A stretch of 64,000 nt of DNA. Source: Mesorhizobium sp. C432A (lineage in GTDB: Bacteria > Pseudomonadota > Alphaproteobacteria > Rhizobiales > Rhizobiaceae). The first letter of the stretch is position 1. Every line of letters begins with the position of its first letter. Below are positions 1 through 64,000 of the stretch, piece by piece. Where the stretch lies: assembly GCF_030323145.1 (NCBI RefSeq), contig NZ_CP100470.1, positions 3,265,001 to 3,329,000 of the forward strand, written 5' to 3'. The translations under genes were made by a program, and so were the position numbers. The notes under the pieces were generated by a model. The model made no database searches, was not told the DNA's origin, and saw nothing but the letters and a program-made list of their open reading frames with translations.

Positions 1-400
1 CTCTGCCAGCTGGCCGGGCGGCCGCACCCGCAAAGCCGAAAGGCTGCGGGTGAGGAAAGTCCGGGCTCCATGGAGACACGGTGCCGGTTAATGGCCGGCG
101 GGGGCGACCCCAGGGAAAGTGCCACAGAAAGCAAACCGCCACGATTTATCGGGGCAAGGGTGAAAGGGTGGGGTAAGAGCCCACCGCGCGACTGGCAACA
201 GGAGCGGCACGGTAAACCCCACCGGGAGCAAGACCGAATAGGGACGGTGCGAGGGGAAACCTTCGAGGGCTGTTTCCGGCTCACCGTCCGGGTAGGTTGC
301 GTGAGGCGCATGGCAACATGCGCCCAAGATGAATGGCCGCCACGTTCTCGCCCCGAAAGGGGCGAGGGCCATACAAAACCCGGCTTACAGGCCAGCTGGC
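1..400 (+). ncRNA. rnpB: RNase P RNA, bacterial type A
   Basis: Catalytic RNA of ribonuclease P, which removes 5' leaders from tRNA precursors. The conserved 5' core (GAGGAAAGTCCGGGCTC, 52-68) and the 3' core with ACAGGAGCGGCACGG, GGGAGCAAGACCGAATAG-like and gccATACAAAACCCGGCTTA segments are all present in order. The terminal helix P1 closes between GCCAGCTGGCC (5-15) and GGCCAGCTGGC (390-400), so essentially the whole molecule lies in the window. Its mature 5' end may begin a few bases before position 1. The length of about 400 nt is normal for the family. Confidence 0.95.
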
Positions 401-442
401 AATTTCTCCCCCATATCGCGATTAATCCTTTGGATCAGCAGT

Positions 443-460
443 CTGCGCCTTCGGGCGCAG
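443..460 (+). terminator. Hairpin after rnpB, possible terminator
   Basis: CTGCGCC (443-449) pairs perfectly with GGCGCAG (454-460) across a TTCG tetraloop, 43 bases after the end of RNase P RNA. There is no clear T-run after the stem. It could therefore be a weak terminator, a 3' processing boundary or just a stable hairpin. Confidence 0.4.
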
Positions 461-533
461 CTGGCGATTCAGGTGCTTGAGCGATTGAATCAAGTACGCA
501 TGCTGGGGTCGAGACAAACGCATCCTTGAAGCT

Positions 534-565
534 GGTACGATTTAATCGTACCATGATTGTCATGG
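534..565. promoter_or_regulatory. Two adjacent dyads upstream of the parDE pair, probable operator
   Basis: A perfect 9-1-9 palindrome (534-552, GGTACGATTTAATCGTACC) abuts and slightly overlaps a perfect 6-3-6 palindrome (551-565, CCATGA/TCATGG). Both end 18 bases before the antitoxin start codon. ParD-type antitoxins bind such dyads through their ribbon-helix-helix domain and repress their own operon, usually more tightly in complex with the toxin. The dyads are seen directly; the regulator assignment is inference. Confidence 0.65.
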
Positions 566-583
566 TTTGATCAGGAGCGCATC

Positions 584-868
584 ATGGGTCACGTCGACAA
601 ACGCAGTATCACGCTTTCGCCGGAACTGGCGGCGGCGGTCGACGATGTCGTGGCCGCCGGCGAATATGCCTCGGCCAGCGAAGTCATCCGTGATGCGCTG
701 CGGCAATGGAAAGACCGCCGCGATCTTCTCGGCTACACGGTCGAGGAATTGCGCAGGCTGGTTCAGGAGGGGATCGACAGCGGACCGGCGGTGGACGGCC
801 AGCCCTTCATGGACCGGCTGCGAGCCAAATATCAGAGGATGTCGGAAGCTGCAGGCTCGGAAGAGTGA
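584..868 (+). CDS. parD: Type II antitoxin, ParD family
   Basis: 94-residue ribbon-helix-helix antitoxin. The N-terminal half (KRSITLSPELAAAVDDVV, then ASASEVIRDALRQW) is the RHH DNA-binding fold. The charged C-terminal half (RLVQEGIDSGPAVDG onward) matches the toxin-binding tail of ParD proteins. The ATG at 584 is chosen because AGGAG lies about 7 bases upstream. An in-frame ATG at 557 would put the start inside the operator dyads. The stop codon overlaps the GTG of the toxin gene by four bases, so the two are translationally coupled. Likely autoregulated from the dyads at 534-565. The family assignment is firm; whether the pair is active is unknown. Confidence 0.88.
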   Translation: MGHVDKRSITLSPELAAAVDDVVAAGEYASASEVIRDALRQWKDRRDLLGYTVEELRRLVQEGIDSGPAVDGQPFMDRLRAKYQRMSEAAGSEE

Positions 869-1158
869 AATATCGGCTGCTTCCTCAGGCGATATCAGAT
901 GTCGAAGGCATCGGTGACTACATTGCGGAACATAGCCCAAAGGGAGCCATGCGCCTTGTGGACGCTTTGGAGAGGCGCTGGACACTGCTCACCTTGCACC
1001 CGTTCTCAGGTGCGCCGCGCGATGATATCGCGCCCGGCATTCGTCATCTGATCGTCGGCGAATATGTCACTCTGTATCGCATGGGCGAAGACGCGATCGA
1101 GATCGTCCGCGTTTTGCACGGCAGGCGCGATATTGGCGCCGACGACTTGGTGACCTAA
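865..1158 (+). CDS. parE: Type II toxin, ParE/RelE superfamily
   Basis: 97 residues starting at a GTG that overlaps the antitoxin stop (GTGA). The pattern YRLLPQAISDVEGIGDYIAEHS near the N-terminus, RRWTLLTLHPFSGAPRDDI in the middle and VGEYVTLYR...IEIVRVLHGRRDI at the end is the ParE/RelE fold. The ending resembles ParE toxins, which poison DNA gyrase, more than mRNA-cleaving RelE proteins. Target identity is inference. No frameshift or missing segment is seen, so the toxin appears intact. It ends 8 bases from the convergent metabolic gene on the minus strand. Confidence 0.86.
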   Translation: MKYRLLPQAISDVEGIGDYIAEHSPKGAMRLVDALERRWTLLTLHPFSGAPRDDIAPGIRHLIVGEYVTLYRMGEDAIEIVRVLHGRRDIGADDLVT

Positions 1159-1166
1159 CCGCCAGC

Positions 1167-2282
1167 TCAGATGCCGATGTTGTCCAGCGATGCCTCGATC
1201 GCCTGCCAGAGTTCTTCCACCGGCTCGCAGCCCACCGACAGGCGCACGAAGCCGGGCGGAACCGAATCTCCTCGCTTGGCCCGCCGCTCGGCGGAGGTGT
1301 GGACACCCCCGAACGACGTTGCCGCCTGCATCAGCGTGCAGTTGTTGATGAAATCCTCGGCCTTTTCCTGGGAGAGGAGTTCGAAGGACATGAGGAAGCC
1401 GAAGCGCTCCATCTGCGCCCGGGCGAGGTTGTGCGACGGGTCGCCCTCCAGCCCGGGGTAGCGCAAGCCGCTAACGGCGCGATGGTTTTTCAGGCGCTTC
1501 GCGATCACCTCGGCAGAAGAACACATGCGGTCGAAGCGTACCTCCAGCGTCTCCAGGCCGCGATGCACCAGCCAAGCCTCGAACGGGCCGGGAATGCCGC
1601 CCGCGGTCTCGCGCCAGCCGGTGACGTCCGCGATGATGTCTGGATTGCGGCTGGCGACATGGCCGAACAGCACGTCGGAATGCCCGTTGGCCGCCTTGGT
1701 GTCGGCAGCAACGACGATGTCGGCGCCGAGATCGAGCGGGCGCTGGCCGAACGGCGTCATCGTGGTGTTGTCGACGACGACGATCGCACCCGCTTGGTGC
1801 GCGACTTCGGCGACGGCTGTGATGTCGCAAATGTCCAAGCGCGGATTTGACGGGGTTTCAACGTAGACAAGGCGGTAGCCGTCGAAGCCGCCGTCGAGGA
1901 ATGTAGATGTCGGCCGCAGATCATAGGCGACGCCGAAGGGCTTGAGGAAACGTTCGGCCAGCGCGCGTGTGGCATGGTAGCCGTCCGAAGGCAAAAGCAC
2001 GCGGTCGCCGGATTTCAACAGGCCGAAAAACACCGCCGAGATTGCCGCCATTCCGGATGGGAAGCTGACGCATGGCGCGTCTTCGAGATGCGCCAGCATG
2101 TGCTCGACTGCATCCCAGGTGGCGTTGCTGTAACGGCCGTACTGACTGTAGCCGGCGCCGTCGCCCGGGTTGTGGAAAATAGCGGCCATGGTCAGCGGCA
2201 ATGGGATGGGGTCGCCTTTGGCAAGTCCGTCGCGCCGCAGATGGGCAAGGGAGGCCGCGCGGGACCTGGCTGTTTCGGGCAT
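1167..2282 (-). CDS. Cystathionine gamma-lyase/synthase family PLP enzyme
   Basis: 371-residue member of the Cys/Met metabolism PLP-dependent family (fold type I), which includes cystathionine gamma-synthase, gamma- and beta-lyase and methionine gamma-lyase. Visible family blocks are YGRYSNATWDAVE, FPSGMAAISAVF, YVETPSNPRLDI, VVVDNTTMTPFGQRPLDLGAD and the cofactor lysine in ADTKAANGHSDV (about K196). The C-terminal block FVRLSVGCEPVEELW is also present. Start chosen at the ATG at 2282 (MPETARSR), with AAGG about 10 bases upstream. An in-frame ATG at 2348 would add 22 residues that look non-homologous. Substrate cannot be decided from sequence. It is convergent with parE and divergent from the dcw cluster. 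Confidence 0.85.
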   Translation of the reverse strand: MPETARSRAASLAHLRRDGLAKGDPIPLPLTMAAIFHNPGDGAGYSQYGRYSNATWDAVEHMLAHLEDAPCVSFPSGMAAISAVFFGLLKSGDRVLLPSDGYHATRALAERFLKPFGVAYDLRPTSTFLDGGFDGYRLVYVETPSNPRLDICDITAVAEVAHQAGAIVVVDNTTMTPFGQRPLDLGADIVVAADTKAANGHSDVLFGHVASRNPDIIADVTGWRETAGGIPGPFEAWLVHRGLETLEVRFDRMCSSAEVIAKRLKNHRAVSGLRYPGLEGDPSHNLARAQMERFGFLMSFELLSQEKAEDFINNCTLMQAATSFGGVHTSAERRAKRGDSVPPGFVRLSVGCEPVEELWQAIEASLDNIGI

Positions 2283-2468
2283 GGATTTCTGACCTTGTTG
2301 CTCAGCGAAAAGACTGACGACGCTATTCGCGGCAGTGATGCGCGGCAAGCCGCTTCCGCTTGGGCCAGCCCGCTCTAAACGGTTCGTTAGGCTTAATGGG
2401 AGATAAAGACGGGAGTGTTGTCAGAGCTGCTCTCACCGGTTGTGGCGCGCGCGTTTGTGAAGCCTGTT

Positions 2469-2502
2469 CCCGTTGACGCCCATAGTGCCCCATGATATCC
2501 CA
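2469..2502 (+). promoter_or_regulatory. Candidate dcw promoter with three phased MraZ boxes
   Basis: NCCCA (TGGGN on the minus strand) occurs with CCCA at 2479-2482, 2489-2492 and 2499-2502, an exact 10-bp period with 5-bp spacers. A degenerate fourth copy (CCCG) lies at 2469-2472. This matches the TGGGN-N5 direct-repeat operator known for enterobacterial MraZ. The repeats overlap a possible sigma-70 promoter: TTGACG at 2473-2478, 17-bp spacer, TATCCC at 2496-2501. The 5' leader to mraZ would be about 180 bases. The repeats are seen directly; promoter and MraZ binding are inferred. Confidence 0.55.
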
Positions 2503-2684
2503 TTTCGATACCAAAGCCTTCGTTCCGCGTCAGGGTAAAGCGTACGCCAATCGGGCAGCTGCGGCGGCTGTGCGTTTGCGGGGTTTTGCCGCTGGGATCG
2601 AAGCGGATTTTCGGCAGGGGACGCGCTTCGGCGCGGACGAAAACATGGAGAGGGGTGCGGCGGCGGAAGCGGCTGCAGCGTGTC

Positions 2685-3158
2685 ATGGACCGGTTTCTGT
2701 CAAGCGCGGTGAACAGGATCGATGCGAAGGGGCGGGTCTCCGTTCCGGCGCATTTCCGCGCGGTCGTGCAGAAGCGCGGCTATTCGGAGCTCTACGCGCT
2801 GCGCGGACTGGACGTGCCTGCGATGGATGTCGGCGGGCTCGATCTGCTCGACCGCTACGAGCAGCGCATCGCGCTGGAAGACCCTTTTTTGCAGACGGCG
2901 GACGATATGTCGTTCTTCTGCCATGGCGACGGGACGTTCCTGAAGCTCGATCAGGATGGCCGCATCACGATGAGCGATTTCATCCGCGAGCATACGGGCA
3001 TCACGAGCGAAGTGGCCTTTGTCGGCCGCGGCAATTTCTTTCAAGTTTGGGAGCCTGGACGGCTGGCCGCCTATGGGGCGCAGGCGCGAGCCAGACTTTT
3101 GCAGCTTCGGCAGGGGACGAAGGCTCACGAGGGCAAGGCTGGGGAGCGACCGGAGTGA
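2685..3158 (+). CDS. mraZ: Transcriptional regulator MraZ
   Basis: 157-residue MraZ/AbrB-like double-domain DNA-binding protein, the usual first gene of the dcw cluster. It begins [25 protein letters not shown], where the DAKGRVSVP segment is the first swapped-hairpin motif. The second repeat [18 protein letters not shown] lies around residues 87-104. The family represses its own operon by binding repeated TGGGN boxes, and candidate boxes lie at 2469-2502. The ATG at 2685 is the only start giving the canonical N-terminus, although the Shine-Dalgarno is weak. Its stop codon overlaps the rsmH start by one base. Confidence 0.95.
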
Positions 3159-4171
3159 TGGCGGATCACGGCGATGATCTCAGCGCCGTTGGCGGACCGG
3201 TCCGCCACATTCCGGTCCTCCTTGCCGAAGTGTTGGAAGCGCTCTCGCCCAAAGCCGGCGATGTGATCGTCGACGGCACGTTCGGCGCTGGCGGCTACAC
3301 CAAGGCGATCCTGGCGAGCGGCGCCTCGGTGGTGGCGATCGATCGCGATCCCGATGCGATTGCCGCCGGGCGCGGCCTGGAACAGCAATCCGGCGGCAGG
3401 CTAAGGCTGGTGCAGGCGCCGTTCTCGACGCTGGACGAGCAGGTCGAAAGCGCCGACGGCGTTGTGCTCGACATCGGCATTTCCTCCATGCAGGTCGACC
3501 AGCCCGAGCGCGGCTTCTCGTTCCGCACCGACGGGCCGCTCGACATGCGCATGGCGCAGGCGGGCTTGAGTGCTGCCGACGTCGTCAATTCGTTCAAGAT
3601 AGGCGACCTTGCCCGCATCTTCGGCTTCCTCGGCGAAGAGCGGAATGCCGGCCGCATTGCCCGCATGATCGAGTCACGCCGCGAAAAACGTCCGTTCGAG
3701 CGCACGCTCGATCTCGCCGACGCCATCGAAACGCATATCGGCCGCGCGCCGAAGGACAAGATTCATCCGGCCACCCGCGTCTTCCAGGCGCTGCGCATTT
3801 TCGTCAATGACGAGCTGGGCGAATTGGCCAAGGCTCTGGTGGCATCCGAGCGGGTATTGAAGCCCGGCGGGCGGCTTGCGGTGGTGACGTTCCATTCGCT
3901 GGAAGACCGCATCGTCAAGCGCTTCATCGCCGACCGCGCCGACGTCGCCACCGGCTCACGTCATTTGCCCGAGGCGCACGCGCGCACTGCGACCTTCCGC
4001 AAGGCTGGTGGCGGCGTGACGGCAGGCGATGCCGAGGTCGCTGCCAATCCGCGGGCGCGCTCGGCCAGGCTGCGTACCGCCATCCGCACCGAGGCGCCGG
4101 CGCGCGCCGGTGATCTCACCATTTTCGGCCTTCCAAAGCTTCCCGGCATCCAGGCGCCGCGAGAGAGGTGA
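3158..4171 (+). CDS. rsmH: 16S rRNA (cytosine(1402)-N(4))-methyltransferase
   Basis: 337-residue RsmH (MraW), which methylates N4 of C1402 in 16S rRNA using SAM. The N-terminal [34 protein letters not shown] is the MraW signature with the SAM-binding glycine loop. [21 protein letters not shown] and [20 protein letters not shown] are further conserved blocks. The ATG start at 3158 overlaps the mraZ stop (TGATG); a GTG at 3155 is a one-codon alternative. Length is normal for the family. It is part of the tightly packed mraZ-rsmH-ftsL-ftsI unit. Confidence 0.95.
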
Positions 4172-4175
4172 ATAC

Positions 4176-4568
4176 GTGTTTCGAACCAGCGACATAGTCC
4201 TGATCGCCGTCATGGTCTCGGCCGCGGCCCTGACCTACAAGGCCAAGCGCGAGGCCGAGGAACAGCTGGCTTCGGTGCAGAAGATCGAGGCGCAGATCCG
4301 CTATGAGGAGGACACGATCGACCTGCTCAAGGCCGACTGGAGCCTGCTGACCCAGCCGTCGCGCCTGCAGAAGCTGGCTGAAATCTACAAATCGCAGCTC
4401 GCACTCGAGCCGGTCAATGCGCGGCAGATCGTCGGGCTCGACGACCTGCCGGCAAAACCGCTCAACATCGAGGACCTGTCGTCGCAACGGCTTGGCGGCA
4501 TGGCCGACAATTCCGGCAAAGGACCAGCCGACAAGGATCCCGTGGTCACCGGAGCCATCGTCCAATGA
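4176..4568 (+). CDS. ftsL: Cell division protein FtsL
   Basis: 130-residue bitopic membrane protein of the divisome, FtsQ/FtsB partner in activating septal FtsW-FtsI. It has one hydrophobic segment near residues 4-20 (TSDIVLIAVMVSAAALTYKA). This is followed by a coiled-coil-prone stretch (KREAEEQLASVQKIEAQIRYEEDTIDLLKADW) and the conserved LTQPSRLQKLAEI region. The GTG start at 4176 follows GAGAGAGG at a good distance. Sequence conservation of FtsL is low across bacteria, but position between rsmH and ftsI and the topology make the call firm. Overlaps ftsI by four bases. Confidence 0.9.
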   Translation: MFRTSDIVLIAVMVSAAALTYKAKREAEEQLASVQKIEAQIRYEEDTIDLLKADWSLLTQPSRLQKLAEIYKSQLALEPVNARQIVGLDDLPAKPLNIEDLSSQRLGGMADNSGKGPADKDPVVTGAIVQ

Positions 4569-6307
4569 TCGCTGGATTTCCAATGCGCGCCAAACTTCCG
4601 TCGGTCGGCAAATTGCTGAAGCGCCGCGCACGGACCGGCGAGGACGGCTCCATCGTGGTCGAAGGCGCGCGCAAGGCGACCGGCGGCAAGGCCAAGACCC
4701 GCATCGTGATGACGATGGCGGTGTTCTTCGGCATCTATTCGACCATCGCCGGGCGGCTGGTCTATCTCGGTTTCCAGTCCCCCGACATGTCGAATGGGCC
4801 GCAAAGCCGGGTGACGGCGTCGCGTCCCGACATCGTCGACCGCAACGGCGAGGTGCTGGCGACCGACATCAAGACGGCATCGCTGTTTGCCGAGCCGCGC
4901 CGCATCGTCGATGCCGACGAGGCGATCGAAAAGCTGTCGACCATTCTGCCAGATATCGACCCCGAGCAGACCTATCACAAGCTGAAGAGCGGCGCCGGCT
5001 TCGTCTGGCTGCAGCGGCAGCTGACGCCCAAGCAGCAGGCCGACATCATGCAGCTCGGCATTCCCGGCATCGGCTTTCGCACCGAAAAGCGCCGCTTCTA
5101 TCCTGCCGGCGTGACCTCGTCCTACATTGTCGGCCTCACCAACATCGACAATCAGGGCATCTCCGGCATGGAGAAGTACATTGACGAGCAGGGCCTGAGC
5201 GACCTGCAGGCCTCAGGCTTGGCGATCGCCAAGGATCTGAAGCCGGTTCAGCTGTCGATCGACCTGCGCGTCCAGCATGTGGTGCGCGACGAGATTGCCG
5301 CCGGCCTCGAGCGCTATCGCGCCATGGGCGCCGGCGCCGTCGTGCTCAACATCAAGACCGGCGAAGTGGTGGCGATGGCCTCGGTGCCGGATTTCGATCC
5401 GAACAATCCCTTCAATGCGCAGGACAAGGATCGGCTGAACCGCATGTCGGCCGGCCTCTACGAGATGGGCTCGACCTTCAAGAGCTTTACCTCGGCCATG
5501 GCGCTCGATTCCGGCAAGGCGAACATGAACAGCCGTTTCGACGCCTCGCATCCGATCCGGGTCGGCCATCAGGCCATTCACGATTTCCACGGCAAGAACC
5601 GCGTGCTGTCATTGCCGGAGGTGTTCCTTTACTCCTCCAACATCGGATCGGCGCGTGAGGCCGAAATGGTCGGCATCGAGGGGCACCGCGAATTCCTGCA
5701 TCGCCTTGGCCTTCTGGACAGGATGCAGACCGAACTGCCTGAGGTCGCGCGCCCGACCGAACCGAAGGTCTGGAAACAGGTCAACTCCTTCACCATCGCC
5801 TTCGGCCATGGCGTGTCGACGACGCCGCTGCAGGCCGCCGTCGGCTGCGCGGCGCTGATGCAGGGCTATTTGATCCCGCCGACTTTCCTGGTCCGCAGCG
5901 AGCAGGATGCCATGGCGGTGGCCAAGAGAGTGGTCAGCGAAAAGACTGTGGAGGGCATGCGCTACCTCTACACGCTCAATGCCGAGAAAGGCTCGGCCAG
6001 AAACGCCAGGGCCCCCGGCTACCGCGTTGGCGGCAAGACCGGAACCGCCGAGAAGGTGATCAATGGCCGCTACTCGAAGGAACTGAATTTCAACACCTTC
6101 GTCGCCGCCTTCCCGATGGACGATCCGCAGTATCTGGTGTTTACGATCGCTGACGCTCCGCACCCGGAAAAGCCCGGGATGACCGACGTCGCCGCCAACA
6201 ATGCGGGTGTCATGGCCGGAAACATCATCAGGCGGGCAGCCGCCATGCTTGGCGTGAAGCCAGATTTCAGCCATGAAAATGGCGCAACGCTGGTTTCCTA
6301 TCAGTGA
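4565..6307 (+). CDS. ftsI: Septal peptidoglycan transpeptidase FtsI (PBP3)
   Basis: 580-residue class B penicillin-binding protein, the D,D-transpeptidase of the division septum. There is a cytoplasmic basic N-terminus and a single transmembrane segment at about residues 42-62 (IVMTMAVFFGIYSTIAG). The dimerisation domain starting RPDIVDRNGEVLATD follows. Active-site motifs are complete: S303-T-F-K, S357-S-N and K491-T-G-T. The start overlaps the ftsL stop (ATGA). Works with FtsW, encoded downstream. Nothing unusual is seen; a 54-bp gap separates it from murE. Confidence 0.96.
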   Translation: MIAGFPMRAKLPSVGKLLKRRARTGEDGSIVVEGARKATGGKAKTRIVMTMAVFFGIYSTIAGRLVYLGFQSPDMSNGPQSRVTASRPDIVDRNGEVLATDIKTASLFAEPRRIVDADEAIEKLSTILPDIDPEQTYHKLKSGAGFVWLQRQLTPKQQADIMQLGIPGIGFRTEKRRFYPAGVTSSYIVGLTNIDNQGISGMEKYIDEQGLSDLQASGLAIAKDLKPVQLSIDLRVQHVVRDEIAAGLERYRAMGAGAVVLNIKTGEVVAMASVPDFDPNNPFNAQDKDRLNRMSAGLYEMGSTFKSFTSAMALDSGKANMNSRFDASHPIRVGHQAIHDFHGKNRVLSLPEVFLYSSNIGSAREAEMVGIEGHREFLHRLGLLDRMQTELPEVARPTEPKVWKQVNSFTIAFGHGVSTTPLQAAVGCAALMQGYLIPPTFLVRSEQDAMAVAKRVVSEKTVEGMRYLYTLNAEKGSARNARAPGYRVGGKTGTAEKVINGRYSKELNFNTFVAAFPMDDPQYLVFTIADAPHPEKPGMTDVAANNAGVMAGNIIRRAAAMLGVKPDFSHENGATLVSYQ

Positions 6308-6361
6308 TTCTTAGGGCGCGCCGGCAACTGCGCGCCATTTTGTTGAGATAAACGGGGTTCG

Positions 6362-7812
6362 ATGCACCTGAGAGATTTAGCCGGTATCCTGCCTGTCGAG
6401 GGAACATCTTCCCGCGATGTGGAGGTAACCGGGATTTCGTCGGATTCCCGCACGGTCAAGACCGGCGTGGTCTTTTTCGCGCTCGCCGGCAGCAAGGCGG
6501 ATGGTTCGGCCTATGCCGCCGATGCGGCAAAGCGCGGCGCAGCGGCGGTTGTCGTTGGCAACGCCAGCGCCGTTTCCGGCCTGTCCGTCCCGGTGCTCAG
6601 CGTCGACGACCCACGCCTGGCGCTGGCGCTGAGCGCGGCACGTTTCTTCGGCAGCCAGCCGGAGACCATGGTCGCGGTTACCGGCACCGCAGGCAAGACC
6701 TCGGTCGCCGCCTTCATCCGGCAGATCTGGGAGCAGGCCGGCTTTGCCGCCGCGTCCATTGGCACCACCGGCGTGGTGGCGCCGGGCCGCAACGACTACG
6801 GTTCGTTGACCACACCCGATCCAGTGGCTTTGCACCAGTTGCTCAAGGAATTGGCGGAGGCCGGCGTCACCCACGCCTCGATGGAGGCTTCCAGCCATGG
6901 TCTCGACCAGCGCCGCCTTGATGGCGTCAAGCTCGCCGCGGGCGGTTTCACCAATCTCGGCCGCGACCATATGGACTATCATCCGACGGTCGAGGAATAC
7001 CATCGCGCCAAATTGCGCCTGTTCGACACGCTGCTGCCGAAAGGCGCGCCGGCGGTCATCTTTGCCGACGATCCGTGGTCGGCGCCGACCATCCAGGCTG
7101 CGCAGGCCGCCGGGCTCAAGGTGCTGACGGTCGGCCGCCATGGCGATTTCCTGCGCCTGAAGCGGGTCGAGCACGAGCGCCACCGCCAGCGCGCCGAGGT
7201 CGAAGCCGACGGCGTGCTCTACGAGATCGACCTGCCGCTCGCAGGTGACTTCCAGATCGCCAATGCCCTGGTTTCGGCCGGGCTGGCCATTTCCACTGGA
7301 ACGCCGGTCGCCAAAGCTTTGATGGCATTGGAGAAACTTCAGGGGGCACCGGGACGGCTCGACCTTGTCGGCGCCACCGCCAATGGCGCGCCCGTCTATG
7401 TCGACTATGCCCACAAGCCGGATGCGCTGGAAAATGTGCTGGCCGCCGTGCGCCCGTTCACCACCGGTCGCGTCATCGTCGTGTTCGGCTGCGGCGGCGA
7501 CCGCGACCGGGGCAAGCGGCCGATCATGGGCGAAATCGCCACGCGGCTGGCCGATGTCGTCATCGTCACCGACGACAATCCGCGCTTGGAAGTGCCGGAA
7601 ACGATCCGTGCCGCGATCCTGGCAGCCGCGCCCCGCGCGATTGAAATCGGCGACCGCCGCAAGGCGATCCACGAAGCGGTCGCCATGCTCAAAGCGGGCG
7701 ATACGCTGATCGTTGCAGGCAAGGGCCATGAAGAGGGCCAGACCATCGGCGCCGAGACGTTTCCCTTCTCCGACCACGAGGAAGTCCGCTCGGCGCTGCG
7801 GGAGCGGGCCGC

Positions 7813-7816
<4 letters not shown>
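6362..7816 (+). CDS. murE: UDP-MurNAc-L-Ala-D-Glu:meso-diaminopimelate ligase
   Basis: 484-residue Mur ligase adding the third stem-peptide residue. The ATP-binding loop GTAGKTS lies near residue 104. The central domain has [18 protein letters not shown], and the C-terminal domain carries the D405-N-P-R motif that recognises meso-diaminopimelate rather than lysine, as expected in a Gram-negative. [10 protein letters not shown] and [12 protein letters not shown] are further signature blocks. ATG start follows a short gap after ftsI. It overlaps murF by four bases (ATGA), so the two ligases are translationally coupled. Confidence 0.96.
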
Positions 7817-9246
<1,430 letters not shown>

Positions 9247-9264
9247 TCCGGGGAACGGAATCGT

Positions 9265-10347
9265 ATGTTTACATTGCTCGTCGATTTTGCGGACAAGGTC
9301 TCGGTCTTCAATGTCTTCCGCTACATAACTTTCCGCACCGGCGGTGCGCTGATCACCTCGGCGCTGATCGTCTTCATCTTCGGGCCGACCATCATCAATT
9401 CGCTTAGGCTGCGGCAAGGCAAGGGCCAGCCGATCCGCGCCGATGGCCCGCAGACGCATTTCAAGAAGGCCGGCACGCCGACGATGGGCGGGCTGATGAT
9501 CCTGTGCGGCATCGTCGGCTCGTCGCTTCTATGGGCGAACCTCTCCTCGATCTATGTCTGGGTGGTGCTCTTGGTGACGCTGGGCTTCGGTTCGATCGGC
9601 TTTTACGACGACTATCTCAAGGTAACCAAGCAGTCGCATCTCGGCTTTTCCGGCAAGGCGCGGCTGGCGTTGGAATTCGTCATCGCCGGCATCGCCGCCT
9701 GGGCGATCATGCATAATGGCCAGGCGCCGTTCTCGTCGTCGCTGACCTTCCCCTTCGCCAAGGAATTCATCATCAATCTCGGCTGGTTCTTCGTGCCGTT
9801 CTCCTGCTTCGTCATTGTCGGCGCCGGCAATGCGGTGAATTTGACCGATGGCCTCGACGGGCTGGCGATCGTGCCGATCATGATCGCGGCGGCATCCTTC
9901 GGCGTTATTGCCTACCTCTCCGGCAATGCGGTGTTCGCCGAATATCTGCAGATTCATTTCGTGCCCGGCACCGGCGAGCTGGCTGTCGTGCTTGGCGCCG
10001 TCATCGGCGCCGGCCTCGGCTTCCTCTGGTTCAACGCGCCACCGGCAGCGATCTTCATGGGCGACACCGGTTCGCTGGCCATGGGTGGCCTGATCGGTAC
10101 GGTCGCGGTCGCCACCAAGCACGAAATCGTGCTGGTCATCGTCGGCGGATTGTTCGTCGTGGAAATCCTGTCGGTCATCATCCAGGTCGGCTACTTCAAG
10201 ATGACCGGCAAGCGCGTCTTCCTGATGGCGCCTATCCATCATCATTTCGAAAAGCTCGGCTGGACCGAAAGCCAGGTGGTGATCCGCTTCTGGATCATCG
10301 CCGTCATCCTGGCGCTGGTCGGCCTGTCGACCCTCAAGCTGAGATAG
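9265..10347 (+). CDS. mraY: Phospho-N-acetylmuramoyl-pentapeptide transferase
   Basis: 360-residue polytopic inner-membrane enzyme that transfers phospho-MurNAc-pentapeptide to undecaprenyl phosphate, forming lipid I. About ten hydrophobic segments are visible. Family motifs include [10 protein letters not shown], the DD pair in FYDDYLKV, the [13 protein letters not shown] loop and [19 protein letters not shown] near the C-terminus is another catalytic-region block. Start ATG lies 18 bases after murF, preceded by GGGGAACGG. Length and motif order are standard. Confidence 0.97.
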
Positions 10348-10355
10348 GAACCCGC

Positions 10356-11756
10356 TTGATCCCCGCCGCATCCTTTTCGGGCAAACGCGTTTCGCTCTTC
10401 GGGCTCGGTGGCTCGGGGATCGCCACGGCGCGCGCGCTGATCGAGGGCGGCGCCGACGTGCTCGCCTGGGACGACAATCCCGATAGCGTCGCCAAGGCTG
10501 CTGACCAAGGCATTGCGACCGCCGATCTGCGCGGCGCCGACTGGTCGAAATTCTCGGCCTTCGTGCTCTCACCCGGCGTACCGCTGACGCATCCCAAGCC
10601 GCACTGGACGGTGGAGTTGGCGCGTGGCTCCGGCGTCGAAGTGATCGGCGATATCGAATTGTTCTGCCGCGAGCGGATTGCGCGCGCGCCTGATGCGCCG
10701 TTCATCGCCATCACCGGCACCAACGGCAAGTCGACGACCACGGCGCTGACCGCGCATATCCTCAAATCGGCAGGGCGCGGCACACAGATGGGCGGCAATA
10801 TCGGCCGCGCCATCATGACGCTTGATCCACCGCGGGCTGACCGGCACTATGTCGTCGAGTGTTCGTCCTACCAGATCGATCTCGCGCCCTCGATCAATCC
10901 GACGGCCGGCATCCTGCTCAACCTGACGCCCGACCATCTCGACCGCCACGGCACCATGCAGCACTACGCTTCGATCAAGGAGCGGCTGGTCGCCGGCAGC
11001 GAGACAGCCATTGTCGGCGTCGACGATAGCTGGTGCGCGCAGATCGCCGACCGGCTGGAGAGGGCGGGCCGACAGGTGATCCGCATCTCCAAGCGGCTGC
11101 CGCTGACCGACGGTTATTTCGCCGACGGCTCCGATCTGATGGAAGCCGTGCATGGCCGCTACAGCCGCGTCGCCTTCCTCGAAGGCATCGGTTCGTTGCG
11201 CGGCCAGCACAATGCGCAGAACGCGCTTGCCGCGGTCGCCGCCTGCCTCAAGGTCGGCTTGAGCCTCGGCGAGATCCAGGCAGGACTTGAGAGCTTCCCG
11301 GGCCTGGCGCATCGCATGGAGCAGGTCGGACGGAAGGACCACGTGCTGTTCGTCAACGATTCCAAGGCGACCAATGCCGATGCGGCGGCACCGGCGCTGT
11401 CGAGTTTTTCGCGCATTTACTGGATCGCCGGCGGACTGCCCAAGGAAGGCGGGATCGAGCCGCTGCGCGGTTTCTTCCCGCGCATCGCCAAGGCCTATCT
11501 GATCGGCGAGGCGGCGCCCGCGTTCTCGGCGACGCTCGGCGAAGCCGTGCCCTATGAAATCTCGGGCACCCTGGCCGCCGCGGTCGACCATGCCGCGAAA
11601 GACGCGGCCAAGGATGACAGCGGCGAGGCGGTGGTGCTGCTGTCGCCGGCCTGCGCCAGTTTCGACCAGTTCAAGAATTTCGAAGTTCGCGGCGAAGCCT
11701 TCAGGCAAGCTGCGAATGCTATCGAGGGCGTGAAACCCATCGGAGGGGCACGATAA
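10356..11756 (+). CDS. murD: UDP-MurNAc-L-alanine:D-glutamate ligase
   Basis: 466-residue Mur ligase adding D-glutamate. The N-terminal Rossmann-like domain shows [21 protein letters not shown], and the P-loop is [26 protein letters not shown] and the C-terminal [16 protein letters not shown] block complete the set. The start is a TTG at 10356, preceded by TAGGAA. No ATG lies in a plausible position, and the N-terminal fold needs this start. The stop overlaps the ftsW ATG by one base. Confidence 0.95.
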
Positions 11757-12907
11757 TGCAAAGCCGTCTCGACAAAAGCCCGGTCGCAACCTGGTGGTGG
11801 ACGATCGATCGCTGGTTCCTGGCGGCGTTCCTGTCGCTGATGGGGCTTGGCATCGTCTTGTCCTTTGCGGCAAGCCCGGCGGTGGCCGAACGCATCGGCC
11901 TCGACAGTTTCCACTTTGCCACCAGGCAGATCATCTTCACCGTGCCGGCGCTCGGCGTGATGCTGGCAGTGTCCTTCCTGGAATCGCGGCAGATCCGGCG
12001 CATGGCGCTGATCATCCTGGGCATCATGCTGGTGCTGATGGTGGCCGTGCTCTATATCGGCGTCGAGGTGAAAGGCGCGCGGCGCTGGGTGTCGTTTGTC
12101 GGCATGTCGATCCAGCCGTCGGAATTTCTGAAACCCGCCTTCGTCATCGTCTGCGCCTGGCTGTTCGCCGAACACAAGCGCCAGCCCGACATCCCGGGCA
12201 ATTTGTTTGCCATGCTGCTGCTGATCCTGGTCATCTCGCTTCTGGTGGCGCAGCCCGATCTCGGCCAGACCATGCTGGTGACCGGCACCTGGGGCGTCAT
12301 GTTCTTCATGGCCGGCCTGCCCTGGCTATGGATCATCGCGCTTGGCGCCACCGGCGCCGGCGGCCTGTTTGCCGCCTATACGGTGTTCCCGCACGTCGCC
12401 GCCCGCATCGACAAATTCCTGACCGGCGAAGGCGACACGTTCCAGGTCGACATGGGCCGCGAGGCGCTGATCAACGGCCACTGGTTCGGCGTCGGCCCGG
12501 GCGAGGGCACGGTCAAGCGGGTCATTCCCGACGCGCATGCCGATTTCGTGTTTTCGGTCGCCGGCGAAGAGTTCGGGCTGATCATGTGCTTCTTCATCAT
12601 GTCGATCTTCGCCTTCATCGTGCTGCGCGGCTTGAGCACGGCATTGAAGGAACATGATGATTTCACCCGCTACGCCGTCGGCGGTCTCGTCACCGTCTTC
12701 GGCCTGCAGTCGGTCATCAACATGTGCGTCAACCTGCAACTGATGCCGGCCAAGGGCATGACGCTGCCTTTCATCTCCTATGGCGGCTCCTCGCAGATCG
12801 CCATTGCCATCTCGATGGGCATGGTGCTGGCGCTGACGCGCAAGCGACCGGAAAAGCGCAAGCAGATGGGCTTTGCCCTGTCGCAGCGCGCCCTGCCGGC
12901 GGAGTGA
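11756..12907 (+). CDS. ftsW: Septal peptidoglycan glycosyltransferase FtsW
   Basis: 383-residue SEDS-family polymerase working with FtsI at the septum. About ten hydrophobic segments are seen. Conserved blocks are [57 protein letters not shown] and, near the end, [17 protein letters not shown]. The position between murD and murG is the classical dcw order. Start ATG overlaps the murD stop. No defects are visible. Confidence 0.96.
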
Positions 12908-12908
12908 T

Positions 12909-14033
12909 ATGGCGCGGGGTGTCATCCTTCTCGCGGCTGGCGGAACCGGCGGACATCTGTTTCCGGCCGAGGCGCTGGCGCATGAGCTGATCGAGCGCGG
13001 CTGGGGCGTGCATCTGGCGACGGACGACCGCGCCGAGCGCTTTGCCGGCCATTTCCCGGCCGCCGCCATCCATCCGATCCAGTCGGCGACGATGGGCTCG
13101 AAAAACCCCGCCGCTCTGCTCGGAGCGTTCTGGAAGATCTGGCGCGGCGTGCGCCAGGCCTCTGCCGTCATCGCCAGGATCAAGCCTGATGCGGTCGTCG
13201 GCTTTGGCGGTTATCCGACCTTGCCACCGCTCTATGCCGCGACGCGGCGCAAGCTGCCGACGCTGATCCATGAGCAGAACGCAGTGATGGGCCGCGCCAA
13301 CCGGGCGCTGTCCGGGCGTGTCGATGCGATTGCCGGCGGCTTCCTGCCGCAAGATGAAAGTGCCACAGGCGCCAAGACGGTGACGACAGGCAATCCGGTC
13401 AGGCCGCCAATCCTGGAGGCGGCCAAGACGCCCTACACCGCATCCAAAGGGGCGGATCCGTTCAGGCTCCTGGTGTTCGGCGGCAGCCAGGGCGCGCAGT
13501 TCTTTTCCGACGCCATGCCGACGGCGATCGCACTTCTGCCGGAGGCGCAGCGCAAGCGGCTGGTGATCACCCAGCAGGCCCGCGCCGACGACGTGGCGCG
13601 GGTGAAGGCCGGCTATGCGGCACTCGGCGTCCATGTCGAGGTCTCGCCCTTCTTCACCGACATGGCACAGCGCATGGGCGCGGCGCATCTGGTGATCTCG
13701 CGCTCCGGCGCCTCGACGGTTTCGGAGATCGCCGTCATCGGCCGGCCGGCGCTGCTGGTGCCTTATCCCTATGCGCTGGATCACGATCAGGCGGCGAACG
13801 CAGCCGCCCTTGCCGCGGCGGGCGGCGGCGAGGTGCATCCGCAATCGTCACTGTCGCCGGAGCGCATCGCGGCTCTCATTGGCGGGCTGATGGACACTCC
13901 CGAGCGGCTGACGGCCATGGCTGCCGGAGCGAAGTCGGCTGGCCGGCCGAACGCGGCACGGTTGCTCGCTGATCTCACAGAGGCTATTGCGTCCAGAAAA
14001 ACCGTTTCGGATTTCAGGAAAGGGACGCATTGA
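12909..14033 (+). CDS. murG: Lipid II synthase MurG
   Basis: 374-residue GT-B glycosyltransferase adding GlcNAc to lipid I at the inner face of the membrane. The N-terminal G-loop reads [29 protein letters not shown] and [12 protein letters not shown] follow, and the C-terminal nucleotide-binding region has [16 protein letters not shown] and [23 protein letters not shown]. The ATG at 12909 lies one base after the ftsW stop. Its own stop overlaps the start of murC. Confidence 0.96.
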
Positions 14034-15439
14034 TGAAGATGCCGCAGACCATCGGCCTTGTGCATTTCATCGGCATTGGCGGCATCGGCATGAGCGGCAT
14101 CGCCGAGGTTCTGCACAATCTCGGCTACAAGGTGCAGGGTTCGGACCAGGCCGACAGCGCCAATGTCCAGCGGCTGCGCGACAAGGGCATCGAATGCTTT
14201 GTCGGCCACAAGGCCGAGAATATCGGCGCGGCCGAAGTGGTGGTCGTCTCCACCGCGATCAAGAAATCCAATCCCGAGCTGAAGGCCGCGCGCGAAAAAC
14301 TGCTGCCGATCGTGCGCCGGGCCGAGATGCTGGCCGAACTGATGCGCTTCCGCCAGGCGGTCGCGATCGGTGGCACGCATGGCAAGACCACAACCACGTC
14401 GATGGTGGCGACGCTGCTCGATGCCGGCGGGCTCGACCCGACGGTGATCAATGGCGGCATCATCAATGCCTATGGCACCAATGCCCGTATGGGCGATGGC
14501 GAGTGGATGGTGGTCGAAGCCGACGAAAGCGACGGCACCTTCCTCAAGCTGCCGGCCGAGATCGCCGTCGTCACAAACATCGATCCCGAGCATCTGGACC
14601 ATTATGGCAGTTTCGACAAGGTGCGCGAGGCGTTCCGGCAATTCGTCGAGAACGTGCCGTTCTACGGTTTTGGCGTGATGTGCACCGACCATCCGGAAGT
14701 ACAGGCGCTGGTCAGCCGCATCGAGGACCGCCGCGTCATCACCTATGGCGAGAACGCGCAGGCCGATGTGCGTTTCACCAACCACCGGATGGCCGGTGCC
14801 GTCTCGGCATTCGACGTGGTGATCCGCGACCGCAAGACCGGCGGCCAGACGACGATATCGGATCTGCGGCTGCCGATGCCCGGCCGCCACAACGTCTCCA
14901 ACGCCACCGCCGCAATTGCGGTCGCGCATGAACTCGGCCTATCGGCCGAAGCGATCAAGAAAGGGCTGTCGTCCTTTGCCGGCGTCAAGCGGCGCTTCAC
15001 CCACACCGGCTCGTGGAACGGCGTCGACATCTTCGACGATTACGGCCACCACCCGGTCGAGATCACGGCGGTGTTGAAAGCGGCGCGCAGCGCCACCAAG
15101 GGCCGCGTCATCGCCATTGCGCAGCCGCACCGCTTCACCCGGCTGCACGATCTGTTCGACGAGTTTTCGGTCTGTTTCAACGATGCCGACACGGTGATGG
15201 TGGCGCCGGTCTATGCGGCGGGCGAGGAGCCGATCGACGGCGTGACCTCGGAGGCGCTGGTGTCGCGCATCCGCTCCGGGGGCCATCGCGATGCGCGCTA
15301 CGTCGAAACCCCTGCCGCGATTTCGCCCGTCATCCGCGCGTTGGCGAAACCGGGCGACTTCGTCATCTTCCTGGGCGCCGGCAACATCACCCAATGGGCC
15401 TATGCGCTGCCTGGGGAACTCGGCGGTACCGTCTCATGA
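14033..15439 (+). CDS. murC: UDP-N-acetylmuramate:L-alanine ligase
   Basis: 468-residue Mur ligase that starts stem-peptide synthesis. [22 protein letters not shown] is the N-terminal UDP-MurNAc-binding block and [12 protein letters not shown] the P-loop. [14 protein letters not shown] and [14 protein letters not shown] are catalytic and C-terminal signatures. The ATG at 14033 has AGGAAAGGG upstream and overlaps the murG stop (TGATG). A TTG at 14030 is a one-codon alternative. It overlaps murB by four bases. Confidence 0.96.
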
Positions 15440-16401
15440 TGCGCGGCCAGGACCTGCTCGACAAACTTGGCGACCGGCTTGCCGGCCTGCGCGGCCGCAT
15501 CACGCCCAATGCCGAGATGGACAAGATCACCTGGTTCCGCGCCGGCGGTCTGGCGGACGCCCTGTTCCAGCCGGCCGACGAGGAGGATCTGGCTGCCTTC
15601 CTGCGCGCCGTGCCGGAGGACATCCCGCTCACCATCGTCGGTGTCGGCTCCAACCTCCTGGTGCGCGACGGCGGCATTCCGGGTTTCGTCATCCGGCTTT
15701 CGGCCAAGGGCTTTGGCGAAGCCGAGGTGGTTTCGCCGACCGTCATCAAGGCCGGTGCTGCGACGCCCGACAAGCGCGTCGCGGCCGTCGCTTATGAGGC
15801 CGGTATTGGCGGCTTTCATTTCTATCACGGCATTCCCGGCGCCATCGGCGGGGCGCTGAGGATGAATGCCGGCGCCAATGGCGTCGAGACGCGGGAACGT
15901 GTCGTCGAGGTTCGGGCGCTCGACCGCAAGGGCAATCTCCACACCCTCAGCAATGAAGACATGGGCTATGCCTATCGTCACTCGGCCGCACCTGCCGGGC
16001 TGATCTTCACCTCCGCCGTTTTCGAAGGTGTTCTGGAAGACCAGGAGGCGATCAAGGCGGCCATGGACGCCGTCCAGACGCATCGCGAGACGGTGCAGCC
16101 GATCCGCGAGAAGACCGGCGGCTCGACCTTCAAGAATCCGGAAGGCACCTCGGCCTGGAAGGAAATCGACAAGGCCGGCTGCCGCGGGCTGATGATCGGC
16201 GGCGCGCAGATGTCGCCGATGCACTGCAACTTCATGATCAACACCGGAACAGCGACCGGATACGACCTCGAATATCTCGGCGAGACGGTGCGCGCCCGCG
16301 TGCTTGAAAATTCAGGCATCCGCCTGCAGTGGGAAATCAAGCGGCTCGGCAATTTCCGCCCCGGCCATGCCGTGCAGGAATTCCTCGGACAGCTTCTTTA
16401 G
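15436..16401 (+). CDS. murB: UDP-N-acetylenolpyruvoylglucosamine reductase
   Basis: 321-residue FAD-dependent reductase giving UDP-MurNAc. The FAD-binding PCMH fold is seen in [22 protein letters not shown] and [40 protein letters not shown] and the catalytic serine block [12 protein letters not shown] (around residues 228-239) follow. It starts on ATG at 15436 overlapping murC; ATG at 15439 is possible. It is the last gene of the first dcw block and is followed by a hairpin and a 302-bp gap. Confidence 0.96.
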
Positions 16402-16408
16402 CGCAAGC

Positions 16409-16435
16409 TGAAGTTCATGTGATGCTTGAACTTCA
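16409..16435 (+). terminator. Hairpin after murB
   Basis: TGAAGTTCA (16409-16417) and TGAACTTCA (16427-16435) form a perfect 9-bp stem with a 9-base loop, 8 bases after the murB stop. No T-run follows, so a factor-independent terminator is uncertain. It marks the boundary between the two dcw blocks. Confidence 0.4.
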
Positions 16436-16471
16436 AACGGTCTGAAACAACAGCGCCACCGTTGCTCCAAA

Positions 16472-16649
16472 GACTCACAACACGCTTTTTCCGGCCGTTT
16501 TCGCGGAAAGTGAATCTGTCGGAATCATAAGCACTTGCCAGCGAATCAACTCTCTGATTCTCTGCCTTAAAGCGTTTCCTGATTTGAGTCGTTCGACGCG
16601 TCGACCGCGTTTTCCGTCTGGGGGGCAACCTGCCGGGAGACTCGGACTC
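16472..16649. promoter_or_regulatory. Cluster of eight GANTC sites upstream of ddl-ftsQAZ
   Basis: GANTC, the target of the alphaproteobacterial cell-cycle methyltransferase CcrM, occurs at 16472, 16512, 16522, 16543, 16556, 16586, 16639 and 16645. About 0.6 sites would be expected in 178 bp at this base composition. The gap upstream of mraZ (2349-2684) has none. In Caulobacter, methylated GANTC sites in promoters are read by GcrA at division genes. That this stretch holds a cell-cycle promoter for ddl-ftsQ-ftsA-ftsZ is inference; no convincing -35/-10 was assigned. Confidence 0.6.
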
Positions 16650-16703
16650 AATCTGGTCGCTGAATGCGTGGTTGCGGGCCCGCCGTGAGAGGGATGACGG
16701 GAT

Positions 16704-17630
16704 ATGAAGAACAAGCATGTGGCTGTCCTCCTGGGCGGATTCTCGTCCGAGCGGCCCGTGTCTCTGTCTTCGGGAAAGGCGTGTGCGGATGCGCTTGAGA
16801 ATGAAGGCTACCAGGTTACCCGCGTCGATGTTGCGCGCGATGTCGGCGCCGTGCTCGCCGAACTCAAGCCCGATGTCGTCTTCAACGCACTGCACGGCCC
16901 GTTCGGTGAAGACGGCACCATCCAGGGCATCCTCGAATATCTGGCCATTCCCTACACCCATTCGGGCGTGCTCGCCTCGGCGCTCGCCATGAACAAGGAG
17001 CAAGCCAAGAAGGTCGCCAAGGCTGCCGGCATCGCGGTGGCGGAATCGAAGGTTGCCAGCCGCTTTGCCATCCAGAACAAGCATCCGATGAAGCCGCCCT
17101 ACGTGGTCAAGCCGGTCAATGAAGGCTCAAGCTTCGGCGTCGTCATCGTGCATGAAGGGCAGTCGCATCCGCCGCAGGTCATCGGCTCGTCCGAATGGAA
17201 ATATGGCGAGACCGTCATGGTCGAGCGCTACATCCATGGGCGCGAGCTGACCTGCGCCGTCATGGGCGACGTGGCGCTCGGCGTCTGCGAGATCATTCCG
17301 ACCGGCCATTCCTTCTACGACTATGATTCAAAATACGTCGCCGGCGGATCAAAACACGAAATCCCTGCTAAAATTTCATCAAATATTTACCAAAAAATAC
17401 AGACACTGGCGCTCAAGGCACATCTGGCTATCGGCTGCCGGGGCGTTTCCCGATCGGACTTCCGCTATGACGACCGTCACTCCGAAAACGGCGAGATTGT
17501 CTGGCTCGAGATCAACACTCAGCCGGGCATGACGCCGACGTCTTTGGTGCCTGAAATCGCCGCCCAGGCCGGGCACTCGTTTGGCGAATTGTTGAGTTGG
17601 ATGGTGGAGGACGCTTCGTGTCTGCGTTGA
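16704..17630 (+). CDS. ddl: D-alanine--D-alanine ligase
   Basis: 308-residue ATP-grasp enzyme making D-Ala-D-Ala for Mur[20 protein letters not shown] is the N-terminal signature and [15 protein letters not shown] the second. [11 protein letters not shown] (about residues 138-148) is the ATP-binding loop and [20 protein letters not shown] holds the metal and dipeptide residues. The ATG at 16704 follows GAGAGGGATGACGGG. It heads the second dcw block, downstream of the GANTC cluster, and overlaps ftsQ by 13 bases. Codons for residues about 208-234 (17326-17405) are strikingly A/T-rich compared with the rest of the gene. Confidence 0.95.
17326..17405 (+). promoter_or_regulatory. A/T-rich island inside ddl, candidate internal promoter for ftsQAZ
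   Basis: Bases 17351-17405 are only about 27% GC, against more than 60% around them, although the protein sequence there ([18 protein letters not shown]) is ordinary for Ddl. The bias comes from synonymous choices such as AAA, ATT, TCA, AAT and ATA, otherwise rare in this cluster. It lies about 210-290 bases upstream of ftsQ. Internal ftsQ promoters inside ddlB are known in E. coli. The composition is seen directly; promoter function is inference. Confidence 0.35.
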
Positions 17631-18559
17631 AATGGGGACAGGACAAGGGCAGGGGCGGCGCCGGGCCGGCGCTGTTCGGCATGTCGTTGTCGTTCGACCA
17701 TTTCGTGCTGCCGCGCGTGCTGCGCCGGCCGGTGCGCGTGCTGGCGCGCCTGGGCGGCGGCGACTTCGTCGCGCCGCGCTTTTCCGCGGCCATCCTTTCG
17801 GCTTCGCTCATTGCATCAAGCAGCCTCTATGGCGCCATTCTCGGCGGTCATGCCGACGACATCGTCCAGAGCATCACCGCCCGGACCGGCTTTGCCGTCG
17901 ACCAGATCAAGGTGGTCGGCAACCGCCAGACTTCGGAGATCGACATACTGGACCGGCTCGAGCTCGACGGCTGGACGTCACTGATCGGCTTCGATGCCGA
18001 GGCCGCGCGTGAACGTATTGATACCTTGCCCTGGGTCGAAGTGGCGGCGGTGCGCAAGGTCTATCCACATACGCTGGAAGTGCGTGTCGAGGAGCGCGAG
18101 CCCTTCGCGCTCTGGCAGCAGGGCGCGGAGCTTTCGGTCATCGAACGCTCCGGCGCGGTGATCGCGCCGTTCTCCGGCGGCAAGCAGGCGCTGCTGCCGC
18201 TGATCATCGGCACCGGCGCACCGGCCAAGGCGCCCGACTTCGTGGCCAAGATCAACAAATTTCCCGAGCTCGCGGCTCGGGTCAAAGGCTATATCCGCAT
18301 CGGCGAACGGCGCTGGGATCTTAAGCTGGAAAACGGCATCACGATCAAGCTGCCCGAGGATGGCGAGGATCAGGCGATCGCCGATCTGGTTCGGATGGAC
18401 CACGACAACGGGCTTCTGACGCGGGACATCGCCGCCGTCGACATGCGCATCTCCGATCGCCTGGTGGTACAGCTGACGCCGGAAGCGGCGACGCAGCGCC
18501 AGGCCGCGCTCAATGAAAAGCCGCAAAATCTGAAGCGCAAGTCGGGGACGAAGATATGA
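17618..18559 (+). CDS. ftsQ: Cell division protein FtsQ
   Basis: 313-residue bitopic divisome protein bridging cytoplasmic and periplasmic components. A long cytoplasmic N-terminus is followed by one membrane segment ([19 protein letters not shown], around residues 50-68). A POTRA domain ([23 protein letters not shown]) and the FtsQ domain ([30 protein letters not shown]) come next. Start chosen at GTG 17618 because GTGGAGG lies 7 bases upstream; ATG at 17597 would add seven residues. It overlaps ddl upstream and ftsA downstream (ATGA). Confidence 0.92.
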
Positions 18560-19863
18560 GCTGGCTTGGCGGCAACAGCGATGCCTCTTCGCGGCGTTCC
18601 GGCACGCTCACCGTGCTGGATGTCGGCTCGAGCAAGGTTTGCTGCGTGGTGGCGAAACTGAAGCCGCGCGAGGACGGCAAGCTGTTGCGCGGCCGCTCGC
18701 ACCGCATCCAGGTGATCGGCATCGGCCACCAGAAATCGCAAGGCGTGAAGTCGGGCGTGGTCGTCGATCTCGACCGCGCGGAGCACGCCATTCGCCTGTC
18801 CGTCGACGCAGCCGAACGCATGGCGGGACTGACCGTGGATTCGCTGATCGTCAACATGACGGCCGGCCGGCTGAAGAGCGAAACCTATTCGGCCACCATC
18901 AATCTCGGTGGCCATCAGGCCGACGAAGCCGACATCAAGCGCGTGCTTGCCGCCGGCGCCAAGCAGGCGCTCAAGGCCGAACGCGACGTGATCCATTCGC
19001 TGCCCGTCGGCTTTTCGCTGGACGCCGAGCGCGGCGTGCGCGATCCGCGCGGCATGGTCGGCGACCAACTCGGCGTCGATATGCATGTGCTGACGGGCGA
19101 TGCCGCGCCGCTGCGCAATCTGGAGCTATGCATCAACCGCTCGCATCTTTCGGTCGAGCGCATGGTGGCGACGCCCTATGCCAGCGGGCTTGCGGCCCTG
19201 GTCGACGACGAACTGGAAATGGGTGCGGCCTGCATCGACATGGGCGGCGGCACGACGACCATCTCGGTGTTTTCGGAAGGCAAATTCGTCCACGCCGATG
19301 CCATTGCCATCGGCGGCAATCATGTGACGCTCGATATGGCCAAGGGCCTGTCGACCTCGCTCGACGCCGCGGAGCGGCTGAAGGTGATGCATGGTTCGGC
19401 GCTGCCCGGCAGTGCCGACGATCGCGACCTGGTCTCGATCCAGCCGATCGGCGAAGACGGCGAGATGCCGCTGCAGATCCCGCGCTCGGTGATGACGCGC
19501 GTCATCCGCGCCCGCATCGACGAGACGCTGGAACTGTTGCGCGACCGGCTGAACAAGTCGGGCTACGGCAATGCCGTGGGAAAACGCGTCGTGCTGACCG
19601 GCGGCGCCAGCCAGCTTGCGGGTCTCCCCGAGGCGGCGCGCCGCATTCTGGGACGCAATGTGCGCATCGGACGCCCGCTCGGCGTGGCGGGCCTGCCGGA
19701 AGCTGCCAAGGGGCCGGCTTTCTCGACGGCGGTCGGGCTGCTGATCTATCCGCAGATGGCGAGCTTCGAGAGCCATCCGGCGAAAGGAATTTCCGGTCTC
19801 AGGATGACCGGAACGGGCGGAAAACTGCATCGCATGAGTCAGTGGTTGAGAGACAGTTTCTAA
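18556..19863 (+). CDS. ftsA: Cell division protein FtsA
   Basis: 435-residue actin-like ATPase that tethers FtsZ to the membrane. The phosphate-1 loop is TVLDVGSSKVCCVVAKL, and the phosphate-2 region ACIDMGGGTTTISVFSEGKFVHADAIAIGGNHVTLD is clear. VVLTGGASQLAGLPEAARRILG is the adenosine motif. The last residues (LHRMSQWLRDSF) form the amphipathic membrane-targeting helix. Starts within the ftsQ stop (ATGA). A 66-bp gap with GGACGGAGACA before the next ATG separates it from ftsZ. Confidence 0.96.
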   Translation: MSWLGGNSDASSRRSGTLTVLDVGSSKVCCVVAKLKPREDGKLLRGRSHRIQVIGIGHQKSQGVKSGVVVDLDRAEHAIRLSVDAAERMAGLTVDSLIVNMTAGRLKSETYSATINLGGHQADEADIKRVLAAGAKQALKAERDVIHSLPVGFSLDAERGVRDPRGMVGDQLGVDMHVLTGDAAPLRNLELCINRSHLSVERMVATPYASGLAALVDDELEMGAACIDMGGGTTTISVFSEGKFVHADAIAIGGNHVTLDMAKGLSTSLDAAERLKVMHGSALPGSADDRDLVSIQPIGEDGEMPLQIPRSVMTRVIRARIDETLELLRDRLNKSGYGNAVGKRVVLTGGASQLAGLPEAARRILGRNVRIGRPLGVAGLPEAAKGPAFSTAVGLLIYPQMASFESHPAKGISGLRMTGTGGKLHRMSQWLRDSF

Positions 19864-19929
19864 TTGACGGGGACAGCCCCATAGGCGGCCGCGGCGGCGA
19901 AGCGGCGGGAAAGGCAAAGGACGGAGACA

Positions 19930-21588
19930 ATGACGATCAATCTGCAAAAGCCGGACATCACCGAGCTCAAGCCGCGGATCACCGTATTCGGTGTCGGCGG
20001 CGGCGGCGGCAATGCCGTCAACAACATGATCACCGCGGGCTTGCGCGGTGTCGAGTTCGTCGTGGCCAACACCGATGCACAGGCGCTGACCATGTCGAAG
20101 GCCGAGCGGCTGATCCAGCTCGGCGCGCATGTCACCGAGGGGCTCGGCGCCGGCTCGCAGCCTGAAGTGGGCCGTGCGGCGGCGGAAGAGTGCATCGATG
20201 AGATCATCGATCATCTCTCCAACACCCATATGTGCTTCGTCACCGCCGGTATGGGTGGCGGCACCGGAACCGGTGCGGCTCCCGTGGTTGCCCGCGCGGC
20301 GCGCGAACGGGGTATCCTCACCGTCGGCGTCGTCACCAAGCCGTTCCATTTCGAAGGCCAGCGCCGCATGAAGACGGCGGATCTCGGCATCGAGGAGCTG
20401 CAGAAATGTGTCGATACCCTGATCGTCATCCCCAACCAGAACCTGTTCCGGCTGGCGAATGACAAAACCACCTTTGCCGACGCCTTCGCCATGGCCGACC
20501 AGGTGCTCTACTCCGGTGTTGCCTGCATCACCGACCTGATGGTCAAGGAAGGCCTGATCAATCTCGACTTCGCCGACGTGCGTTCGGTGATGCGCGAAAT
20601 GGGCAAGGCGATGATGGGCACCGGCGAAGCTTCGGGCGAGGGCCGCGCGATGGCCGCCGCCGAGGCGGCGATCGCCAATCCGTTGCTCGACGAGACCTCG
20701 ATGAGGGGCGCCAAGGGCCTGCTGATCTCGATCACCGGCGGCCGCGACCTGACCCTGTTCGAAGTCGACGAGGCCGCGACCCGCATCCGCGAGGAAGTCG
20801 ACCAGGACGCCAACATCATCCTCGGCGCCACCTTCGACGAGGAACTCGAAGGCGTCATCCGCGTCTCGGTGGTCGCCACCGGCATCGACAAATCGGCAGC
20901 TGAAATTGCCGCGGCGCCGATCTCGATCCGGGCCGTGCCGCCGCAGCAGAAGCCGGTCAGCCGCCCAGCGGCTCCGGGGGCGGAAGGCCGTCCGGCACCG
21001 GTCCAGCAGCAGACCTATGAGCAGCGCGCGGCCGATCCGGTGGCCGAGGCGATCCAGCTTGCCGAGGCCAATGCGGCGGCAATGGCTCGTCCGGCGCCGA
21101 TGGCCCAGGCGGAAGATTTCCGCCCGCAGAGCAAGATCTTCCAGGCCCCGCCTGCCCAGCCGCAGCCTGTCGTGCAGCAGGTGATGCAACCGGCGCCGAT
21201 GCGGGAAATGCCGCAGCCGGTGGCTGCCGCACCGCAGCGCATGCCGCGGGTGGAGGATTTTCCGCCGGTGGTGCGGGCCGAGGTGGAAGCCAAGGGCCGT
21301 CCGGCCGACCATGAAAACAGCGGGCCGATGGGGCTGCTCAAGCGGCTGACCAACGGGCTGACGCGCCGCGAAGAAGAGCCGGCCCGGTTGCAGCCGGCAC
21401 AGCCGCGCGAACCGAAACTGCGCCAGGCGGCGCCGGAAATGCGCCGCCTTGCCAGCCAGGATCCGCAGCTTTACGCGCCGCGCCGCGGCCAGCTCGACGA
21501 TCAGGGCCGGTTGACGCCGCAGACCAGGTCGACCCAGGAAGACGACCAGCTGGAGATACCGGCTTTCCTGCGCCGCCAGGCCAACTGA
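19930..21588 (+). CDS. ftsZ: Cell division GTPase FtsZ
   Basis: 552-residue tubulin homologue forming the Z-ring. The GTPase core ends near residue 317; its T4 loop is G109-GGTGTG and the T7 catalytic segment is [13 protein letters not shown]. After it comes an unusually long disordered linker of roughly 215 residues, rich in Pro, Gln and Ala. The C-terminal peptide [12 protein letters not shown] (541-552) binds FtsA and other partners. Long linkers are typical of Rhizobiales FtsZ. A strong hairpin follows the stop codon. Confidence 0.97.
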
Positions 21589-21611
21589 GCCGTTAACGGT
21601 ATGTAACACTT

Positions 21612-21647
21612 GTTAACAGGCAGACGAGAGATTGTCTGCCTGTTAAC
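21612..21647 (+). terminator. Perfect 14-bp hairpin after ftsZ
   Basis: GTTAACAGGCAGAC (21612-21625) pairs perfectly with GTCTGCCTGTTAAC (21634-21647) around GAGAGATT, 24 bases after the ftsZ stop. Only a short GTTT follows, so termination strength is uncertain. The stem ends and next 20 bases contain several TTAA elements. Confidence 0.6.
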
Positions 21648-21859
21648 GTTTAAAGTGGTTTAATAACAAGGCGTTACGATGTGACGCTCAAGGTCTGTCG
21701 CGGTTACACAGAGTAAGAAACCGTGATTTGGAGTCTCCCTGACAGACCATTATCTTTGCCGCAGCACTTTCGGTGTGCTGGGATTCGGGGAAGTGGCCCT
21801 GCCTGCCGATAAAAAAGAGCCGCGCCTTTTGGGTTAAAGCGGACTTAGGCGTTTGGGCT

Positions 21860-22807
21860 ATGGGGTTTGTCTTGCAAGACTATCAGACGACACTGAAATC
21901 GCGTGCAACGCTGACCGGTACCGGCGTTCACAGCGGCAAACCGGTCACCGTCAATTTCCTCCCTGCGGACGCCGACACCGGCGTGCTCTTCCACCTTTCG
22001 AACGGAAGCGAGAGCCGCGAGTTCCGCGCGCTGGTTGCTGAAGTCGGCGCGACCGATCTCTGCACCATGCTCGGCGATCCGGCAGGCGAGCATATCGCCA
22101 CCGTCGAACATCTGATGGCGACGCTTTTCGGGCTCGGCATCGACAACATCGTCATCGAGATCGACGGTCATGAGGTTCCGATCCTCGATGGCAGTGCGGT
22201 GGCGTTCGTGGAAGCCATCGACCAGGCCGGCATCGAGACGCTGGCGGTCAAGCGCCGCTACATCAGGGTGGTCAAGCCCGTCCGCATCGAGAATGGCGCG
22301 TCCTGGGCCGAGTTCAGGGCCTATAGCGGCACGCGCTTCGAGGTCGAGATCGATTTCGAAAGCCCGGCGATCGGCCGTCAACTGTTCGCCTCCGACATCA
22401 ACCCCGACATCTTTCGCCAGGATATCGCGCGCGCCCGCACCTTCGGCTTCATGAAGGATGTCGAGCGGCTGTGGGCGGCCGGCTATGCGCTGGGCTCCTC
22501 GCTGGAGAACTCGCTGGTGATCGGCGACGACAACCGGGTGATCAACATGGGTGGCCTGCGCTATCCCAATGAGTTCGCTCGCCACAAGACGATGGACGCC
22601 ATGGGCGACCTGGCGCTGGCCGGCGCCCGTTTCATCGGTTGTTTCCGCTCCTATCGCGGCGGTCACCGGATGAATGCGGCTGCTTTGCGGCGACTTCTGT
22701 CCGACCGTTCGGCCTTCGAGGTCGTCGAGACCACGCGCCGCGAGCGCGGCCGCACCGCCGAGATGAGCGCCGTCACCGGCCCTGTCTTTGCACCTTGGGT
22801 GATCTGA
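21860..22807 (+). CDS. lpxC: UDP-3-O-acyl-N-acetylglucosamine deacetylase
   Basis: 315-residue zinc enzyme, the committed step of lipid A synthesis. Zinc ligands are H84 in TVEHLMATL and H242 and D246 in HKTMDAMGD. TLTGTGVHSGKPV (about 17-29) is the family start and SSLENSLVIGDD the hydrophobic-passage region. The ATG at 21860 gives the usual MGFVLQDYQTT N-terminus; no strong Shine-Dalgarno is seen. It has its own 270-bp upstream region after the ftsZ hairpin, so it may be transcribed separately. Confidence 0.95.
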   Translation: MGFVLQDYQTTLKSRATLTGTGVHSGKPVTVNFLPADADTGVLFHLSNGSESREFRALVAEVGATDLCTMLGDPAGEHIATVEHLMATLFGLGIDNIVIEIDGHEVPILDGSAVAFVEAIDQAGIETLAVKRRYIRVVKPVRIENGASWAEFRAYSGTRFEVEIDFESPAIGRQLFASDINPDIFRQDIARARTFGFMKDVERLWAAGYALGSSLENSLVIGDDNRVINMGGLRYPNEFARHKTMDAMGDLALAGARFIGCFRSYRGGHRMNAAALRRLLSDRSAFEVVETTRRERGRTAEMSAVTGPVFAPWVI

Positions 22808-22839
22808 TTCTTAACGTATTTCTGGCTTTCTGAACGCTG

Positions 22840-22867
22840 GCCGGTGTTGCACGGATGCATCACCGGC
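22840..22867 (+). terminator. Hairpin after lpxC
   Basis: GCCGGTG (22840-22846) pairs with CACCGGC (22861-22867), 33 bases after the lpxC stop. The 14-base loop and lack of a T-run make it a weak terminator candidate. Confidence 0.25.
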
Positions 22868-23069
22868 GGTGAAAGTGCATAGCTTTCCGGGCAACACCAA
22901 GCCGCCACAAAAATGTGCGATTGGCTAGACATAGCGTTGCTGGGCAAGGCAGTTATGGTTTATGGCTGCTGCCGTCTGTTAGGCGCATGTCGCTCAAAAG
23001 TGGGGATCAGTTTTGAGGGAACGCCATGCGAAAGGCATTGAACTAACGCCGAAAGGGCGCAATCCAATC

Positions 23070-23939
23070 ATGTTCTTCAAGCGAGTTGGTCAATCGAAAG
23101 CGCCGTATCGGGCTGTTTTCCTGGCGCTTTCGGTGGTTGTGCCATCGCTCTTCCTCTCGGCCTGCATGTCGTCCGAGAAAGACGTCGACCTGTCGACCTA
23201 TGTCGACCAGACCGAACCGGCCGACGTCCTTTACAATCAAGGCCTTGCCAATCTCAATGCCGGCCGCCTGGATGAGGCGAGCAAGAAGTTCGACGCCGTC
23301 GACCGCCAGCACCCCTATTCGGAATTCGCCCGCAAATCGATGGTGATGGGCGCCTTCGCCGACTATCGCGCCGGCCGTTATGACGAAGCGATCGGCTCGG
23401 CCAAGCGCTATCTCACGCTCTATCCGTCGACCGACGACGCGGCTTACGCCCAGTATATTATCGGGCTGAGCTACTACAAGCAGATCAAGGACGTCACCCA
23501 GGATCAGAAGGAAGCACGCCAGACCGTGCAGACGATGCAGGATCTGGTGACGCGCTGGCCGACGTCGGAATATGTCGACGACGCCAAGGAAAAGATCCGT
23601 TTCGCCAACGACCAGCTGGCCGGCAAAGAGATGCAGATCGGCCGCTATTATCTCGAGCGGCGCGAATACATTGCTGCCGTCAAGCGCTTCCGCAACGTTG
23701 TCGAGAACTATTCCAACACCCGCCATGTCGAAGAGGCGCTGGCGCGTCTGGCCGAAAGCTATTACGCCATGGGCTTGACCTCGGAAGCGCAAACCGCCGC
23801 TGCGGTGCTCGGCACCAATTATCCCGACAGCCAATGGTACAAGGATACCTACAAGCTGTTGCAGAGCAACGGGCTTGAGCCGCGCGAGAATGCCGGATCG
23901 TGGATATCCAAGGCCGGCAAGCTGATCACCGGCGCCTGA
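23070..23939 (+). CDS. bamD: Outer membrane protein assembly factor BamD
   Basis: 289-residue lipoprotein of the BAM complex that folds outer-membrane beta-barrels. Signal peptide [21 protein letters not shown] ends in a lipobox (LSAC, Cys about 31). It is followed by TPR-like repeats: [38 protein letters not shown] and [21 protein letters not shown]. Start taken at ATG 23070, with AAAGGG about 12 bases upstream; an upstream TTG at 23013 would give an over-long N-region. Located between lpxC and recN as in other Rhizobiales. Confidence 0.93.
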
Positions 23940-24096
23940 CGCCCGAGCATCGACTGAGGCGGAACGCGCTTTTCGGATTGATCCGACGCTCAAACAAAAA
24001 GATAGTGCGGCGCTGCGACTCCATCGGTCGCATGCCGCTTCACAGCGGTTCAGTGGTTTGATTGAGGCGCTGAACCGTCCTAACTTTTTGTTCTAC

Positions 24097-24140
24097 GCAA
24101 TTCCGGACGGAAAACCGCTACGCACTTTTCCCGGAATTGC
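24097..24140. repeat. Short intergenic inverted repeat (GCAATTCCGG family)
   Basis: GCAATTCCGG (24097-24106) and CCGGAATTGC (24131-24140) are perfect inverted arms around a 24-base interior, directly upstream of recN. From memory, elements of this type are common between rhizobial genes. Only one copy was found in this window. Confidence 0.55.
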
Positions 24141-24157
24141 TTGAGGTCCGGGTTCTG

Positions 24158-25831
24158 ATGCTTTCCAGACTGTCGATCCGCGATATCGTCCTGATCGAGA
24201 AGCTGGATATCGACTTCCAGCCCGGCCTTTCCGTGCTGACCGGTGAAACCGGCGCCGGCAAATCCATCCTTCTCGACGCGCTGTCGCTGGCGCTTGGCGC
24301 GCGCGGCGACGCCTCGCTGGTGCGCCACGGCGCGGCACAGGGCCAGGTCATTGCCGTCTTCGATGTGCCGCGCAACCACCCGGTGCGCGCGCTGCTGGCC
24401 GAAAACGCCATCGAGGATGACGGCGACATCATCCTGCGCCGGCTGCAGACCGCGGATGGCCGCACCCGTGTCTTCGTCAACGACCAGCCGTCCAGCGTCA
24501 CCCTGATGCGCGACATCGGCCACGCGCTGGTCGAGATCCACGGCCAGCATGACGAGCGGGCTCTGGTCGATCCCGGCGCCCATCGCGAATTGCTGGACAG
24601 TTTTGGCGGCCATCTGGGCGCTGCCCGCGCGACCGGCGAGGCGTGGCGCTGTTGGCGTGGCGCCGAGCAGGAGTTCGTCAGGCACCGCGCCAAGGTCGAG
24701 GCAGCGGCGCGCGAGGCCGATTATCTCAGGGCCTCGGTGGCGGAACTGGCAAAGCTCGATCCGCAGCCCGGCGAAGAGACGCAACTGGCCGAATTGCGCG
24801 CCACGATGATGCGGGCCGAAAAGATCGCCTCGGAAATACACGATGCGCAGGATGTGCTGTCAGGCCCGTCCTCGCCACTGCCGCAACTGGCCAGTTTGCT
24901 CCGGCGCCTGCAGCGCAAGGCCAGCGAAGCGCCGGGCCTGCTCGAGGATGTGGTGAAGTCGCTGGATGAGGCGATGCTGTCGCTGGATGCAGCGCAATCG
25001 GGCGTCGAGGCGGCACTGCGCGCTACCGAATACGACCCGCAGCGGCTGGAGAAGGCGGAGGAGCGGCTGTTTTCGCTGCGTGCGGCCTCACGTAAGCACA
25101 GTGTGGCCGTCGACGATCTGGCGCAACTGCGCGACACCATGTCCGCCGATCTCGCCGATCTTGATGCCGGCGAGGGGCGCCTGCATCTCTTGGAAAAGCA
25201 GGCCTCAGCGGCGCGCGAAGCCTACGATATTTCCGCAGCCCAGCTGTCCTCGCTTCGCCATGCGGCCGCGGTCGGCCTGACCAAGGCTGTGATGGCCGAA
25301 TTGCCGGCGCTGAAACTGGAACGGGCTGAGTTCATCGTCGAACTGGCCAGCGATGGCGAGAACCGCATGGAAGAAGGCATCGACCAGGTCGAGTTCTGGG
25401 TGCGCACCAATCCCGGCACCAGGCCTGGGCCGATGATGAAGGTCGCTTCCGGCGGCGAGCTGTCGCGCTTCCTGCTGGCGCTCAAGGTGGCGCTGGCCGA
25501 CCGTGGCTCGGCGCCGACATTGGTCTTCGACGAGATCGACACCGGCGTCGGCGGCGCCGTGGCCGATGCGATCGGCCAAAGGCTGGCCAGGCTGTCGAAG
25601 CGCGTGCAGGTGCTGTCGGTCACGCATGCTCCGCAAGTGGCGGCACGCGCGGCAACGCATTTCCTGATCTCCAAATCCGGCGGCTCGGACAAGGTCGCCA
25701 CCGGCATTGCCGAGATGGACCGGGCGGCGCGCCAGGAAGAGATCGCGCGCATGCTGGCCGGCGCCACCATCACCGAAGAGGCGCGCGCAGCCGCCGAACG
25801 GCTGCTGCGCGAGAATATTGCTGCAGCGTAG
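24158..25831 (+). CDS. recN: DNA repair protein RecN
   Basis: 557-residue SMC-like ATPase acting in double-strand-break repair. Walker A is LTGETGAGKSILLDALSLALG (around residues 30-50). A long coiled-coil region follows (about 150-380). The C-terminal ATPase half has KVASGGELSRFLLALKVAL (signature) and TLVFDEIDTGVGGAVADAIG (Walker B). ATG at 24158 gives MLSRLSIRDIVLIEKLDI, the usual start; a TTG at 24137 lies within the upstream repeat and is less likely. Intact and of normal length. Confidence 0.95.
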   Translation: MLSRLSIRDIVLIEKLDIDFQPGLSVLTGETGAGKSILLDALSLALGARGDASLVRHGAAQGQVIAVFDVPRNHPVRALLAENAIEDDGDIILRRLQTADGRTRVFVNDQPSSVTLMRDIGHALVEIHGQHDERALVDPGAHRELLDSFGGHLGAARATGEAWRCWRGAEQEFVRHRAKVEAAAREADYLRASVAELAKLDPQPGEETQLAELRATMMRAEKIASEIHDAQDVLSGPSSPLPQLASLLRRLQRKASEAPGLLEDVVKSLDEAMLSLDAAQSGVEAALRATEYDPQRLEKAEERLFSLRAASRKHSVAVDDLAQLRDTMSADLADLDAGEGRLHLLEKQASAAREAYDISAAQLSSLRHAAAVGLTKAVMAELPALKLERAEFIVELASDGENRMEEGIDQVEFWVRTNPGTRPGPMMKVASGGELSRFLLALKVALADRGSAPTLVFDEIDTGVGGAVADAIGQRLARLSKRVQVLSVTHAPQVAARAATHFLISKSGGSDKVATGIAEMDRAARQEEIARMLAGATITEEARAAAERLLRENIAAA

Positions 25832-28146
<2,315 letters not shown>

Positions 28147-28147
<1 letters not shown>

Positions 28148-28839
28148 TGGCCGGTTCGTTCAAAGGGTTCGGGCAAAAGGCCATCCCGTTCCTCAAGGCG
28201 CTCGACTTCCACCAGAGCCGCGAATGGTTCCAGGAAAACCGCGCGCTTTACGACAGCGAGTTGCATGAGCCGTTCTGCGATCTGGTCGAGACGCTGACGG
28301 AGCGCTTCGCGGCGGCGGGTCTGGGCTTGCGCGGAGACCGCAAGAAGTCACTGTTTCGCATCAACCGCGACGTGCGCTTCGCCAAGGACAAGCGGCCCTA
28401 CAACCAGCATTTGTCGGCCATGCTGTCGCCGGATGGCACCAAGATGGAGCAGGGCGTGTTCTTCGTCTATGTCGGGATCGACCGTTGCTTTGCCGATGTC
28501 GCCTGGTGGAATCCGGAGCCGTCCCTGCTGCTGGCGATGCGCAAGGCGATCATCGCCCGGCCGGCCGAGTTCCGAAAACTGCTCTCAACGCTGAAGAAAA
28601 ACGGCTTCGAACTTGAAACCGAGGGCCGCATGAAGCGCACGCCGCGTGGCTTCGAGCAGGTCAACGAACCCGATCTTGTCGACGCCATCCGCAACCGGCA
28701 CTTCTATGTCCAGCACATGATCGATCCGGCTGGAATTCACGCGCCGACGCTGGTCGACGAGCTTGTCGATTTCGCCTTGCGCGCCAAGCCGCTGCTTGAC
28801 TGGGGCAGGGCGATCCAGGGCACGGCACCGCGGAGCTAA
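28147..28839 (+). CDS. DUF2461 family protein (TIGR02453)
   Basis: 230-residue protein of unknown function. It matches the DUF2461 pattern: IPFLKALDFHQSREWFQENRALYDSEL at the N-terminus, RDVRFAKDKRPYNQHLSAMLSP in the middle and FVYVGIDRCFADVAWWNPEPSLLLAMRKAI. The starts overlap the ligA stop (TGATG), so it is probably co-transcribed with ligA. No signal peptide or membrane segment is seen. No biochemical role can be given. Confidence 0.8.
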
Positions 28840-28861
28840 ATCAGCTCGGCGCACTGCACGG

Positions 28862-29620
28862 CTACATCCGCATCAAAAGACCACCGTCGACTGCCAGTTC
28901 GATGCCGGTGATGTAGCTTGCCGCATCGGAAAGCAGGAATAGCGCGGCATTGGCCATGTCCTGCGGCGTGCCGATGCGGCCGAGCGGCGCATAATTGGCA
29001 ACGGCCGCGCGTTTCTCCTCGGTGTCCCAGCGCGCCTGCAGCGGCGTCAACGCCATGCCCGGGCAGATCGAATTGGAGCGGATGCCATCGCCCGCCAACT
29101 GCATGGCGAGCGACTTCGACAGCGCACAGACGCCGGCCTTCGATGCCTGGTAGGCATCCTGCGGGGTCGGATCGCCGCGATACCACTGGATGGTGGAGAA
29201 GTGCACCATGGCGCCGCCGCGCCCGCCAGCGCGCATGTGCGGAACGACGGCACGCGCCGTGTGCACGAAGGACTTCAGATTGATGTTGAAGACCTGGTCC
29301 CAGACATCAAGGTCCATCTCGAGGGCCGACTTGTCGCGGCCGAACCAGAGCACGCCTGCGACATTGGCGAGATAATCGATGCCGCCGCGCTTGCGGCCCG
29401 CGGCGTTGATGGTCTGCTCGACAAAGGCGGCGTCGGTGAGGTCGCCCTGGGCAAAGGTGAGCCGGTCGTCATAGGCGGCAAGCGACGCCGGACGCGGCTT
29501 GACGTCGATGGCGGTGACCGAGGCGCCGGCCTCGAGCAGCGCCAGCGAGATCGCCTCGCCCATACCGCCACCGGCGCCGGTGACGACCGCGTGCCTGCCG
29601 GTGAAATCATAAGCGATCAT
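28862..29620 (-). CDS. SDR family NAD(P)-dependent oxidoreductase
   Basis: 252-residue classical short-chain dehydrogenase. It has the cofactor motif TGAGGGMG near residue 14, a NVAGV (NNAG-like) motif, catalytic Ser in HFSTIQW and the YQASK active-site pair. DVKPRPAS after the second strand suggests NAD preference through the Asp. LAVDGGLLMRM is the usual C-terminal end. Divergent from azlC across 112 bp that could hold a shared control region; convergent with the DUF2461 gene. Substrate unknown. Confidence 0.88.
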   Translation of the reverse strand: MIAYDFTGRHAVVTGAGGGMGEAISLALLEAGASVTAIDVKPRPASLAAYDDRLTFAQGDLTDAAFVEQTINAAGRKRGGIDYLANVAGVLWFGRDKSALEMDLDVWDQVFNINLKSFVHTARAVVPHMRAGGRGGAMVHFSTIQWYRGDPTPQDAYQASKAGVCALSKSLAMQLAGDGIRSNSICPGMALTPLQARWDTEEKRAAVANYAPLGRIGTPQDMANAALFLLSDAASYITGIELAVDGGLLMRM

Positions 29621-29732
29621 CCGAATCCCTCATTTTTTACAACATCAGTTTCGCTGATTTGTTGGCTCAAGCGAATTCGTCTGACTTTTCAAACGCCGGC
29701 TCCTACATAGCAGCGCGAGATGGGAATGTGAC

Positions 29733-30461
29733 ATGTCGGCAGAGACCTTAAGCGAAAATTCTGTGGCCAGCGACTTCTGGGACGGCGTGCGGCTGTCGAT
29801 GCCGGTGGTTGTCGCCGCGGCGCCATTTGGGCTGCTGTTCGGCGCCATCGCCGTCGACAACGGCTTTTCCGTTCTCGAAGCTTTCTTGATGAGCGCGCTG
29901 ATCTTCGGCGGCGCGAGCCAGATGGTCGGCATCGAATTGTTCGGCCAGCATGTCGCGCCATGGCTGATCGTGCTGTCGATCTTCGCGGTAAACTTCCGTC
30001 ACGTGCTTTACTCCGCCAGCATCGGCCGGCGAATCGCGCACTGGCCGATTATCAGCCAAGCGCTGGGCTATTTCGTGCTCACCGATCCGCAATTCGCGGT
30101 GGCCGAGCGCAGGGCCGAAGCCGGCGAGACCGTCGGTTTTGCCTGGTATATGGGCCTTGGCCTGCCGGTCTATGTGTTCTGGGGGATTGAAAGCGCGTTG
30201 GGCGCGGTGTTCGGCAAGCTGATCCCCGACACGCATGCGCTGGGCATCGATTTCCTGCTGCCGATCTATTTCCTCGGGCTGGTCATGGGCTTTCGCAACC
30301 GGCCACTGTGGCTGCCGGTGGTGATCGCCAGCGCCGCGGCGTCGATCATCGCCTACAAAACTGTGGGATCGCCATGGCACGTCTCCATCGGCGCCGTTGC
30401 AGGCGTGCTTCTGGCCGTCATCCTGCCGCCGCACCATAGCGGTGTGGAGGCAAAACGATGA
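29733..30461 (+). CDS. azlC: AzlC family branched-chain amino acid exporter, large subunit
   Basis: 242-residue membrane protein with about seven hydrophobic segments. The N-terminal PVVVAAAPFGLLFGAIAVDNGFS and FGGASQMVGIELFGQ are AzlC signatures, and NFRHVLYSASIGRRI follows. Together with AzlD it forms an exporter for branched-chain or other small amino acids. The stop overlaps the azlD start by four bases. Substrate is inferred from the family only. Confidence 0.88.
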   Translation: MSAETLSENSVASDFWDGVRLSMPVVVAAAPFGLLFGAIAVDNGFSVLEAFLMSALIFGGASQMVGIELFGQHVAPWLIVLSIFAVNFRHVLYSASIGRRIAHWPIISQALGYFVLTDPQFAVAERRAEAGETVGFAWYMGLGLPVYVFWGIESALGAVFGKLIPDTHALGIDFLLPIYFLGLVMGFRNRPLWLPVVIASAAASIIAYKTVGSPWHVSIGAVAGVLLAVILPPHHSGVEAKR

Positions 30462-30754
30462 GCGCGACTTTGTGGATCATCATTGCCGGCGCGATCGCCA
30501 CCTATCTCACCCGCGTCGGCGGCCATCTGGTGATCTCGCGCTTCGACCACATCCATCCACGCGTCGAGGCTGGCTTGAACGCCGTGCCGGCGGCGGTGTT
30601 GACGACGCTGGTGGCGCCCGCCGCACTCAGCGCCGGACCGGCGGAATGGGCGGCGCTGGTCGTCGCCGCTGTGGTCTCGCTACGTGGCGGACTGATGGCG
30701 ATGTTTCTGGCAGGGGCGGTGGTGCTGATCCTAGCGCGGCAGTTTGTGGCATAG
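30458..30754 (+). CDS. azlD: AzlD family transport protein, small subunit
   Basis: 98-residue protein with three to four hydrophobic segments. It starts SATLWIIIAGAIATYLTRVGGHLV, and LNAVPAAVLTTLVAPAAL is the conserved AzlD loop. The start overlaps azlC (ATGA). It is the obligate partner of AzlC. Convergent with the aminopeptidase gene across a repeat-rich 155-bp gap. Confidence 0.86.
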   Translation: MSATLWIIIAGAIATYLTRVGGHLVISRFDHIHPRVEAGLNAVPAAVLTTLVAPAALSAGPAEWAALVVAAVVSLRGGLMAMFLAGAVVLILARQFVA

Positions 30755-30791
30755 GGCGCCTGCCGGCAGAACAGTTTCGAACTGTCGGCGC

Positions 30792-30896
30792 CGCCCCTCA
30801 TTGCCCTGCCGGGCGTTCGTCACTCGAAAAGCCAAGCAATTGGCTTTTCGTCCGCTTCGCGGACCGCTCCTCACCTCCCCGTATAGTGACGGGGAG
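30792..30896. repeat. Repeat-rich convergent gap with strong hairpins, probable bidirectional terminator
   Basis: The segment CGCCCCTCATTGCCCTGCCG (near 30792-30810) resembles one arm of the repeat at 56847-56906. It is followed by a perfect 11-bp stem with a GCAA tetraloop (30825-30850, arms CGAAAAGCCAA and TTGGCTTTTCG). A second 8-bp stem, CTCCCCGT/ACGGGGAG, lies at 30875-30896. The T- and A-rich ends of the first stem could work as a terminator for both azlD and the opposing aminopeptidase gene. Confidence 0.5.
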
Positions 30897-30909
30897 AAAG
30901 AAGCTCATT

Positions 30910-32754
30910 TCAAATCTTGGCGTCGTGCGGTAGCGGCGCTGTTGCCTTCTCCAGCCAGGCCAGCGTCTCGTCGTCGAGCATCGGGCCGATCTCGGCCAGC
31001 ACCCCGGCATGGTAAGTATCCAGCCAGTGCAACTCGTCGCGCGTCAGCAGGTCGGTGCGGATCAGCCTGACATCGATCGGCGCCAGTGTCAGCGTCTCGA
31101 AACCGTGCATGGCAATGTCGCCGCCTTCGACCTGTTCGGCAGGCGTAACCAGGATCAGGTTCTCGATGCGGATGCCGTAGGAGCCTTCCTTGTAATAGCC
31201 GGGCTCGTTGGACAGCATCATGCCGGCCAGCAGCTTTTCGGTGCCGGTGCGGGCGATGCGCTGCGGCCCTTCATGCACGGCCAGATACGAGCCGACACCA
31301 TGGCCGGTGCCATGGGCAAAGTCGCAGCCATGCTTCCACAGCGCCATGCGCGCCACCGCGTCGATTTCCGAGCCGCGCGTGCCGGCGGGAAAGCGCAGCG
31401 TCGAAATGCCGATCATGCCCTTCAGCACCAGCGTAAAGCGCTCGCGCATCTCCTCGGTCGGCTGGCCGATCGGCACCGTGCGGGTGATATCGGTGGTGCC
31501 GTCCTGATACTGGGCGCCGGAATCGAGCAGGAACAGCTCGCCCTTTGCCAGCTCGCGGTTGGTGGCGCGCGACACGCGGTAGTGCATGATGGCGCCGTTC
31601 GGACCGCTGCCGGAAATGGTGTCGAAGGAGACATCGCGCAGCGGCATCTGCGTTTCCTCGCCGGTCTGCCGGCGCACCTCCTCCAGCTTGGTGACAACGG
31701 TTATTTCGTCGAGCGTGCCCGGCTTCTGCCGTTCCAGCCAGCACAGCAGTTTCGCCACCGCCGCCCCGTCTCGGCGGTGCGCGGCGCGGCTGCCGGCGAT
31801 TTCCGCCTGGTTCTTGGTGGCGCGCGGAATGCGGGCGGGATCGGCCGCTGAAACAAATGCGCCGCCATTGTCCTCGACCAGCATTCTCAGCTTCTCCGCC
31901 GCCAGCACCGGGTCGAGCGCGATCTTGGCGCCGCCCTTGGCAAGGGTAACGACCGCCGCCTCGAATTCGCCGGGCTCGTGCAGATCGGCGAGTTGGGTGA
32001 GATAGGCGGCGACCGTGCGCGAAAACTTGCGCTGGTCCATGAACAGCTGGTGCTTGCCGTCGGCGGCAAGGATCGCGAAGCCGAGCGCCAGCGGCGTGTG
32101 CGGCACGTCGCCGCCACGGATGTTGAAGGCCCAGGCGATCGAGGAGGGGTCGGTGAGCACGGCGTGCGTCGCGCCCTCCTTGCCGATTGCCGCCGCCAGC
32201 CGCGCCAGCTTGTCCTTGGCGAGTTCCCCGGCAAAGCCGATCGGGTGGATTTCGACCGGCGCCACGGGCGGCGCCGGCTGATCCTTCCAGATGATGTCGA
32301 TCGGGTTCCTGTCGAGCGGCACCAGCGTCGCGCCGGATTGCTCGGCCGAGGTTTTCAGCGCCTTGACCTCAGCGATCGTGTGCAGCCACGGGTCGAAGCC
32401 AAGCCTGGCGCCCTTGCCGAGATTGTCCTTGATCCAGGAGGCCGGCGGGTTGTCGACGAGACTCTCGATCGCAAAAATGTCGAGATCGACCTCGTGGCGC
32501 ACTTGCAAGGTATAGCGGCCATCGACGAACATGAAGGCGCGGTCACGCTGCACAAGTGCTACGCCGGCCGAGCCGCTGAATCCGGTCAACCATTTCAGCC
32601 GCGCCGAGCGATCGGCGACATACTCGCCCTGGTGCTCGTCGGCGCGCGGCACCAGGAAACCGTCGAGGCCATTATCCGCCAGCCATCGCCGCAGCAACGT
32701 CACGCGCGGCTTGCCGACGCTGGGGTCGCCTGCGGAATCGAAGGTCTGGAACAT
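30910..32754 (-). CDS. pepP: Xaa-Pro aminopeptidase (aminopeptidase P family)
   Basis: 614-residue M24B metallopeptidase removing N-terminal residues before proline. Two creatinase-like N-terminal domains precede the pita-bread catalytic domain. Metal ligands appear in LLDSGAQYQDGTTDITRT (two Asp), GTGHGVGSYLAVHEGP (His) and SNEPGYYKEGSYGIRIENL (Glu residues). The start chosen is ATG at 32754 (MFQTFDSAGDPSVG). An in-frame opening extends to 32955, but its extra residues are low-complexity and run into the neighbouring gap. The three-domain length is typical of the long type. Confidence 0.88.
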   Translation of the reverse strand: MFQTFDSAGDPSVGKPRVTLLRRWLADNGLDGFLVPRADEHQGEYVADRSARLKWLTGFSGSAGVALVQRDRAFMFVDGRYTLQVRHEVDLDIFAIESLVDNPPASWIKDNLGKGARLGFDPWLHTIAEVKALKTSAEQSGATLVPLDRNPIDIIWKDQPAPPVAPVEIHPIGFAGELAKDKLARLAAAIGKEGATHAVLTDPSSIAWAFNIRGGDVPHTPLALGFAILAADGKHQLFMDQRKFSRTVAAYLTQLADLHEPGEFEAAVVTLAKGGAKIALDPVLAAEKLRMLVEDNGGAFVSAADPARIPRATKNQAEIAGSRAAHRRDGAAVAKLLCWLERQKPGTLDEITVVTKLEEVRRQTGEETQMPLRDVSFDTISGSGPNGAIMHYRVSRATNRELAKGELFLLDSGAQYQDGTTDITRTVPIGQPTEEMRERFTLVLKGMIGISTLRFPAGTRGSEIDAVARMALWKHGCDFAHGTGHGVGSYLAVHEGPQRIARTGTEKLLAGMMLSNEPGYYKEGSYGIRIENLILVTPAEQVEGGDIAMHGFETLTLAPIDVRLIRTDLLTRDELHWLDTYHAGVLAEIGPMLDDETLAWLEKATAPLPHDAKI

Positions 32755-32786
32755 GGTATGCCTCCTGTATCGGGCGCGACCGTAGC

Positions 32787-32819
32787 GCATGACCCGGAAA
32801 ACCGGAATCGATTTTCGCC
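32787..32819. repeat. Partial copy of a rhizobial GCATGATC-type repeat
   Basis: This stretch (GCATGACCCGGAAAACCGG and following bases) resembles the right part of the complete element at 33751-33813, which also has GAAAACCGGAATC. It lies between pepP and prmA and has lost clear inverted arms. Similarity was judged by eye. Confidence 0.4.
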
Positions 32820-32858
32820 AACCGCAACAGGCTCGGATGGTCCAAAGCGCGTTGCGTC

Positions 32859-33731
32859 TCAGTGCTTCAGGTGGATCGTCACCCAGCCTTCGCGATGCAA
32901 GGTCCTGACATGCCGGAAATTCTGGCCGACATAGGCCGAGATCACCGCATTGCATTGGCGCTCGAGGATGCCGGACAACACGATCGAGCCGCCGAGGCTG
33001 ATGTGCCTGGCCATCTCAGGCGCCAGCCGCATCAGCGGCCGCGCCAATATGTTGGCGACGATGAGGTCGAAAGGCGCGCGCTTGCCGAAGATCGGGTGGT
33101 GGAAACCGGGCGCCGTCACCGTTTCGACCAGCGCCTTGACGTGGTTGAGGCGGGCATTGGCGGCGGCGACCCTGACGGCGATCGGATCGATGTCGGTCGC
33201 CAGCACCGGAATATGCGCCAGTTTGGCGACGGCGATCGCCAGCACCGCGCTGCCGGTGCCGAGGTCGAGGGCATTCCTGGGACGTTCGCGGCGCACGACC
33301 CGCTCCAGCATTTCGAGGCAGCCGGCCGTGGTGCCGTGATGGCCGGTGCCGAAGGCAAGGCCGGCCTCGATCTCGATGGCCAGTTCGCCGCTGTGGCGCT
33401 TCCTGCGGTCATGCGCGCCATGGACGAAGAAACGTCCAGCGCGCACCGGCTTCAGTCCCTCCAGCGAGCGCGCCACCCAGTCGATGTCGGGCAAAACCTC
33501 GCGCTCGATCGGCTTCGACAGGGACAGTCCGGCAAGGCTGTCCCTTAGCCGCGCCTCAACCGCGTCGACATTGCCGTCGGTGTAGAGCGAAACCTCATAG
33601 ATGTCGCGGTCTTCATCGACTTCGAGCACGGCGATCGGCAGGCCTTCATCCTCGAAAGCCGGCTCGAGCGCGGCAAAGATGCGGTCGGCCTCGATCTTCC
33701 CAGCGATGAAGTGGAGCCTGGTCTGACCCAT
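32859..33731 (-). CDS. prmA: Ribosomal protein L11 methyltransferase
   Basis: 290-residue SAM-dependent methyltransferase modifying L11. The SAM-binding region is [19 protein letters not shown], then [19 protein letters not shown], and the active-site motif is [37 protein letters not shown] is another PrmA hallmark. Start taken at ATG 33731 ([11 protein letters not shown]). An upstream ATG at 33770 lies inside the repeat element and would add 13 unrelated residues. Convergent with nothing; it shares strand with the sco gene upstream. Confidence 0.93.
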
Positions 33732-33750
33732 CAGTTGGTCTCTTGCTTGA

Positions 33751-33813
33751 GCATGATCTCTGGACAACACTTTTCTGTCCGAGAAAACCGGAATCCACGT
33801 TTCGGGATCATGC
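33751..33813. repeat. Intergenic inverted repeat with GCATGATC arms
   Basis: Perfect arms GCATGATC (33751-33758) and GATCATGC (33806-33813) enclose 47 bases containing GAAAACCGGAATCC. It fills nearly all of the prmA-sco gap. From memory, this element class is frequent in Mesorhizobium and other Rhizobiales. A decayed relative lies at 32787-32819. Confidence 0.6.
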
Positions 33814-34389
33814 CTAGCCTGCCGCCAGCCGCTTCAGCTTGGCGATAGCGGTATCGGCGCTTTCGCCATAGGCTATGGTGCCCGAAAACTCGCCCTTGGC
33901 GTTGAGCAGCAGCGCGGAGGCGGTGTGGTCCATCGTGTAATCGCCGTCGCCGGTGTCGACCTTCTTCCAGTAGATGTTGAAGGACTTCGCCATGGCGTGC
34001 ACCTTGTCGGGATCGCCCGATATGCCGACGATGCGGTCGGAGAAATTGCTGACGTAAGTGTTCATCACCGGCGGCGTGTCGCGCTCTGGATCGACTGTAA
34101 CGAAGTAGGCGTTGAGGTTCTTGCCGTCGTCGCCCAGCGTCTTCAGCCAGCCGGCCATTTCGAACAAAGTGGTCGGGCAGACTTCCGGGCAATGGGTGAA
34201 GCCGAAGAAGACGATGCTGGGTTTTCCCCGAAAGGCGGCTTCGGTGATTGGCGCGCCTTTCTGGTCGACCAGCGTGAATGGCGCGCCATACGGTTCGCCA
34301 CCATAGTGGCCGCGATAGAAGTCAAAGGTGAGCCAGCCGATGCCCGCCGCCATCAGAACGAGAATGCCGACCAGAATTGAACGCATCAT
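33814..34389 (-). CDS. Sco/SenC family copper chaperone
   Basis: 191-residue thioredoxin-fold protein anchored by one N-terminal membrane segment (residues 3-22). The copper ligands C67 and C71 are in [10 protein letters not shown], and H155 is in YTMDHTAS. The family delivers copper to the CuA site of cytochrome c oxidase or acts as a periplasmic thiol-disulfide reductase. No oxidase genes are adjacent. Length and ligands are complete, so it should be functional. Confidence 0.92.
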
Positions 34390-34571
34390 CAGGAATTGTC
34401 CGTAGCAGAAATCATCGAGCGCCGGATCGGCGCCTCTCTGCCGGCAGTCTTAGCCGGTCGCAGGGGGCAAGGCAAAGATGCCGCGTTGCCGCAACCGGGC
34501 TGGGCGCTACCTTGCAAACAGCTGGCCCTTATCCCACCTGAGACCGGCAAACTGAACCTGAGGAGGCTCCC

Positions 34572-35090
34572 TTGCAAAGACGGACTGGGCAGAGACGGAT
34601 TGGGCAGAAACTGATCGGCGGCGCGCTGGCCGCATGCATTGCCCTTGGCGCCGGTGCCGCAGCGGCAGAGGAAGTCGGCAAGGTCGGCGTCGATTGGGTC
34701 GGCAACGACATCATCGTCGAGGCGATCAAGGATCCCAAGATCGACGGCGTGACCTGCCATGTCTCCTATTTCGACCGCAGCGTCATCGACCGGCTGCACA
34801 AGGGCAACTGGTTCGAGGATCCGTCTGATTCCTCGATCTCCTGCCGCCAGACCGGGCCGATCACCATCGGCGACATCGACACGAGCGAGGGCGGCGAAGA
34901 GGTGTTCAAGCAAGGCATCAGCCTGATCTGGAAGAAGCAGGTGGTGAACCGCATCTACGACAAGAAGAACGAGACGCTGATCTATCTCTCGCATTCGCGC
35001 CAGGTGCAGGACGGCTCGGCGAAAATGTCGGTGACGACCGTGCCGCTGTTCGGCCAGAACGTGGTGTGGACCGGCGGCAAGCCGAAATAG
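34572..35090 (+). CDS. creA: CreA family periplasmic protein
   Basis: 172-residue protein of unknown biochemical role. An N-terminal signal peptide (LIGGALAACIALGAGAAAAEEVG) is followed by the CreA pattern: VGVDWVGNDIIVEAIKDPKIDGVTCHVSYFD, FEDPSDSSISCRQTGPI and a C-terminal VPLFGQNVVW. Two cysteines (in VTCHV and ISCRQ) could form a disulfide. The start is TTG at 34572 directly after a perfect AGGAGG (34561-34566). The family is conserved but poorly characterised. Confidence 0.85.
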   Translation: MQRRTGQRRIGQKLIGGALAACIALGAGAAAAEEVGKVGVDWVGNDIIVEAIKDPKIDGVTCHVSYFDRSVIDRLHKGNWFEDPSDSSISCRQTGPITIGDIDTSEGGEEVFKQGISLIWKKQVVNRIYDKKNETLIYLSHSRQVQDGSAKMSVTTVPLFGQNVVWTGGKPK

Positions 35091-35151
35091 CGGATTCTCC
35101 GGGCGCAACGCGACAATTGCTTCCGCAATTGTGCGGGGGTAAATCCGCCAG

Positions 35152-35793
35152 ATGGACCGTACCGAAAACCTCGTCCTGAAAGATCCCGAGCCGCGCATCC
35201 ATCCGACCGCGGAGCTCAAAGCGTGCAAGCTTGGCCGCTATGCCTCGATCGGCGAACGGGTGGTGCTGCGCGAGGTCAGTGTCGGCGATTTCTCCTATTT
35301 CGAGCGCCACGCCGAGGCGATCTACACGACGATCGGAAAATTCTGCTCGATCGCCGCCAACAGCCGCATCAATGCGCTGGAGCATCCGATCGAGCGGATC
35401 ACGCAGCACAAGCTCAGCTACCGGCCGAACGAGTATTTCCGCTGGCTGGGCGTCGACGCGGCGTTCCGCGCGCGGCGGCAGGCCAAGGCGGTCAGCATCG
35501 GCAACGATGTCTGGATCGGCCATGGCGCCGTCATCATGCCCGGCATCAGCATCGGCAATGGCGCCATCGTCGGCGCCAATTCGGTGGTGACGCGGAATGT
35601 GCCGGCCTACACAATCGTCGCCGGCGTACCGGCGAAGCCGTTGCGCATGCGCTTTCCCTCCGAGATCGCGGCGCGGATCGAAAGCCTCGCCTGGTGGGAC
35701 TGGCCGCCGGAGAAACTCGCCAAAGCGGTTCCCGACATGCAGGCTTTGCCGATTGAGGATTTCCTCGATCGCTGGGAGCAAGAGCATTCCTGA
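35152..35793 (+). CDS. Left-handed beta-helix acetyltransferase, DapH/phosphonate-associated type
   Basis: 213-residue hexapeptide-repeat acyltransferase. Isoleucine-patch repeats run from about residue 20 (LGRYASIGERVVLREVSVGDFSYF) to 155. The core IGNDVWIGHGAVIMPGISIGNGAIVGANSVVTRNVPAYTIVAGVPAKPLRMRF is the xenobiotic-acetyltransferase signature. It resembles the acetyltransferases found in phosphonate (phn) operons, but no phn gene is nearby. Catalytic His may be in HGAVIMPG. Acceptor unknown. A LysR-like gene remnant follows immediately. Confidence 0.82.
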   Translation: MDRTENLVLKDPEPRIHPTAELKACKLGRYASIGERVVLREVSVGDFSYFERHAEAIYTTIGKFCSIAANSRINALEHPIERITQHKLSYRPNEYFRWLGVDAAFRARRQAKAVSIGNDVWIGHGAVIMPGISIGNGAIVGANSVVTRNVPAYTIVAGVPAKPLRMRFPSEIAARIESLAWWDWPPEKLAKAVPDMQALPIEDFLDRWEQEHS

Positions 35794-35794
35794 G

Positions 35795-35857
35795 AGCTCG
35801 CCGCGCGTGCGCGGTTTCATCGACTGGCTGGCCGAAATCCTGGCGCCAAAATTCTGA
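35795..35857 (+). pseudogene. Possible C-terminal remnant of a LysR-type regulator
   Basis: Directly after the acetyltransferase stop, another frame reads SPRVRGFIDWLAEILAPKF and then a stop. R-VR-FIDWLAE is the usual last helix of LysR-family proteins. No other part of a LysR gene is upstream because the acetyltransferase occupies the space. It is best explained as the tail of a gene removed by an insertion or deletion. It is short, so chance similarity is possible. Confidence 0.4.
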
Positions 35858-36172
35858 ACGGCACGTGTCGGGAAGAGTTCCGCCGGTCTGCGGCAACGCA
35901 ACGAACCCCTTCCGCCATGCGGGGGTGGCGCAGCGGAAGGGGCTTGGAGACAAATCCGCCGTGAAGCGGAACGAACAGGTTTTGGCCTGCATGGCGACTT
36001 TGGCAACAAACCGATAAGGCGGCTTTTCACGGCGCTGCGCCTTTGGCGTGCATACAATTGCATCAGCGATGCCATTTGCGACTGGGAACCGGAAGCGGCT
36101 GCCGGTTGTTTATTGTTGGAGCGATGAATGGGCCTCGGTCAGTTTATCGCGCTTGAGCCGTCGAGGATGTGA
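35858..36172. other. Gene-free region with two hairpins
   Basis: 315 bp without a credible gene. One stem pairs CCCCTTCCGC (35906-35915) with GCGGAAGGGG (35933-35942). Another pairs AACCGG with CCGGTT (36087-36107) and is followed by GTTTATTG, like a weak terminator. Nothing else is recognised apart from the ribosome binding sequence of the next gene. Confidence 0.5.
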
Positions 36173-36604
36173 ATGATCGAAAAGCTGTTTACCAGAATCG
36201 CCAACACCGTTTCGCACTTGGCGGGCCTGCCGCCGACTTTCATCGCCTGTTGCGCCATCGTTATCGTCTGGGCGGTAAGCGGGCCATTCTTCGGCTTCTC
36301 CGATACGTGGCAGCTCGTCATCAACACGGGAACGACGATCATCACCTTTCTGATGGTGTTCCTGATTCAGAACACCCAGAACCGCGACGGCGCCGCGGTT
36401 CAGGCCAAGCTCGACGAACTGATCCGCGTCAGCGAGGGCCACAATCATTTCATCGGCATCGAGCACCTGACCGAATCCGAGGTCGAGGAGATCAGAGACA
36501 AATGCGAGCGGGCGGCAAAACGCCATGACCACGAGCTCGCCGAACTGGCGGGCAAGAAGGCCGTCGCGCAAAAGCGCACCGCGAAAAAACGCGCGCCCGC
36601 CTGA
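36173..36604 (+). CDS. Low-affinity iron permease family protein
   Basis: 143-residue membrane protein of the family named after fungal low-affinity iron permease. Two hydrophobic segments lie at about residues 22-40 and 48-66. They are followed by the signature FLIQNTQNRDGAAVQAKLDELIRVS and HNHFIGIEHLTESEVEEI. The lysine-rich C-terminus (KKAVAQKRTAKKRAPA) is odd and probably cytoplasmic. The bacterial members have no proven transport role. GAGGA upstream supports the ATG at 36173. Confidence 0.82.
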   Translation: MIEKLFTRIANTVSHLAGLPPTFIACCAIVIVWAVSGPFFGFSDTWQLVINTGTTIITFLMVFLIQNTQNRDGAAVQAKLDELIRVSEGHNHFIGIEHLTESEVEEIRDKCERAAKRHDHELAELAGKKAVAQKRTAKKRAPA

Positions 36605-36630
36605 GTCTCGGCTTTGGCTGAGTTCGACGA

Positions 36631-37497
36631 TCAGTTTCCCATAAAGGCCGCGAAAGCGTCCTTATGGTCGGGGTGCCAGCGCGAGAGAGCAGGCCGGTTC
36701 TCGATGATGTCGCCGATCGCCCAGGCCATGCGCTTTTCATCGGTCGGCCGCATCACCTCATTGTCGGGGCACAGGATGTAGAAATCCCCACGCGCCAGCG
36801 AAGCCAGCATGAAGTCGACCACCTGCTCGCCGGTCCAGGCGCCAGCCGGTTTTTCGACCGCTCCTTCGGTGAGGCCGGTGAAGGTGAAGCCGGGAATGAG
36901 AAGATGCGCCGCGACCTTCGCGCCCGGCTCGTTGCGCAATGCGTGCGCCAGGCCTTCGGTGAACGTCTTCAATGCCGATTTGGAGACGTTGTAGGCGAGA
37001 TTGCCGGGTGGCGTGGTGATGCCTTGCTTGGAGCCGGTGTTGATGATCAGGCCCGGCTCTCCGGAGGCCAGCATGGCCGGCGCAAAGGCCTCGACGCCAT
37101 GTACGACGCCCCAGAAATTGATGTCGATCAGCCGCTTCCAGGCGTCGCCGTTCTCCCACGGTTTTCCCGGATTGTTGCCGACGCCGGCATTGTTCATGAG
37201 CAGCGATACGGCGCCGAAAGCGGCATGCGTCTTTTCTGCCAGTCGGCCGAGTTCGTCGGCCTTCGACACGTCGGTGGCGACGGCAAGCACGGCATTCTCG
37301 CCGGCGATCGCGGCGACTGCCTGGCGGGCCGCATCGAGGCGCGCGCCGCCAATGTCGGCCAGCACCAGTCTCATGCCCATAGCCGCCAGCCTTTTGGCAG
37401 CGGCAAGCCCGATGCCGCTGGCGCCCCCGGTGATGACGGCGACGTTGCCTCGGCTGAGGGCGGGCAAAGCGGACTGGATTTCGGCGTCGGAGGTCAT
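36631..37497 (-). CDS. SDR family oxidoreductase
   Basis: 288-residue short-chain dehydrogenase. The cofactor motif is TGGASGIGLA (about residues 23-32), followed by MNNAGVGNN, NTGSKQGITT and the catalytic YNVSK. The C-terminal part (YILCPDNEVMRPTDEKRMAWAIGDIIENRPALSRWHPDH) is longer than in minimal SDRs. It resembles proteins annotated as SDR with C-terminal extension. Substrate unknown. Convergent with the iron-permease-family gene. Confidence 0.87.
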   Translation of the reverse strand: MTSDAEIQSALPALSRGNVAVITGGASGIGLAAAKRLAAMGMRLVLADIGGARLDAARQAVAAIAGENAVLAVATDVSKADELGRLAEKTHAAFGAVSLLMNNAGVGNNPGKPWENGDAWKRLIDINFWGVVHGVEAFAPAMLASGEPGLIINTGSKQGITTPPGNLAYNVSKSALKTFTEGLAHALRNEPGAKVAAHLLIPGFTFTGLTEGAVEKPAGAWTGEQVVDFMLASLARGDFYILCPDNEVMRPTDEKRMAWAIGDIIENRPALSRWHPDHKDAFAAFMGN

Positions 37498-37629
37498 GAT
37501 CTTTTTCCTAGGGTTCGGGTGGCGCCGAACTTAGCGCGGGACGCGCATCGTGCAAGGCCGTCCCGCGTGTTCGGGTTGACCGCATCAACGGCGGCTGTGC
37601 ATGCTGCTGCCGAACAGGGAGACTGCCGA

Positions 37630-37911
37630 TTGACCGACTGGGTTGCGATCCTGAAGGAGCAGACCGCCACCGGCGACCAGATGGGCCGCGAGGTGCCGCA
37701 GATGCTTGCCAATCCGGACATAAGCGAAGCGCAGGTGAAGACCTTGTTTTCGGCACTCGAAAAACAGGCCGAGTTCGTCGAGAAATTGCGCATGGCGCTG
37801 GAAAAATTCGGCCATGATTTTTCGATCGTCAAGGCGGCCGAGCGGCTGGAGGAGCGCTATGCCGACCTTGCGGCGTCGGTTGCCGAAAAGCTGAAGGCGA
37901 TGCGCAAGTAG
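37630..37911 (+). CDS. Conserved hypothetical protein, 93 residues
   Basis: A small, mostly helical, charged protein starting LTDWVAILKEQTATGDQMGREVPQ. It has no signal peptide, membrane segment or motif I recognise. Start assigned to TTG at 37630, with AGGGAGA about 9 bases upstream. The reading frame is open much further upstream, but that part is antisense to the SDR gene. Repeating Leu/Ala/Glu spacing (FSALEKQAEFVEKLRMALEKFG) suggests a helical bundle or coiled coil. Codon usage supports coding. Confidence 0.6.
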   Translation: MTDWVAILKEQTATGDQMGREVPQMLANPDISEAQVKTLFSALEKQAEFVEKLRMALEKFGHDFSIVKAAERLEERYADLAASVAEKLKAMRK

Positions 37912-37923
37912 AGACGTCCTACG

Positions 37924-38460
37924 CTACTTTTCCAGCACCCGCGAAAAACGCGTGTCCGGCACGAACCAGACGGCGGCCACCAGCACAAACATCGCAACGC
38001 CGATCCATTGGTTGACGAAGGCAAGCGGGACGGCTGCGGCGTAGAGGGCCACCGAGATCTTGCCCTTGCGGTCATTGCCCAGCGCCTTGGTGGCGAGAAA
38101 GGTGTAGGCGACCGCGCACAGCACCAGGTCGATGCCATAGACGGCGACGGGGACCGGCGCGAAATGGTTCTCGCCCATGAAGGCCGTCGTTGCCGGCATC
38201 AGCGACAACCAGAACAGAAGGTTGAGGTTGGCCCACAGCACGCGGCCGTCGACCCTTTGGACGGTGTGGAACATGTTGTGCAGATTGTTCCAGTAGATGC
38301 CGACATTGATGAACGACAAGACATAGCTGAAAAAGATCGGCCACAGCGGCAGAAGCGCTGAAAAATCCTCGCCATGCGGCACTTTCAGCTCCAGCACCAT
38401 GATGGTGATGATGATGGCGACCACCCCATCGGTGAATGCCTCGACTCTACCTTTTCCCAT
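37924..38460 (-). CDS. TMEM175 family potassium channel (DUF1211)
   Basis: 178-residue membrane protein with about five to six hydrophobic helices. The first carries the TMEM175 signature R-V-E-A-F-T-D-G-V (residues 5-13). FTDGVVAIIITIMVLELKVP is the pore-lining helix, and the segment FINVGIYWNNLHNMFH is a further conserved block. Bacterial members form tetrameric K+-permeable channels. It is divergent from the MFS gene, with a strong palindrome between them. Confidence 0.85.
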   Translation of the reverse strand: MGKGRVEAFTDGVVAIIITIMVLELKVPHGEDFSALLPLWPIFFSYVLSFINVGIYWNNLHNMFHTVQRVDGRVLWANLNLLFWLSLMPATTAFMGENHFAPVPVAVYGIDLVLCAVAYTFLATKALGNDRKGKISVALYAAAVPLAFVNQWIGVAMFVLVAAVWFVPDTRFSRVLEK

Positions 38461-38510
38461 GGTTTCTCCCTCTCGATGGAAAGACGTTAAGCGAGGACTT
38501 CGGGCAAGAC

Positions 38511-38534
38511 CATCCTGACAAGGTTGTCAGGATG
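38511..38534. promoter_or_regulatory. 24-bp palindrome in the TMEM175-MFS divergent gap, likely operator
   Basis: Arms CATCCTGACAA (38511-38521) and TTGTCAGGATG (38524-38534) are perfect complements with only GG between them. Position is 50 bases from the TMEM175 start and 79 from the MFS start. Such symmetry fits a dimeric repressor site serving one or both genes. No regulator gene lies next to it, so the binder is unknown. Confidence 0.55.
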
Positions 38535-38613
38535 AAGTTCGGCGCGTGGAACGGCCATCCTTACATGGACGTTGGGGCGCAATTGGGCGTTGGGCGATTG
38601 GCCGGAGGTTGCC

Positions 38614-39822
38614 ATGACCAGCTATGCCGAGACCACGACGCGCGACAACGGACTCGATGGCCGGCCCGCGATGGCCGCGGTTGCCGCCATGATCGCCGCG
38701 CTGTTCGCCGGCAGCACGGTGCTGACGCCGCTTTACGTCATCTACAAGCAGGCCTTCGGTTTCTCGCAGATCACGCTGACGCTGGTCTACGCCGTCTATG
38801 TCGTCGGCAATCTCGGCGCATTGCTGATGTTCGGGCGCTTGTCCGACGGCATTGGCCGCCGTCCTGCGGCGCTGGCGTCGATGGCCATAGCGGTGGTCAG
38901 CGCGGTGGTGTTCCTGCTGGCCGAGAATGTAGCATGGCTCGATGTCGCCCGCATATTGAGCGGCCTTGGCATCGGCGTCGGCGCGGGAACCGGCACGGCC
39001 TGGCTTGCCGAATTGATCGAAGGTAAGGACAAATCGCGCGCGGCAATCATCGCCACCAGCACCAACTTCGTTGGCCTTGGCCTCGGCGCGCTGGCATCGG
39101 GCCTGCTCGCCGAATATGCGCCCTGGCCGTTGAGACTAACGTTTGCGGTCTATCTTGCCTTGCTGGTGGTGGTGACGCTGCTGATCTGGCGTACCCGCGA
39201 AACCGTGTCCCGGCCGGGCAGGCTGACCGACGTTTCGTTGCGGCCACGGCTATCGGTGCCGAGCGATATCCGCGCTGCCTTCGTGGCGCCGGCGGTCACC
39301 GGTTTCGGCGCCATGGCGCTGGTCGGCTTCTATGCAGCCCTGGCGCCGAGCATCCTGGCGCAGCAACTGCATGTGGCCAACCATGCCGAGGCCGGCGCGC
39401 TGTTCTTTGAACTGTCGATCGTTGCGGCCGCGACCATTCTGGCCACGACCCGACTGTCCAGCCGCGCCGGCATGCTGGCCGCGCTGGCGCTGATGATCCC
39501 GGCCGTAGGGCTGATGGTTGCTGCTCAGTTTTTCGCGTCGATGTCCCTGATGGTTGCCGCCACCGCTGTGTGCGGCGTGGCGGCGGCGCTCGGCTATCGC
39601 GGCGGCCTGCAGGTGGTGAACCAGATCGCACCTGCCGAGCGTCGCGCCGAATTGGTGTCGGCGTTCTTTATCTGCTGCTTCTGCGGCAATGCGCTGCCGG
39701 TGATCGGCATTGGGCTGCTGTCGAGTTGGACCACTCCGACGACGGCAAGCCTGGCCTTCGCCGGCATGATCACGCTGTTCTCTGTCGTAGCGCTGGGGTT
39801 CGGCGTCAAATACGCGCGCTGA
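38614..39822 (+). CDS. MFS transporter
   Basis: 402-residue major facilitator with 12 predicted helices. Motif A appears as FGRLSDGIGRRPAAL after helix 2, and GIGVGAGTGTAWLAELIEG is in helix 4. The ATG at 38614 follows GGAGG at a good distance; longer starts would include the operator. It resembles drug/sugar efflux members but no substrate can be assigned. Ends three bases from the convergent MATE gene. Confidence 0.88.
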   Translation: MTSYAETTTRDNGLDGRPAMAAVAAMIAALFAGSTVLTPLYVIYKQAFGFSQITLTLVYAVYVVGNLGALLMFGRLSDGIGRRPAALASMAIAVVSAVVFLLAENVAWLDVARILSGLGIGVGAGTGTAWLAELIEGKDKSRAAIIATSTNFVGLGLGALASGLLAEYAPWPLRLTFAVYLALLVVVTLLIWRTRETVSRPGRLTDVSLRPRLSVPSDIRAAFVAPAVTGFGAMALVGFYAALAPSILAQQLHVANHAEAGALFFELSIVAAATILATTRLSSRAGMLAALALMIPAVGLMVAAQFFASMSLMVAATAVCGVAAALGYRGGLQVVNQIAPAERRAELVSAFFICCFCGNALPVIGIGLLSSWTTPTTASLAFAGMITLFSVVALGFGVKYAR

Positions 39823-39825
39823 GCC

Positions 39826-41298
39826 TCACCCGTTTGGCGTCTCGGGCGCCATGTTTGCCCGTCCGCGCGGGATGCCGAGGCCGGTGTCGGGCGGCTCGCC
39901 GGCGGCCGGCCGGTCCTCGATCATGTGCATGGTGCGCCAGCGGCCGAAGCGATAATAGGCGGCGGCCAGCACCAGCGAGGTGATCGATCCCGCCGGAAAA
40001 CTCCACCACAGCGCTTCCTCGCCGATGTAGGTCCTGAAGAAGTAGGCAAAGCCGGTACGCACGACCAGCACGGAAATCACCAGAATGATCAGCGGCGGCA
40101 TCACGGCACCGGTGGCGCGCACGGTGGCGAACAGCACGATGGTGACGCCGAACAGGATGAACGACCAGGACGCCACCTTGTTGATGTGGGCTGCAATGTC
40201 GATTGCGGTGCTGTCGCCGCTGAGGAACAGGCCGAGCACCGGCCTGTCGAAGAAGAACAGCAGCGCCACCAGGGCGCCGGTGAGCACCAGGTTGAAGCCG
40301 ACGCCGGACGCCGCGATGCGACCGATGCGGTCCCAGCGCCCGGCGCCGACATTCTGGGCCGCCATCGACGAGACTGCGGCTCCGATCGCCAGTGCAGGCA
40401 TCTGGATATAGGTCCACAGCTGCGCCGCGATGCCGTAGGCGGCGGCGACCTGCGAGCCGTAGGAGTTGACGATGCCCATGACGGTCAGCGCCGCCGCCGA
40501 AATGACGATCATCTGCAGGCCCATCGGCACGCCCTTGAAGACGACGATCCTGAGCAGCGCCGGATCCGGCCGCAGCAGAGCGAGGTTGGCGCCGGCGAGC
40601 CGCAGCGGATGCTTTCTGGCATAAAGCACGACGAGGATGGCGATCACGCTCACTGTCTGGCCGATCAGCGTCGAGGTGGCGGAGCCGGCGATGCCGAGCT
40701 CGGGGAAGGGGCCGATGCCGCGAATGAGCAGCGGATTGAGGATGATGTCGAGCACGACGGCGAGCGCCATGAAGAAGAATGGCGTGCGCGAATCACCCGC
40801 ACCGCGCAGCACCGTCATCACGAAGGACAGAAGATTCATCATCGGCACGGCGACGAAGATGATACGCAGATAGGAGCGCGCCAGCGGCAGCGCATCGGGC
40901 GGGGTGCCCAGTGTGTTGAGGATGGCGTCGACCCAGATCCAGCCGCAGACGGCGAAGATAGCCGAGACGAGGAAGAAGAAGCTGGCGCTGGTGCCGACGA
41001 TGCGCCGCGCCTCGGGCAGGTCGCGGGCGCCGACCGATTGCGCCACCAGGATGGTCGCGGCCATGCCGATCCCGAACACGGTGCCGAGAATCAGGAACAG
41101 CACCAGATTGGCGTTTGAGGTCGCCGTCAGCGCCGATTCACCGAGGAAGCGGCCGACCCAGACGGCGTTGATCGAACCGTTGAGCGACTGCAGCACATTG
41201 GAACCGAGCACCGGAAGCGCGAACAACAGCAGCGTGCGAGGGATTGGGCCGCTGGTGAGATCGCCGGTGCGCCGGCGCGGTGGTATTTTTTCGTCCAT
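39826..41298 (-). CDS. MATE family efflux transporter
   Basis: 490-residue multidrug and toxin extrusion protein with 12 hydrophobic segments. The first helix region has GPIPRTLLLFALPVLGSNVLQSLNGSINAVWVGRFLGESALTA, a MATE hallmark, and the second half repeats it (GVPMGLQMIVISAAALTVMGIVNSYGSQVAAAYGIA). Family members exchange Na+ or H+ for drugs or metabolites. N- and C-termini are polar and cytoplasmic. No adjacent regulator. Confidence 0.9.
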   Translation of the reverse strand: MDEKIPPRRRTGDLTSGPIPRTLLLFALPVLGSNVLQSLNGSINAVWVGRFLGESALTATSNANLVLFLILGTVFGIGMAATILVAQSVGARDLPEARRIVGTSASFFFLVSAIFAVCGWIWVDAILNTLGTPPDALPLARSYLRIIFVAVPMMNLLSFVMTVLRGAGDSRTPFFFMALAVVLDIILNPLLIRGIGPFPELGIAGSATSTLIGQTVSVIAILVVLYARKHPLRLAGANLALLRPDPALLRIVVFKGVPMGLQMIVISAAALTVMGIVNSYGSQVAAAYGIAAQLWTYIQMPALAIGAAVSSMAAQNVGAGRWDRIGRIAASGVGFNLVLTGALVALLFFFDRPVLGLFLSGDSTAIDIAAHINKVASWSFILFGVTIVLFATVRATGAVMPPLIILVISVLVVRTGFAYFFRTYIGEEALWWSFPAGSITSLVLAAAYYRFGRWRTMHMIEDRPAAGEPPDTGLGIPRGRANMAPETPNG

Positions 41299-41474
41299 GG
41301 GCTGTTCGGCGAAGGTTCATCTCAAAGTCCGCCCGGCAATGATCGCCGATTTAACGGACAAGGTCGATGCGGCATCGGAACATCACGCTTAACGCGGCTG
41401 AGGCGATCAGGTTCTCAAAGCTTGCGTAATGGGCTATGGGTCATCGCCGCGAGGGGCCGCAAACCGGGGGGATC

Positions 41475-42269
41475 ATGTCCGACAATCCATTATTTTCCGA
41501 GCGCCTGAATAGGCGCGCGTTTCTGGGAGCATCCGCTTTGGGTGCCGCTGCCATGGCACTTTCGGCCTGCACAACCACTGATGTGGCAGTACCGCCGACG
41601 CCGGCGCCGGCACCCGCACCCGAGCCCGCTTTCGGCGATGCCGCCACCATGTATTCGGCGCGCGTCGATGAGGGCTTTTCATTGCCGGCAATCCCCGTCG
41701 CCAAGCTCGATCCGAAATTCGTGCGCCAGATCGTGGACGATCCGACCGGCGAAAAACCCGGCACGATCGTCGTCGATACATCCGAGCATTTTCTCTATCT
41801 GGTGCGCGACGGCGGCAAGGCAATGCGCTATGGCGTCAGCCTCGGCAAGGCCGGGTTTGGCTGGACCGGCAGCGCCGTGATCCAGGCGCGCAAGAAATGG
41901 CCGGTGTGGACGCCGCCGCCCGAAATGATCCAGCGCCGGCCGGAACTGGCGAAATACAAGGACGGCATGCCGCCCGGACCGCAGAGCCCGCTCGGTGCGC
42001 GCGCGCTCTATCTGTTCCGCGACGGCAAGGACACGATGTACCGGCTGCACGGCACGCCGGAATGGGATTCCATCGGCAAGAACGCGTCGTCAGGCTGCGT
42101 GCGCTTCATGAACCAGGACATCATCGACCTCTACAGCCGGGTCAACGGCGTAGCCCAGGTCTATGTGCGCCCGAACCTGTCGGCCGCGGGCAAGATCATG
42201 GCTGTGTCGAGCCGGACCGCCGAGCCGATCGATGCCGGCGTGCCAAGGGATGCGGAGATTTTGAAATAG
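41475..42269 (+). CDS. L,D-transpeptidase, YkuD family
   Basis: 264-residue peptidoglycan cross-linking or lipoprotein-anchoring enzyme. N-terminus contains a twin-arginine-like NRRAFLG and a lipobox LSAC (C32), followed by a Pro/Ala-rich linker of about 18 residues. The YkuD domain (about 100-240) has H192 in LHGTPEW and the catalytic C208 in NASSGCVRFMNQDI. The ATG at 41475 is preceded by GGGGGGA. Complete active site suggests an active enzyme. Confidence 0.93.
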   Translation: MSDNPLFSERLNRRAFLGASALGAAAMALSACTTTDVAVPPTPAPAPAPEPAFGDAATMYSARVDEGFSLPAIPVAKLDPKFVRQIVDDPTGEKPGTIVVDTSEHFLYLVRDGGKAMRYGVSLGKAGFGWTGSAVIQARKKWPVWTPPPEMIQRRPELAKYKDGMPPGPQSPLGARALYLFRDGKDTMYRLHGTPEWDSIGKNASSGCVRFMNQDIIDLYSRVNGVAQVYVRPNLSAAGKIMAVSSRTAEPIDAGVPRDAEILK

Positions 42270-42347
42270 GTGCCTTCACGGCATCGCTGATCGCCGACAA
42301 ACGGTTAGAGGCGGACGCGCCGGGCGCGTCCGCCTCTCCGTATACGG

Positions 42348-43823
42348 CTACTTCTTGGCGAGGCCCGGAAGCGTGACCTGATAGACCAGGAACATGGTAT
42401 CGACATCGGCGCCGTCTTCGGCCTTGTAGGGCGCGCCGACCTGAAAACCGTCCTCGGTGAGAAAGTCGTTATCGTTGCCGACGAACAGGAAATAGTCGTC
42501 GGGCAGCGCCGGATCGAGCACGCTGACCACCGACATTGCTTCCCACTTCTCCGACAGATTGTTCTTGTCGTTGGGCTTGCCGTCATGCAGGCCGAAACGG
42601 CCGAGTTCCTTGTTGTCGTTGATGTCGATGAACGGCGTCAGCTTGGCCGGCGTCACCGAGGGGTCGAGCACGCCCTTGGGCGCCAGCGGCTTGTCGGCGG
42701 CATCGAAGGCGCCGCCGGCAATGTCGGTGGCGCCAGAGACGTCGACGACGAAAATCTGGCGCAGCAGCGAAGTATCGCCCTTCACCCCCTGGCCGTTTCC
42801 GCTGTCGCGCGCCAGCATCAGGAAGGTCTTGTCGGACAGCGCCACGATTTCGCTCTGCGCGGCGACCTTGGTCTTGTCCTTGGCGTCCTTGAACACCGGC
42901 AGCGGCACGGCATATTCATGCACCAGCTTGAGATGGGCCGGGTCGGAGGCGTCGTAGACCAGCGCGCGGGTGTTCTGGCGCGTCGCGGGCGAATCGCCGC
43001 CATCCTGGCGGGGCGCCGACTGCAGCACAGTGATCAGCGACTTGCCGTCCGGCGTCAGCGCCATGCCTTCGAGGCCTTGATTGTTCTGGCGGCCGGTTTC
43101 GGGATCCTTCGGATCGGGTTCGGCTGCACCGGGGCCCGGATTGTCGGAGGCGAAGTTCGGCGCGCCCTTGCGCATCGGCACCAAAGCGGCGGGCGGCTGC
43201 GTTGCCGACAAAAGATGGCCGTCGGCCGAGAAGCGGTAGATGTTGGGGCCGTATTCGTCAGAGATGAACATGGTGCCGTCGGGCAGCCGCGCGATCGCCT
43301 CATTGTCGAGCGCCAGCTTGCCATTGGCCTCGGGCAGGATCGGCAGGTCGCCATTGGCCGCGCGCACGCCGTTGAGCGGATCGAGGCCGGTGGCGTCAGC
43401 GCCCTTGTCGTCGGTGAGGAGCAGGGAATCGGCAAGCGTCGCCTTGACGCCTGTCTGTTCCTGGCCGGAGGTGGGCGTGGCGCCTAGTGCTACCGGCGTG
43501 AACTCGATGCGAATAGTGTTGAGGCGCGGCCGGTAATCGGTGGTGCCGACGACATTGTAGCCACGGTCCGGCAGCAACCAGAGCGAGCCCTTGTAGCCGT
43601 CCGCGCCACGGGTCCAGCTTGCGGCGTCGATGGACATGCCGGAGCCGGAGCCGAAGGTCTCGCCGAACTTGTCCTTCTGATCGGCCGGGATGCGGCCGAC
43701 GCCGACCAGGCCCTTGTTGACGAAGCCACCAACGGTGGCTGTGCTGTCGGCAAGGGCAGGGGTCAGGGCGTTAAACAGCGCCAGCGCGGCGCCGAGCGAC
43801 ACGGTTCGGTGCGAGATTTTCAT
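42348..43823 (-). CDS. Secreted phytase-like esterase (PF13449-type)
   Basis: 491-residue exported protein. A signal peptide (MKISHRTVSLGAALALFNALTPALADS) is followed by a beta-propeller-like esterase domain of the phytase-like family. Recurrent Asp/Gly loops are visible (DNEAIARLPDGTMFISDEYGPNIYRFSADG, GLEGMALTPDGKSLITVLQSAP, FLFVGNDNDFLTEDGFQVG), consistent with Ca2+ sites. The ATG at 43823 is chosen because it starts the signal peptide; 43868 would add 15 residues. Substrate is unproven. Confidence 0.85.
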   Translation of the reverse strand: MKISHRTVSLGAALALFNALTPALADSTATVGGFVNKGLVGVGRIPADQKDKFGETFGSGSGMSIDAASWTRGADGYKGSLWLLPDRGYNVVGTTDYRPRLNTIRIEFTPVALGATPTSGQEQTGVKATLADSLLLTDDKGADATGLDPLNGVRAANGDLPILPEANGKLALDNEAIARLPDGTMFISDEYGPNIYRFSADGHLLSATQPPAALVPMRKGAPNFASDNPGPGAAEPDPKDPETGRQNNQGLEGMALTPDGKSLITVLQSAPRQDGGDSPATRQNTRALVYDASDPAHLKLVHEYAVPLPVFKDAKDKTKVAAQSEIVALSDKTFLMLARDSGNGQGVKGDTSLLRQIFVVDVSGATDIAGGAFDAADKPLAPKGVLDPSVTPAKLTPFIDINDNKELGRFGLHDGKPNDKNNLSEKWEAMSVVSVLDPALPDDYFLFVGNDNDFLTEDGFQVGAPYKAEDGADVDTMFLVYQVTLPGLAKK

Positions 43824-43984
43824 GGAGATCCTCTTTGTGACAAGCCTTGAGCGGCGCAAAGGGGCCACCGCATCGCATCGACGATGTCGCCCTCTCGCAA
43901 AGCGGTCTAGGACGCGAACATGATACTTGCGTGACAGAGAGGGCCTCTTCCTTCACCCTTGTAGGAGAGGGAAGAGCGCAATGA

Positions 43985-45010
43985 TCAATCGCTGTCGCGC
44001 GCGATCAGCTCCAGCGGCCAGACTTCGCGGATGATGCGCGGACCTTCCGGGCCGGCAAAGGCCGGAAGCGAGGCCAGCAGCATTTCGGCCAGTCGCCGGC
44101 CCATCGGCTCCAGCGACGGACGGAAGGCGGTCAGCGCAGGTGAAAAATAGCGGCAGAGCGGCGTGTCGACGATGACGATCACCGCGATGTCGTGGCCGGG
44201 CCTGATGCCCATCTCGGCCAGTGCTTTGCAGCCGCCGAGCGCCATTGCGTCATTGTTGAAGATGATGGCTGTGGGCCGGTCCTTGGAGAGCATCACGCGC
44301 GGCGTCACCTGGTAGCCTCCGGCCTCGTTGATGAAGCCGTCGGCGATCAGGCCGGGGTCGACTTCGATACCATGCCGCTTCAGCGCCTTGCGGTAGCCGT
44401 CGAGGAACAGGTAGCCGAAGTTGAGATCAAGCGAAGGGCGGATGGCGGCAATGCGGCGGTGGCCGCGCGCGACCAGCCGGTCGACGGCTTCATCACCCGC
44501 CCTCTCGAAATCTATATCGAGCGAAGGATAGGTGTCGTCGCCGGATTGACTTCGGCCAAGCGTGGCGAAGGGAAAGCCGGCCTTGCTGAGATAGTCGATC
44601 CGATCGTCTTCCCGCCGTGTATTGGCCAACACGACCGCGTCGGCCCGGCGCGTCTCAACCACGCGGCGCAGCCTCTCCTGCTGATATTGGCCGGGCTCGC
44701 CCATGACGACCATCAGATCCAGGTCATCCTCGGCAAGCCGGCCTTGCAGACCGATCAGGAACGGGATGAAGAACGGTTCGCCATATTGCTGGTCGCCCGG
44801 ATGCGGCTGCAGCATGAAGGCGATCGAATGGGTGGTGCCTTGCCGCAGGCTGCGGCCGGACTGGTTGGGCGAATAGTTCAATTGCTTGGCGGCGGCGAGC
44901 ACGCGCTGGCGGGTGTCGGCATTGACGTCGGCGCGGCCGTTCAGCGCCCGCGACACGGTGCCGATCGAAATGTTCAGGTGACGCGCGAGGTCATGGATGC
45001 TGGACGCCAA
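43985..45010 (-). CDS. LacI family transcriptional regulator
   Basis: 341-residue repressor. The N-terminal helix-turn-helix (SSIHDLARHLNISIGTVSRALNGRADVNADTRQRV) is canonical, with the hinge helix NQSGRSLRQG near residue 55. The rest is a periplasmic-binding-protein fold for an effector sugar (GHRRIAAIRPSLDLNFGYLFLDGYRKAL, ANDAMALGG-like FNNDAMALGGCKALAEMG). Divergent from a sugar catabolism/transport cluster; two operators lie in the intergenic region. It very probably represses that cluster. Confidence 0.93.
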   Translation of the reverse strand: MASSIHDLARHLNISIGTVSRALNGRADVNADTRQRVLAAAKQLNYSPNQSGRSLRQGTTHSIAFMLQPHPGDQQYGEPFFIPFLIGLQGRLAEDDLDLMVVMGEPGQYQQERLRRVVETRRADAVVLANTRREDDRIDYLSKAGFPFATLGRSQSGDDTYPSLDIDFERAGDEAVDRLVARGHRRIAAIRPSLDLNFGYLFLDGYRKALKRHGIEVDPGLIADGFINEAGGYQVTPRVMLSKDRPTAIIFNNDAMALGGCKALAEMGIRPGHDIAVIVIVDTPLCRYFSPALTAFRPSLEPMGRRLAEMLLASLPAFAGPEGPRIIREVWPLELIARDSD

Positions 45011-45120
45011 GGACTTCTCTCCCCCGACCCTTGGCTAGCACCGGCTGCCGCTCAGGCCAAGGCTTCGGGATGATTTTCGCGGGCAGCCGATTGACATTCT
45101 AGGCCATCGGGTGTGTTCTC

Positions 45121-45146
45121 GTAAACGTTTACGGAGAAACGTTTAC
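45121..45146. promoter_or_regulatory. Two adjacent LacI-type operators
   Basis: GTAAACGTTTAC (45121-45132) and GAAACGTTTAC (45136-45146) share the palindromic core AAACGTTT, with centres 14 bp apart. A central CG dyad with A/T arms is typical for LacI/PurR-family operators. They lie 110 bases from the regulator start and 60 bases from the first structural gene. The sequence is seen; binding by the adjacent LacI protein is inferred. Confidence 0.75.
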
Positions 45147-45205
45147 GGTGATGCCGGAAATGCCGTGACATTCGGTCTGGAGGGACCGGACGGGAGGAAT
45201 GCCGG

Positions 45206-46237
45206 ATGATGAATGCCGTCCTCGTCGGCTGTGGTGCGATGAGCAAGGCCTGGCTCGATGCCGCGAGGCAGATCGACGGGTTGGCCATTGTCGGACTTGT
45301 CGATCTCGACGCCGAACGGGCGCGGGCGAGGGCACGCGAATACGGGCTCGATAGCGCCGCCATCGGCACCAGCCTCGATCAGGTCCTCGACCAGACCAAA
45401 CCGAAAGCGGTGTTCGACGTCGTGGTTCCCGCCGCCCGCCGAGACGTCGCCTTTTCCGCCTTTACCCACAATTGCCATCTGCTCACCGAAAAGCCGCTCG
45501 CCGACACTCCGGAAAATGCCCGCGCCATTGTCGACGCGGCGCGCCAGGCAGGGCGCGTTCATGCCGTGGTGCAGAACCGCCGCTACGTCGCCAATGTCCG
45601 GCGCATCAGGCGCTTTCTCGACTCCGGCGCCATCGGCAAGCCGACCAGCATCCATGCCGACTTCTTCGTCGCGCCGCATTTCGGCGGCTTTCGCGAGGAG
45701 ATGGCGCATGTGCTTTTGCTCGACATGGCGATCCACACATTCGACGCCGCCCGCTACATGGTCGCAGGCGATCCCGCCGGCGTCTATTGCCAGGAATGGG
45801 AGCCGGCCAATTCCTGGTACCGGCAGGGCTCGTCGGCCAGCGCTATCTTCGATCTCGGCGGCGGCAAGCGCTTCACCTATGCAGGCTCCTGGTGCGCGGC
45901 GGGCTTCCGCACCAGTTGGGAGAGCACATGGCGCATCGTCGCCGAGCACGGCAGCCTGGTCTGGGACGGCGAGGACGGGCTGAAGGCCGAGGTTGTGTTG
46001 TCGGTCCGCGACGGCCTGTTCGACCTGACCCAGCCCATCACAGTACCGCCGCTCGATTCCGCCGACCGCGTCGGCGGTCATCTCGGCATCATCAAGGATT
46101 TCATCCACGCCATCGAGACCGGCAGCGAGCCGGAAACCCGTGGCAGCGACAACATCAAAAGCCTGGCCATGGTTTTCGGCGCCATCGAAAGCGCCGAGAC
46201 CGGACGGCGCGTCGCAATCACACAGGAAGCATCATGA
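45206..46237 (+). CDS. Gfo/Idh/MocA family oxidoreductase
   Basis: 343-residue NAD(P)-dependent dehydrogenase of sugars or polyols. The Rossmann start is MNAVLVGCGAMSKAWLDAARQI, and the second-strand Asp is in GLVDLDAERA. The catalytic EKP motif is in LLTEKPLADTPENAR, and LLDMAIHTFDAARYM provides the usual Asp/His pair. ATG at 45206 or 45209, after GGAGGAAT. First gene of the LacI-controlled cluster and overlaps the isomerase by four bases. Substrate unknown. Confidence 0.9.
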   Translation: MMNAVLVGCGAMSKAWLDAARQIDGLAIVGLVDLDAERARARAREYGLDSAAIGTSLDQVLDQTKPKAVFDVVVPAARRDVAFSAFTHNCHLLTEKPLADTPENARAIVDAARQAGRVHAVVQNRRYVANVRRIRRFLDSGAIGKPTSIHADFFVAPHFGGFREEMAHVLLLDMAIHTFDAARYMVAGDPAGVYCQEWEPANSWYRQGSSASAIFDLGGGKRFTYAGSWCAAGFRTSWESTWRIVAEHGSLVWDGEDGLKAEVVLSVRDGLFDLTQPITVPPLDSADRVGGHLGIIKDFIHAIETGSEPETRGSDNIKSLAMVFGAIESAETGRRVAITQEAS

Positions 46238-47142
46238 TGCCAAACCCGCTTCTCGACATCCGCATCGGCACCATGGTGCGGGCCAATCTCGAAGACCCGG
46301 CCGCCTACATCAAAGAGATTCTGCCGCTCGGCTTCGAGAGCATCCAGCCCTTCTTCTGGCAGACGCTGGGCGGCAAGGATTTGGCGCGGCTCGCCGGTGA
46401 GATTGGCGAGGCGATCGGCGATGCCGATGTCGCCGTGTCGTCGATCGGCGTGTTCGGCAATCCGCTGGAGGATGGCGAGGTCGATCGCGGCGTGCTCGCG
46501 GCCTGGGAAACCGTCATCGACAACGCGCATCTGTTCGGCGCCTCGACGGTCAGCGGCTTCACCGGCCGCCTTCGCGGCAAGAAGCTGACCGACAGCCTGC
46601 CGCGCTTCCGTGAGGTCTGGGGACCACTGGCCAAGCGCGCCGCCGACAAGGGCGTGCGCATTGCCTTCGAAAATTGCGCCATGGATGGCAACTGGGCGGC
46701 CGGCGACTGGAACATCGCCCACAATCCCGATGCCTGGGAGTTGATGTTCAACGAATTGCCCGACGACAATCTCGGCCTCGAATGGGAGCCCTGCCACCAG
46801 CTTGTCTACCTCATCGACCCGATGCCGCAGATCCGCAAATGGGCGCCGCGCATTTTCCATGTCCACGGCAAGGACGCGACGGTGCGCTGGGATGTGATCC
46901 GCGAGCACGGCGTGTTCGGCAAGCTGCCCTTCGTGCAGATGCGCACGCCCGGGTTTGGCGACAGCGACTGGACGCGGGTGATCAGCGAATTGCGGCTGGC
47001 CGGTTACAAGGGCGCCATCGACATCGAGGGCTGGCACGACCCGGTCTATCGCGGCGACCTCGAAATCACAGGCCAGGTGCGCGGGCTGGAATACCTCAAG
47101 CAATGCCGGGGAGGAGCGACCTACCTGCCGAACCCGGCGTGA
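46234..47142 (+). CDS. Sugar phosphate isomerase/epimerase family protein (xylose isomerase-like TIM barrel)
   Basis: 302-residue AP-endonuclease-2-like TIM barrel. Metal-ligand positions of the family are visible: E in RIAFENCAMDG, E in NLGLEWEPCHQL, H/D in PRIFHVHGKDA and E in GAIDIEGWHDP. Start at ATG 46234, overlapping the dehydrogenase stop; ATG 46237 is possible. With the oxidoreductase it probably converts the imported sugar or its keto form, as IolG/IolE-type pairs do. The exact reaction cannot be given. Confidence 0.87.
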   Translation: MMPNPLLDIRIGTMVRANLEDPAAYIKEILPLGFESIQPFFWQTLGGKDLARLAGEIGEAIGDADVAVSSIGVFGNPLEDGEVDRGVLAAWETVIDNAHLFGASTVSGFTGRLRGKKLTDSLPRFREVWGPLAKRAADKGVRIAFENCAMDGNWAAGDWNIAHNPDAWELMFNELPDDNLGLEWEPCHQLVYLIDPMPQIRKWAPRIFHVHGKDATVRWDVIREHGVFGKLPFVQMRTPGFGDSDWTRVISELRLAGYKGAIDIEGWHDPVYRGDLEITGQVRGLEYLKQCRGGATYLPNPA

Positions 47143-47258
47143 CCGAGGGCCGGTGGGAGGAGCCGGCCTGACAGATTGCCAAGCACTGCCGACAAGCACT
47201 GCCGACAGGCGAACGACGAAACCCCTCGGCTCACCGAGGACAAAAGGGAGGAACGTGC

Positions 47259-48272
47259 ATGAGCATCGCAATGAGAACGACACTTCTGCGCTCGACCGTC
47301 GTGGCCGCCGCCACGGCGCTGTGCGCTGCCATCTCCACTCTGCCGGCGCAGGCGCTCGACGCCCAGTGGTGCAAGGATGTCCACATCCGCTTTTTCGTCG
47401 GCGGCGCCGAGGGCGACGCTTTCGGCACCATCGTCTACAATGGCGCCAAGCAGGCGGCGTCCGATCTCGGGCCGAAGGTCGACTACATCTTCTCGCAGTG
47501 GGACGTCGAGAAGATGGTGCAGCAATTGCGTGAGGCCGTCGCCGTGAAGCCAAACGGCATTGCCATGATGGGCCATCCGGGCGACGCCGCGATCATGCCG
47601 CTGGCCGAACAGGCGCATAAGGACGGCATCAAGATGATGTACCAGAACGTGCCGGTGCCGAAGGTGGTGGACGCGTTCGGCGGCGGCTATGTCGGCGCCC
47701 AGCAGGAGCAGCAGGGCCGCGCGCTCGGCACTGAGGCGTTCAAGCTCGGGAAGCTCAAGTCCGGCGACAAGGCAATCATGATCGGTCCGTTCGAGAACGA
47801 GGCCCGCGGCGCGCGCGAGCGCGGCACGGTGGCAGCACTCAAGGAAGCCGGCGTCGAGGTCATCCAGCTGTCGTCGCCGCCGAGCGGCGAATGGGCGTCC
47901 GACCCCAATCTGGCGATACCGGTGATCACCGCGGCCCTGCTCAACAATCCCGACGTCAAGGCGGTCGGCTATCCCGGCGGCCAGATGCTGGGCAACGTCG
48001 CCACCTACATGCAGGCGGCAGGACGCAAGCCCGGCGACATCTTCAACTTCGGCTTCGATACCAGCCCGCAGATCGTCGAGGCGTTCAAGGGCGGCTGGGT
48101 GCAGCTGACGGCTGATCAGCAGCCGTTTCTGCAAGGCTATCTGCCGATCCTCAGCCTTTGCCAGCAGGTGGTGCTGGGCCTGGCGCCGATGAATGTCGAC
48201 ACCGGGGCGGGCTTCGTCACGCCGCAGAATTACGAGATCGTCGCCGAGCTCGCCAAGCAGGCGCTGCGCTGA
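47259..48272 (+). CDS. Sugar ABC transporter substrate-binding protein
   Basis: 337-residue periplasmic binding protein of the RbsB type. A signal peptide is cleaved near residue 33 (ALCAAISTLPAQA). The mature protein starts DAQWCKDVHIRFFVGGAEGDAFGTIVYNGAKQAA. GHPGDAAIMPLAEQAHKDGIKMMYQNVP and PDVKAVGYPGGQMLGNVATYM are the typical hinge and ligand regions. The ligand is unknown. First of three transporter genes; a 116-bp gap separates it from the isomerase. Confidence 0.9.
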   Translation: MSIAMRTTLLRSTVVAAATALCAAISTLPAQALDAQWCKDVHIRFFVGGAEGDAFGTIVYNGAKQAASDLGPKVDYIFSQWDVEKMVQQLREAVAVKPNGIAMMGHPGDAAIMPLAEQAHKDGIKMMYQNVPVPKVVDAFGGGYVGAQQEQQGRALGTEAFKLGKLKSGDKAIMIGPFENEARGARERGTVAALKEAGVEVIQLSSPPSGEWASDPNLAIPVITAALLNNPDVKAVGYPGGQMLGNVATYMQAAGRKPGDIFNFGFDTSPQIVEAFKGGWVQLTADQQPFLQGYLPILSLCQQVVLGLAPMNVDTGAGFVTPQNYEIVAELAKQALR

Positions 48273-48358
48273 CCTCCCAAACTGCCGGCTGGGCGCAAGC
48301 CCGGCCGGCAGGACCGCCGGCACCAGGCCGGGATGATACCACAGGAGCGAGGATCGCC

Positions 48359-49156
48359 ATGGCCGAACGCATCATCGAACTGCGCGACATCAGCAAATCC
48401 TATGGCCAGGTCTATGCGCTGGGCGGGGTCAATCTCTCGGTCGACCGCGGCGAGGTGGTTGGCCTGATCGGCGACAATGGCGCCGGCAAATCGACGCTGA
48501 TCAAGATCCTGTCCGGCGTCGTCAAGCCGACCAGCGGCGAGATCCTGGTGCGCGGCAAGCCGGTGACCGGCTGGAGTGCGGCACGCTCGCGCGACGCCGG
48601 CATCGAGACGGTCTTCCAGGATCGGGCGCTGGCCGTGCAGCAGACCATTGTGCGCAACATCTTCATGGGCCGCGAACTCACCGGCTTCATGGGCTTTCTG
48701 AAGGTCAATAAAGAGATAGAGGAGGCGAGCCGGCTGATGCGCGAGATCGGCTTCACCTCGAAGGTGTTCACGCCGCACTCGATCGTCGGCCAGCTCTCGG
48801 GCGGCGAGCGCCAGGGCGTGGCGATCGCGCGCGCCATCTACAAGCAGGCCGAGCTGATCATCCTTGACGAGCCGACGACGGCGCTGTCGCTGACCGAGAC
48901 CGCCAAGGTCTTCCATTTCGTGCGCCAGGTGCGGGCGAGCGGCCGTTCGATCCTGTTCATCGGCCACAACATCCACCATGTCTTCGACATCGCCGACCGC
49001 TTCGTGGTGATTGACCGCGGCAAGGTGGCGCTGACCGCCGATCGCACCGAGGTCAAGTCGGCCGAAGAGCTGATCAATTTCATGGAAGACGTTGCGCATC
49101 CCGGAGGATTGCCGGGGCTGCACGAGGCCGGCGACACGGAGAGGGCAGCACGATGA
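48359..49156 (+). CDS. Sugar ABC transporter ATP-binding protein
   Basis: 265-residue ATPase with a single ABC domain. Walker A is GDNGAGKSTLIK, the signature LSGGERQGVAIARAIYKQ, and Walker B LIILDEPTTALSL. H-loop is in LFIGHNIHHVFDI. Unlike RbsA, it has one rather than two ABC cassettes, as in FrcA-type sugar importers of rhizobia. Start at ATG 48359 after GGAGCGAGGATCGCC; an upstream extension to 48158 is antisense-like and lacks homology. Overlaps the permease by four bases. Confidence 0.92.
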   Translation: MAERIIELRDISKSYGQVYALGGVNLSVDRGEVVGLIGDNGAGKSTLIKILSGVVKPTSGEILVRGKPVTGWSAARSRDAGIETVFQDRALAVQQTIVRNIFMGRELTGFMGFLKVNKEIEEASRLMREIGFTSKVFTPHSIVGQLSGGERQGVAIARAIYKQAELIILDEPTTALSLTETAKVFHFVRQVRASGRSILFIGHNIHHVFDIADRFVVIDRGKVALTADRTEVKSAEELINFMEDVAHPGGLPGLHEAGDTERAAR

Positions 49157-50193
49157 GCAAGACCATGGAACCCGATCTGCAGAGCCCTCTTGGCGGCAAG
49201 GCGGCCCGACCTGAGTGGAAGCACCCGTCCGACCATTGGCTGCGCGGTTTCGTCATCGACAACCGCGCAGCGCTCGGCACGCTCGCCGTGTTCATCATCA
49301 TGATGGCGGCGTTCCTGATCGCCAACCCGACCGTGTTCACCACCTGGTATCTCTACAGATCCGTGCTGACCACGCTGCCCGTTGCGCTGTTCGTGGTGGT
49401 GCCGCTGGTCTTCGTCGTCACCTGTGGCGAGATCGACCTGTCGTTTCCCGCAACCATGGGCTTTGCCTCCTGGGTGTTCGCGCTGGTGGTGCAGGCCGGC
49501 TACGATCCGTTTCTCGGCATCGCAGCGGCGATTCTCACCGGCACGCTGCTCGGCTTTCTCGTCGGATCCCTGGTCGTTTATGGCGGGCTGTCGTCGCTGA
49601 TCGCCACCCTCGGCATGAATTTCCTGCTGCGGGGACTGATCCAGATCATCAACGAGGGCAGATCGACGGCATTGACCGGTCTCAGCGACAGCTGGGCGTA
49701 CACCATCTTCTCCGGTCAGGTGTGGGGTTTTCCGGTACAGGTCTTATGGGCACTCGCCTTCGTCATTTTTTCGGCAATGCTCTACAACCGGCACCGCTTC
49801 GGCGCGCAGGTGAGGGTCGTCGGCGACAACCCCGACAGCGCCCAGCAAATGGGCATCGACGTCAAGCGTGTGCGGGTGAAAGTGTTCATCTTCACCGGCA
49901 TCGGGGCCGCGATCGCCGGCACGTTTTCGGTGATGATCAACTTCACCTGGTGGCCGACCGCGGGCGACGGCTATCTCTTGCCGGTGCTGGCTTCGGTGTT
50001 CGTCGGCGGCACGCCGACCTGGGGCGGCATCGGTACGGTTGCCGGTGGAGCGATCGGCGCGGTCACCGTGTCGTTCATCCAGACCGGCGTCGTGGCGGCG
50101 GGCCTGAGCGGCTTCTACGTCCAGTTCTTCAACGGGCTGATCATCATCCTGTCGCTGCTGGGGCACAAGTGGAACCAGGCGCGGTACAGGTGA
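49153..50193 (+). CDS. Sugar ABC transporter permease
   Basis: 346-residue inner-membrane permease of the RbsC/FrcC family with eight to ten hydrophobic segments. FVVTCGEIDLSFPATMGFASW is the conserved periplasmic/TM region and GAQVRVVGDNPDSAQQMGIDVKRVRVKVFIFTGIGAAIAG is the cytoplasmic EAA-like loop. Last gene of the LacI-controlled cluster. A long inverted repeat follows within 80 bp. Confidence 0.92.
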   Translation: MSKTMEPDLQSPLGGKAARPEWKHPSDHWLRGFVIDNRAALGTLAVFIIMMAAFLIANPTVFTTWYLYRSVLTTLPVALFVVVPLVFVVTCGEIDLSFPATMGFASWVFALVVQAGYDPFLGIAAAILTGTLLGFLVGSLVVYGGLSSLIATLGMNFLLRGLIQIINEGRSTALTGLSDSWAYTIFSGQVWGFPVQVLWALAFVIFSAMLYNRHRFGAQVRVVGDNPDSAQQMGIDVKRVRVKVFIFTGIGAAIAGTFSVMINFTWWPTAGDGYLLPVLASVFVGGTPTWGGIGTVAGGAIGAVTVSFIQTGVVAAGLSGFYVQFFNGLIIILSLLGHKWNQARYR

Positions 50194-50268
50194 GGGGCGG
50201 GCTAAATTGACGGGGACGCTCATGTTGCGGACCGCATGCCCCGACGACTGGGCAGACGCCCGTCGCTT

Positions 50269-50443
50269 CGTCATTCTAAGGCGGAGCAGGAGCGAAGCTC
50301 CGTCGCGTAGACCCTGGAATCCATTCCGCGACCTTGGCGTGCAGCTGCGCAGGATTCCGCACCGTGGCAACGCGTTGAAGACGCGGGATGGATCCTCGGG
50401 TCTACGCTGCGTCGCTACGCTCCTTGCTCCGCCGTGGATGACG
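50269..50443. repeat. 175-bp palindromic intergenic element
   Basis: Two 56-bp arms, 50269-50324 and 50388-50443, are imperfect inverted repeats. Read on opposite strands, both contain CGTCAT, GGCGGAGCA, GGAGCG, GCGTAGACCC and GGATCCAT or GGAATCCAT. The interior of 63 bp includes CAGGATTCCGC. It makes up most of the 317-bp gap between the sugar permease and the helicase. Similar elements are dispersed in rhizobial genomes as I recall them. No coding capacity is credible. Confidence 0.7.
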
Positions 50444-50510
50444 AGGCGGGGAGGGCTCCGCCAGACTACAACAATGTGGTCGCTTGTAGGACAACAGGAC
50501 AAGCGGGCGC

Positions 50511-53297
50511 TCACACCGCCGCCACAAACCCGTCCAGCACGCGTTTCTGGCCGGCCTTGTCGAAGTCGATGGTCAGCTTGTTGCCTTCGATGTTGGAGAT
50601 GTTGCCGTTGCCGAATTTCTGGTGGAAGACGCGGTCGCCGACGCTGAAGGGCGACGGCGTGTCGGCGACGGATTTGGCGACCAGTTCGCCGTCAATGGTG
50701 CGGCCTTTGACGCTGGTTCGGCCGGCGCCGTAGCCGGAGTCGGTCTCGCCATAGCCGATGCGCTCGACCTGGTGGCCGGAGCGCGAGCCCCAGTTGCGGT
50801 CGGTCGCCTCGGTGCGGTTGGCCTGCGCGCGCTGCCAGCCGGGCGTCGCATAGGTGTTGGAGAAGGCGCCGGATTTTTCCGCGCCGACATTGTCGAAGCG
50901 CGAGGCGCCGTAGGGGTTCTGCCGCCCTGCGCCCTGGCCGCCACGGCCCGACGCGAACGAACCGCCGCCATAGGAATTGCCGTAGCCGCCATAGGAGTTG
51001 CCGCTTTCGGCGACCTCGACATGGGCTTCCGGCAGTTCGTCCAGAAAGCGCGACGGGATGGTCGACTGCCACAGGCCGTGGATGCGGCGGTTGGAGACGA
51101 ACCACAGATGCAGGTTCTTCTTGGCCCGGGTCAGGCCGACATAGGCGAGACGGCGCTCTTCCTCCAGGCCGGAGCGGCCGCCTTCGTCCAGCGCGCGTTG
51201 GTGCGGGAACAGGGCTTCCTCCCAGCCGGGGAGGAACACGGTCTCGAATTCGAGGCCCTTGGCCGAATGCAGCGTCATGATGTTGACGGCGTCAAGCTCG
51301 GCGTTCTGCTCGGCGTCCATGACCAGGGCGACATGTTCGAGGAAGGAGCGCAGCGATTCATACTCCTCCATGGAGCGGATAAGCTCTTTCAGGTTTTCCA
51401 GCCGGCCCGGCGCCTCGACCGAGCGGTCGTTCTTCCACATGTCGGTGTAGCCGCTCTCCTCCAGAATGGTCTCGGCGAGTTCGGTGTGCGGCGTGGTTTC
51501 CAGCGCCTTCTGCCAGCGCTCGAAATTGGCCGCCACTTCGCGCAAGGCCGCGCGGGGCTTGGGCTTCAGCTCGTCGCTTTCTGCGAGCTTGGCGGCTGCC
51601 TCCAGCATCGGGATGCGCAAGCTCCGCGCCGTGTCGTGGATCTGGCGGATGGTGGCTTCACCCAGGCCGCGCTTGGGGACATTGACGATGCGCTCGAAGG
51701 CGAGGTCGTCGGCGCCCTGCGCGACGACGCGGAAGAAGGCCAGCGCATCGCGGATTTCCATGCGCTCATAAAAACGCGGGCCGCCGATGACGCGGTAATT
51801 GAGGCCGAGCGTGACGAAGCGGTCTTCGAATTCGCGCATCTGGAAGGAGGCGCGGACCAGGATGGCCATGTCGTTGAGCTTGTGCTTGGCACGCTGGTAG
51901 GTCTCGATGGTCTCGCCGACGGCGCGCGCTTCCTCCTCGGAATCCCAAGCGGCGTGGACATGCACCTTCTCGTCGTCCTCGGCGACCTTCTCGGTGAACA
52001 GCGTCTTGCCGAAGCGGCCCTCATTGTGGGCGATGAGGTGCGAGGCGGTGCCGAGGATGTGCGCGGTCGAGCGATAGTTGCGCTCCAGCCGGATGATGGT
52101 GGCGCCCGGGAAATCCTTGTCGAAGCGCAGGATGTTGTCGACCTCGGCGCCGCGCCAGCCATAGATCGACTGGTCGTCGTCGCCGACGCAGCAGATGTTG
52201 ACTTTGTTTTCGCTCACGGGCCGTTCCGCGCCTGCCGGCGCGGGCCCTCCGCCCCCTCTTTTTTGCGCGCCTTCGGCGTCGCGGGAGTCGCCTCGCAACG
52301 GCTCGGACGCCCGGTCGGGCTTGCGGCCTTCGGCCGATCGCGCTTTACCCTCCCCTGGATGGGGAGGGTCGCCGCGAAGCGGCGGGGAGGGGTGACTGGC
52401 GCCGGCGCTGCCACCCCCACCCGCGCCGCTACGCGGCGCGACCTCCCCCATCGAGGGGGAGGTAGGCCGCTGCGCCAGCAGCCGCAGCCACATGTATTGC
52501 GCGGTGTTGGTGTCCTGGTATTCGTCGACGAGGATGTATTTGAAGCGCTTGTGGTATTCCTTCAGCACGTCCGGATTGGCGCGGAAGATGCGGATCGGGT
52601 GGCAGAGCAGATCGCCGAAGTCGCAGGCGTTCAGCGTCTTCAGCCGCTCCTGATAGGCCTTGTAGAGTTCCCGGCCCTTGCCGTTGGCGAAGCTGCGCGC
52701 GTCGCCCTCGGCAATGTCGGCGGGGCCTTGGCCCTTGTTCTTCCAGCCGTCGATCATCTGCGCGAACTGCTTGGCCGGCCAGCGCTTGTCGTCGAGGCCT
52801 TCGGCCTGGATCAGCTGCTTGATCAGCCGTACGACGTCGTCGGTGTCGAGGATGGTGAAATCGGATTTGAGCCCGGCCAGCTCGGCGTGGCGGCGCAAGA
52901 GCTTGACGCCGATGGAGTGGAAGGTGCCGAGCCACGGCATGCCCTCGACGGCTTCGCCGACGAGATGGCCGATGCGCTGCTTCATCTCGCGCGCGGCCTT
53001 GTTGGTGAAGGTCACCGCCAGGATCTGCGAGGGGAAAGCCCTGCCGGTGGCCAGGATATGGGCGATGCGGGTGGTCAGCACGCGGGTCTTGCCGGTGCCG
53101 GCGCCGGCCAGCAGCAGGACCGGGCCTTCGGTGGTTTCCACCGCCAGCCGCTGCTCGGGGTTGAGGCCGTTGAGATAATCGGGCGCGCTGTTGGGGCCGC
53201 TGCGGGCCGCCATGGCGCGCGCGGCTATGCCCGACGGGCCCGCGGGCCGCGCATTGGGTTCGTCGAAAAAGGGCATGTCTTCCGCAAAGCCGGACAT
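50511..53297 (-). CDS. uvrD: UvrD/PcrA-type superfamily 1 DNA helicase with an inserted repeat
   Basis: 928-residue 3'-5' helicase acting in nucleotide excision and mismatch repair. Motifs in order: LNPEQR Q-motif, Walker A GAGTGKT (65-71), Walker B DEYQDTN (257-263), motif III DDQSIYGWRGA (about 373-383), motif IV LERNYRS, motif V NIMTLHSAKGLEFETVFLPG and motif VI VGLTRAKKNL. Between Walker B and motif III lies an extra segment of about 86 residues, rich in Pro, Gly, Arg and Ser. It is encoded by hairpin-rich repeat DNA at 52212-52470. The glycine-rich tail ends with the conserved GDRVFHQKFGNGNI Tudor-like domain. Confidence 0.93.
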   Translation of the reverse strand: MSGFAEDMPFFDEPNARPAGPSGIAARAMAARSGPNSAPDYLNGLNPEQRLAVETTEGPVLLLAGAGTGKTRVLTTRIAHILATGRAFPSQILAVTFTNKAAREMKQRIGHLVGEAVEGMPWLGTFHSIGVKLLRRHAELAGLKSDFTILDTDDVVRLIKQLIQAEGLDDKRWPAKQFAQMIDGWKNKGQGPADIAEGDARSFANGKGRELYKAYQERLKTLNACDFGDLLCHPIRIFRANPDVLKEYHKRFKYILVDEYQDTNTAQYMWLRLLAQRPTSPSMGEVAPRSGAGGGGSAGASHPSPPLRGDPPHPGEGKARSAEGRKPDRASEPLRGDSRDAEGAQKRGGGGPAPAGAERPVSENKVNICCVGDDDQSIYGWRGAEVDNILRFDKDFPGATIIRLERNYRSTAHILGTASHLIAHNEGRFGKTLFTEKVAEDDEKVHVHAAWDSEEEARAVGETIETYQRAKHKLNDMAILVRASFQMREFEDRFVTLGLNYRVIGGPRFYERMEIRDALAFFRVVAQGADDLAFERIVNVPKRGLGEATIRQIHDTARSLRIPMLEAAAKLAESDELKPKPRAALREVAANFERWQKALETTPHTELAETILEESGYTDMWKNDRSVEAPGRLENLKELIRSMEEYESLRSFLEHVALVMDAEQNAELDAVNIMTLHSAKGLEFETVFLPGWEEALFPHQRALDEGGRSGLEEERRLAYVGLTRAKKNLHLWFVSNRRIHGLWQSTIPSRFLDELPEAHVEVAESGNSYGGYGNSYGGGSFASGRGGQGAGRQNPYGASRFDNVGAEKSGAFSNTYATPGWQRAQANRTEATDRNWGSRSGHQVERIGYGETDSGYGAGRTSVKGRTIDGELVAKSVADTPSPFSVGDRVFHQKFGNGNISNIEGNKLTIDFDKAGQKRVLDGFVAAV
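52212..52470. repeat. Palindromic repeat cluster inserted in frame in the helicase gene
   Basis: About 259 bp with several stems: ACCTCCCCC/GGGGGAGGT near 52442-52465, GCGCCGC/GCGGCGC just before it, CCCTCCCC/GGGGAGGG near 52350-52371 and CGCCGC/GCGGCG around 52371-52385. The sequence resembles intergenic REP-like elements rather than helicase code. It starts after LLAQR (about residue 276) and ends before NKVNICCVG (about residue 363). Its length keeps the frame, giving an 86-residue low-complexity loop. Confidence 0.7.
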
Positions 53298-53376
53298 CTC
53301 CCCGAATGTAGTGATTCGGGAGCGAAAGACCAGAAGTGTCTACGTTTTGTTCTGCTAAAGTCCCCGATACCGCGGC

Positions 53377-54240
53377 TCAGGCCTTTCGGTAACCGAGCGC
53401 GACGAACAATCGATGTCCGAACGAGCGCGCTTCCTCTGTCATCACCATGCCAAAGGCCGTCAGCATCTGGTCGTAATAGCGGCTGCCCGCGGGTGACGCC
53501 AGGAATGTCGAGTACAGTCTGAGATCGCCGAGCGAGATATCCCGGTATGTATAAGCGCTACCCTGCATGGCATTCTGTTCGATGTTCTGGCGAATTTTCA
53601 CGGATTGCTGACGCACCAGCGCCATGATCTGTTCGTCCGACAGAGGCTTTCCGGCTGCGCCCAGCATCCCCGTGACCATCGCGTAGCTCATGTTCAGCGC
53701 TATCGCCTCGCCGGTGTCGACAGCGCTGATATCGTCGATGATCTTGCGGTACAATTCGAGCCGGGCTGGATCCTTGGTCGGAAGCTCGGCGAGGATTTGC
53801 TTGCCCTCTGTCTTCTTGCTTTGCCTGCCTTCCGGGCCAGACGACTGAATTTCCAAAGCGGTGACGTGCTTGCCCAACGGGGAAGCGTAAAACGCTGCGA
53901 GGTCGGACAGATCGGTGGCCGACAGCCTGTCCGCCATCCGCGATTCGATGGCAGTCTCCATTTTGACTGCGTCGAAGGCGCCTTCCAGCGCGACCGACAA
54001 GGCGTCCTGGAAATTTGCCGGTAACGGTTCGGGTATGGATTTCGTGGCTGCGGCGATGCCGGGACCGATGCCCATCAGCATCTCGTGAAAGCCGTTTGCC
54101 TTATTGATCTCGCTCAGCGTCTGTGCCGGCGCGGCCACTGTGCCGGCCGTGAGCGCGACGAAGCTACTGAGGACAAGGACTACGCGCGTCAGAGGCGAGG
54201 CGAATGACGTCACTCTGGTTGCTCCTGATGGTTGGTCCAA
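53377..54240 (-). CDS. DUF2059 domain-containing secreted protein
   Basis: 287-residue exported protein with an N-terminal signal peptide (VVLVLSSFVALTAGTVAAPAQT). Two related helical segments are visible: LSATDLSDLAAFYASPLGKHV at about 110 and ISLGDLRLYSTFLASPAGSRYYDQM near 245. Both fit the DUF2059 pattern of L-x(2)-L-x(3)-Y/F-x-SP-G. No function is established for the family. ATG at 54240; a GTG at 54213 would shorten it by nine residues and still keep the signal peptide. Confidence 0.78.
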   Translation of the reverse strand: MDQPSGATRVTSFASPLTRVVLVLSSFVALTAGTVAAPAQTLSEINKANGFHEMLMGIGPGIAAATKSIPEPLPANFQDALSVALEGAFDAVKMETAIESRMADRLSATDLSDLAAFYASPLGKHVTALEIQSSGPEGRQSKKTEGKQILAELPTKDPARLELYRKIIDDISAVDTGEAIALNMSYAMVTGMLGAAGKPLSDEQIMALVRQQSVKIRQNIEQNAMQGSAYTYRDISLGDLRLYSTFLASPAGSRYYDQMLTAFGMVMTEEARSFGHRLFVALGYRKA

Positions 54241-54482
54241 AGCAGACTGCTGGAAAACCCGGATGCCGGCAAGGCGGGATTGCCACCTTGGCGTGTGGCC
54301 TCGAAAAACGCCCTGTTACGCAAGAGAGCCTGCGGCATGGCCTTTTGGTTTCGCCGTGGATCGCTCCCCGGCGGCTTGACAGGCACGGCGGCCGGGAGAA
54401 GGTTGTACCGCCGGGGGCAGGATTGGCATACCTTTGCCCATGGCCGCGTCGCGGAATGCGCATCAGTCGAAGGAGTATCGTC

Positions 54483-56795
54483 TTGGCTGTCGTCATCACC
54501 TCCCTCATTCTGTTCCTCATCGGCCTCGCACTTGGCGGCGGCGGCGTCTGGCTCGTGATGCTGGGCGGCAGCTGGTACTATGTCATCACCGGTCTCGCCT
54601 TCCTGATCGCCGCATGGCTGCTCTTCCGGCGCAAATCGACGGCGCTCTGGCTCTACGCGGCGATCGTGCTCGGCACGCTGGCCTGGGCGGTGTGGGAAAT
54701 CGGCTTCGACTGGTGGGAACTCGGACCGCGCGGCGGCATCGTCGTGCTTCTGGCGCTGTGGCTGCTGACACCTTGGGCAAGGCGGGGCCTGACCGGCCCC
54801 GACGCGCGAGCGCCGCTCATTCTGGCCGCGCTGGCTTCGCTCGCCGTCGCCGGTTATTCGATGACGGCCGATCCCAAGGACATCGCCGGCGACCTCAGCG
54901 CCGACAAGGTGACGCCGACTGCCGATCTCGGCGGCAATGTGCCTCCGGGCGAATGGCATTTCTACGGCCGTACGCAATTTGGCCAGCGCTATTCGCCGCT
55001 CGACCAGATCACGCCCGACAATGTCGCCAAATTGCAGCCGGCCTGGACCTACCAGACCGGCGACGTGAAAGGGCCGGACGATGTCGGCGAAACCACCTAC
55101 CAGGTGACGCCGCTGAAGGTGGGCGACGCGCTCTATATCTGCACGCCGCACAATTTCGCTATCGCCATCGATGCCGCCACCGGCAAGGAGAAATGGCGTT
55201 TCGATCCCAAGATCAAGCTCGACAAGGACCGCCAGCACCAGACCTGCCGCGGCGTGTCCTATTATGCCGATGCCAAGATCGCCGCCGGCCAGCCTTGCGC
55301 GACGCGCGTCTATCTGCCGACCTCGGATGCGCGGCTGATCGCGCTCGACGCCGCCAACGGCCAGGTCTGCCCGTCCTTCGCCGAAGCCGGCACGCTCAAT
55401 TTGTTGACCAACATGCCGTATCCGAAGTCGGGCTATTATTACTCGACCTCGGCGCCGCTGATTGCGGGCGGCAAGATCATCATCGGCGGCGCGGTCAACG
55501 ACAATTTTTCGACGCAAGAGCCGTCCGGCGTCATCCGGGCCTTCGACGTCGACACCGGCGCCCTGGTGTGGAACTGGGATTCCGGCAATCCGGACCAGAC
55601 AACGCCGCTGGCGGCAGGCCAGACCTACACCCACAACTCGCCCAACATGTGGTCGACGGCAAGCGCCGACGAGAAGCTCGGCTTGCTCTATGTGCCGCTC
55701 GGCAACCAGACGCCGGACCAGCTCGGGATGGGCCGCAGCGCCAATGTCGAGAAGTTTTCCTCCTCGATCACCGCGCTCGATCTGGCCACCGGACAAGTGC
55801 GCTGGGTGCGGCAGACCGTGCATCACGACCTCTGGGACATGGATGTGCCGGCACAGCCGACCCTGGTCGACATCACCACCGCTGCCGGCGTCGTTCCGGG
55901 CCTGGTTGGACCGACCAAGCAGGGCGACCTCTACGTGCTCGACCGGCGCAGCGGCGAGCCGATCATCCCGATCAAGGAAGTGCCGGCGCCGGGCGGCGCT
56001 GTCGAGGGCGATCACACGTCGCCGACGCAGCCGGTCTCGGATCTCTCCTTCAATCCGAGGCCGCTGACCGGCGCCGACATGTGGGGCATCACCATGTTCG
56101 ACCAGCTGGCCTGCCGGATCGAATTCCAGGGCCTGCGCTACGAGGGCCGCTACACCCCGCCATCGGTGCAGGGGTCGCTGGTCTATCCCGGTAATTTCGG
56201 CACATTCAACTGGGGCGGCGTCGCCGTCGATCCGGTGCGGCAGGTGATGTTCGGCATGCCGACCTATCTGGCGTTCAAATCGCAGCTCATTCCGCGCGAC
56301 CAGGTGCCGCCGCCGGATGAGGGGCGCGGCAGCGAGCAGGGGCTGAACCGCAATGAGGGCGCACCCTATGCGGTGGTGATGGGGCCGTTCCTGTCGCCGC
56401 TCGGCGTGCCCTGCCAGGCGCCGCCATGGGGCTATGTGGCGGGAGCGGACCTCAGAACCGGCAAGATCGCCTACAAGCACCGCAACGGCACCGTCTACGA
56501 CATGACGCCGTTGCCCTTGCCGCTGAAGGTCGGTGTTCCCGGCATTGGCGGGCCGATGATCACCGCCGGCGGCGTCGTCTTCCTGGGCGCGGCGGTCGAC
56601 GACTATCTGCGCGCCTATGACCTGACATCGGGCAAGCAGCTTTGGCAGGCCAGGCTGCCGGCCGGTGGGCAGTCGACGCCGATGACCTACACCGTCGCCG
56701 ACGGCCGCCAGTTCGTGGTCATCGTCGCCGGCGGCCATGGCTCGGTCGGCACCAAGCCCGGCGACTATGTGATGGCCTATACGCTGCCGAAGTAG
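54483..56795 (+). CDS. Membrane-bound PQQ-dependent dehydrogenase, glucose/quinate/shikimate family
   Basis: 770-residue quinoprotein. Four or five membrane helices occupy about residues 1-115 (LILFLIGLALGGGGVWLVMLGG, YYVITGLAFLIAAWLLF). An eight-bladed beta-propeller follows, with WAxxGPF-like repeats: WHFYGRTQFGQRYSPLDQI at its start and several W-docking motifs (TGKEKWRFDPK, TGALVWNWDSG, TGQVRWVRQTVHHDLWDMDV). It oxidises aldoses or polyols in the periplasm and passes electrons to ubiquinone. TTG 54483 is preferred because AAGGAG lies 7 bases upstream; ATG 54456 would add nine residues. No pqq synthesis genes are seen here. Confidence 0.9.
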   Translation: MAVVITSLILFLIGLALGGGGVWLVMLGGSWYYVITGLAFLIAAWLLFRRKSTALWLYAAIVLGTLAWAVWEIGFDWWELGPRGGIVVLLALWLLTPWARRGLTGPDARAPLILAALASLAVAGYSMTADPKDIAGDLSADKVTPTADLGGNVPPGEWHFYGRTQFGQRYSPLDQITPDNVAKLQPAWTYQTGDVKGPDDVGETTYQVTPLKVGDALYICTPHNFAIAIDAATGKEKWRFDPKIKLDKDRQHQTCRGVSYYADAKIAAGQPCATRVYLPTSDARLIALDAANGQVCPSFAEAGTLNLLTNMPYPKSGYYYSTSAPLIAGGKIIIGGAVNDNFSTQEPSGVIRAFDVDTGALVWNWDSGNPDQTTPLAAGQTYTHNSPNMWSTASADEKLGLLYVPLGNQTPDQLGMGRSANVEKFSSSITALDLATGQVRWVRQTVHHDLWDMDVPAQPTLVDITTAAGVVPGLVGPTKQGDLYVLDRRSGEPIIPIKEVPAPGGAVEGDHTSPTQPVSDLSFNPRPLTGADMWGITMFDQLACRIEFQGLRYEGRYTPPSVQGSLVYPGNFGTFNWGGVAVDPVRQVMFGMPTYLAFKSQLIPRDQVPPPDEGRGSEQGLNRNEGAPYAVVMGPFLSPLGVPCQAPPWGYVAGADLRTGKIAYKHRNGTVYDMTPLPLPLKVGVPGIGGPMITAGGVVFLGAAVDDYLRAYDLTSGKQLWQARLPAGGQSTPMTYTVADGRQFVVIVAGGHGSVGTKPGDYVMAYTLPK

Positions 56796-56846
56796 CAGCG
56801 ATGTGACTTAGGTAAGTGATCGGCCCGGCAGATATTCTGTCGCGCC

Positions 56847-56906
56847 GCCCCTCATCTGCCTGCCGGCATCTATACGGGGAGAAGTGCCCGGCAGGGCGAT
56901 GAGGGC
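56847..56906. repeat. Imperfect inverted repeat of intergenic type
   Basis: Arms GCCCCTCATCTGCCTGCCGG (from 56847) and the reverse complement of the right arm, GCCCTCATCGCCCTGCCGGG (ending 56906), differ at a few positions. The interior is TCTATACGGGGAGAA. A matching arm fragment and an ACGGGGAG stem occur at 30792-30896. The element lies about 50 bp after the PQQ dehydrogenase and may act as a transcript end. Confidence 0.55.
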
Positions 56907-56970
56907 AGCAGCAGCCTTGGTCAGCTTGCGTAAGAGATGGCCTTTGAGGCTGGGCACGGAGCCCAGTACT

Positions 56971-57138
56971 TCATTGGTTAGCTGCGGCCCTGTTTCGGCC
57001 TGCTGGATCAGCGTGGTGCCGGTCGACGCGGACCTTCACCATCCGAGCGGCGGCTGCGGCAGCAGCGGAGCGCATTGCCAGCAAGGCAGCAACAGCAAGC
57101 ACGAGCGCGCTTGCAAGGATCGGAGTAGACAAGGTCAT
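56971..57138 (-). CDS. Possible small membrane protein, 55 residues
   Basis: Begins MTLSTPILASALVLAVAALLAMRS, one clear hydrophobic helix, then an Ala run and a basic tail. GAAGGAA lies about 9 bases upstream of the ATG at 57138. No family is recognised and the tail ([20 protein letters not shown]) looks unremarkable. It sits in an otherwise gene-free 637-bp gap. It could be chance, so confidence is low. Confidence 0.35.
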   Translation of the reverse strand: MTLSTPILASALVLAVAALLAMRSAAAAAAARMVKVRVDRHHADPAGRNRAAANQ

Positions 57139-57338
57139 GGCGTTGTTCCTTCTCGTCGGGCTCGCCGCTACGAGCGAGACCATCATCAGCTTCCTTCCAT
57201 ATTGTGGCGGCACCATCGACATTCTCTGAAATGACCAAAATGTGATGGGCGCGTTCGGCGGGGCGGCCGCATCGTTCGATGGCGCAAGCGTCACCCATCC
57301 GAGACTGGACCGTGCGAGCTTGCACCCTATCTTGATCC

Positions 57339-57411
57339 GCGAGTCATCCCGGAGTGACCGCGAGGTCATCCCGGAGTGACGCGAGGTCATCCCGGAGTGA
57401 CCGTGAGATCA
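57339..57411. repeat. Tandem 20-21 bp dyad repeats just upstream of the dienelactone hydrolase gene
   Basis: The unit GCGAGGTCATCCCGGAGTGA occurs in three near-identical tandem copies (from 57339, 57360 and 57381) and one decayed copy after 57401. Each contains the imperfect palindrome GTCATCCCGGAGTGAC. The array ends about 20 bases before the start codon at 57433. Phasing of about two helical turns would place sites on one DNA face. Regulatory function is inference. Confidence 0.65.
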
Positions 57412-57432
57412 TCTCCTAACGAGGAGCACGCC

Positions 57433-58338
57433 ATGACGAAACCCACCGCCGAAGCCGTCAAACCTGCCAAACCTGCCATCACCCAGGCGATGATCGATGC
57501 CTATGACGAATACACGCATCTGACGCTCGACCGCCGCCGCTTCATGGAACAGCTGACCAGGCTTGCCGGATCGGGCGCGGCGGCGGCCGCGATCGCGCCG
57601 CTGCTTGCGGCGAATTCGGCGCAGGCGGCAATCGTCGCCGACAACGATCAGCGCGTGAAGGCTGAAGATATCACCTATTCCGGCAGCAGCGGTGAGATGA
57701 AGGGCTATCTGGTCAGGCCGGCGGACCAGTCCGGCAAGCTCGGCACCGTCATCGTGGTGCATGAGAACAGGGGGCTCAACCCGCATATCAAGGATGTGGC
57801 GCGGCGCGTTGCGCTGGAAGGGTTCGTGGCGCTGGCGCCGGATTTCCTGTCGCCGCTCGGCGGCACGCCCGCTGACGAAGACAAGGCGCGCGACATGTTT
57901 ACCAAGCTCGAAGCCAGCCAGGTCACCGCCGATGGTGTGGCGACCATCGCCTATCTCAAGGGCGAGAAGGACGGCAACGGCAAGGTCGGTGCTGTCGGCT
58001 TCTGCTGGGGCGGCGGCACGGTCAACAATCTGGCGGTCAACGCGCCCGATCTCGCCGCCGGCGTCGCCTATTACGGCATGCAGCCGAAGGCCGAGGATGT
58101 GGCGAAGATCAAGGCGGCGCTGTTGCTGCACTATGCCGGGCTCGACGAGCGCATCGACGCCGGCATCGATGCCTACAAGAAAGCGCTCGACGCCGCCCAT
58201 GTCGAATACACGCTCTATGTCTATGACGGCGTCAACCATGCCTTCAACAACGACACCTCGGCCGCGCGCTATGACAAGAAGGCAGCCGATCTCGCCTGGG
58301 GCAGGACGATCGCTTTCCTCAAGGAGAAGCTGGCGTAG
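57433..58338 (+). CDS. Dienelactone hydrolase family protein
   Basis: 301-residue alpha/beta hydrolase. DRRRFMEQLTRLAGSGAAAAAIAPLLAANSAQA (about 36-68) looks like a Tat-type or related export signal preceded by an unusual 35-residue polar extension. The nucleophile is C191 in GFCWGGG. E in VHENRGLNPHI and the catalytic H in DGVNHAFNND complete the dienelactone hydrolase set. GAGGAGCACGCC supports the ATG at 57433. Substrate unknown; such exported homologues are often not involved in aromatic degradation. Preceded by tandem dyads. Confidence 0.88.
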   Translation: MTKPTAEAVKPAKPAITQAMIDAYDEYTHLTLDRRRFMEQLTRLAGSGAAAAAIAPLLAANSAQAAIVADNDQRVKAEDITYSGSSGEMKGYLVRPADQSGKLGTVIVVHENRGLNPHIKDVARRVALEGFVALAPDFLSPLGGTPADEDKARDMFTKLEASQVTADGVATIAYLKGEKDGNGKVGAVGFCWGGGTVNNLAVNAPDLAAGVAYYGMQPKAEDVAKIKAALLLHYAGLDERIDAGIDAYKKALDAAHVEYTLYVYDGVNHAFNNDTSAARYDKKAADLAWGRTIAFLKEKLA

Positions 58339-58341
58339 GCT

Positions 58342-58791
58342 TCAGGCCGCCGACGACGCCCATACGCTCTCATAGGCCGGCGACAGCGTAAAACCGGCCG
58401 GCAGCACCGAGACCGGGGGCGGGCGCCGCACGCCCTCCTGCAGATAGCGCAACGCCGACACCAGTCCGTTCATCGTGTAGGGCTTGGCGATGACGCCGAT
58501 CGCGCCGGCGAAATGGTCGGGGATGCGTTTTGAATTGGCGGTCATGAACACCACCATGGAACGGTTACCCTCGCGGATATGCTCGGCAACCTCGACCCCG
58601 GTCGGCCCGTCGGCGAGGTGGATATCGACAAAGGCAATATCGGCATCGGCGGTATCAATCATGCCTCTTGCTTCGGCCAAGGAGGTCGCCCAACCCACAA
58701 CGCTGTGGCCGGCTTCCTCGACAAGGCTTTCCAGTTCCATCGCCAGCAACGCCTCGTCCTCGACGATCAGGACCTTGAGCGGTTCGTTCAT
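58342..58791 (-). CDS. Single-domain response regulator
   Basis: 149-residue CheY-like receiver. The phosphoacceptor is D56 in [12 protein letters not shown], with acidic E11/D12 (VEDEALL), T84 in VFMTANS and K103 in VIAKPYT. A short tail (about 30 residues, [23 protein letters not shown]) has no DNA-binding domain. The start overlaps the kinase stop by four bases, so kinase and regulator are translationally coupled. It probably acts by protein interaction or as a phosphate sink. The ATG at 58791 is the only start that fits the receiver. Confidence 0.92.
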
Positions 58792-59936
58792 GACAGCTTC
58801 CCTTTCTGCTGCGGTTCGTTCGGCATCGAGATGACGACCTTTGTGCCCGGGCCGGCGTCGCGCCATTCGATGTCGGCATGCAACTGACGGGCAAGCGACT
58901 TGATCAGCCGCATGCCAAAAGAAGCATCGCCACTGGCCTCGGCCATGCCGACGCCGTCATCGGAAACCTCGATGTTGAAGTGGCCGTCGGGCTGGCTCAT
59001 CTTGATGCCGATGCGCCCCGCGGTGGTGCCGTCCGGCTTTGCCTTGAAGGCGTGCTTCAGCGCGTTGGTGACAAGCTCATTGACCATCAAGGCAACAGGC
59101 GTGGCTTTTTCGGCCGGAATGACGATGGGTTCGAGGTCCAGCGTCGGCTTGATCTCGGCGCGTCCGGATGCGGTCAGCAGGTCGGTGACCAGATCCCTGG
59201 CGAAATCCGAGACATCGAAGCGGCTGACATCCTTTGACTGGTAGAGACGGCGATGCACCGTGCTCAGCGCCTCGATGCGCTCCAGCATGGTGGTCAGCGA
59301 TCGCTTTGTCGCTTCATCCTTGATTGCCCGGCTTTGCATGATGATCAGCGAGGAGATCATCTGCAGGTTGTTTTTCACCCGATGGTCGACCTCGTGCAGC
59401 AGCGTGGTCTGCGCCTCAAGGGCGGCCTCAAGCTCGCGTGTGCGTTCCTTGACAGCCTTTTCAAAACGGTTCTTGTCGGCGGTGATGCGATCCTCGGAGC
59501 GCTTGCGATCGGAGACGTCGAGCTGTGAGGCAAAGAAGAACAGGAGTTCGCCTTTGTCGTTGGAAACCGGGCTGATGTAGAGCGCATTCCAGAATGTCGA
59601 GCCGTCCTTGCGGTAGTTCAACAGATCGATGGCGATATCGGTTCCCGCTGCTATCGCGTCGCGCACGCTAGCCACAGCTGCCTTGTCTGTCTCTGGCCCC
59701 TGCAGGAAGCGGCAGTTCTTGCCCATGACCTCGTCGCGCTCGTAGCCGGTCAGGCGCAGGAACGCGTCATTGGCAAAGACGATCGGATTGTCCGCTTGAC
59801 GGGGATCGGTGATGACCATCGACATGCGGGTGGCGCGGATGGCGGCCGCGAACGGATCGCCCTTGCCGTGCTCGGCATGCAGATTGTCCGTCATGTGCCA
59901 TGCGTCGGCCGGTTCCCTGGTCCTTTTCCAATCCAT
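58788..59936 (-). CDS. LOV-domain blue-light histidine kinase (HisKA_2 type)
   Basis: 382-residue sensor kinase without membrane segments. A PAS/LOV domain (about 30-145) carries the flavin-adduct cysteine C75 in [13 protein letters not shown] and the FMN-contact [19 protein letters not shown] short coiled linker ([20 protein letters not shown]) leads to HisKA_2 with H185 in [11 protein letters not shown]. The HATPase domain has [12 protein letters not shown] and SDDGVGM. Related LOV kinases are known in Brucella and Caulobacter. The start at 59936 follows GGAGTG. Its own response regulator is downstream. Confidence 0.92.
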
Positions 59937-60196
59937 GCTTTCACTCCAAGCCGTTTTTCAGGGGTCACAACGGCTTAGACGTGGAATTGGTTCAATCTTG
60001 ATCTTCTTGTCGCAGGCAGCCGTTTGCGAAACCGAATCGCCGGTTGCGCAAACTGTCGAAATGAACGGTTTTTGAAGGTTGTCGGATGTAGCCGATTCGC
60101 TGAAAGCAGGGCTGGCGCCGACCTATAGAAATGATCAGGTCGCAATGGTCCGTGGCGGCGCTCGCCGGTGGCGGCTTTCTCAGAACAGCGGAAACA

Positions 60197-60394
60197 TCAG
60201 GCGTGGCCACGCTTCATGCGCGCCTGCTTCAGGATGGCGCGCCAGCGGATCATGTCGAAGGGGATAGGCTCGTTGTTGTTGGCGATGTGGAAGATCTCGT
60301 TGTTGACGTTCTTCAACGAGCGCCAGAAATCATAGTCGGTGATGCGCGGATCGGCAGCCAGCCTGTCCACCTCGACCTTGATGTCGGTTTTCAT
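60197..60394 (-). CDS. Conserved small protein, 65 residues
   Basis: Begins MKTDIKVEVDRLAADPRITDYDFWRSLKNVNNEIF. No membrane segment or signal. It is rich in charged and aromatic residues, suggesting a compact soluble helical protein. The basic end (RWRAILKQARMKRGHA) could bind nucleic acid or a partner. AGGAACG precedes the ATG on the minus strand. I recognise no family and give no function. Located between the LOV kinase and the thioesterase. Confidence 0.55.
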   Translation of the reverse strand: MKTDIKVEVDRLAADPRITDYDFWRSLKNVNNEIFHIANNNEPIPFDMIRWRAILKQARMKRGHA

Positions 60395-60540
60395 GCACGT
60401 TCCTCGAACCGCCTGTTGCCCGCCGCCCGCGTCGCAACTCGCATGGCACCGTTCTCAAACGGTCAGCTGAGTCGTTCAATGGCCCAAATGGCTTGTTCAC
60501 GTTAAAACCTTGGTAAGGTTAACGCGGGCGCGGCAGCGCT

Positions 60541-61026
60541 TCAAGCGGTCCTGCGGCGAATACCGATCGAACGGCCGGCCCGCTCGGGCATCGGCAGTGC
60601 AGAATGGGCGGCGCGCATGGCTTCCACCTTGGCCTGCACATCGGCGGGGAAGGGCGCGACTTTCGGCCCGGACATGTCGACATGCAGCGACAGGGTTTCG
60701 GAAGTGGCGGCGAGCCAGCCATCGACATGGCGGATTTCCTGGTAGGCCCGCAGCCGCTTGTCGTCGTGATCGATCAGCTGGAAGGATACGACGACCTTGT
60801 GTTCGAGGTGCAGTTCCTGGACATAGCAAACATGGACTTCGGCCGTGTAGATGGTCAGGCGCCGCTCTTCGACATAGTCCAGCCCCATGCCCATCGCCTC
60901 GAACGCCTCATCCGAGCAGCGGTCGAACAACACGTTGTAATAGGCCATGTTGAGATGGCCGTTGTAGTCGATCCAGTCCTTCTCGATGTCCATCGGTTTG
61001 GAAACGAAGGGGGCAGGGATGCGCAT
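60541..61026 (-). CDS. Acyl-CoA thioesterase, 4HBT/hotdog family
   Basis: 161-residue single hotdog domain. The N-terminal WIDYNGHLNMAYYNVLFDRCSDEAF contains the catalytic Asp/Glu-type residue region (D-x-N-G-H-x-N-x-x-Y) of the 4-hydroxybenzoyl-CoA thioesterase type. ETLSLHVDMSGPKVAPFP and the R-rich end complete the sheet. Substrate unknown; carnitine-linked thioesterases (LcdQ-like) show a similar pattern. Divergent from the GlcD-like gene. Confidence 0.82.
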   Translation of the reverse strand: MRIPAPFVSKPMDIEKDWIDYNGHLNMAYYNVLFDRCSDEAFEAMGMGLDYVEERRLTIYTAEVHVCYVQELHLEHKVVVSFQLIDHDDKRLRAYQEIRHVDGWLAATSETLSLHVDMSGPKVAPFPADVQAKVEAMRAAHSALPMPERAGRSIGIRRRTA

Positions 61027-61128
61027 GGAAACTTCCTTGTTCTGGTGCTGGACAGAGCGCGGCAGTCGAGACTACGCATCCATAATCGCATAACAAGCGT
61101 GGACGCTGGTCCATTCGCGGAGGAATTC

Positions 61129-62538
61129 ATGGCTCTGAGCGACCTCAATCCGGTCGAACGCAACGAGGAAGGCATCGCCGCCGTGCTCGGCATTCTCAAG
61201 CAGCAGCTCGGCGAACGCTTCCAGACAGGCGCGGCGATCCGCTCGCAGCATGCGCATACCACCACCTATATTCCGACGCAGGCGCCTGACGGTGTCGCGT
61301 TCCCGGAGACGACAGAAGAGGTGCAGGAGATCGTACGTGCCTGCGCCGCGCACCGCGTGCCGGTCATCGCCTTCGGCGTCGGTTCCTCGCTGGAGGGCCA
61401 CACCAACGCGCCGGGTGGCGGCATCTCGGTCGACACCTCGCGCATGAACCGCATCCTGTCGGTCAACCCCGAGGATCTCGACTGCACGGTCGAGCCTGGC
61501 GTAACGCGCGAGGATTTGAATCGGCACCTGCGCGATACCGGCCTGTTCTTCCCCATCGATCCCGGCGCCAATGCTTCGCTCGGCGGCATGGCGGCAACGC
61601 GGGCCTCCGGCACCAATGCGGTGCGCTACGGCACGATGCGTGAAAACGTGCTGTCGCTGACGGCCGTCATGGCCGATGGCGAGACGGTGACGACCGGCAA
61701 GCGGGCGAAAAAGAGTTCGGCCGGCTACGATCTGACGCGGCTTCTGGTCGGCTCGGAAGGCACGCTCGGCATCATCACCTCGCTGACCTTGAAGCTGCAA
61801 GGCATTCCGCAGGCGATCTCCGGCGGCGTCTGCCCGTTTCCAAACCTCGAGGCGGCCTGCAACGCGGTCATCGCGACCATCCAGATGGGCATTCCGGTGG
61901 CGCGGATCGAACTGGTCAATGGACTGCAGATGCGGGCGATGAAGAATTACTCGAAGCTCGATTATCCCGAGAGCCCGTGCCTGTTCGTCGAGTTCCACGG
62001 CAGCGATGCCGGCGTCGCCGAACAGGCCGAGACCTTCGGTGCCATTGCTGAAGACAATGGCGGCGGGCCATTCCTTTGGACCAGCGTCGCCGAGGAGCGC
62101 ACGAAACTCTGGAAAGCCAGGCACGATGCTTATTGGGCGTCACTGACGCTACGGCCGGGCGCCAAGGGCCTTTCGACCGATGTCTGCGTGCCGATCTCGC
62201 GGCTGGCCGAATGCGTTGCCGAAACCGAGGCCGACATTGCCGAGATGGGCCTGGTTGCGCCGATCGTCGGCCATGCCGGCGACGGCAATTTCCATGTGCT
62301 GGTGCTGATGGACGTCAACGACCCCAAAGAGATCGCGCTGGCGGAGAAATTCGTCTCGCGGCTGAACATGCGGGCGATCGCCATGGACGGCACCTGCACC
62401 GGCGAACACGGCATCGGCCAGGGCAAGATCGGCTTCCTGCGCCATGAGCTCGGCCATGGTGTCGACATCATGCGCTCCATAAAAAAAGCGCTCGACCCGC
62501 AAGACATCATGAACCCGGGCAAGATATTACCTGCATAG
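61129..62538 (+). CDS. FAD-binding oxidase, GlcD/D-lactate dehydrogenase family
   Basis: 469-residue flavoprotein of the VAO/PCMH fold. PVIAFGVGSSLEGHTNAPGGGISVDTSRMNRIL forms the FAD pyrophosphate region, followed by GMAATRASGTNAVRYGTMRENVL. DLTRLLVGSEGTLGIITSLTLKL and, at the C-terminus, GHAGDGNFHVLVLMD and GTCTGEHGIGQGK are glycolate/D-lactate dehydrogenase signatures. Family members oxidise 2-hydroxy acids. ATG 61129 follows GGAGGAATTC. No glcE/glcF partner lies nearby, so D-lactate dehydrogenase is more likely than glycolate oxidase. Confidence 0.9.
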   Translation: MALSDLNPVERNEEGIAAVLGILKQQLGERFQTGAAIRSQHAHTTTYIPTQAPDGVAFPETTEEVQEIVRACAAHRVPVIAFGVGSSLEGHTNAPGGGISVDTSRMNRILSVNPEDLDCTVEPGVTREDLNRHLRDTGLFFPIDPGANASLGGMAATRASGTNAVRYGTMRENVLSLTAVMADGETVTTGKRAKKSSAGYDLTRLLVGSEGTLGIITSLTLKLQGIPQAISGGVCPFPNLEAACNAVIATIQMGIPVARIELVNGLQMRAMKNYSKLDYPESPCLFVEFHGSDAGVAEQAETFGAIAEDNGGGPFLWTSVAEERTKLWKARHDAYWASLTLRPGAKGLSTDVCVPISRLAECVAETEADIAEMGLVAPIVGHAGDGNFHVLVLMDVNDPKEIALAEKFVSRLNMRAIAMDGTCTGEHGIGQGKIGFLRHELGHGVDIMRSIKKALDPQDIMNPGKILPA

Positions 62539-62558
62539 CCGAAATGTGAGGAGCGGCA

Positions 62559-63038
62559 ATGGATACCCTGATTATAAGGGCATCGCTTGGCAAGACACTG
62601 TTACTGCTGTCGGCCAGCCTCTTCTTTGTCCTGGCCTGCGCTTTCCTGATTTATGTCTCCGAGGACGGCGACACCGCCGGCCTTTGGTGGTGCGTGGCCT
62701 TTTTCGGGCTGGTCGCGTTGGTGTTTGCCTGGCAGCTTGTGCGGCCGCAGATTCTGGTGCTGAACGGACAAGGTTTCAGTCTCGGCGGAGGCCTTGTTCG
62801 ATCGCCCAACCTGGTCCCCTGGAAGAATATCGAAAGCTTCTTCGTCGTCCATCGCCGGCGCAGGATAGGCGATATGATCGGGTACAATTTCGCACCGGGG
62901 GTCAAGAAAAGCTCCGTCATGGGCAGCGTGACCAAAAGCCTCGGCGCCGAAGCCGCATTACCGCAGGGCTGGACATTGTCGCCCGAGGAGATGGTGGTGC
63001 TGCTGAACGAATATCGCCGACGGGCCATGGCAGGATAG
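62559..63038 (+). CDS. Membrane protein of unknown function (STM3941-like)
   Basis: 159 residues with two hydrophobic helices at about 13-33 (LLLLSASLFFVLACAFLIYV) and 45-63. They are followed by a soluble PH-like domain (QILVLNGQGFSLGGGLVRSPNLVPWKNIESFFVVHRRR). This layout is like small STM3941-type proteins. Start ATG 62559 after GAGGAGCGGCA. No function can be stated. Downstream of the FAD oxidase by 20 bases, so co-transcription is likely. Confidence 0.65.
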   Translation: MDTLIIRASLGKTLLLLSASLFFVLACAFLIYVSEDGDTAGLWWCVAFFGLVALVFAWQLVRPQILVLNGQGFSLGGGLVRSPNLVPWKNIESFFVVHRRRRIGDMIGYNFAPGVKKSSVMGSVTKSLGAEAALPQGWTLSPEEMVVLLNEYRRRAMAG

Positions 63039-63195
63039 TCTCTTGCGCACAGGCCGGACCGCGGTCAAAGGCGTCCAAAAATCTCTGCTCTTCCAGATAC
63101 ATCAGAGATCAAGCAACTCTGGATGAATTGCCTCTTTATCGACACGCTGATGCGGGTAGAGTGCGGCTGACTTTCAATCAACCCGTTCGGAGCTG

Positions 63196-64000
63196 ATGCT
63201 CGCACGCCTGTTCGTGATCTTCGGTGGCTTGTTTGTGCTGGTGCTGGTTGCGGCGCTGGTGGTGCCGTATTTTGTCGATTGGACCGGGTACCGCGCCCAA
63301 TTCGAGCGCGAGGCGAGCGCCATTCTCGGCCGCAAGGTGACGGTGCAAGGCGACGCCACGGCGCGGCTGTTGCCGTTCCCCTCGGTGACCTTCTCAAACG
63401 TCACGGTCGCCGGCGGCCCCGGCGGCCAGCCGGCAATGACCGTCGAGACCTTTTCGATGGACGCGGAACTGGCGCCGTTCCTGCGCGGCGAAGTGCTGAT
63501 TTTCGACATGCGGCTGGTGCATCCGAAGGCGACGATCGACATCGCCGATAACGGCACGGTCGACTGGGCGATACGGCCGTCCTCGCCCTTCGATCTCAAC
63601 CAGATCTCGATCGAGAAGCTCACGGTGACGGAGGGAGAAATTGCGCTCCGCCATGCCGCAGGCGGGCGCAGCCATCTGATTTCCGAGATCAATTCGACCA
63701 TCTCTGCCAAGTCGCTGGCCGGGCCGTGGCGCATGGACGGAACGTTGCTGCTCGACGGACTGCGTTCGACGGTTGCGGCTTCGACCGGCAAGGCCGAAGG
63801 CAGCGGCCAGATGCGGCTGAGGCTCAAGGTCGATCCCGATGCCTATCCACTGGTCATCGAAACCGACGGCAATGCAGGCATCGTCAATGGGGCTGCCGTC
63901 TATTCCGGCCAGTTCAAGATTTCCGGCAACGACAAGAATTCGGCTACGCTGCGCGGCAGCGATGGTGAGGTTGTCGAGATCAATACGGGCAAGGTCAGCG
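63196..64000 (+). CDS. AsmA family protein, N-terminal part (runs off the window)
   Basis: At least 268 residues, incomplete at the right edge. One N-terminal helix (MLARLFVIFGGLFVLVLVAALVVPYFV) is followed by DWTGYRAQFEREASAILGRKVTVQGDATARLLPFPSVTFSNVTVAG. This is the usual start of AsmA-like proteins, which span the periplasm and take part in phospholipid transport and outer-membrane assembly. Repeated beta-strands with the pattern of the AsmA N-terminal domain continue to the end. The GGAG before the ATG at 63196 is close (about 3-4 bases). Confidence 0.85.
   Translation, partial: MLARLFVIFGGLFVLVLVAALVVPYFVDWTGYRAQFEREASAILGRKVTVQGDATARLLPFPSVTFSNVTVAGGPGGQPAMTVETFSMDAELAPFLRGEVLIFDMRLVHPKATIDIADNGTVDWAIRPSSPFDLNQISIEKLTVTEGEIALRHAAGGRSHLISEINSTISAKSLAGPWRMDGTLLLDGLRSTVAASTGKAEGSGQMRLRLKVDPDAYPLVIETDGNAGIVNGAAVYSGQFKISGNDKNSATLRGSDGEVVEINTGKVS

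Follow-up and report, generated by a model that had tools for sequence, protein, structure and literature searches.

The 302-bp gap between murB and ddl of Mesorhizobium sp. C432A contains eight GANTC sites within 178 bp, and the cluster is built around a core, CTTGCCA-N2-GANTC-N7-TGATTC, that is probably a sigma70 promoter of ddl-ftsQAZ, with CcrM sites set into its spacer and its extended -10 element, likely assisted by GcrA and with an output that would follow replication. The positions of these sites, their conservation, the fixed and promoter-like spacing, the presence of ccrM and gcrA genes and indications that GANTC itself is under selection are all directly observed. A predicted promoter upstream of ddl with built-in methylation sites is a concrete candidate for the timing of ftsQAZ in the Rhizobiales. 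Coordinates are those of the window, the whole 64,000-nucleotide stretch that was analyzed (NZ_CP100470.1, positions 3,265,001 to 3,329,000).

The GANTC cluster and the predicted promoter core

The gap (16402..16703, forward strand) runs from the murB stop at 16401 to the ATG of ddl at 16704. The ddl gene (16704..17630, forward strand; Pfam PF07478 and PF01820) is the first of a ddl-ftsQ-ftsA-ftsZ run and shares 98% identity with its counterparts in Mesorhizobium caraganae and Mesorhizobium sp. WSM4306. It is followed on the same strand by the ORFs of ftsQ (about 17681-18559, start inferred), ftsA (18556-19863) and ftsZ (19930-21588), which, like mraZ, were named by eye from their translations.

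Eight GANTC sites begin at 16472, 16512, 16522, 16543, 16556, 16586, 16639 and 16645, exactly as listed in the initial annotation, and the nearest sites outside the cluster are at 16134 (in murB) and 16738 (in ddl). The motif is otherwise depleted, with 80 occurrences in the window versus 314 on average after dinucleotide shuffling. In a sample of the same genome, comprising the window plus 60 stretches of 20 kb (21% of the single 6.02-Mb contig), 1577 sites were counted in 1.264 Mb, or 1.25 per kb, with rates of about 1.08 per kb in coding-like and 1.99 per kb in intergenic-like sequence under a rough ORF mask. At the intergenic-like rate 0.35 sites would be expected per 178 bp, so that the initial estimate of about 0.6 was of the right order, and the Poisson probability of eight or more is 4e-9. 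When the sample was ranked by 178-bp stretches, rather than by whole gaps, the cluster was the densest, the next best stretches held five, five and five sites, and none equaled it. The 336-bp gap before mraZ (start inferred) contains no GANTC, as had also been claimed, and there is likewise none in the ddl-ftsQ and ftsA-ftsZ gaps.

A search of the organism's own genome placed the gap DNA at a single location, and a repeated or mobile element was rejected on this ground. An RNA family was also rejected, since 15400-17700 gave no Rfam match at E ≤ 1 and hence no known structured RNA leader. Directly after the murB stop, at 16409-16435, lies a perfect 9-bp inverted repeat (TGAAGTTCA/TGAACTTCA) that was not called by a terminator scan and is retained in part of the genus alignment.

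Reading downstream, site 1 (GACTC, 16472..16476) is intact in 23 of 24 Mesorhizobium loci, and sites 2 (GAATC, 16512..16516) and 3 (GAATC, 16522..16526), at predicted positions of about -58 and -48, are intact in all 24, site 3 with a changed N in one of them. There follow the predicted -35 element TTGCCA (16535..16540, forward strand, within CTTGCCA); site 4 (GAATC, 16543..16547; 22 of 24 loci), which lies in the -35/-10 spacer and is termed site A; and the predicted extended -10 element TGATTCTCT (16555..16563, forward strand), with its TG extension at 16555-16556 and its hexamer, TTCTCT, at 16558-16563 after a 17-bp spacer. Site 5 (16556-16560; 24 of 24) is located inside this predicted extended -10 element and covers -14 to -10. 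Hexamer spacing would put the transcription start at 16570 on the forward strand, give or take a few bases, and the leader to ddl at about 134 bases. Beyond this start, the sequence TGAGTCG (16585..16591, forward strand; 24 of 24) matches YGAKTCG and is termed site C; it includes site 6 (16586-16590) and would occupy +16 to +22. Sites 7 and 8 (GACTCGGACTC, 16639..16649) are the least conserved, at 18 and 21 of the 24 loci.

Promoters activated by GcrA have been reported to carry the motif YGAKTCG or YGAKTCK (PMC7987155, PMC8725594), and both forms occur here, as TGAGTCG at 16585 and TGATTCT at 16555. By the criterion related in PMC7987155, the motif of a GcrA/CcrM-dependent promoter lies no more than 40 bp from a start site that has been mapped; the placement of YGAKTCG here fits the predicted start near 16570. 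In Caulobacter, GANTC between -10 and -35 has been associated with activation at 40-60 min (PMC4287350), and the sites at 16543 and 16556, both inside the TTG-N18-GATTC core, lie between and over the predicted -35 and -10 elements.

A sigma70 consensus scan of 16200-16800 returned no sigma70-like site, which we read as a sign of a poor -10 element rather than of an absent promoter. The predicted -11 base is T, where a good -10 element would have A; this is both a weak point of the promoter reading and a reason for an activator. GcrA would be the natural candidate, since it has been reported to bind sigma region 2 and to help open methylated promoters (PMC7403470). Across the 1.26-Mb sample there is no peak of TTG at 21 bp before GANTC, and TTG-N18-GATTC occurs 29 further times, counting both strands.

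What we infer from these observations is that the promoter is active, where transcription begins, that the sites are methylated, that GcrA acts there and when the genes are expressed; the proposed mechanism is as follows. The sigma70 RNA polymerase would bind CTTGCCA as a -35 element and, 17 bp on, TGATTCTCT as an extended -10. Built into and around this predicted promoter would be CcrM sites in the spacer and in the extended -10, a YGAKTCG about 17 bp past the start and two sites upstream. Methylation of the site in the extended -10 would give m6A at -13 in the top strand and, in the template strand, across from -11, and the methylated sites would let the sigma70 cofactor GcrA aid promoter opening. 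Passage of the replication fork would leave the sites hemimethylated until CcrM returns, and in this way division-gene output could follow replication of the ddl locus. Control by methylation and GcrA is suggested by the retention of GANTC while its N varies, by the retention of YGAKTCG and by published work on other organisms.

Both proteins that the mechanism calls for are encoded by the organism. A CcrM-like ORF of 381 aa has PF01555 and RAMA domains and a best NCBIfam match, NF050803, of 645 bits (under the cut-off of 830), and a 172-aa GcrA passes Pfam with 198 bits to PF07750 and has an NCBIfam score of 159, under the cut-off of 280. A second, weaker GcrA-family match (34 bits) was found at another locus (L163, G000:C1:3446200-3446499) and has an internal TGA. 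All four GANTC sites of a 3.5-kb locus fall within the 181 bp upstream of gcrA (L162:1320-1467); this concentration suggests that gcrA may itself be under CcrM control, and in A. tumefaciens gcrA has been reported to rise upon CcrM depletion (PMC11514494).

Other GANTC groupings were also observed in the genome. Four sites lie within 162 bp at the start of parE, encoding topoisomerase IV subunit B (TIGR01055; L047:1734-1895, about 4601734 of G000:C1), and the 13-bp pair GANTC-N8-GANTC occurs at only two places in the 1.26-Mb sample, the murB-ddl gap and parE. Topoisomerase IV subunit B has been reported to be lowered in Caulobacter lacking CcrM (PMC3973325). In addition, the dnaG-rpoD gap has five sites in 100 bp (L041:8661-8760, about 2808661 of G000:C1), together with TTGAC-N17-GAATC.

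Conservation in Mesorhizobium and the Rhizobiaceae

The genus set comprised 24 loci, including the window's own (L002-L025); one further genome, G007, contributed none, its ddl match being partial. Each of the 24 has five to nine GANTC sites before ddl at near-constant spacing, six of the eight sites of the window are retained in 22-24 of them, and a conserved core of about 95 bp extends beyond the GANTC sites themselves. The N is altered with GANTC intact in three loci (L008, L015 and L016). At the spacer site (16543), N has changed in two loci and the site has been lost in L017 and L018, and L024 has lost the site at 16472 and both of the last sites. In L020 and L022, the 1.5 kb upstream of ddl yielded no murB, and the GANTC element is present.

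Across the family, a 106-bp core query produced matches anywhere in the genome (E ≤ 0.1) in 81 of 199 genomes and 49 of 109 genera. The 1 kb upstream of ddl was read in 80 of the 108 other genera, leaving aside G148 and the 27 with the most diverged ddl. TTG-N18-GATTC was found in the 400 bp before ddl, read on the coding strand, in 61 of the 80, a fraction that is probably high because the 27 genera left out are the most diverged; a blastn core match at E ≤ 0.1 occurs in four of these 27. The expectation from the own-genome sample is 0.005 per 400 bp, the reverse strand gave the pattern in one of 80 genera, and 19 other spacings (10-17 and 19-29) gave it in zero to six. The core is absent in 19 of the 80 genera. 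Two checks proposed by the initial annotation went in its favor: related genomes keep the sites (in all 24 genus loci, with the core in 61 of the 80 family genera read), and no second 178-bp stretch of the sample reaches the same density.

Among the 61 loci with TTG-N18-GATTC, 59 read TCTGATTC, with TCT before GATTC, and 58 have CTTG. Sixty core genera scored above threshold and were divided into 47 of type M, defined by either a spacer GANTC or a -35 resembling CTTGYCA, and 13 of type R; the loci of both types were selected for TTG and GATTC, which are therefore invariant in the tables. For type M the consensus reads CTTGYCA-N2-GANTC-N4-CTCTGATTC. Of the 47 type-M genera, 41 have an intact spacer GANTC, and, given that type M is partly defined by this site, the counts of 41 among all 60 core genera and 38 of the 43 with a CTTGYCA-like -35 (classed by the -35 alone) are the ones to set beside it. 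The N of the spacer site is A, G, T or C among genera. Six single-base variants of GAATC were found in type M, five of them at N (GAGTC three times, GATTC and GACTC) and one elsewhere (GAAAC); five of six at N has a probability of 0.0016 when kinship is ignored, and this test of GANTC evolution was made without the pattern-selected loci L166-L282.

Other positions are conserved as well. In type M, predicted -31 is C in 46 of 47 genera and -7 is T in 40 of 47; T at -7 is also present in 12 of 13 ftsB promoters (see below) but in only two of 13 type-R genera. Of the 44 type-M genera with a GANTC in reach (three of the 47 have none), 43 have site C in the form YGAKTCG, as TGAGTCG in 38, TGATTCG in four and CGATTCG in one, the remaining genus having CGATTCC. 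It lies 29-32 bp after GATTC, with the exception of this CGATTCC, which is at 19 bp (L159). Type R has no spacer site; nine of its 13 genera have a GANTC 13 bp after GATTC, and 10 of 13 have a downstream YGAKTCG.

What appears to be constant across the family is thus a predicted promoter core with two or three GANTC sites, and density as such is not the key. The earlier reading, in which methylation controls the Z-ring half of the dcw cluster from upstream of ddl, is partly supported. Its direction is probably right: the murB-ddl gap holds an element shaped like a promoter and there is no GANTC between ftsA and ftsZ, which together make the region upstream of ddl a plausible control point.

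Two side observations belong here. In 14 of the 80 family loci (e.g., L087, L119 and L136), GGTTAACNAAAGTAAAC occurs upstream of ddl, often followed by TTAA, and looks like the site of another regulator, perhaps CtrA. Five genomes (G112, G113, G135, G143 and G168) each have a second, partial core match (E from 3.5e-4 to 0.067), which could mark additional promoters built in this way or be due to chance.

Matches outside the family and at ftsB

Scanning about 85,000 species genomes for the core pattern yielded at least 118 matches in at least 117 loci. Among the matches listed, 106 sit 89-308 bp upstream of ddl on the same strand; eight, from Sphingomonadaceae, begin 36-38 bp before an ftsB/DivIC gene; and four could not be placed, the fetched stretch ending 33-171 bp after the match begins. 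All 114 placeable matches among those listed precede ddl or ftsB, and none is elsewhere. By their record titles, the matches listed include Brucella, Ochrobactrum, Phyllobacterium, Aminobacter, Nitratireductor, Chelativorans and others. One of these loci, a contig of a metagenome-assembled genome titled Sphingomonadaceae (L167), has the core twice in tandem, 155 bp apart and 153 and 308 bp before ddl; its ddl is 81% identical to that of the window, and an error in the title or in the binning is possible. Six ddl loci of other families (L026-L031, from 16 genomes searched) have zero to two GANTC sites before ddl.

The ftsB assignment rests on one Sphingomonadaceae protein that matches PF04977 with 30.1 bits against a cut-off of 28.9, and the other seven were assigned by their 78-98% identity to it. 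At one of these loci (L203), ftsB is flanked by enolase-like and pyruvate-dehydrogenase-like ORFs, named by eye. A fixed distance between TTG and GATTC in two unrelated gene contexts is the pattern expected of a -35 and a -10 element.

The ftsB context was also examined in 39 loci that were not picked by motif: 30 from 265 genomes of the class with a PF04977 match, plus 10, with L330 dropped as coming from the same genome as L338 and L325 counted although its gene start is unsure. These loci are not independent, as some share a genus. NTTG-N18-GANTC occurs within 200 bp upstream of the matched ftsB start in 14 of the 39, versus 0.005 per 200 bp in the flanks. TTGAC-Nd-GANTC was found in 18 of 39, with d of 16 in nine, 17 in eight and 19 in one, and at no other d from 12 to 25. 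Either spacing is present in 22 of the 39 loci and neither in 17, the organism's own genome among these; its eno-ftsB gap contains no GANTC.

This likeness of design suggests that CcrM/GcrA control of division genes predates the Caulobacter examples, the regulated gene having changed. It is conceivable, and we offer it only tentatively as something less than an even prospect, that these elements belong to an old alphaproteobacterial class of division-gene promoters with a CcrM site fused into the extended -10 (TTGAC-N16/17-TGATTCNNT) and often another one in the spacer. In the template strand, methylation of the A across from -11, at the point where melting starts, would itself gate opening of the promoter together with GcrA, and replication would clock ftsB in much of the class, and ddl-ftsQAZ in the Rhizobiaceae, independently of CtrA. 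Such a class, if real, would provide a CtrA-independent link from replication to Z-ring supply. In the open-access literature, with most subscription papers outside it, no paper was found that joins GANTC with ftsB or that joins CcrM, ddl and GANTC, nor, by title and the start of the abstract, one on this point for GANTC and Mesorhizobium.

Alternative readings and known systems

The cluster could instead surround an ordinary conserved sigma70 promoter, whose bases are kept for contact with polymerase alone, TGATTC being an extended -10 that is a CcrM site by chance and its methylation of little effect. Positions outside GANTC are indeed equally conserved (CTTGCCA, and TCT before GATTC), and ftsZ of A. 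tumefaciens is reported to respond hardly at all to the loss of CcrM (PMC11514494). We nevertheless consider this rather unlikely, because the spacer GANTC lies outside both hexamers and is yet kept, with its N free, in 38 of 43 genera, the downstream YGAKTCG is kept in 43 of 44, and three more sites are retained in 23-24 of the 24 Mesorhizobium loci, in a genome where GANTC is otherwise avoided. A repressor or activator acting as a dimer, unrelated to methylation, that reads the inverted pair GAATC-N8-GATTC would account for the GAATCA/TGATTC dyad of the window and for the rarity of the 13-bp pair, which is confined in the 1.26-Mb sample to this gap and parE. The dyad is broken, though, wherever the N of its left arm varies; that arm is absent from type R, where nine of 13 genera have a pair on the other side, and at the ftsB promoters the pair is often spaced by 11 or 12 rather than 13. 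The motifs of several candidate regulators are also missing from the gap: no CtrA site (TTAA-N7-TTAA or a TTAAC half site) in 16402-16703, no LexA GTTC-N7-GTTC on either strand (PMC7987155), no SciP or DnaA consensus motif and no NtrX motif (PMC9223101). Such a dimer therefore appears improbable.

Rhizobial genomes contain many short intergenic repeats, and the five genomes with a second partial core match (E from 3.5e-4 to 0.067) are in keeping with a remnant of a mobile or repeated element. This origin, or a chance cluster, is nonetheless very hard to credit for a sequence that is single-copy in its own genome, that precedes ddl in 106 of the 114 placeable matches among those listed and that is conserved over tens of genera. 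The reading that we prefer is a ddl-ftsQAZ promoter with built-in CcrM sites.

In Brucella, GANTC has been reported as enriched 4.4-4.7-fold in GcrA peaks, and GcrA depletion generates elongated, branched cells (PMC6813329). In E. meliloti, cell-cycle promoters as a group were reported not to be enriched in GANTC (PMC8725594), and NtrX has been reported to bind and activate the ftsZ1 promoter of S. meliloti (PMC9223101). The CcrM regulon of A. tumefaciens offers a comparison with a related alphaproteobacterium, in which CcrM likewise affects transcription, including that of gcrA; unlike what is predicted here, ftsZ was hardly affected (a change of less than two-fold, or not significant, upon CcrM depletion), and ddl does not appear in the main text of that paper (PMC11514494).

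Caulobacter also links these dcw genes to its cell cycle through CtrA, which controls ftsQA and ftsZ, whereas in S. meliloti CtrA reportedly acts through minCD and in B. abortus it was reported not to bind ftsZ (PMC4433202, PMC2877005). No CtrA site is found in the gap described here, unlike the Caulobacter case.

Finally, the closest parallels are the GcrA/CcrM sigma70 promoters of Caulobacter, in which conserved GANTC marks essential genes activated by CcrM, including ftsZ, ftsN, mipZ and the gene for topoisomerase IV subunit B (PMC3973325). Features shared at the sequence level are GANTC at or between the -10 and -35 elements (predicted ones here), the YGAKTCG/K motif, an association with division and topoisomerase genes, and genes for both CcrM and GcrA. 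In contrast to Caulobacter, the predicted control point lies upstream of ddl rather than directly before ftsZ, the sites follow a near-fixed layout with one of them inside the predicted extended -10, TGATTC, and the arrangement is conserved over much of the family.
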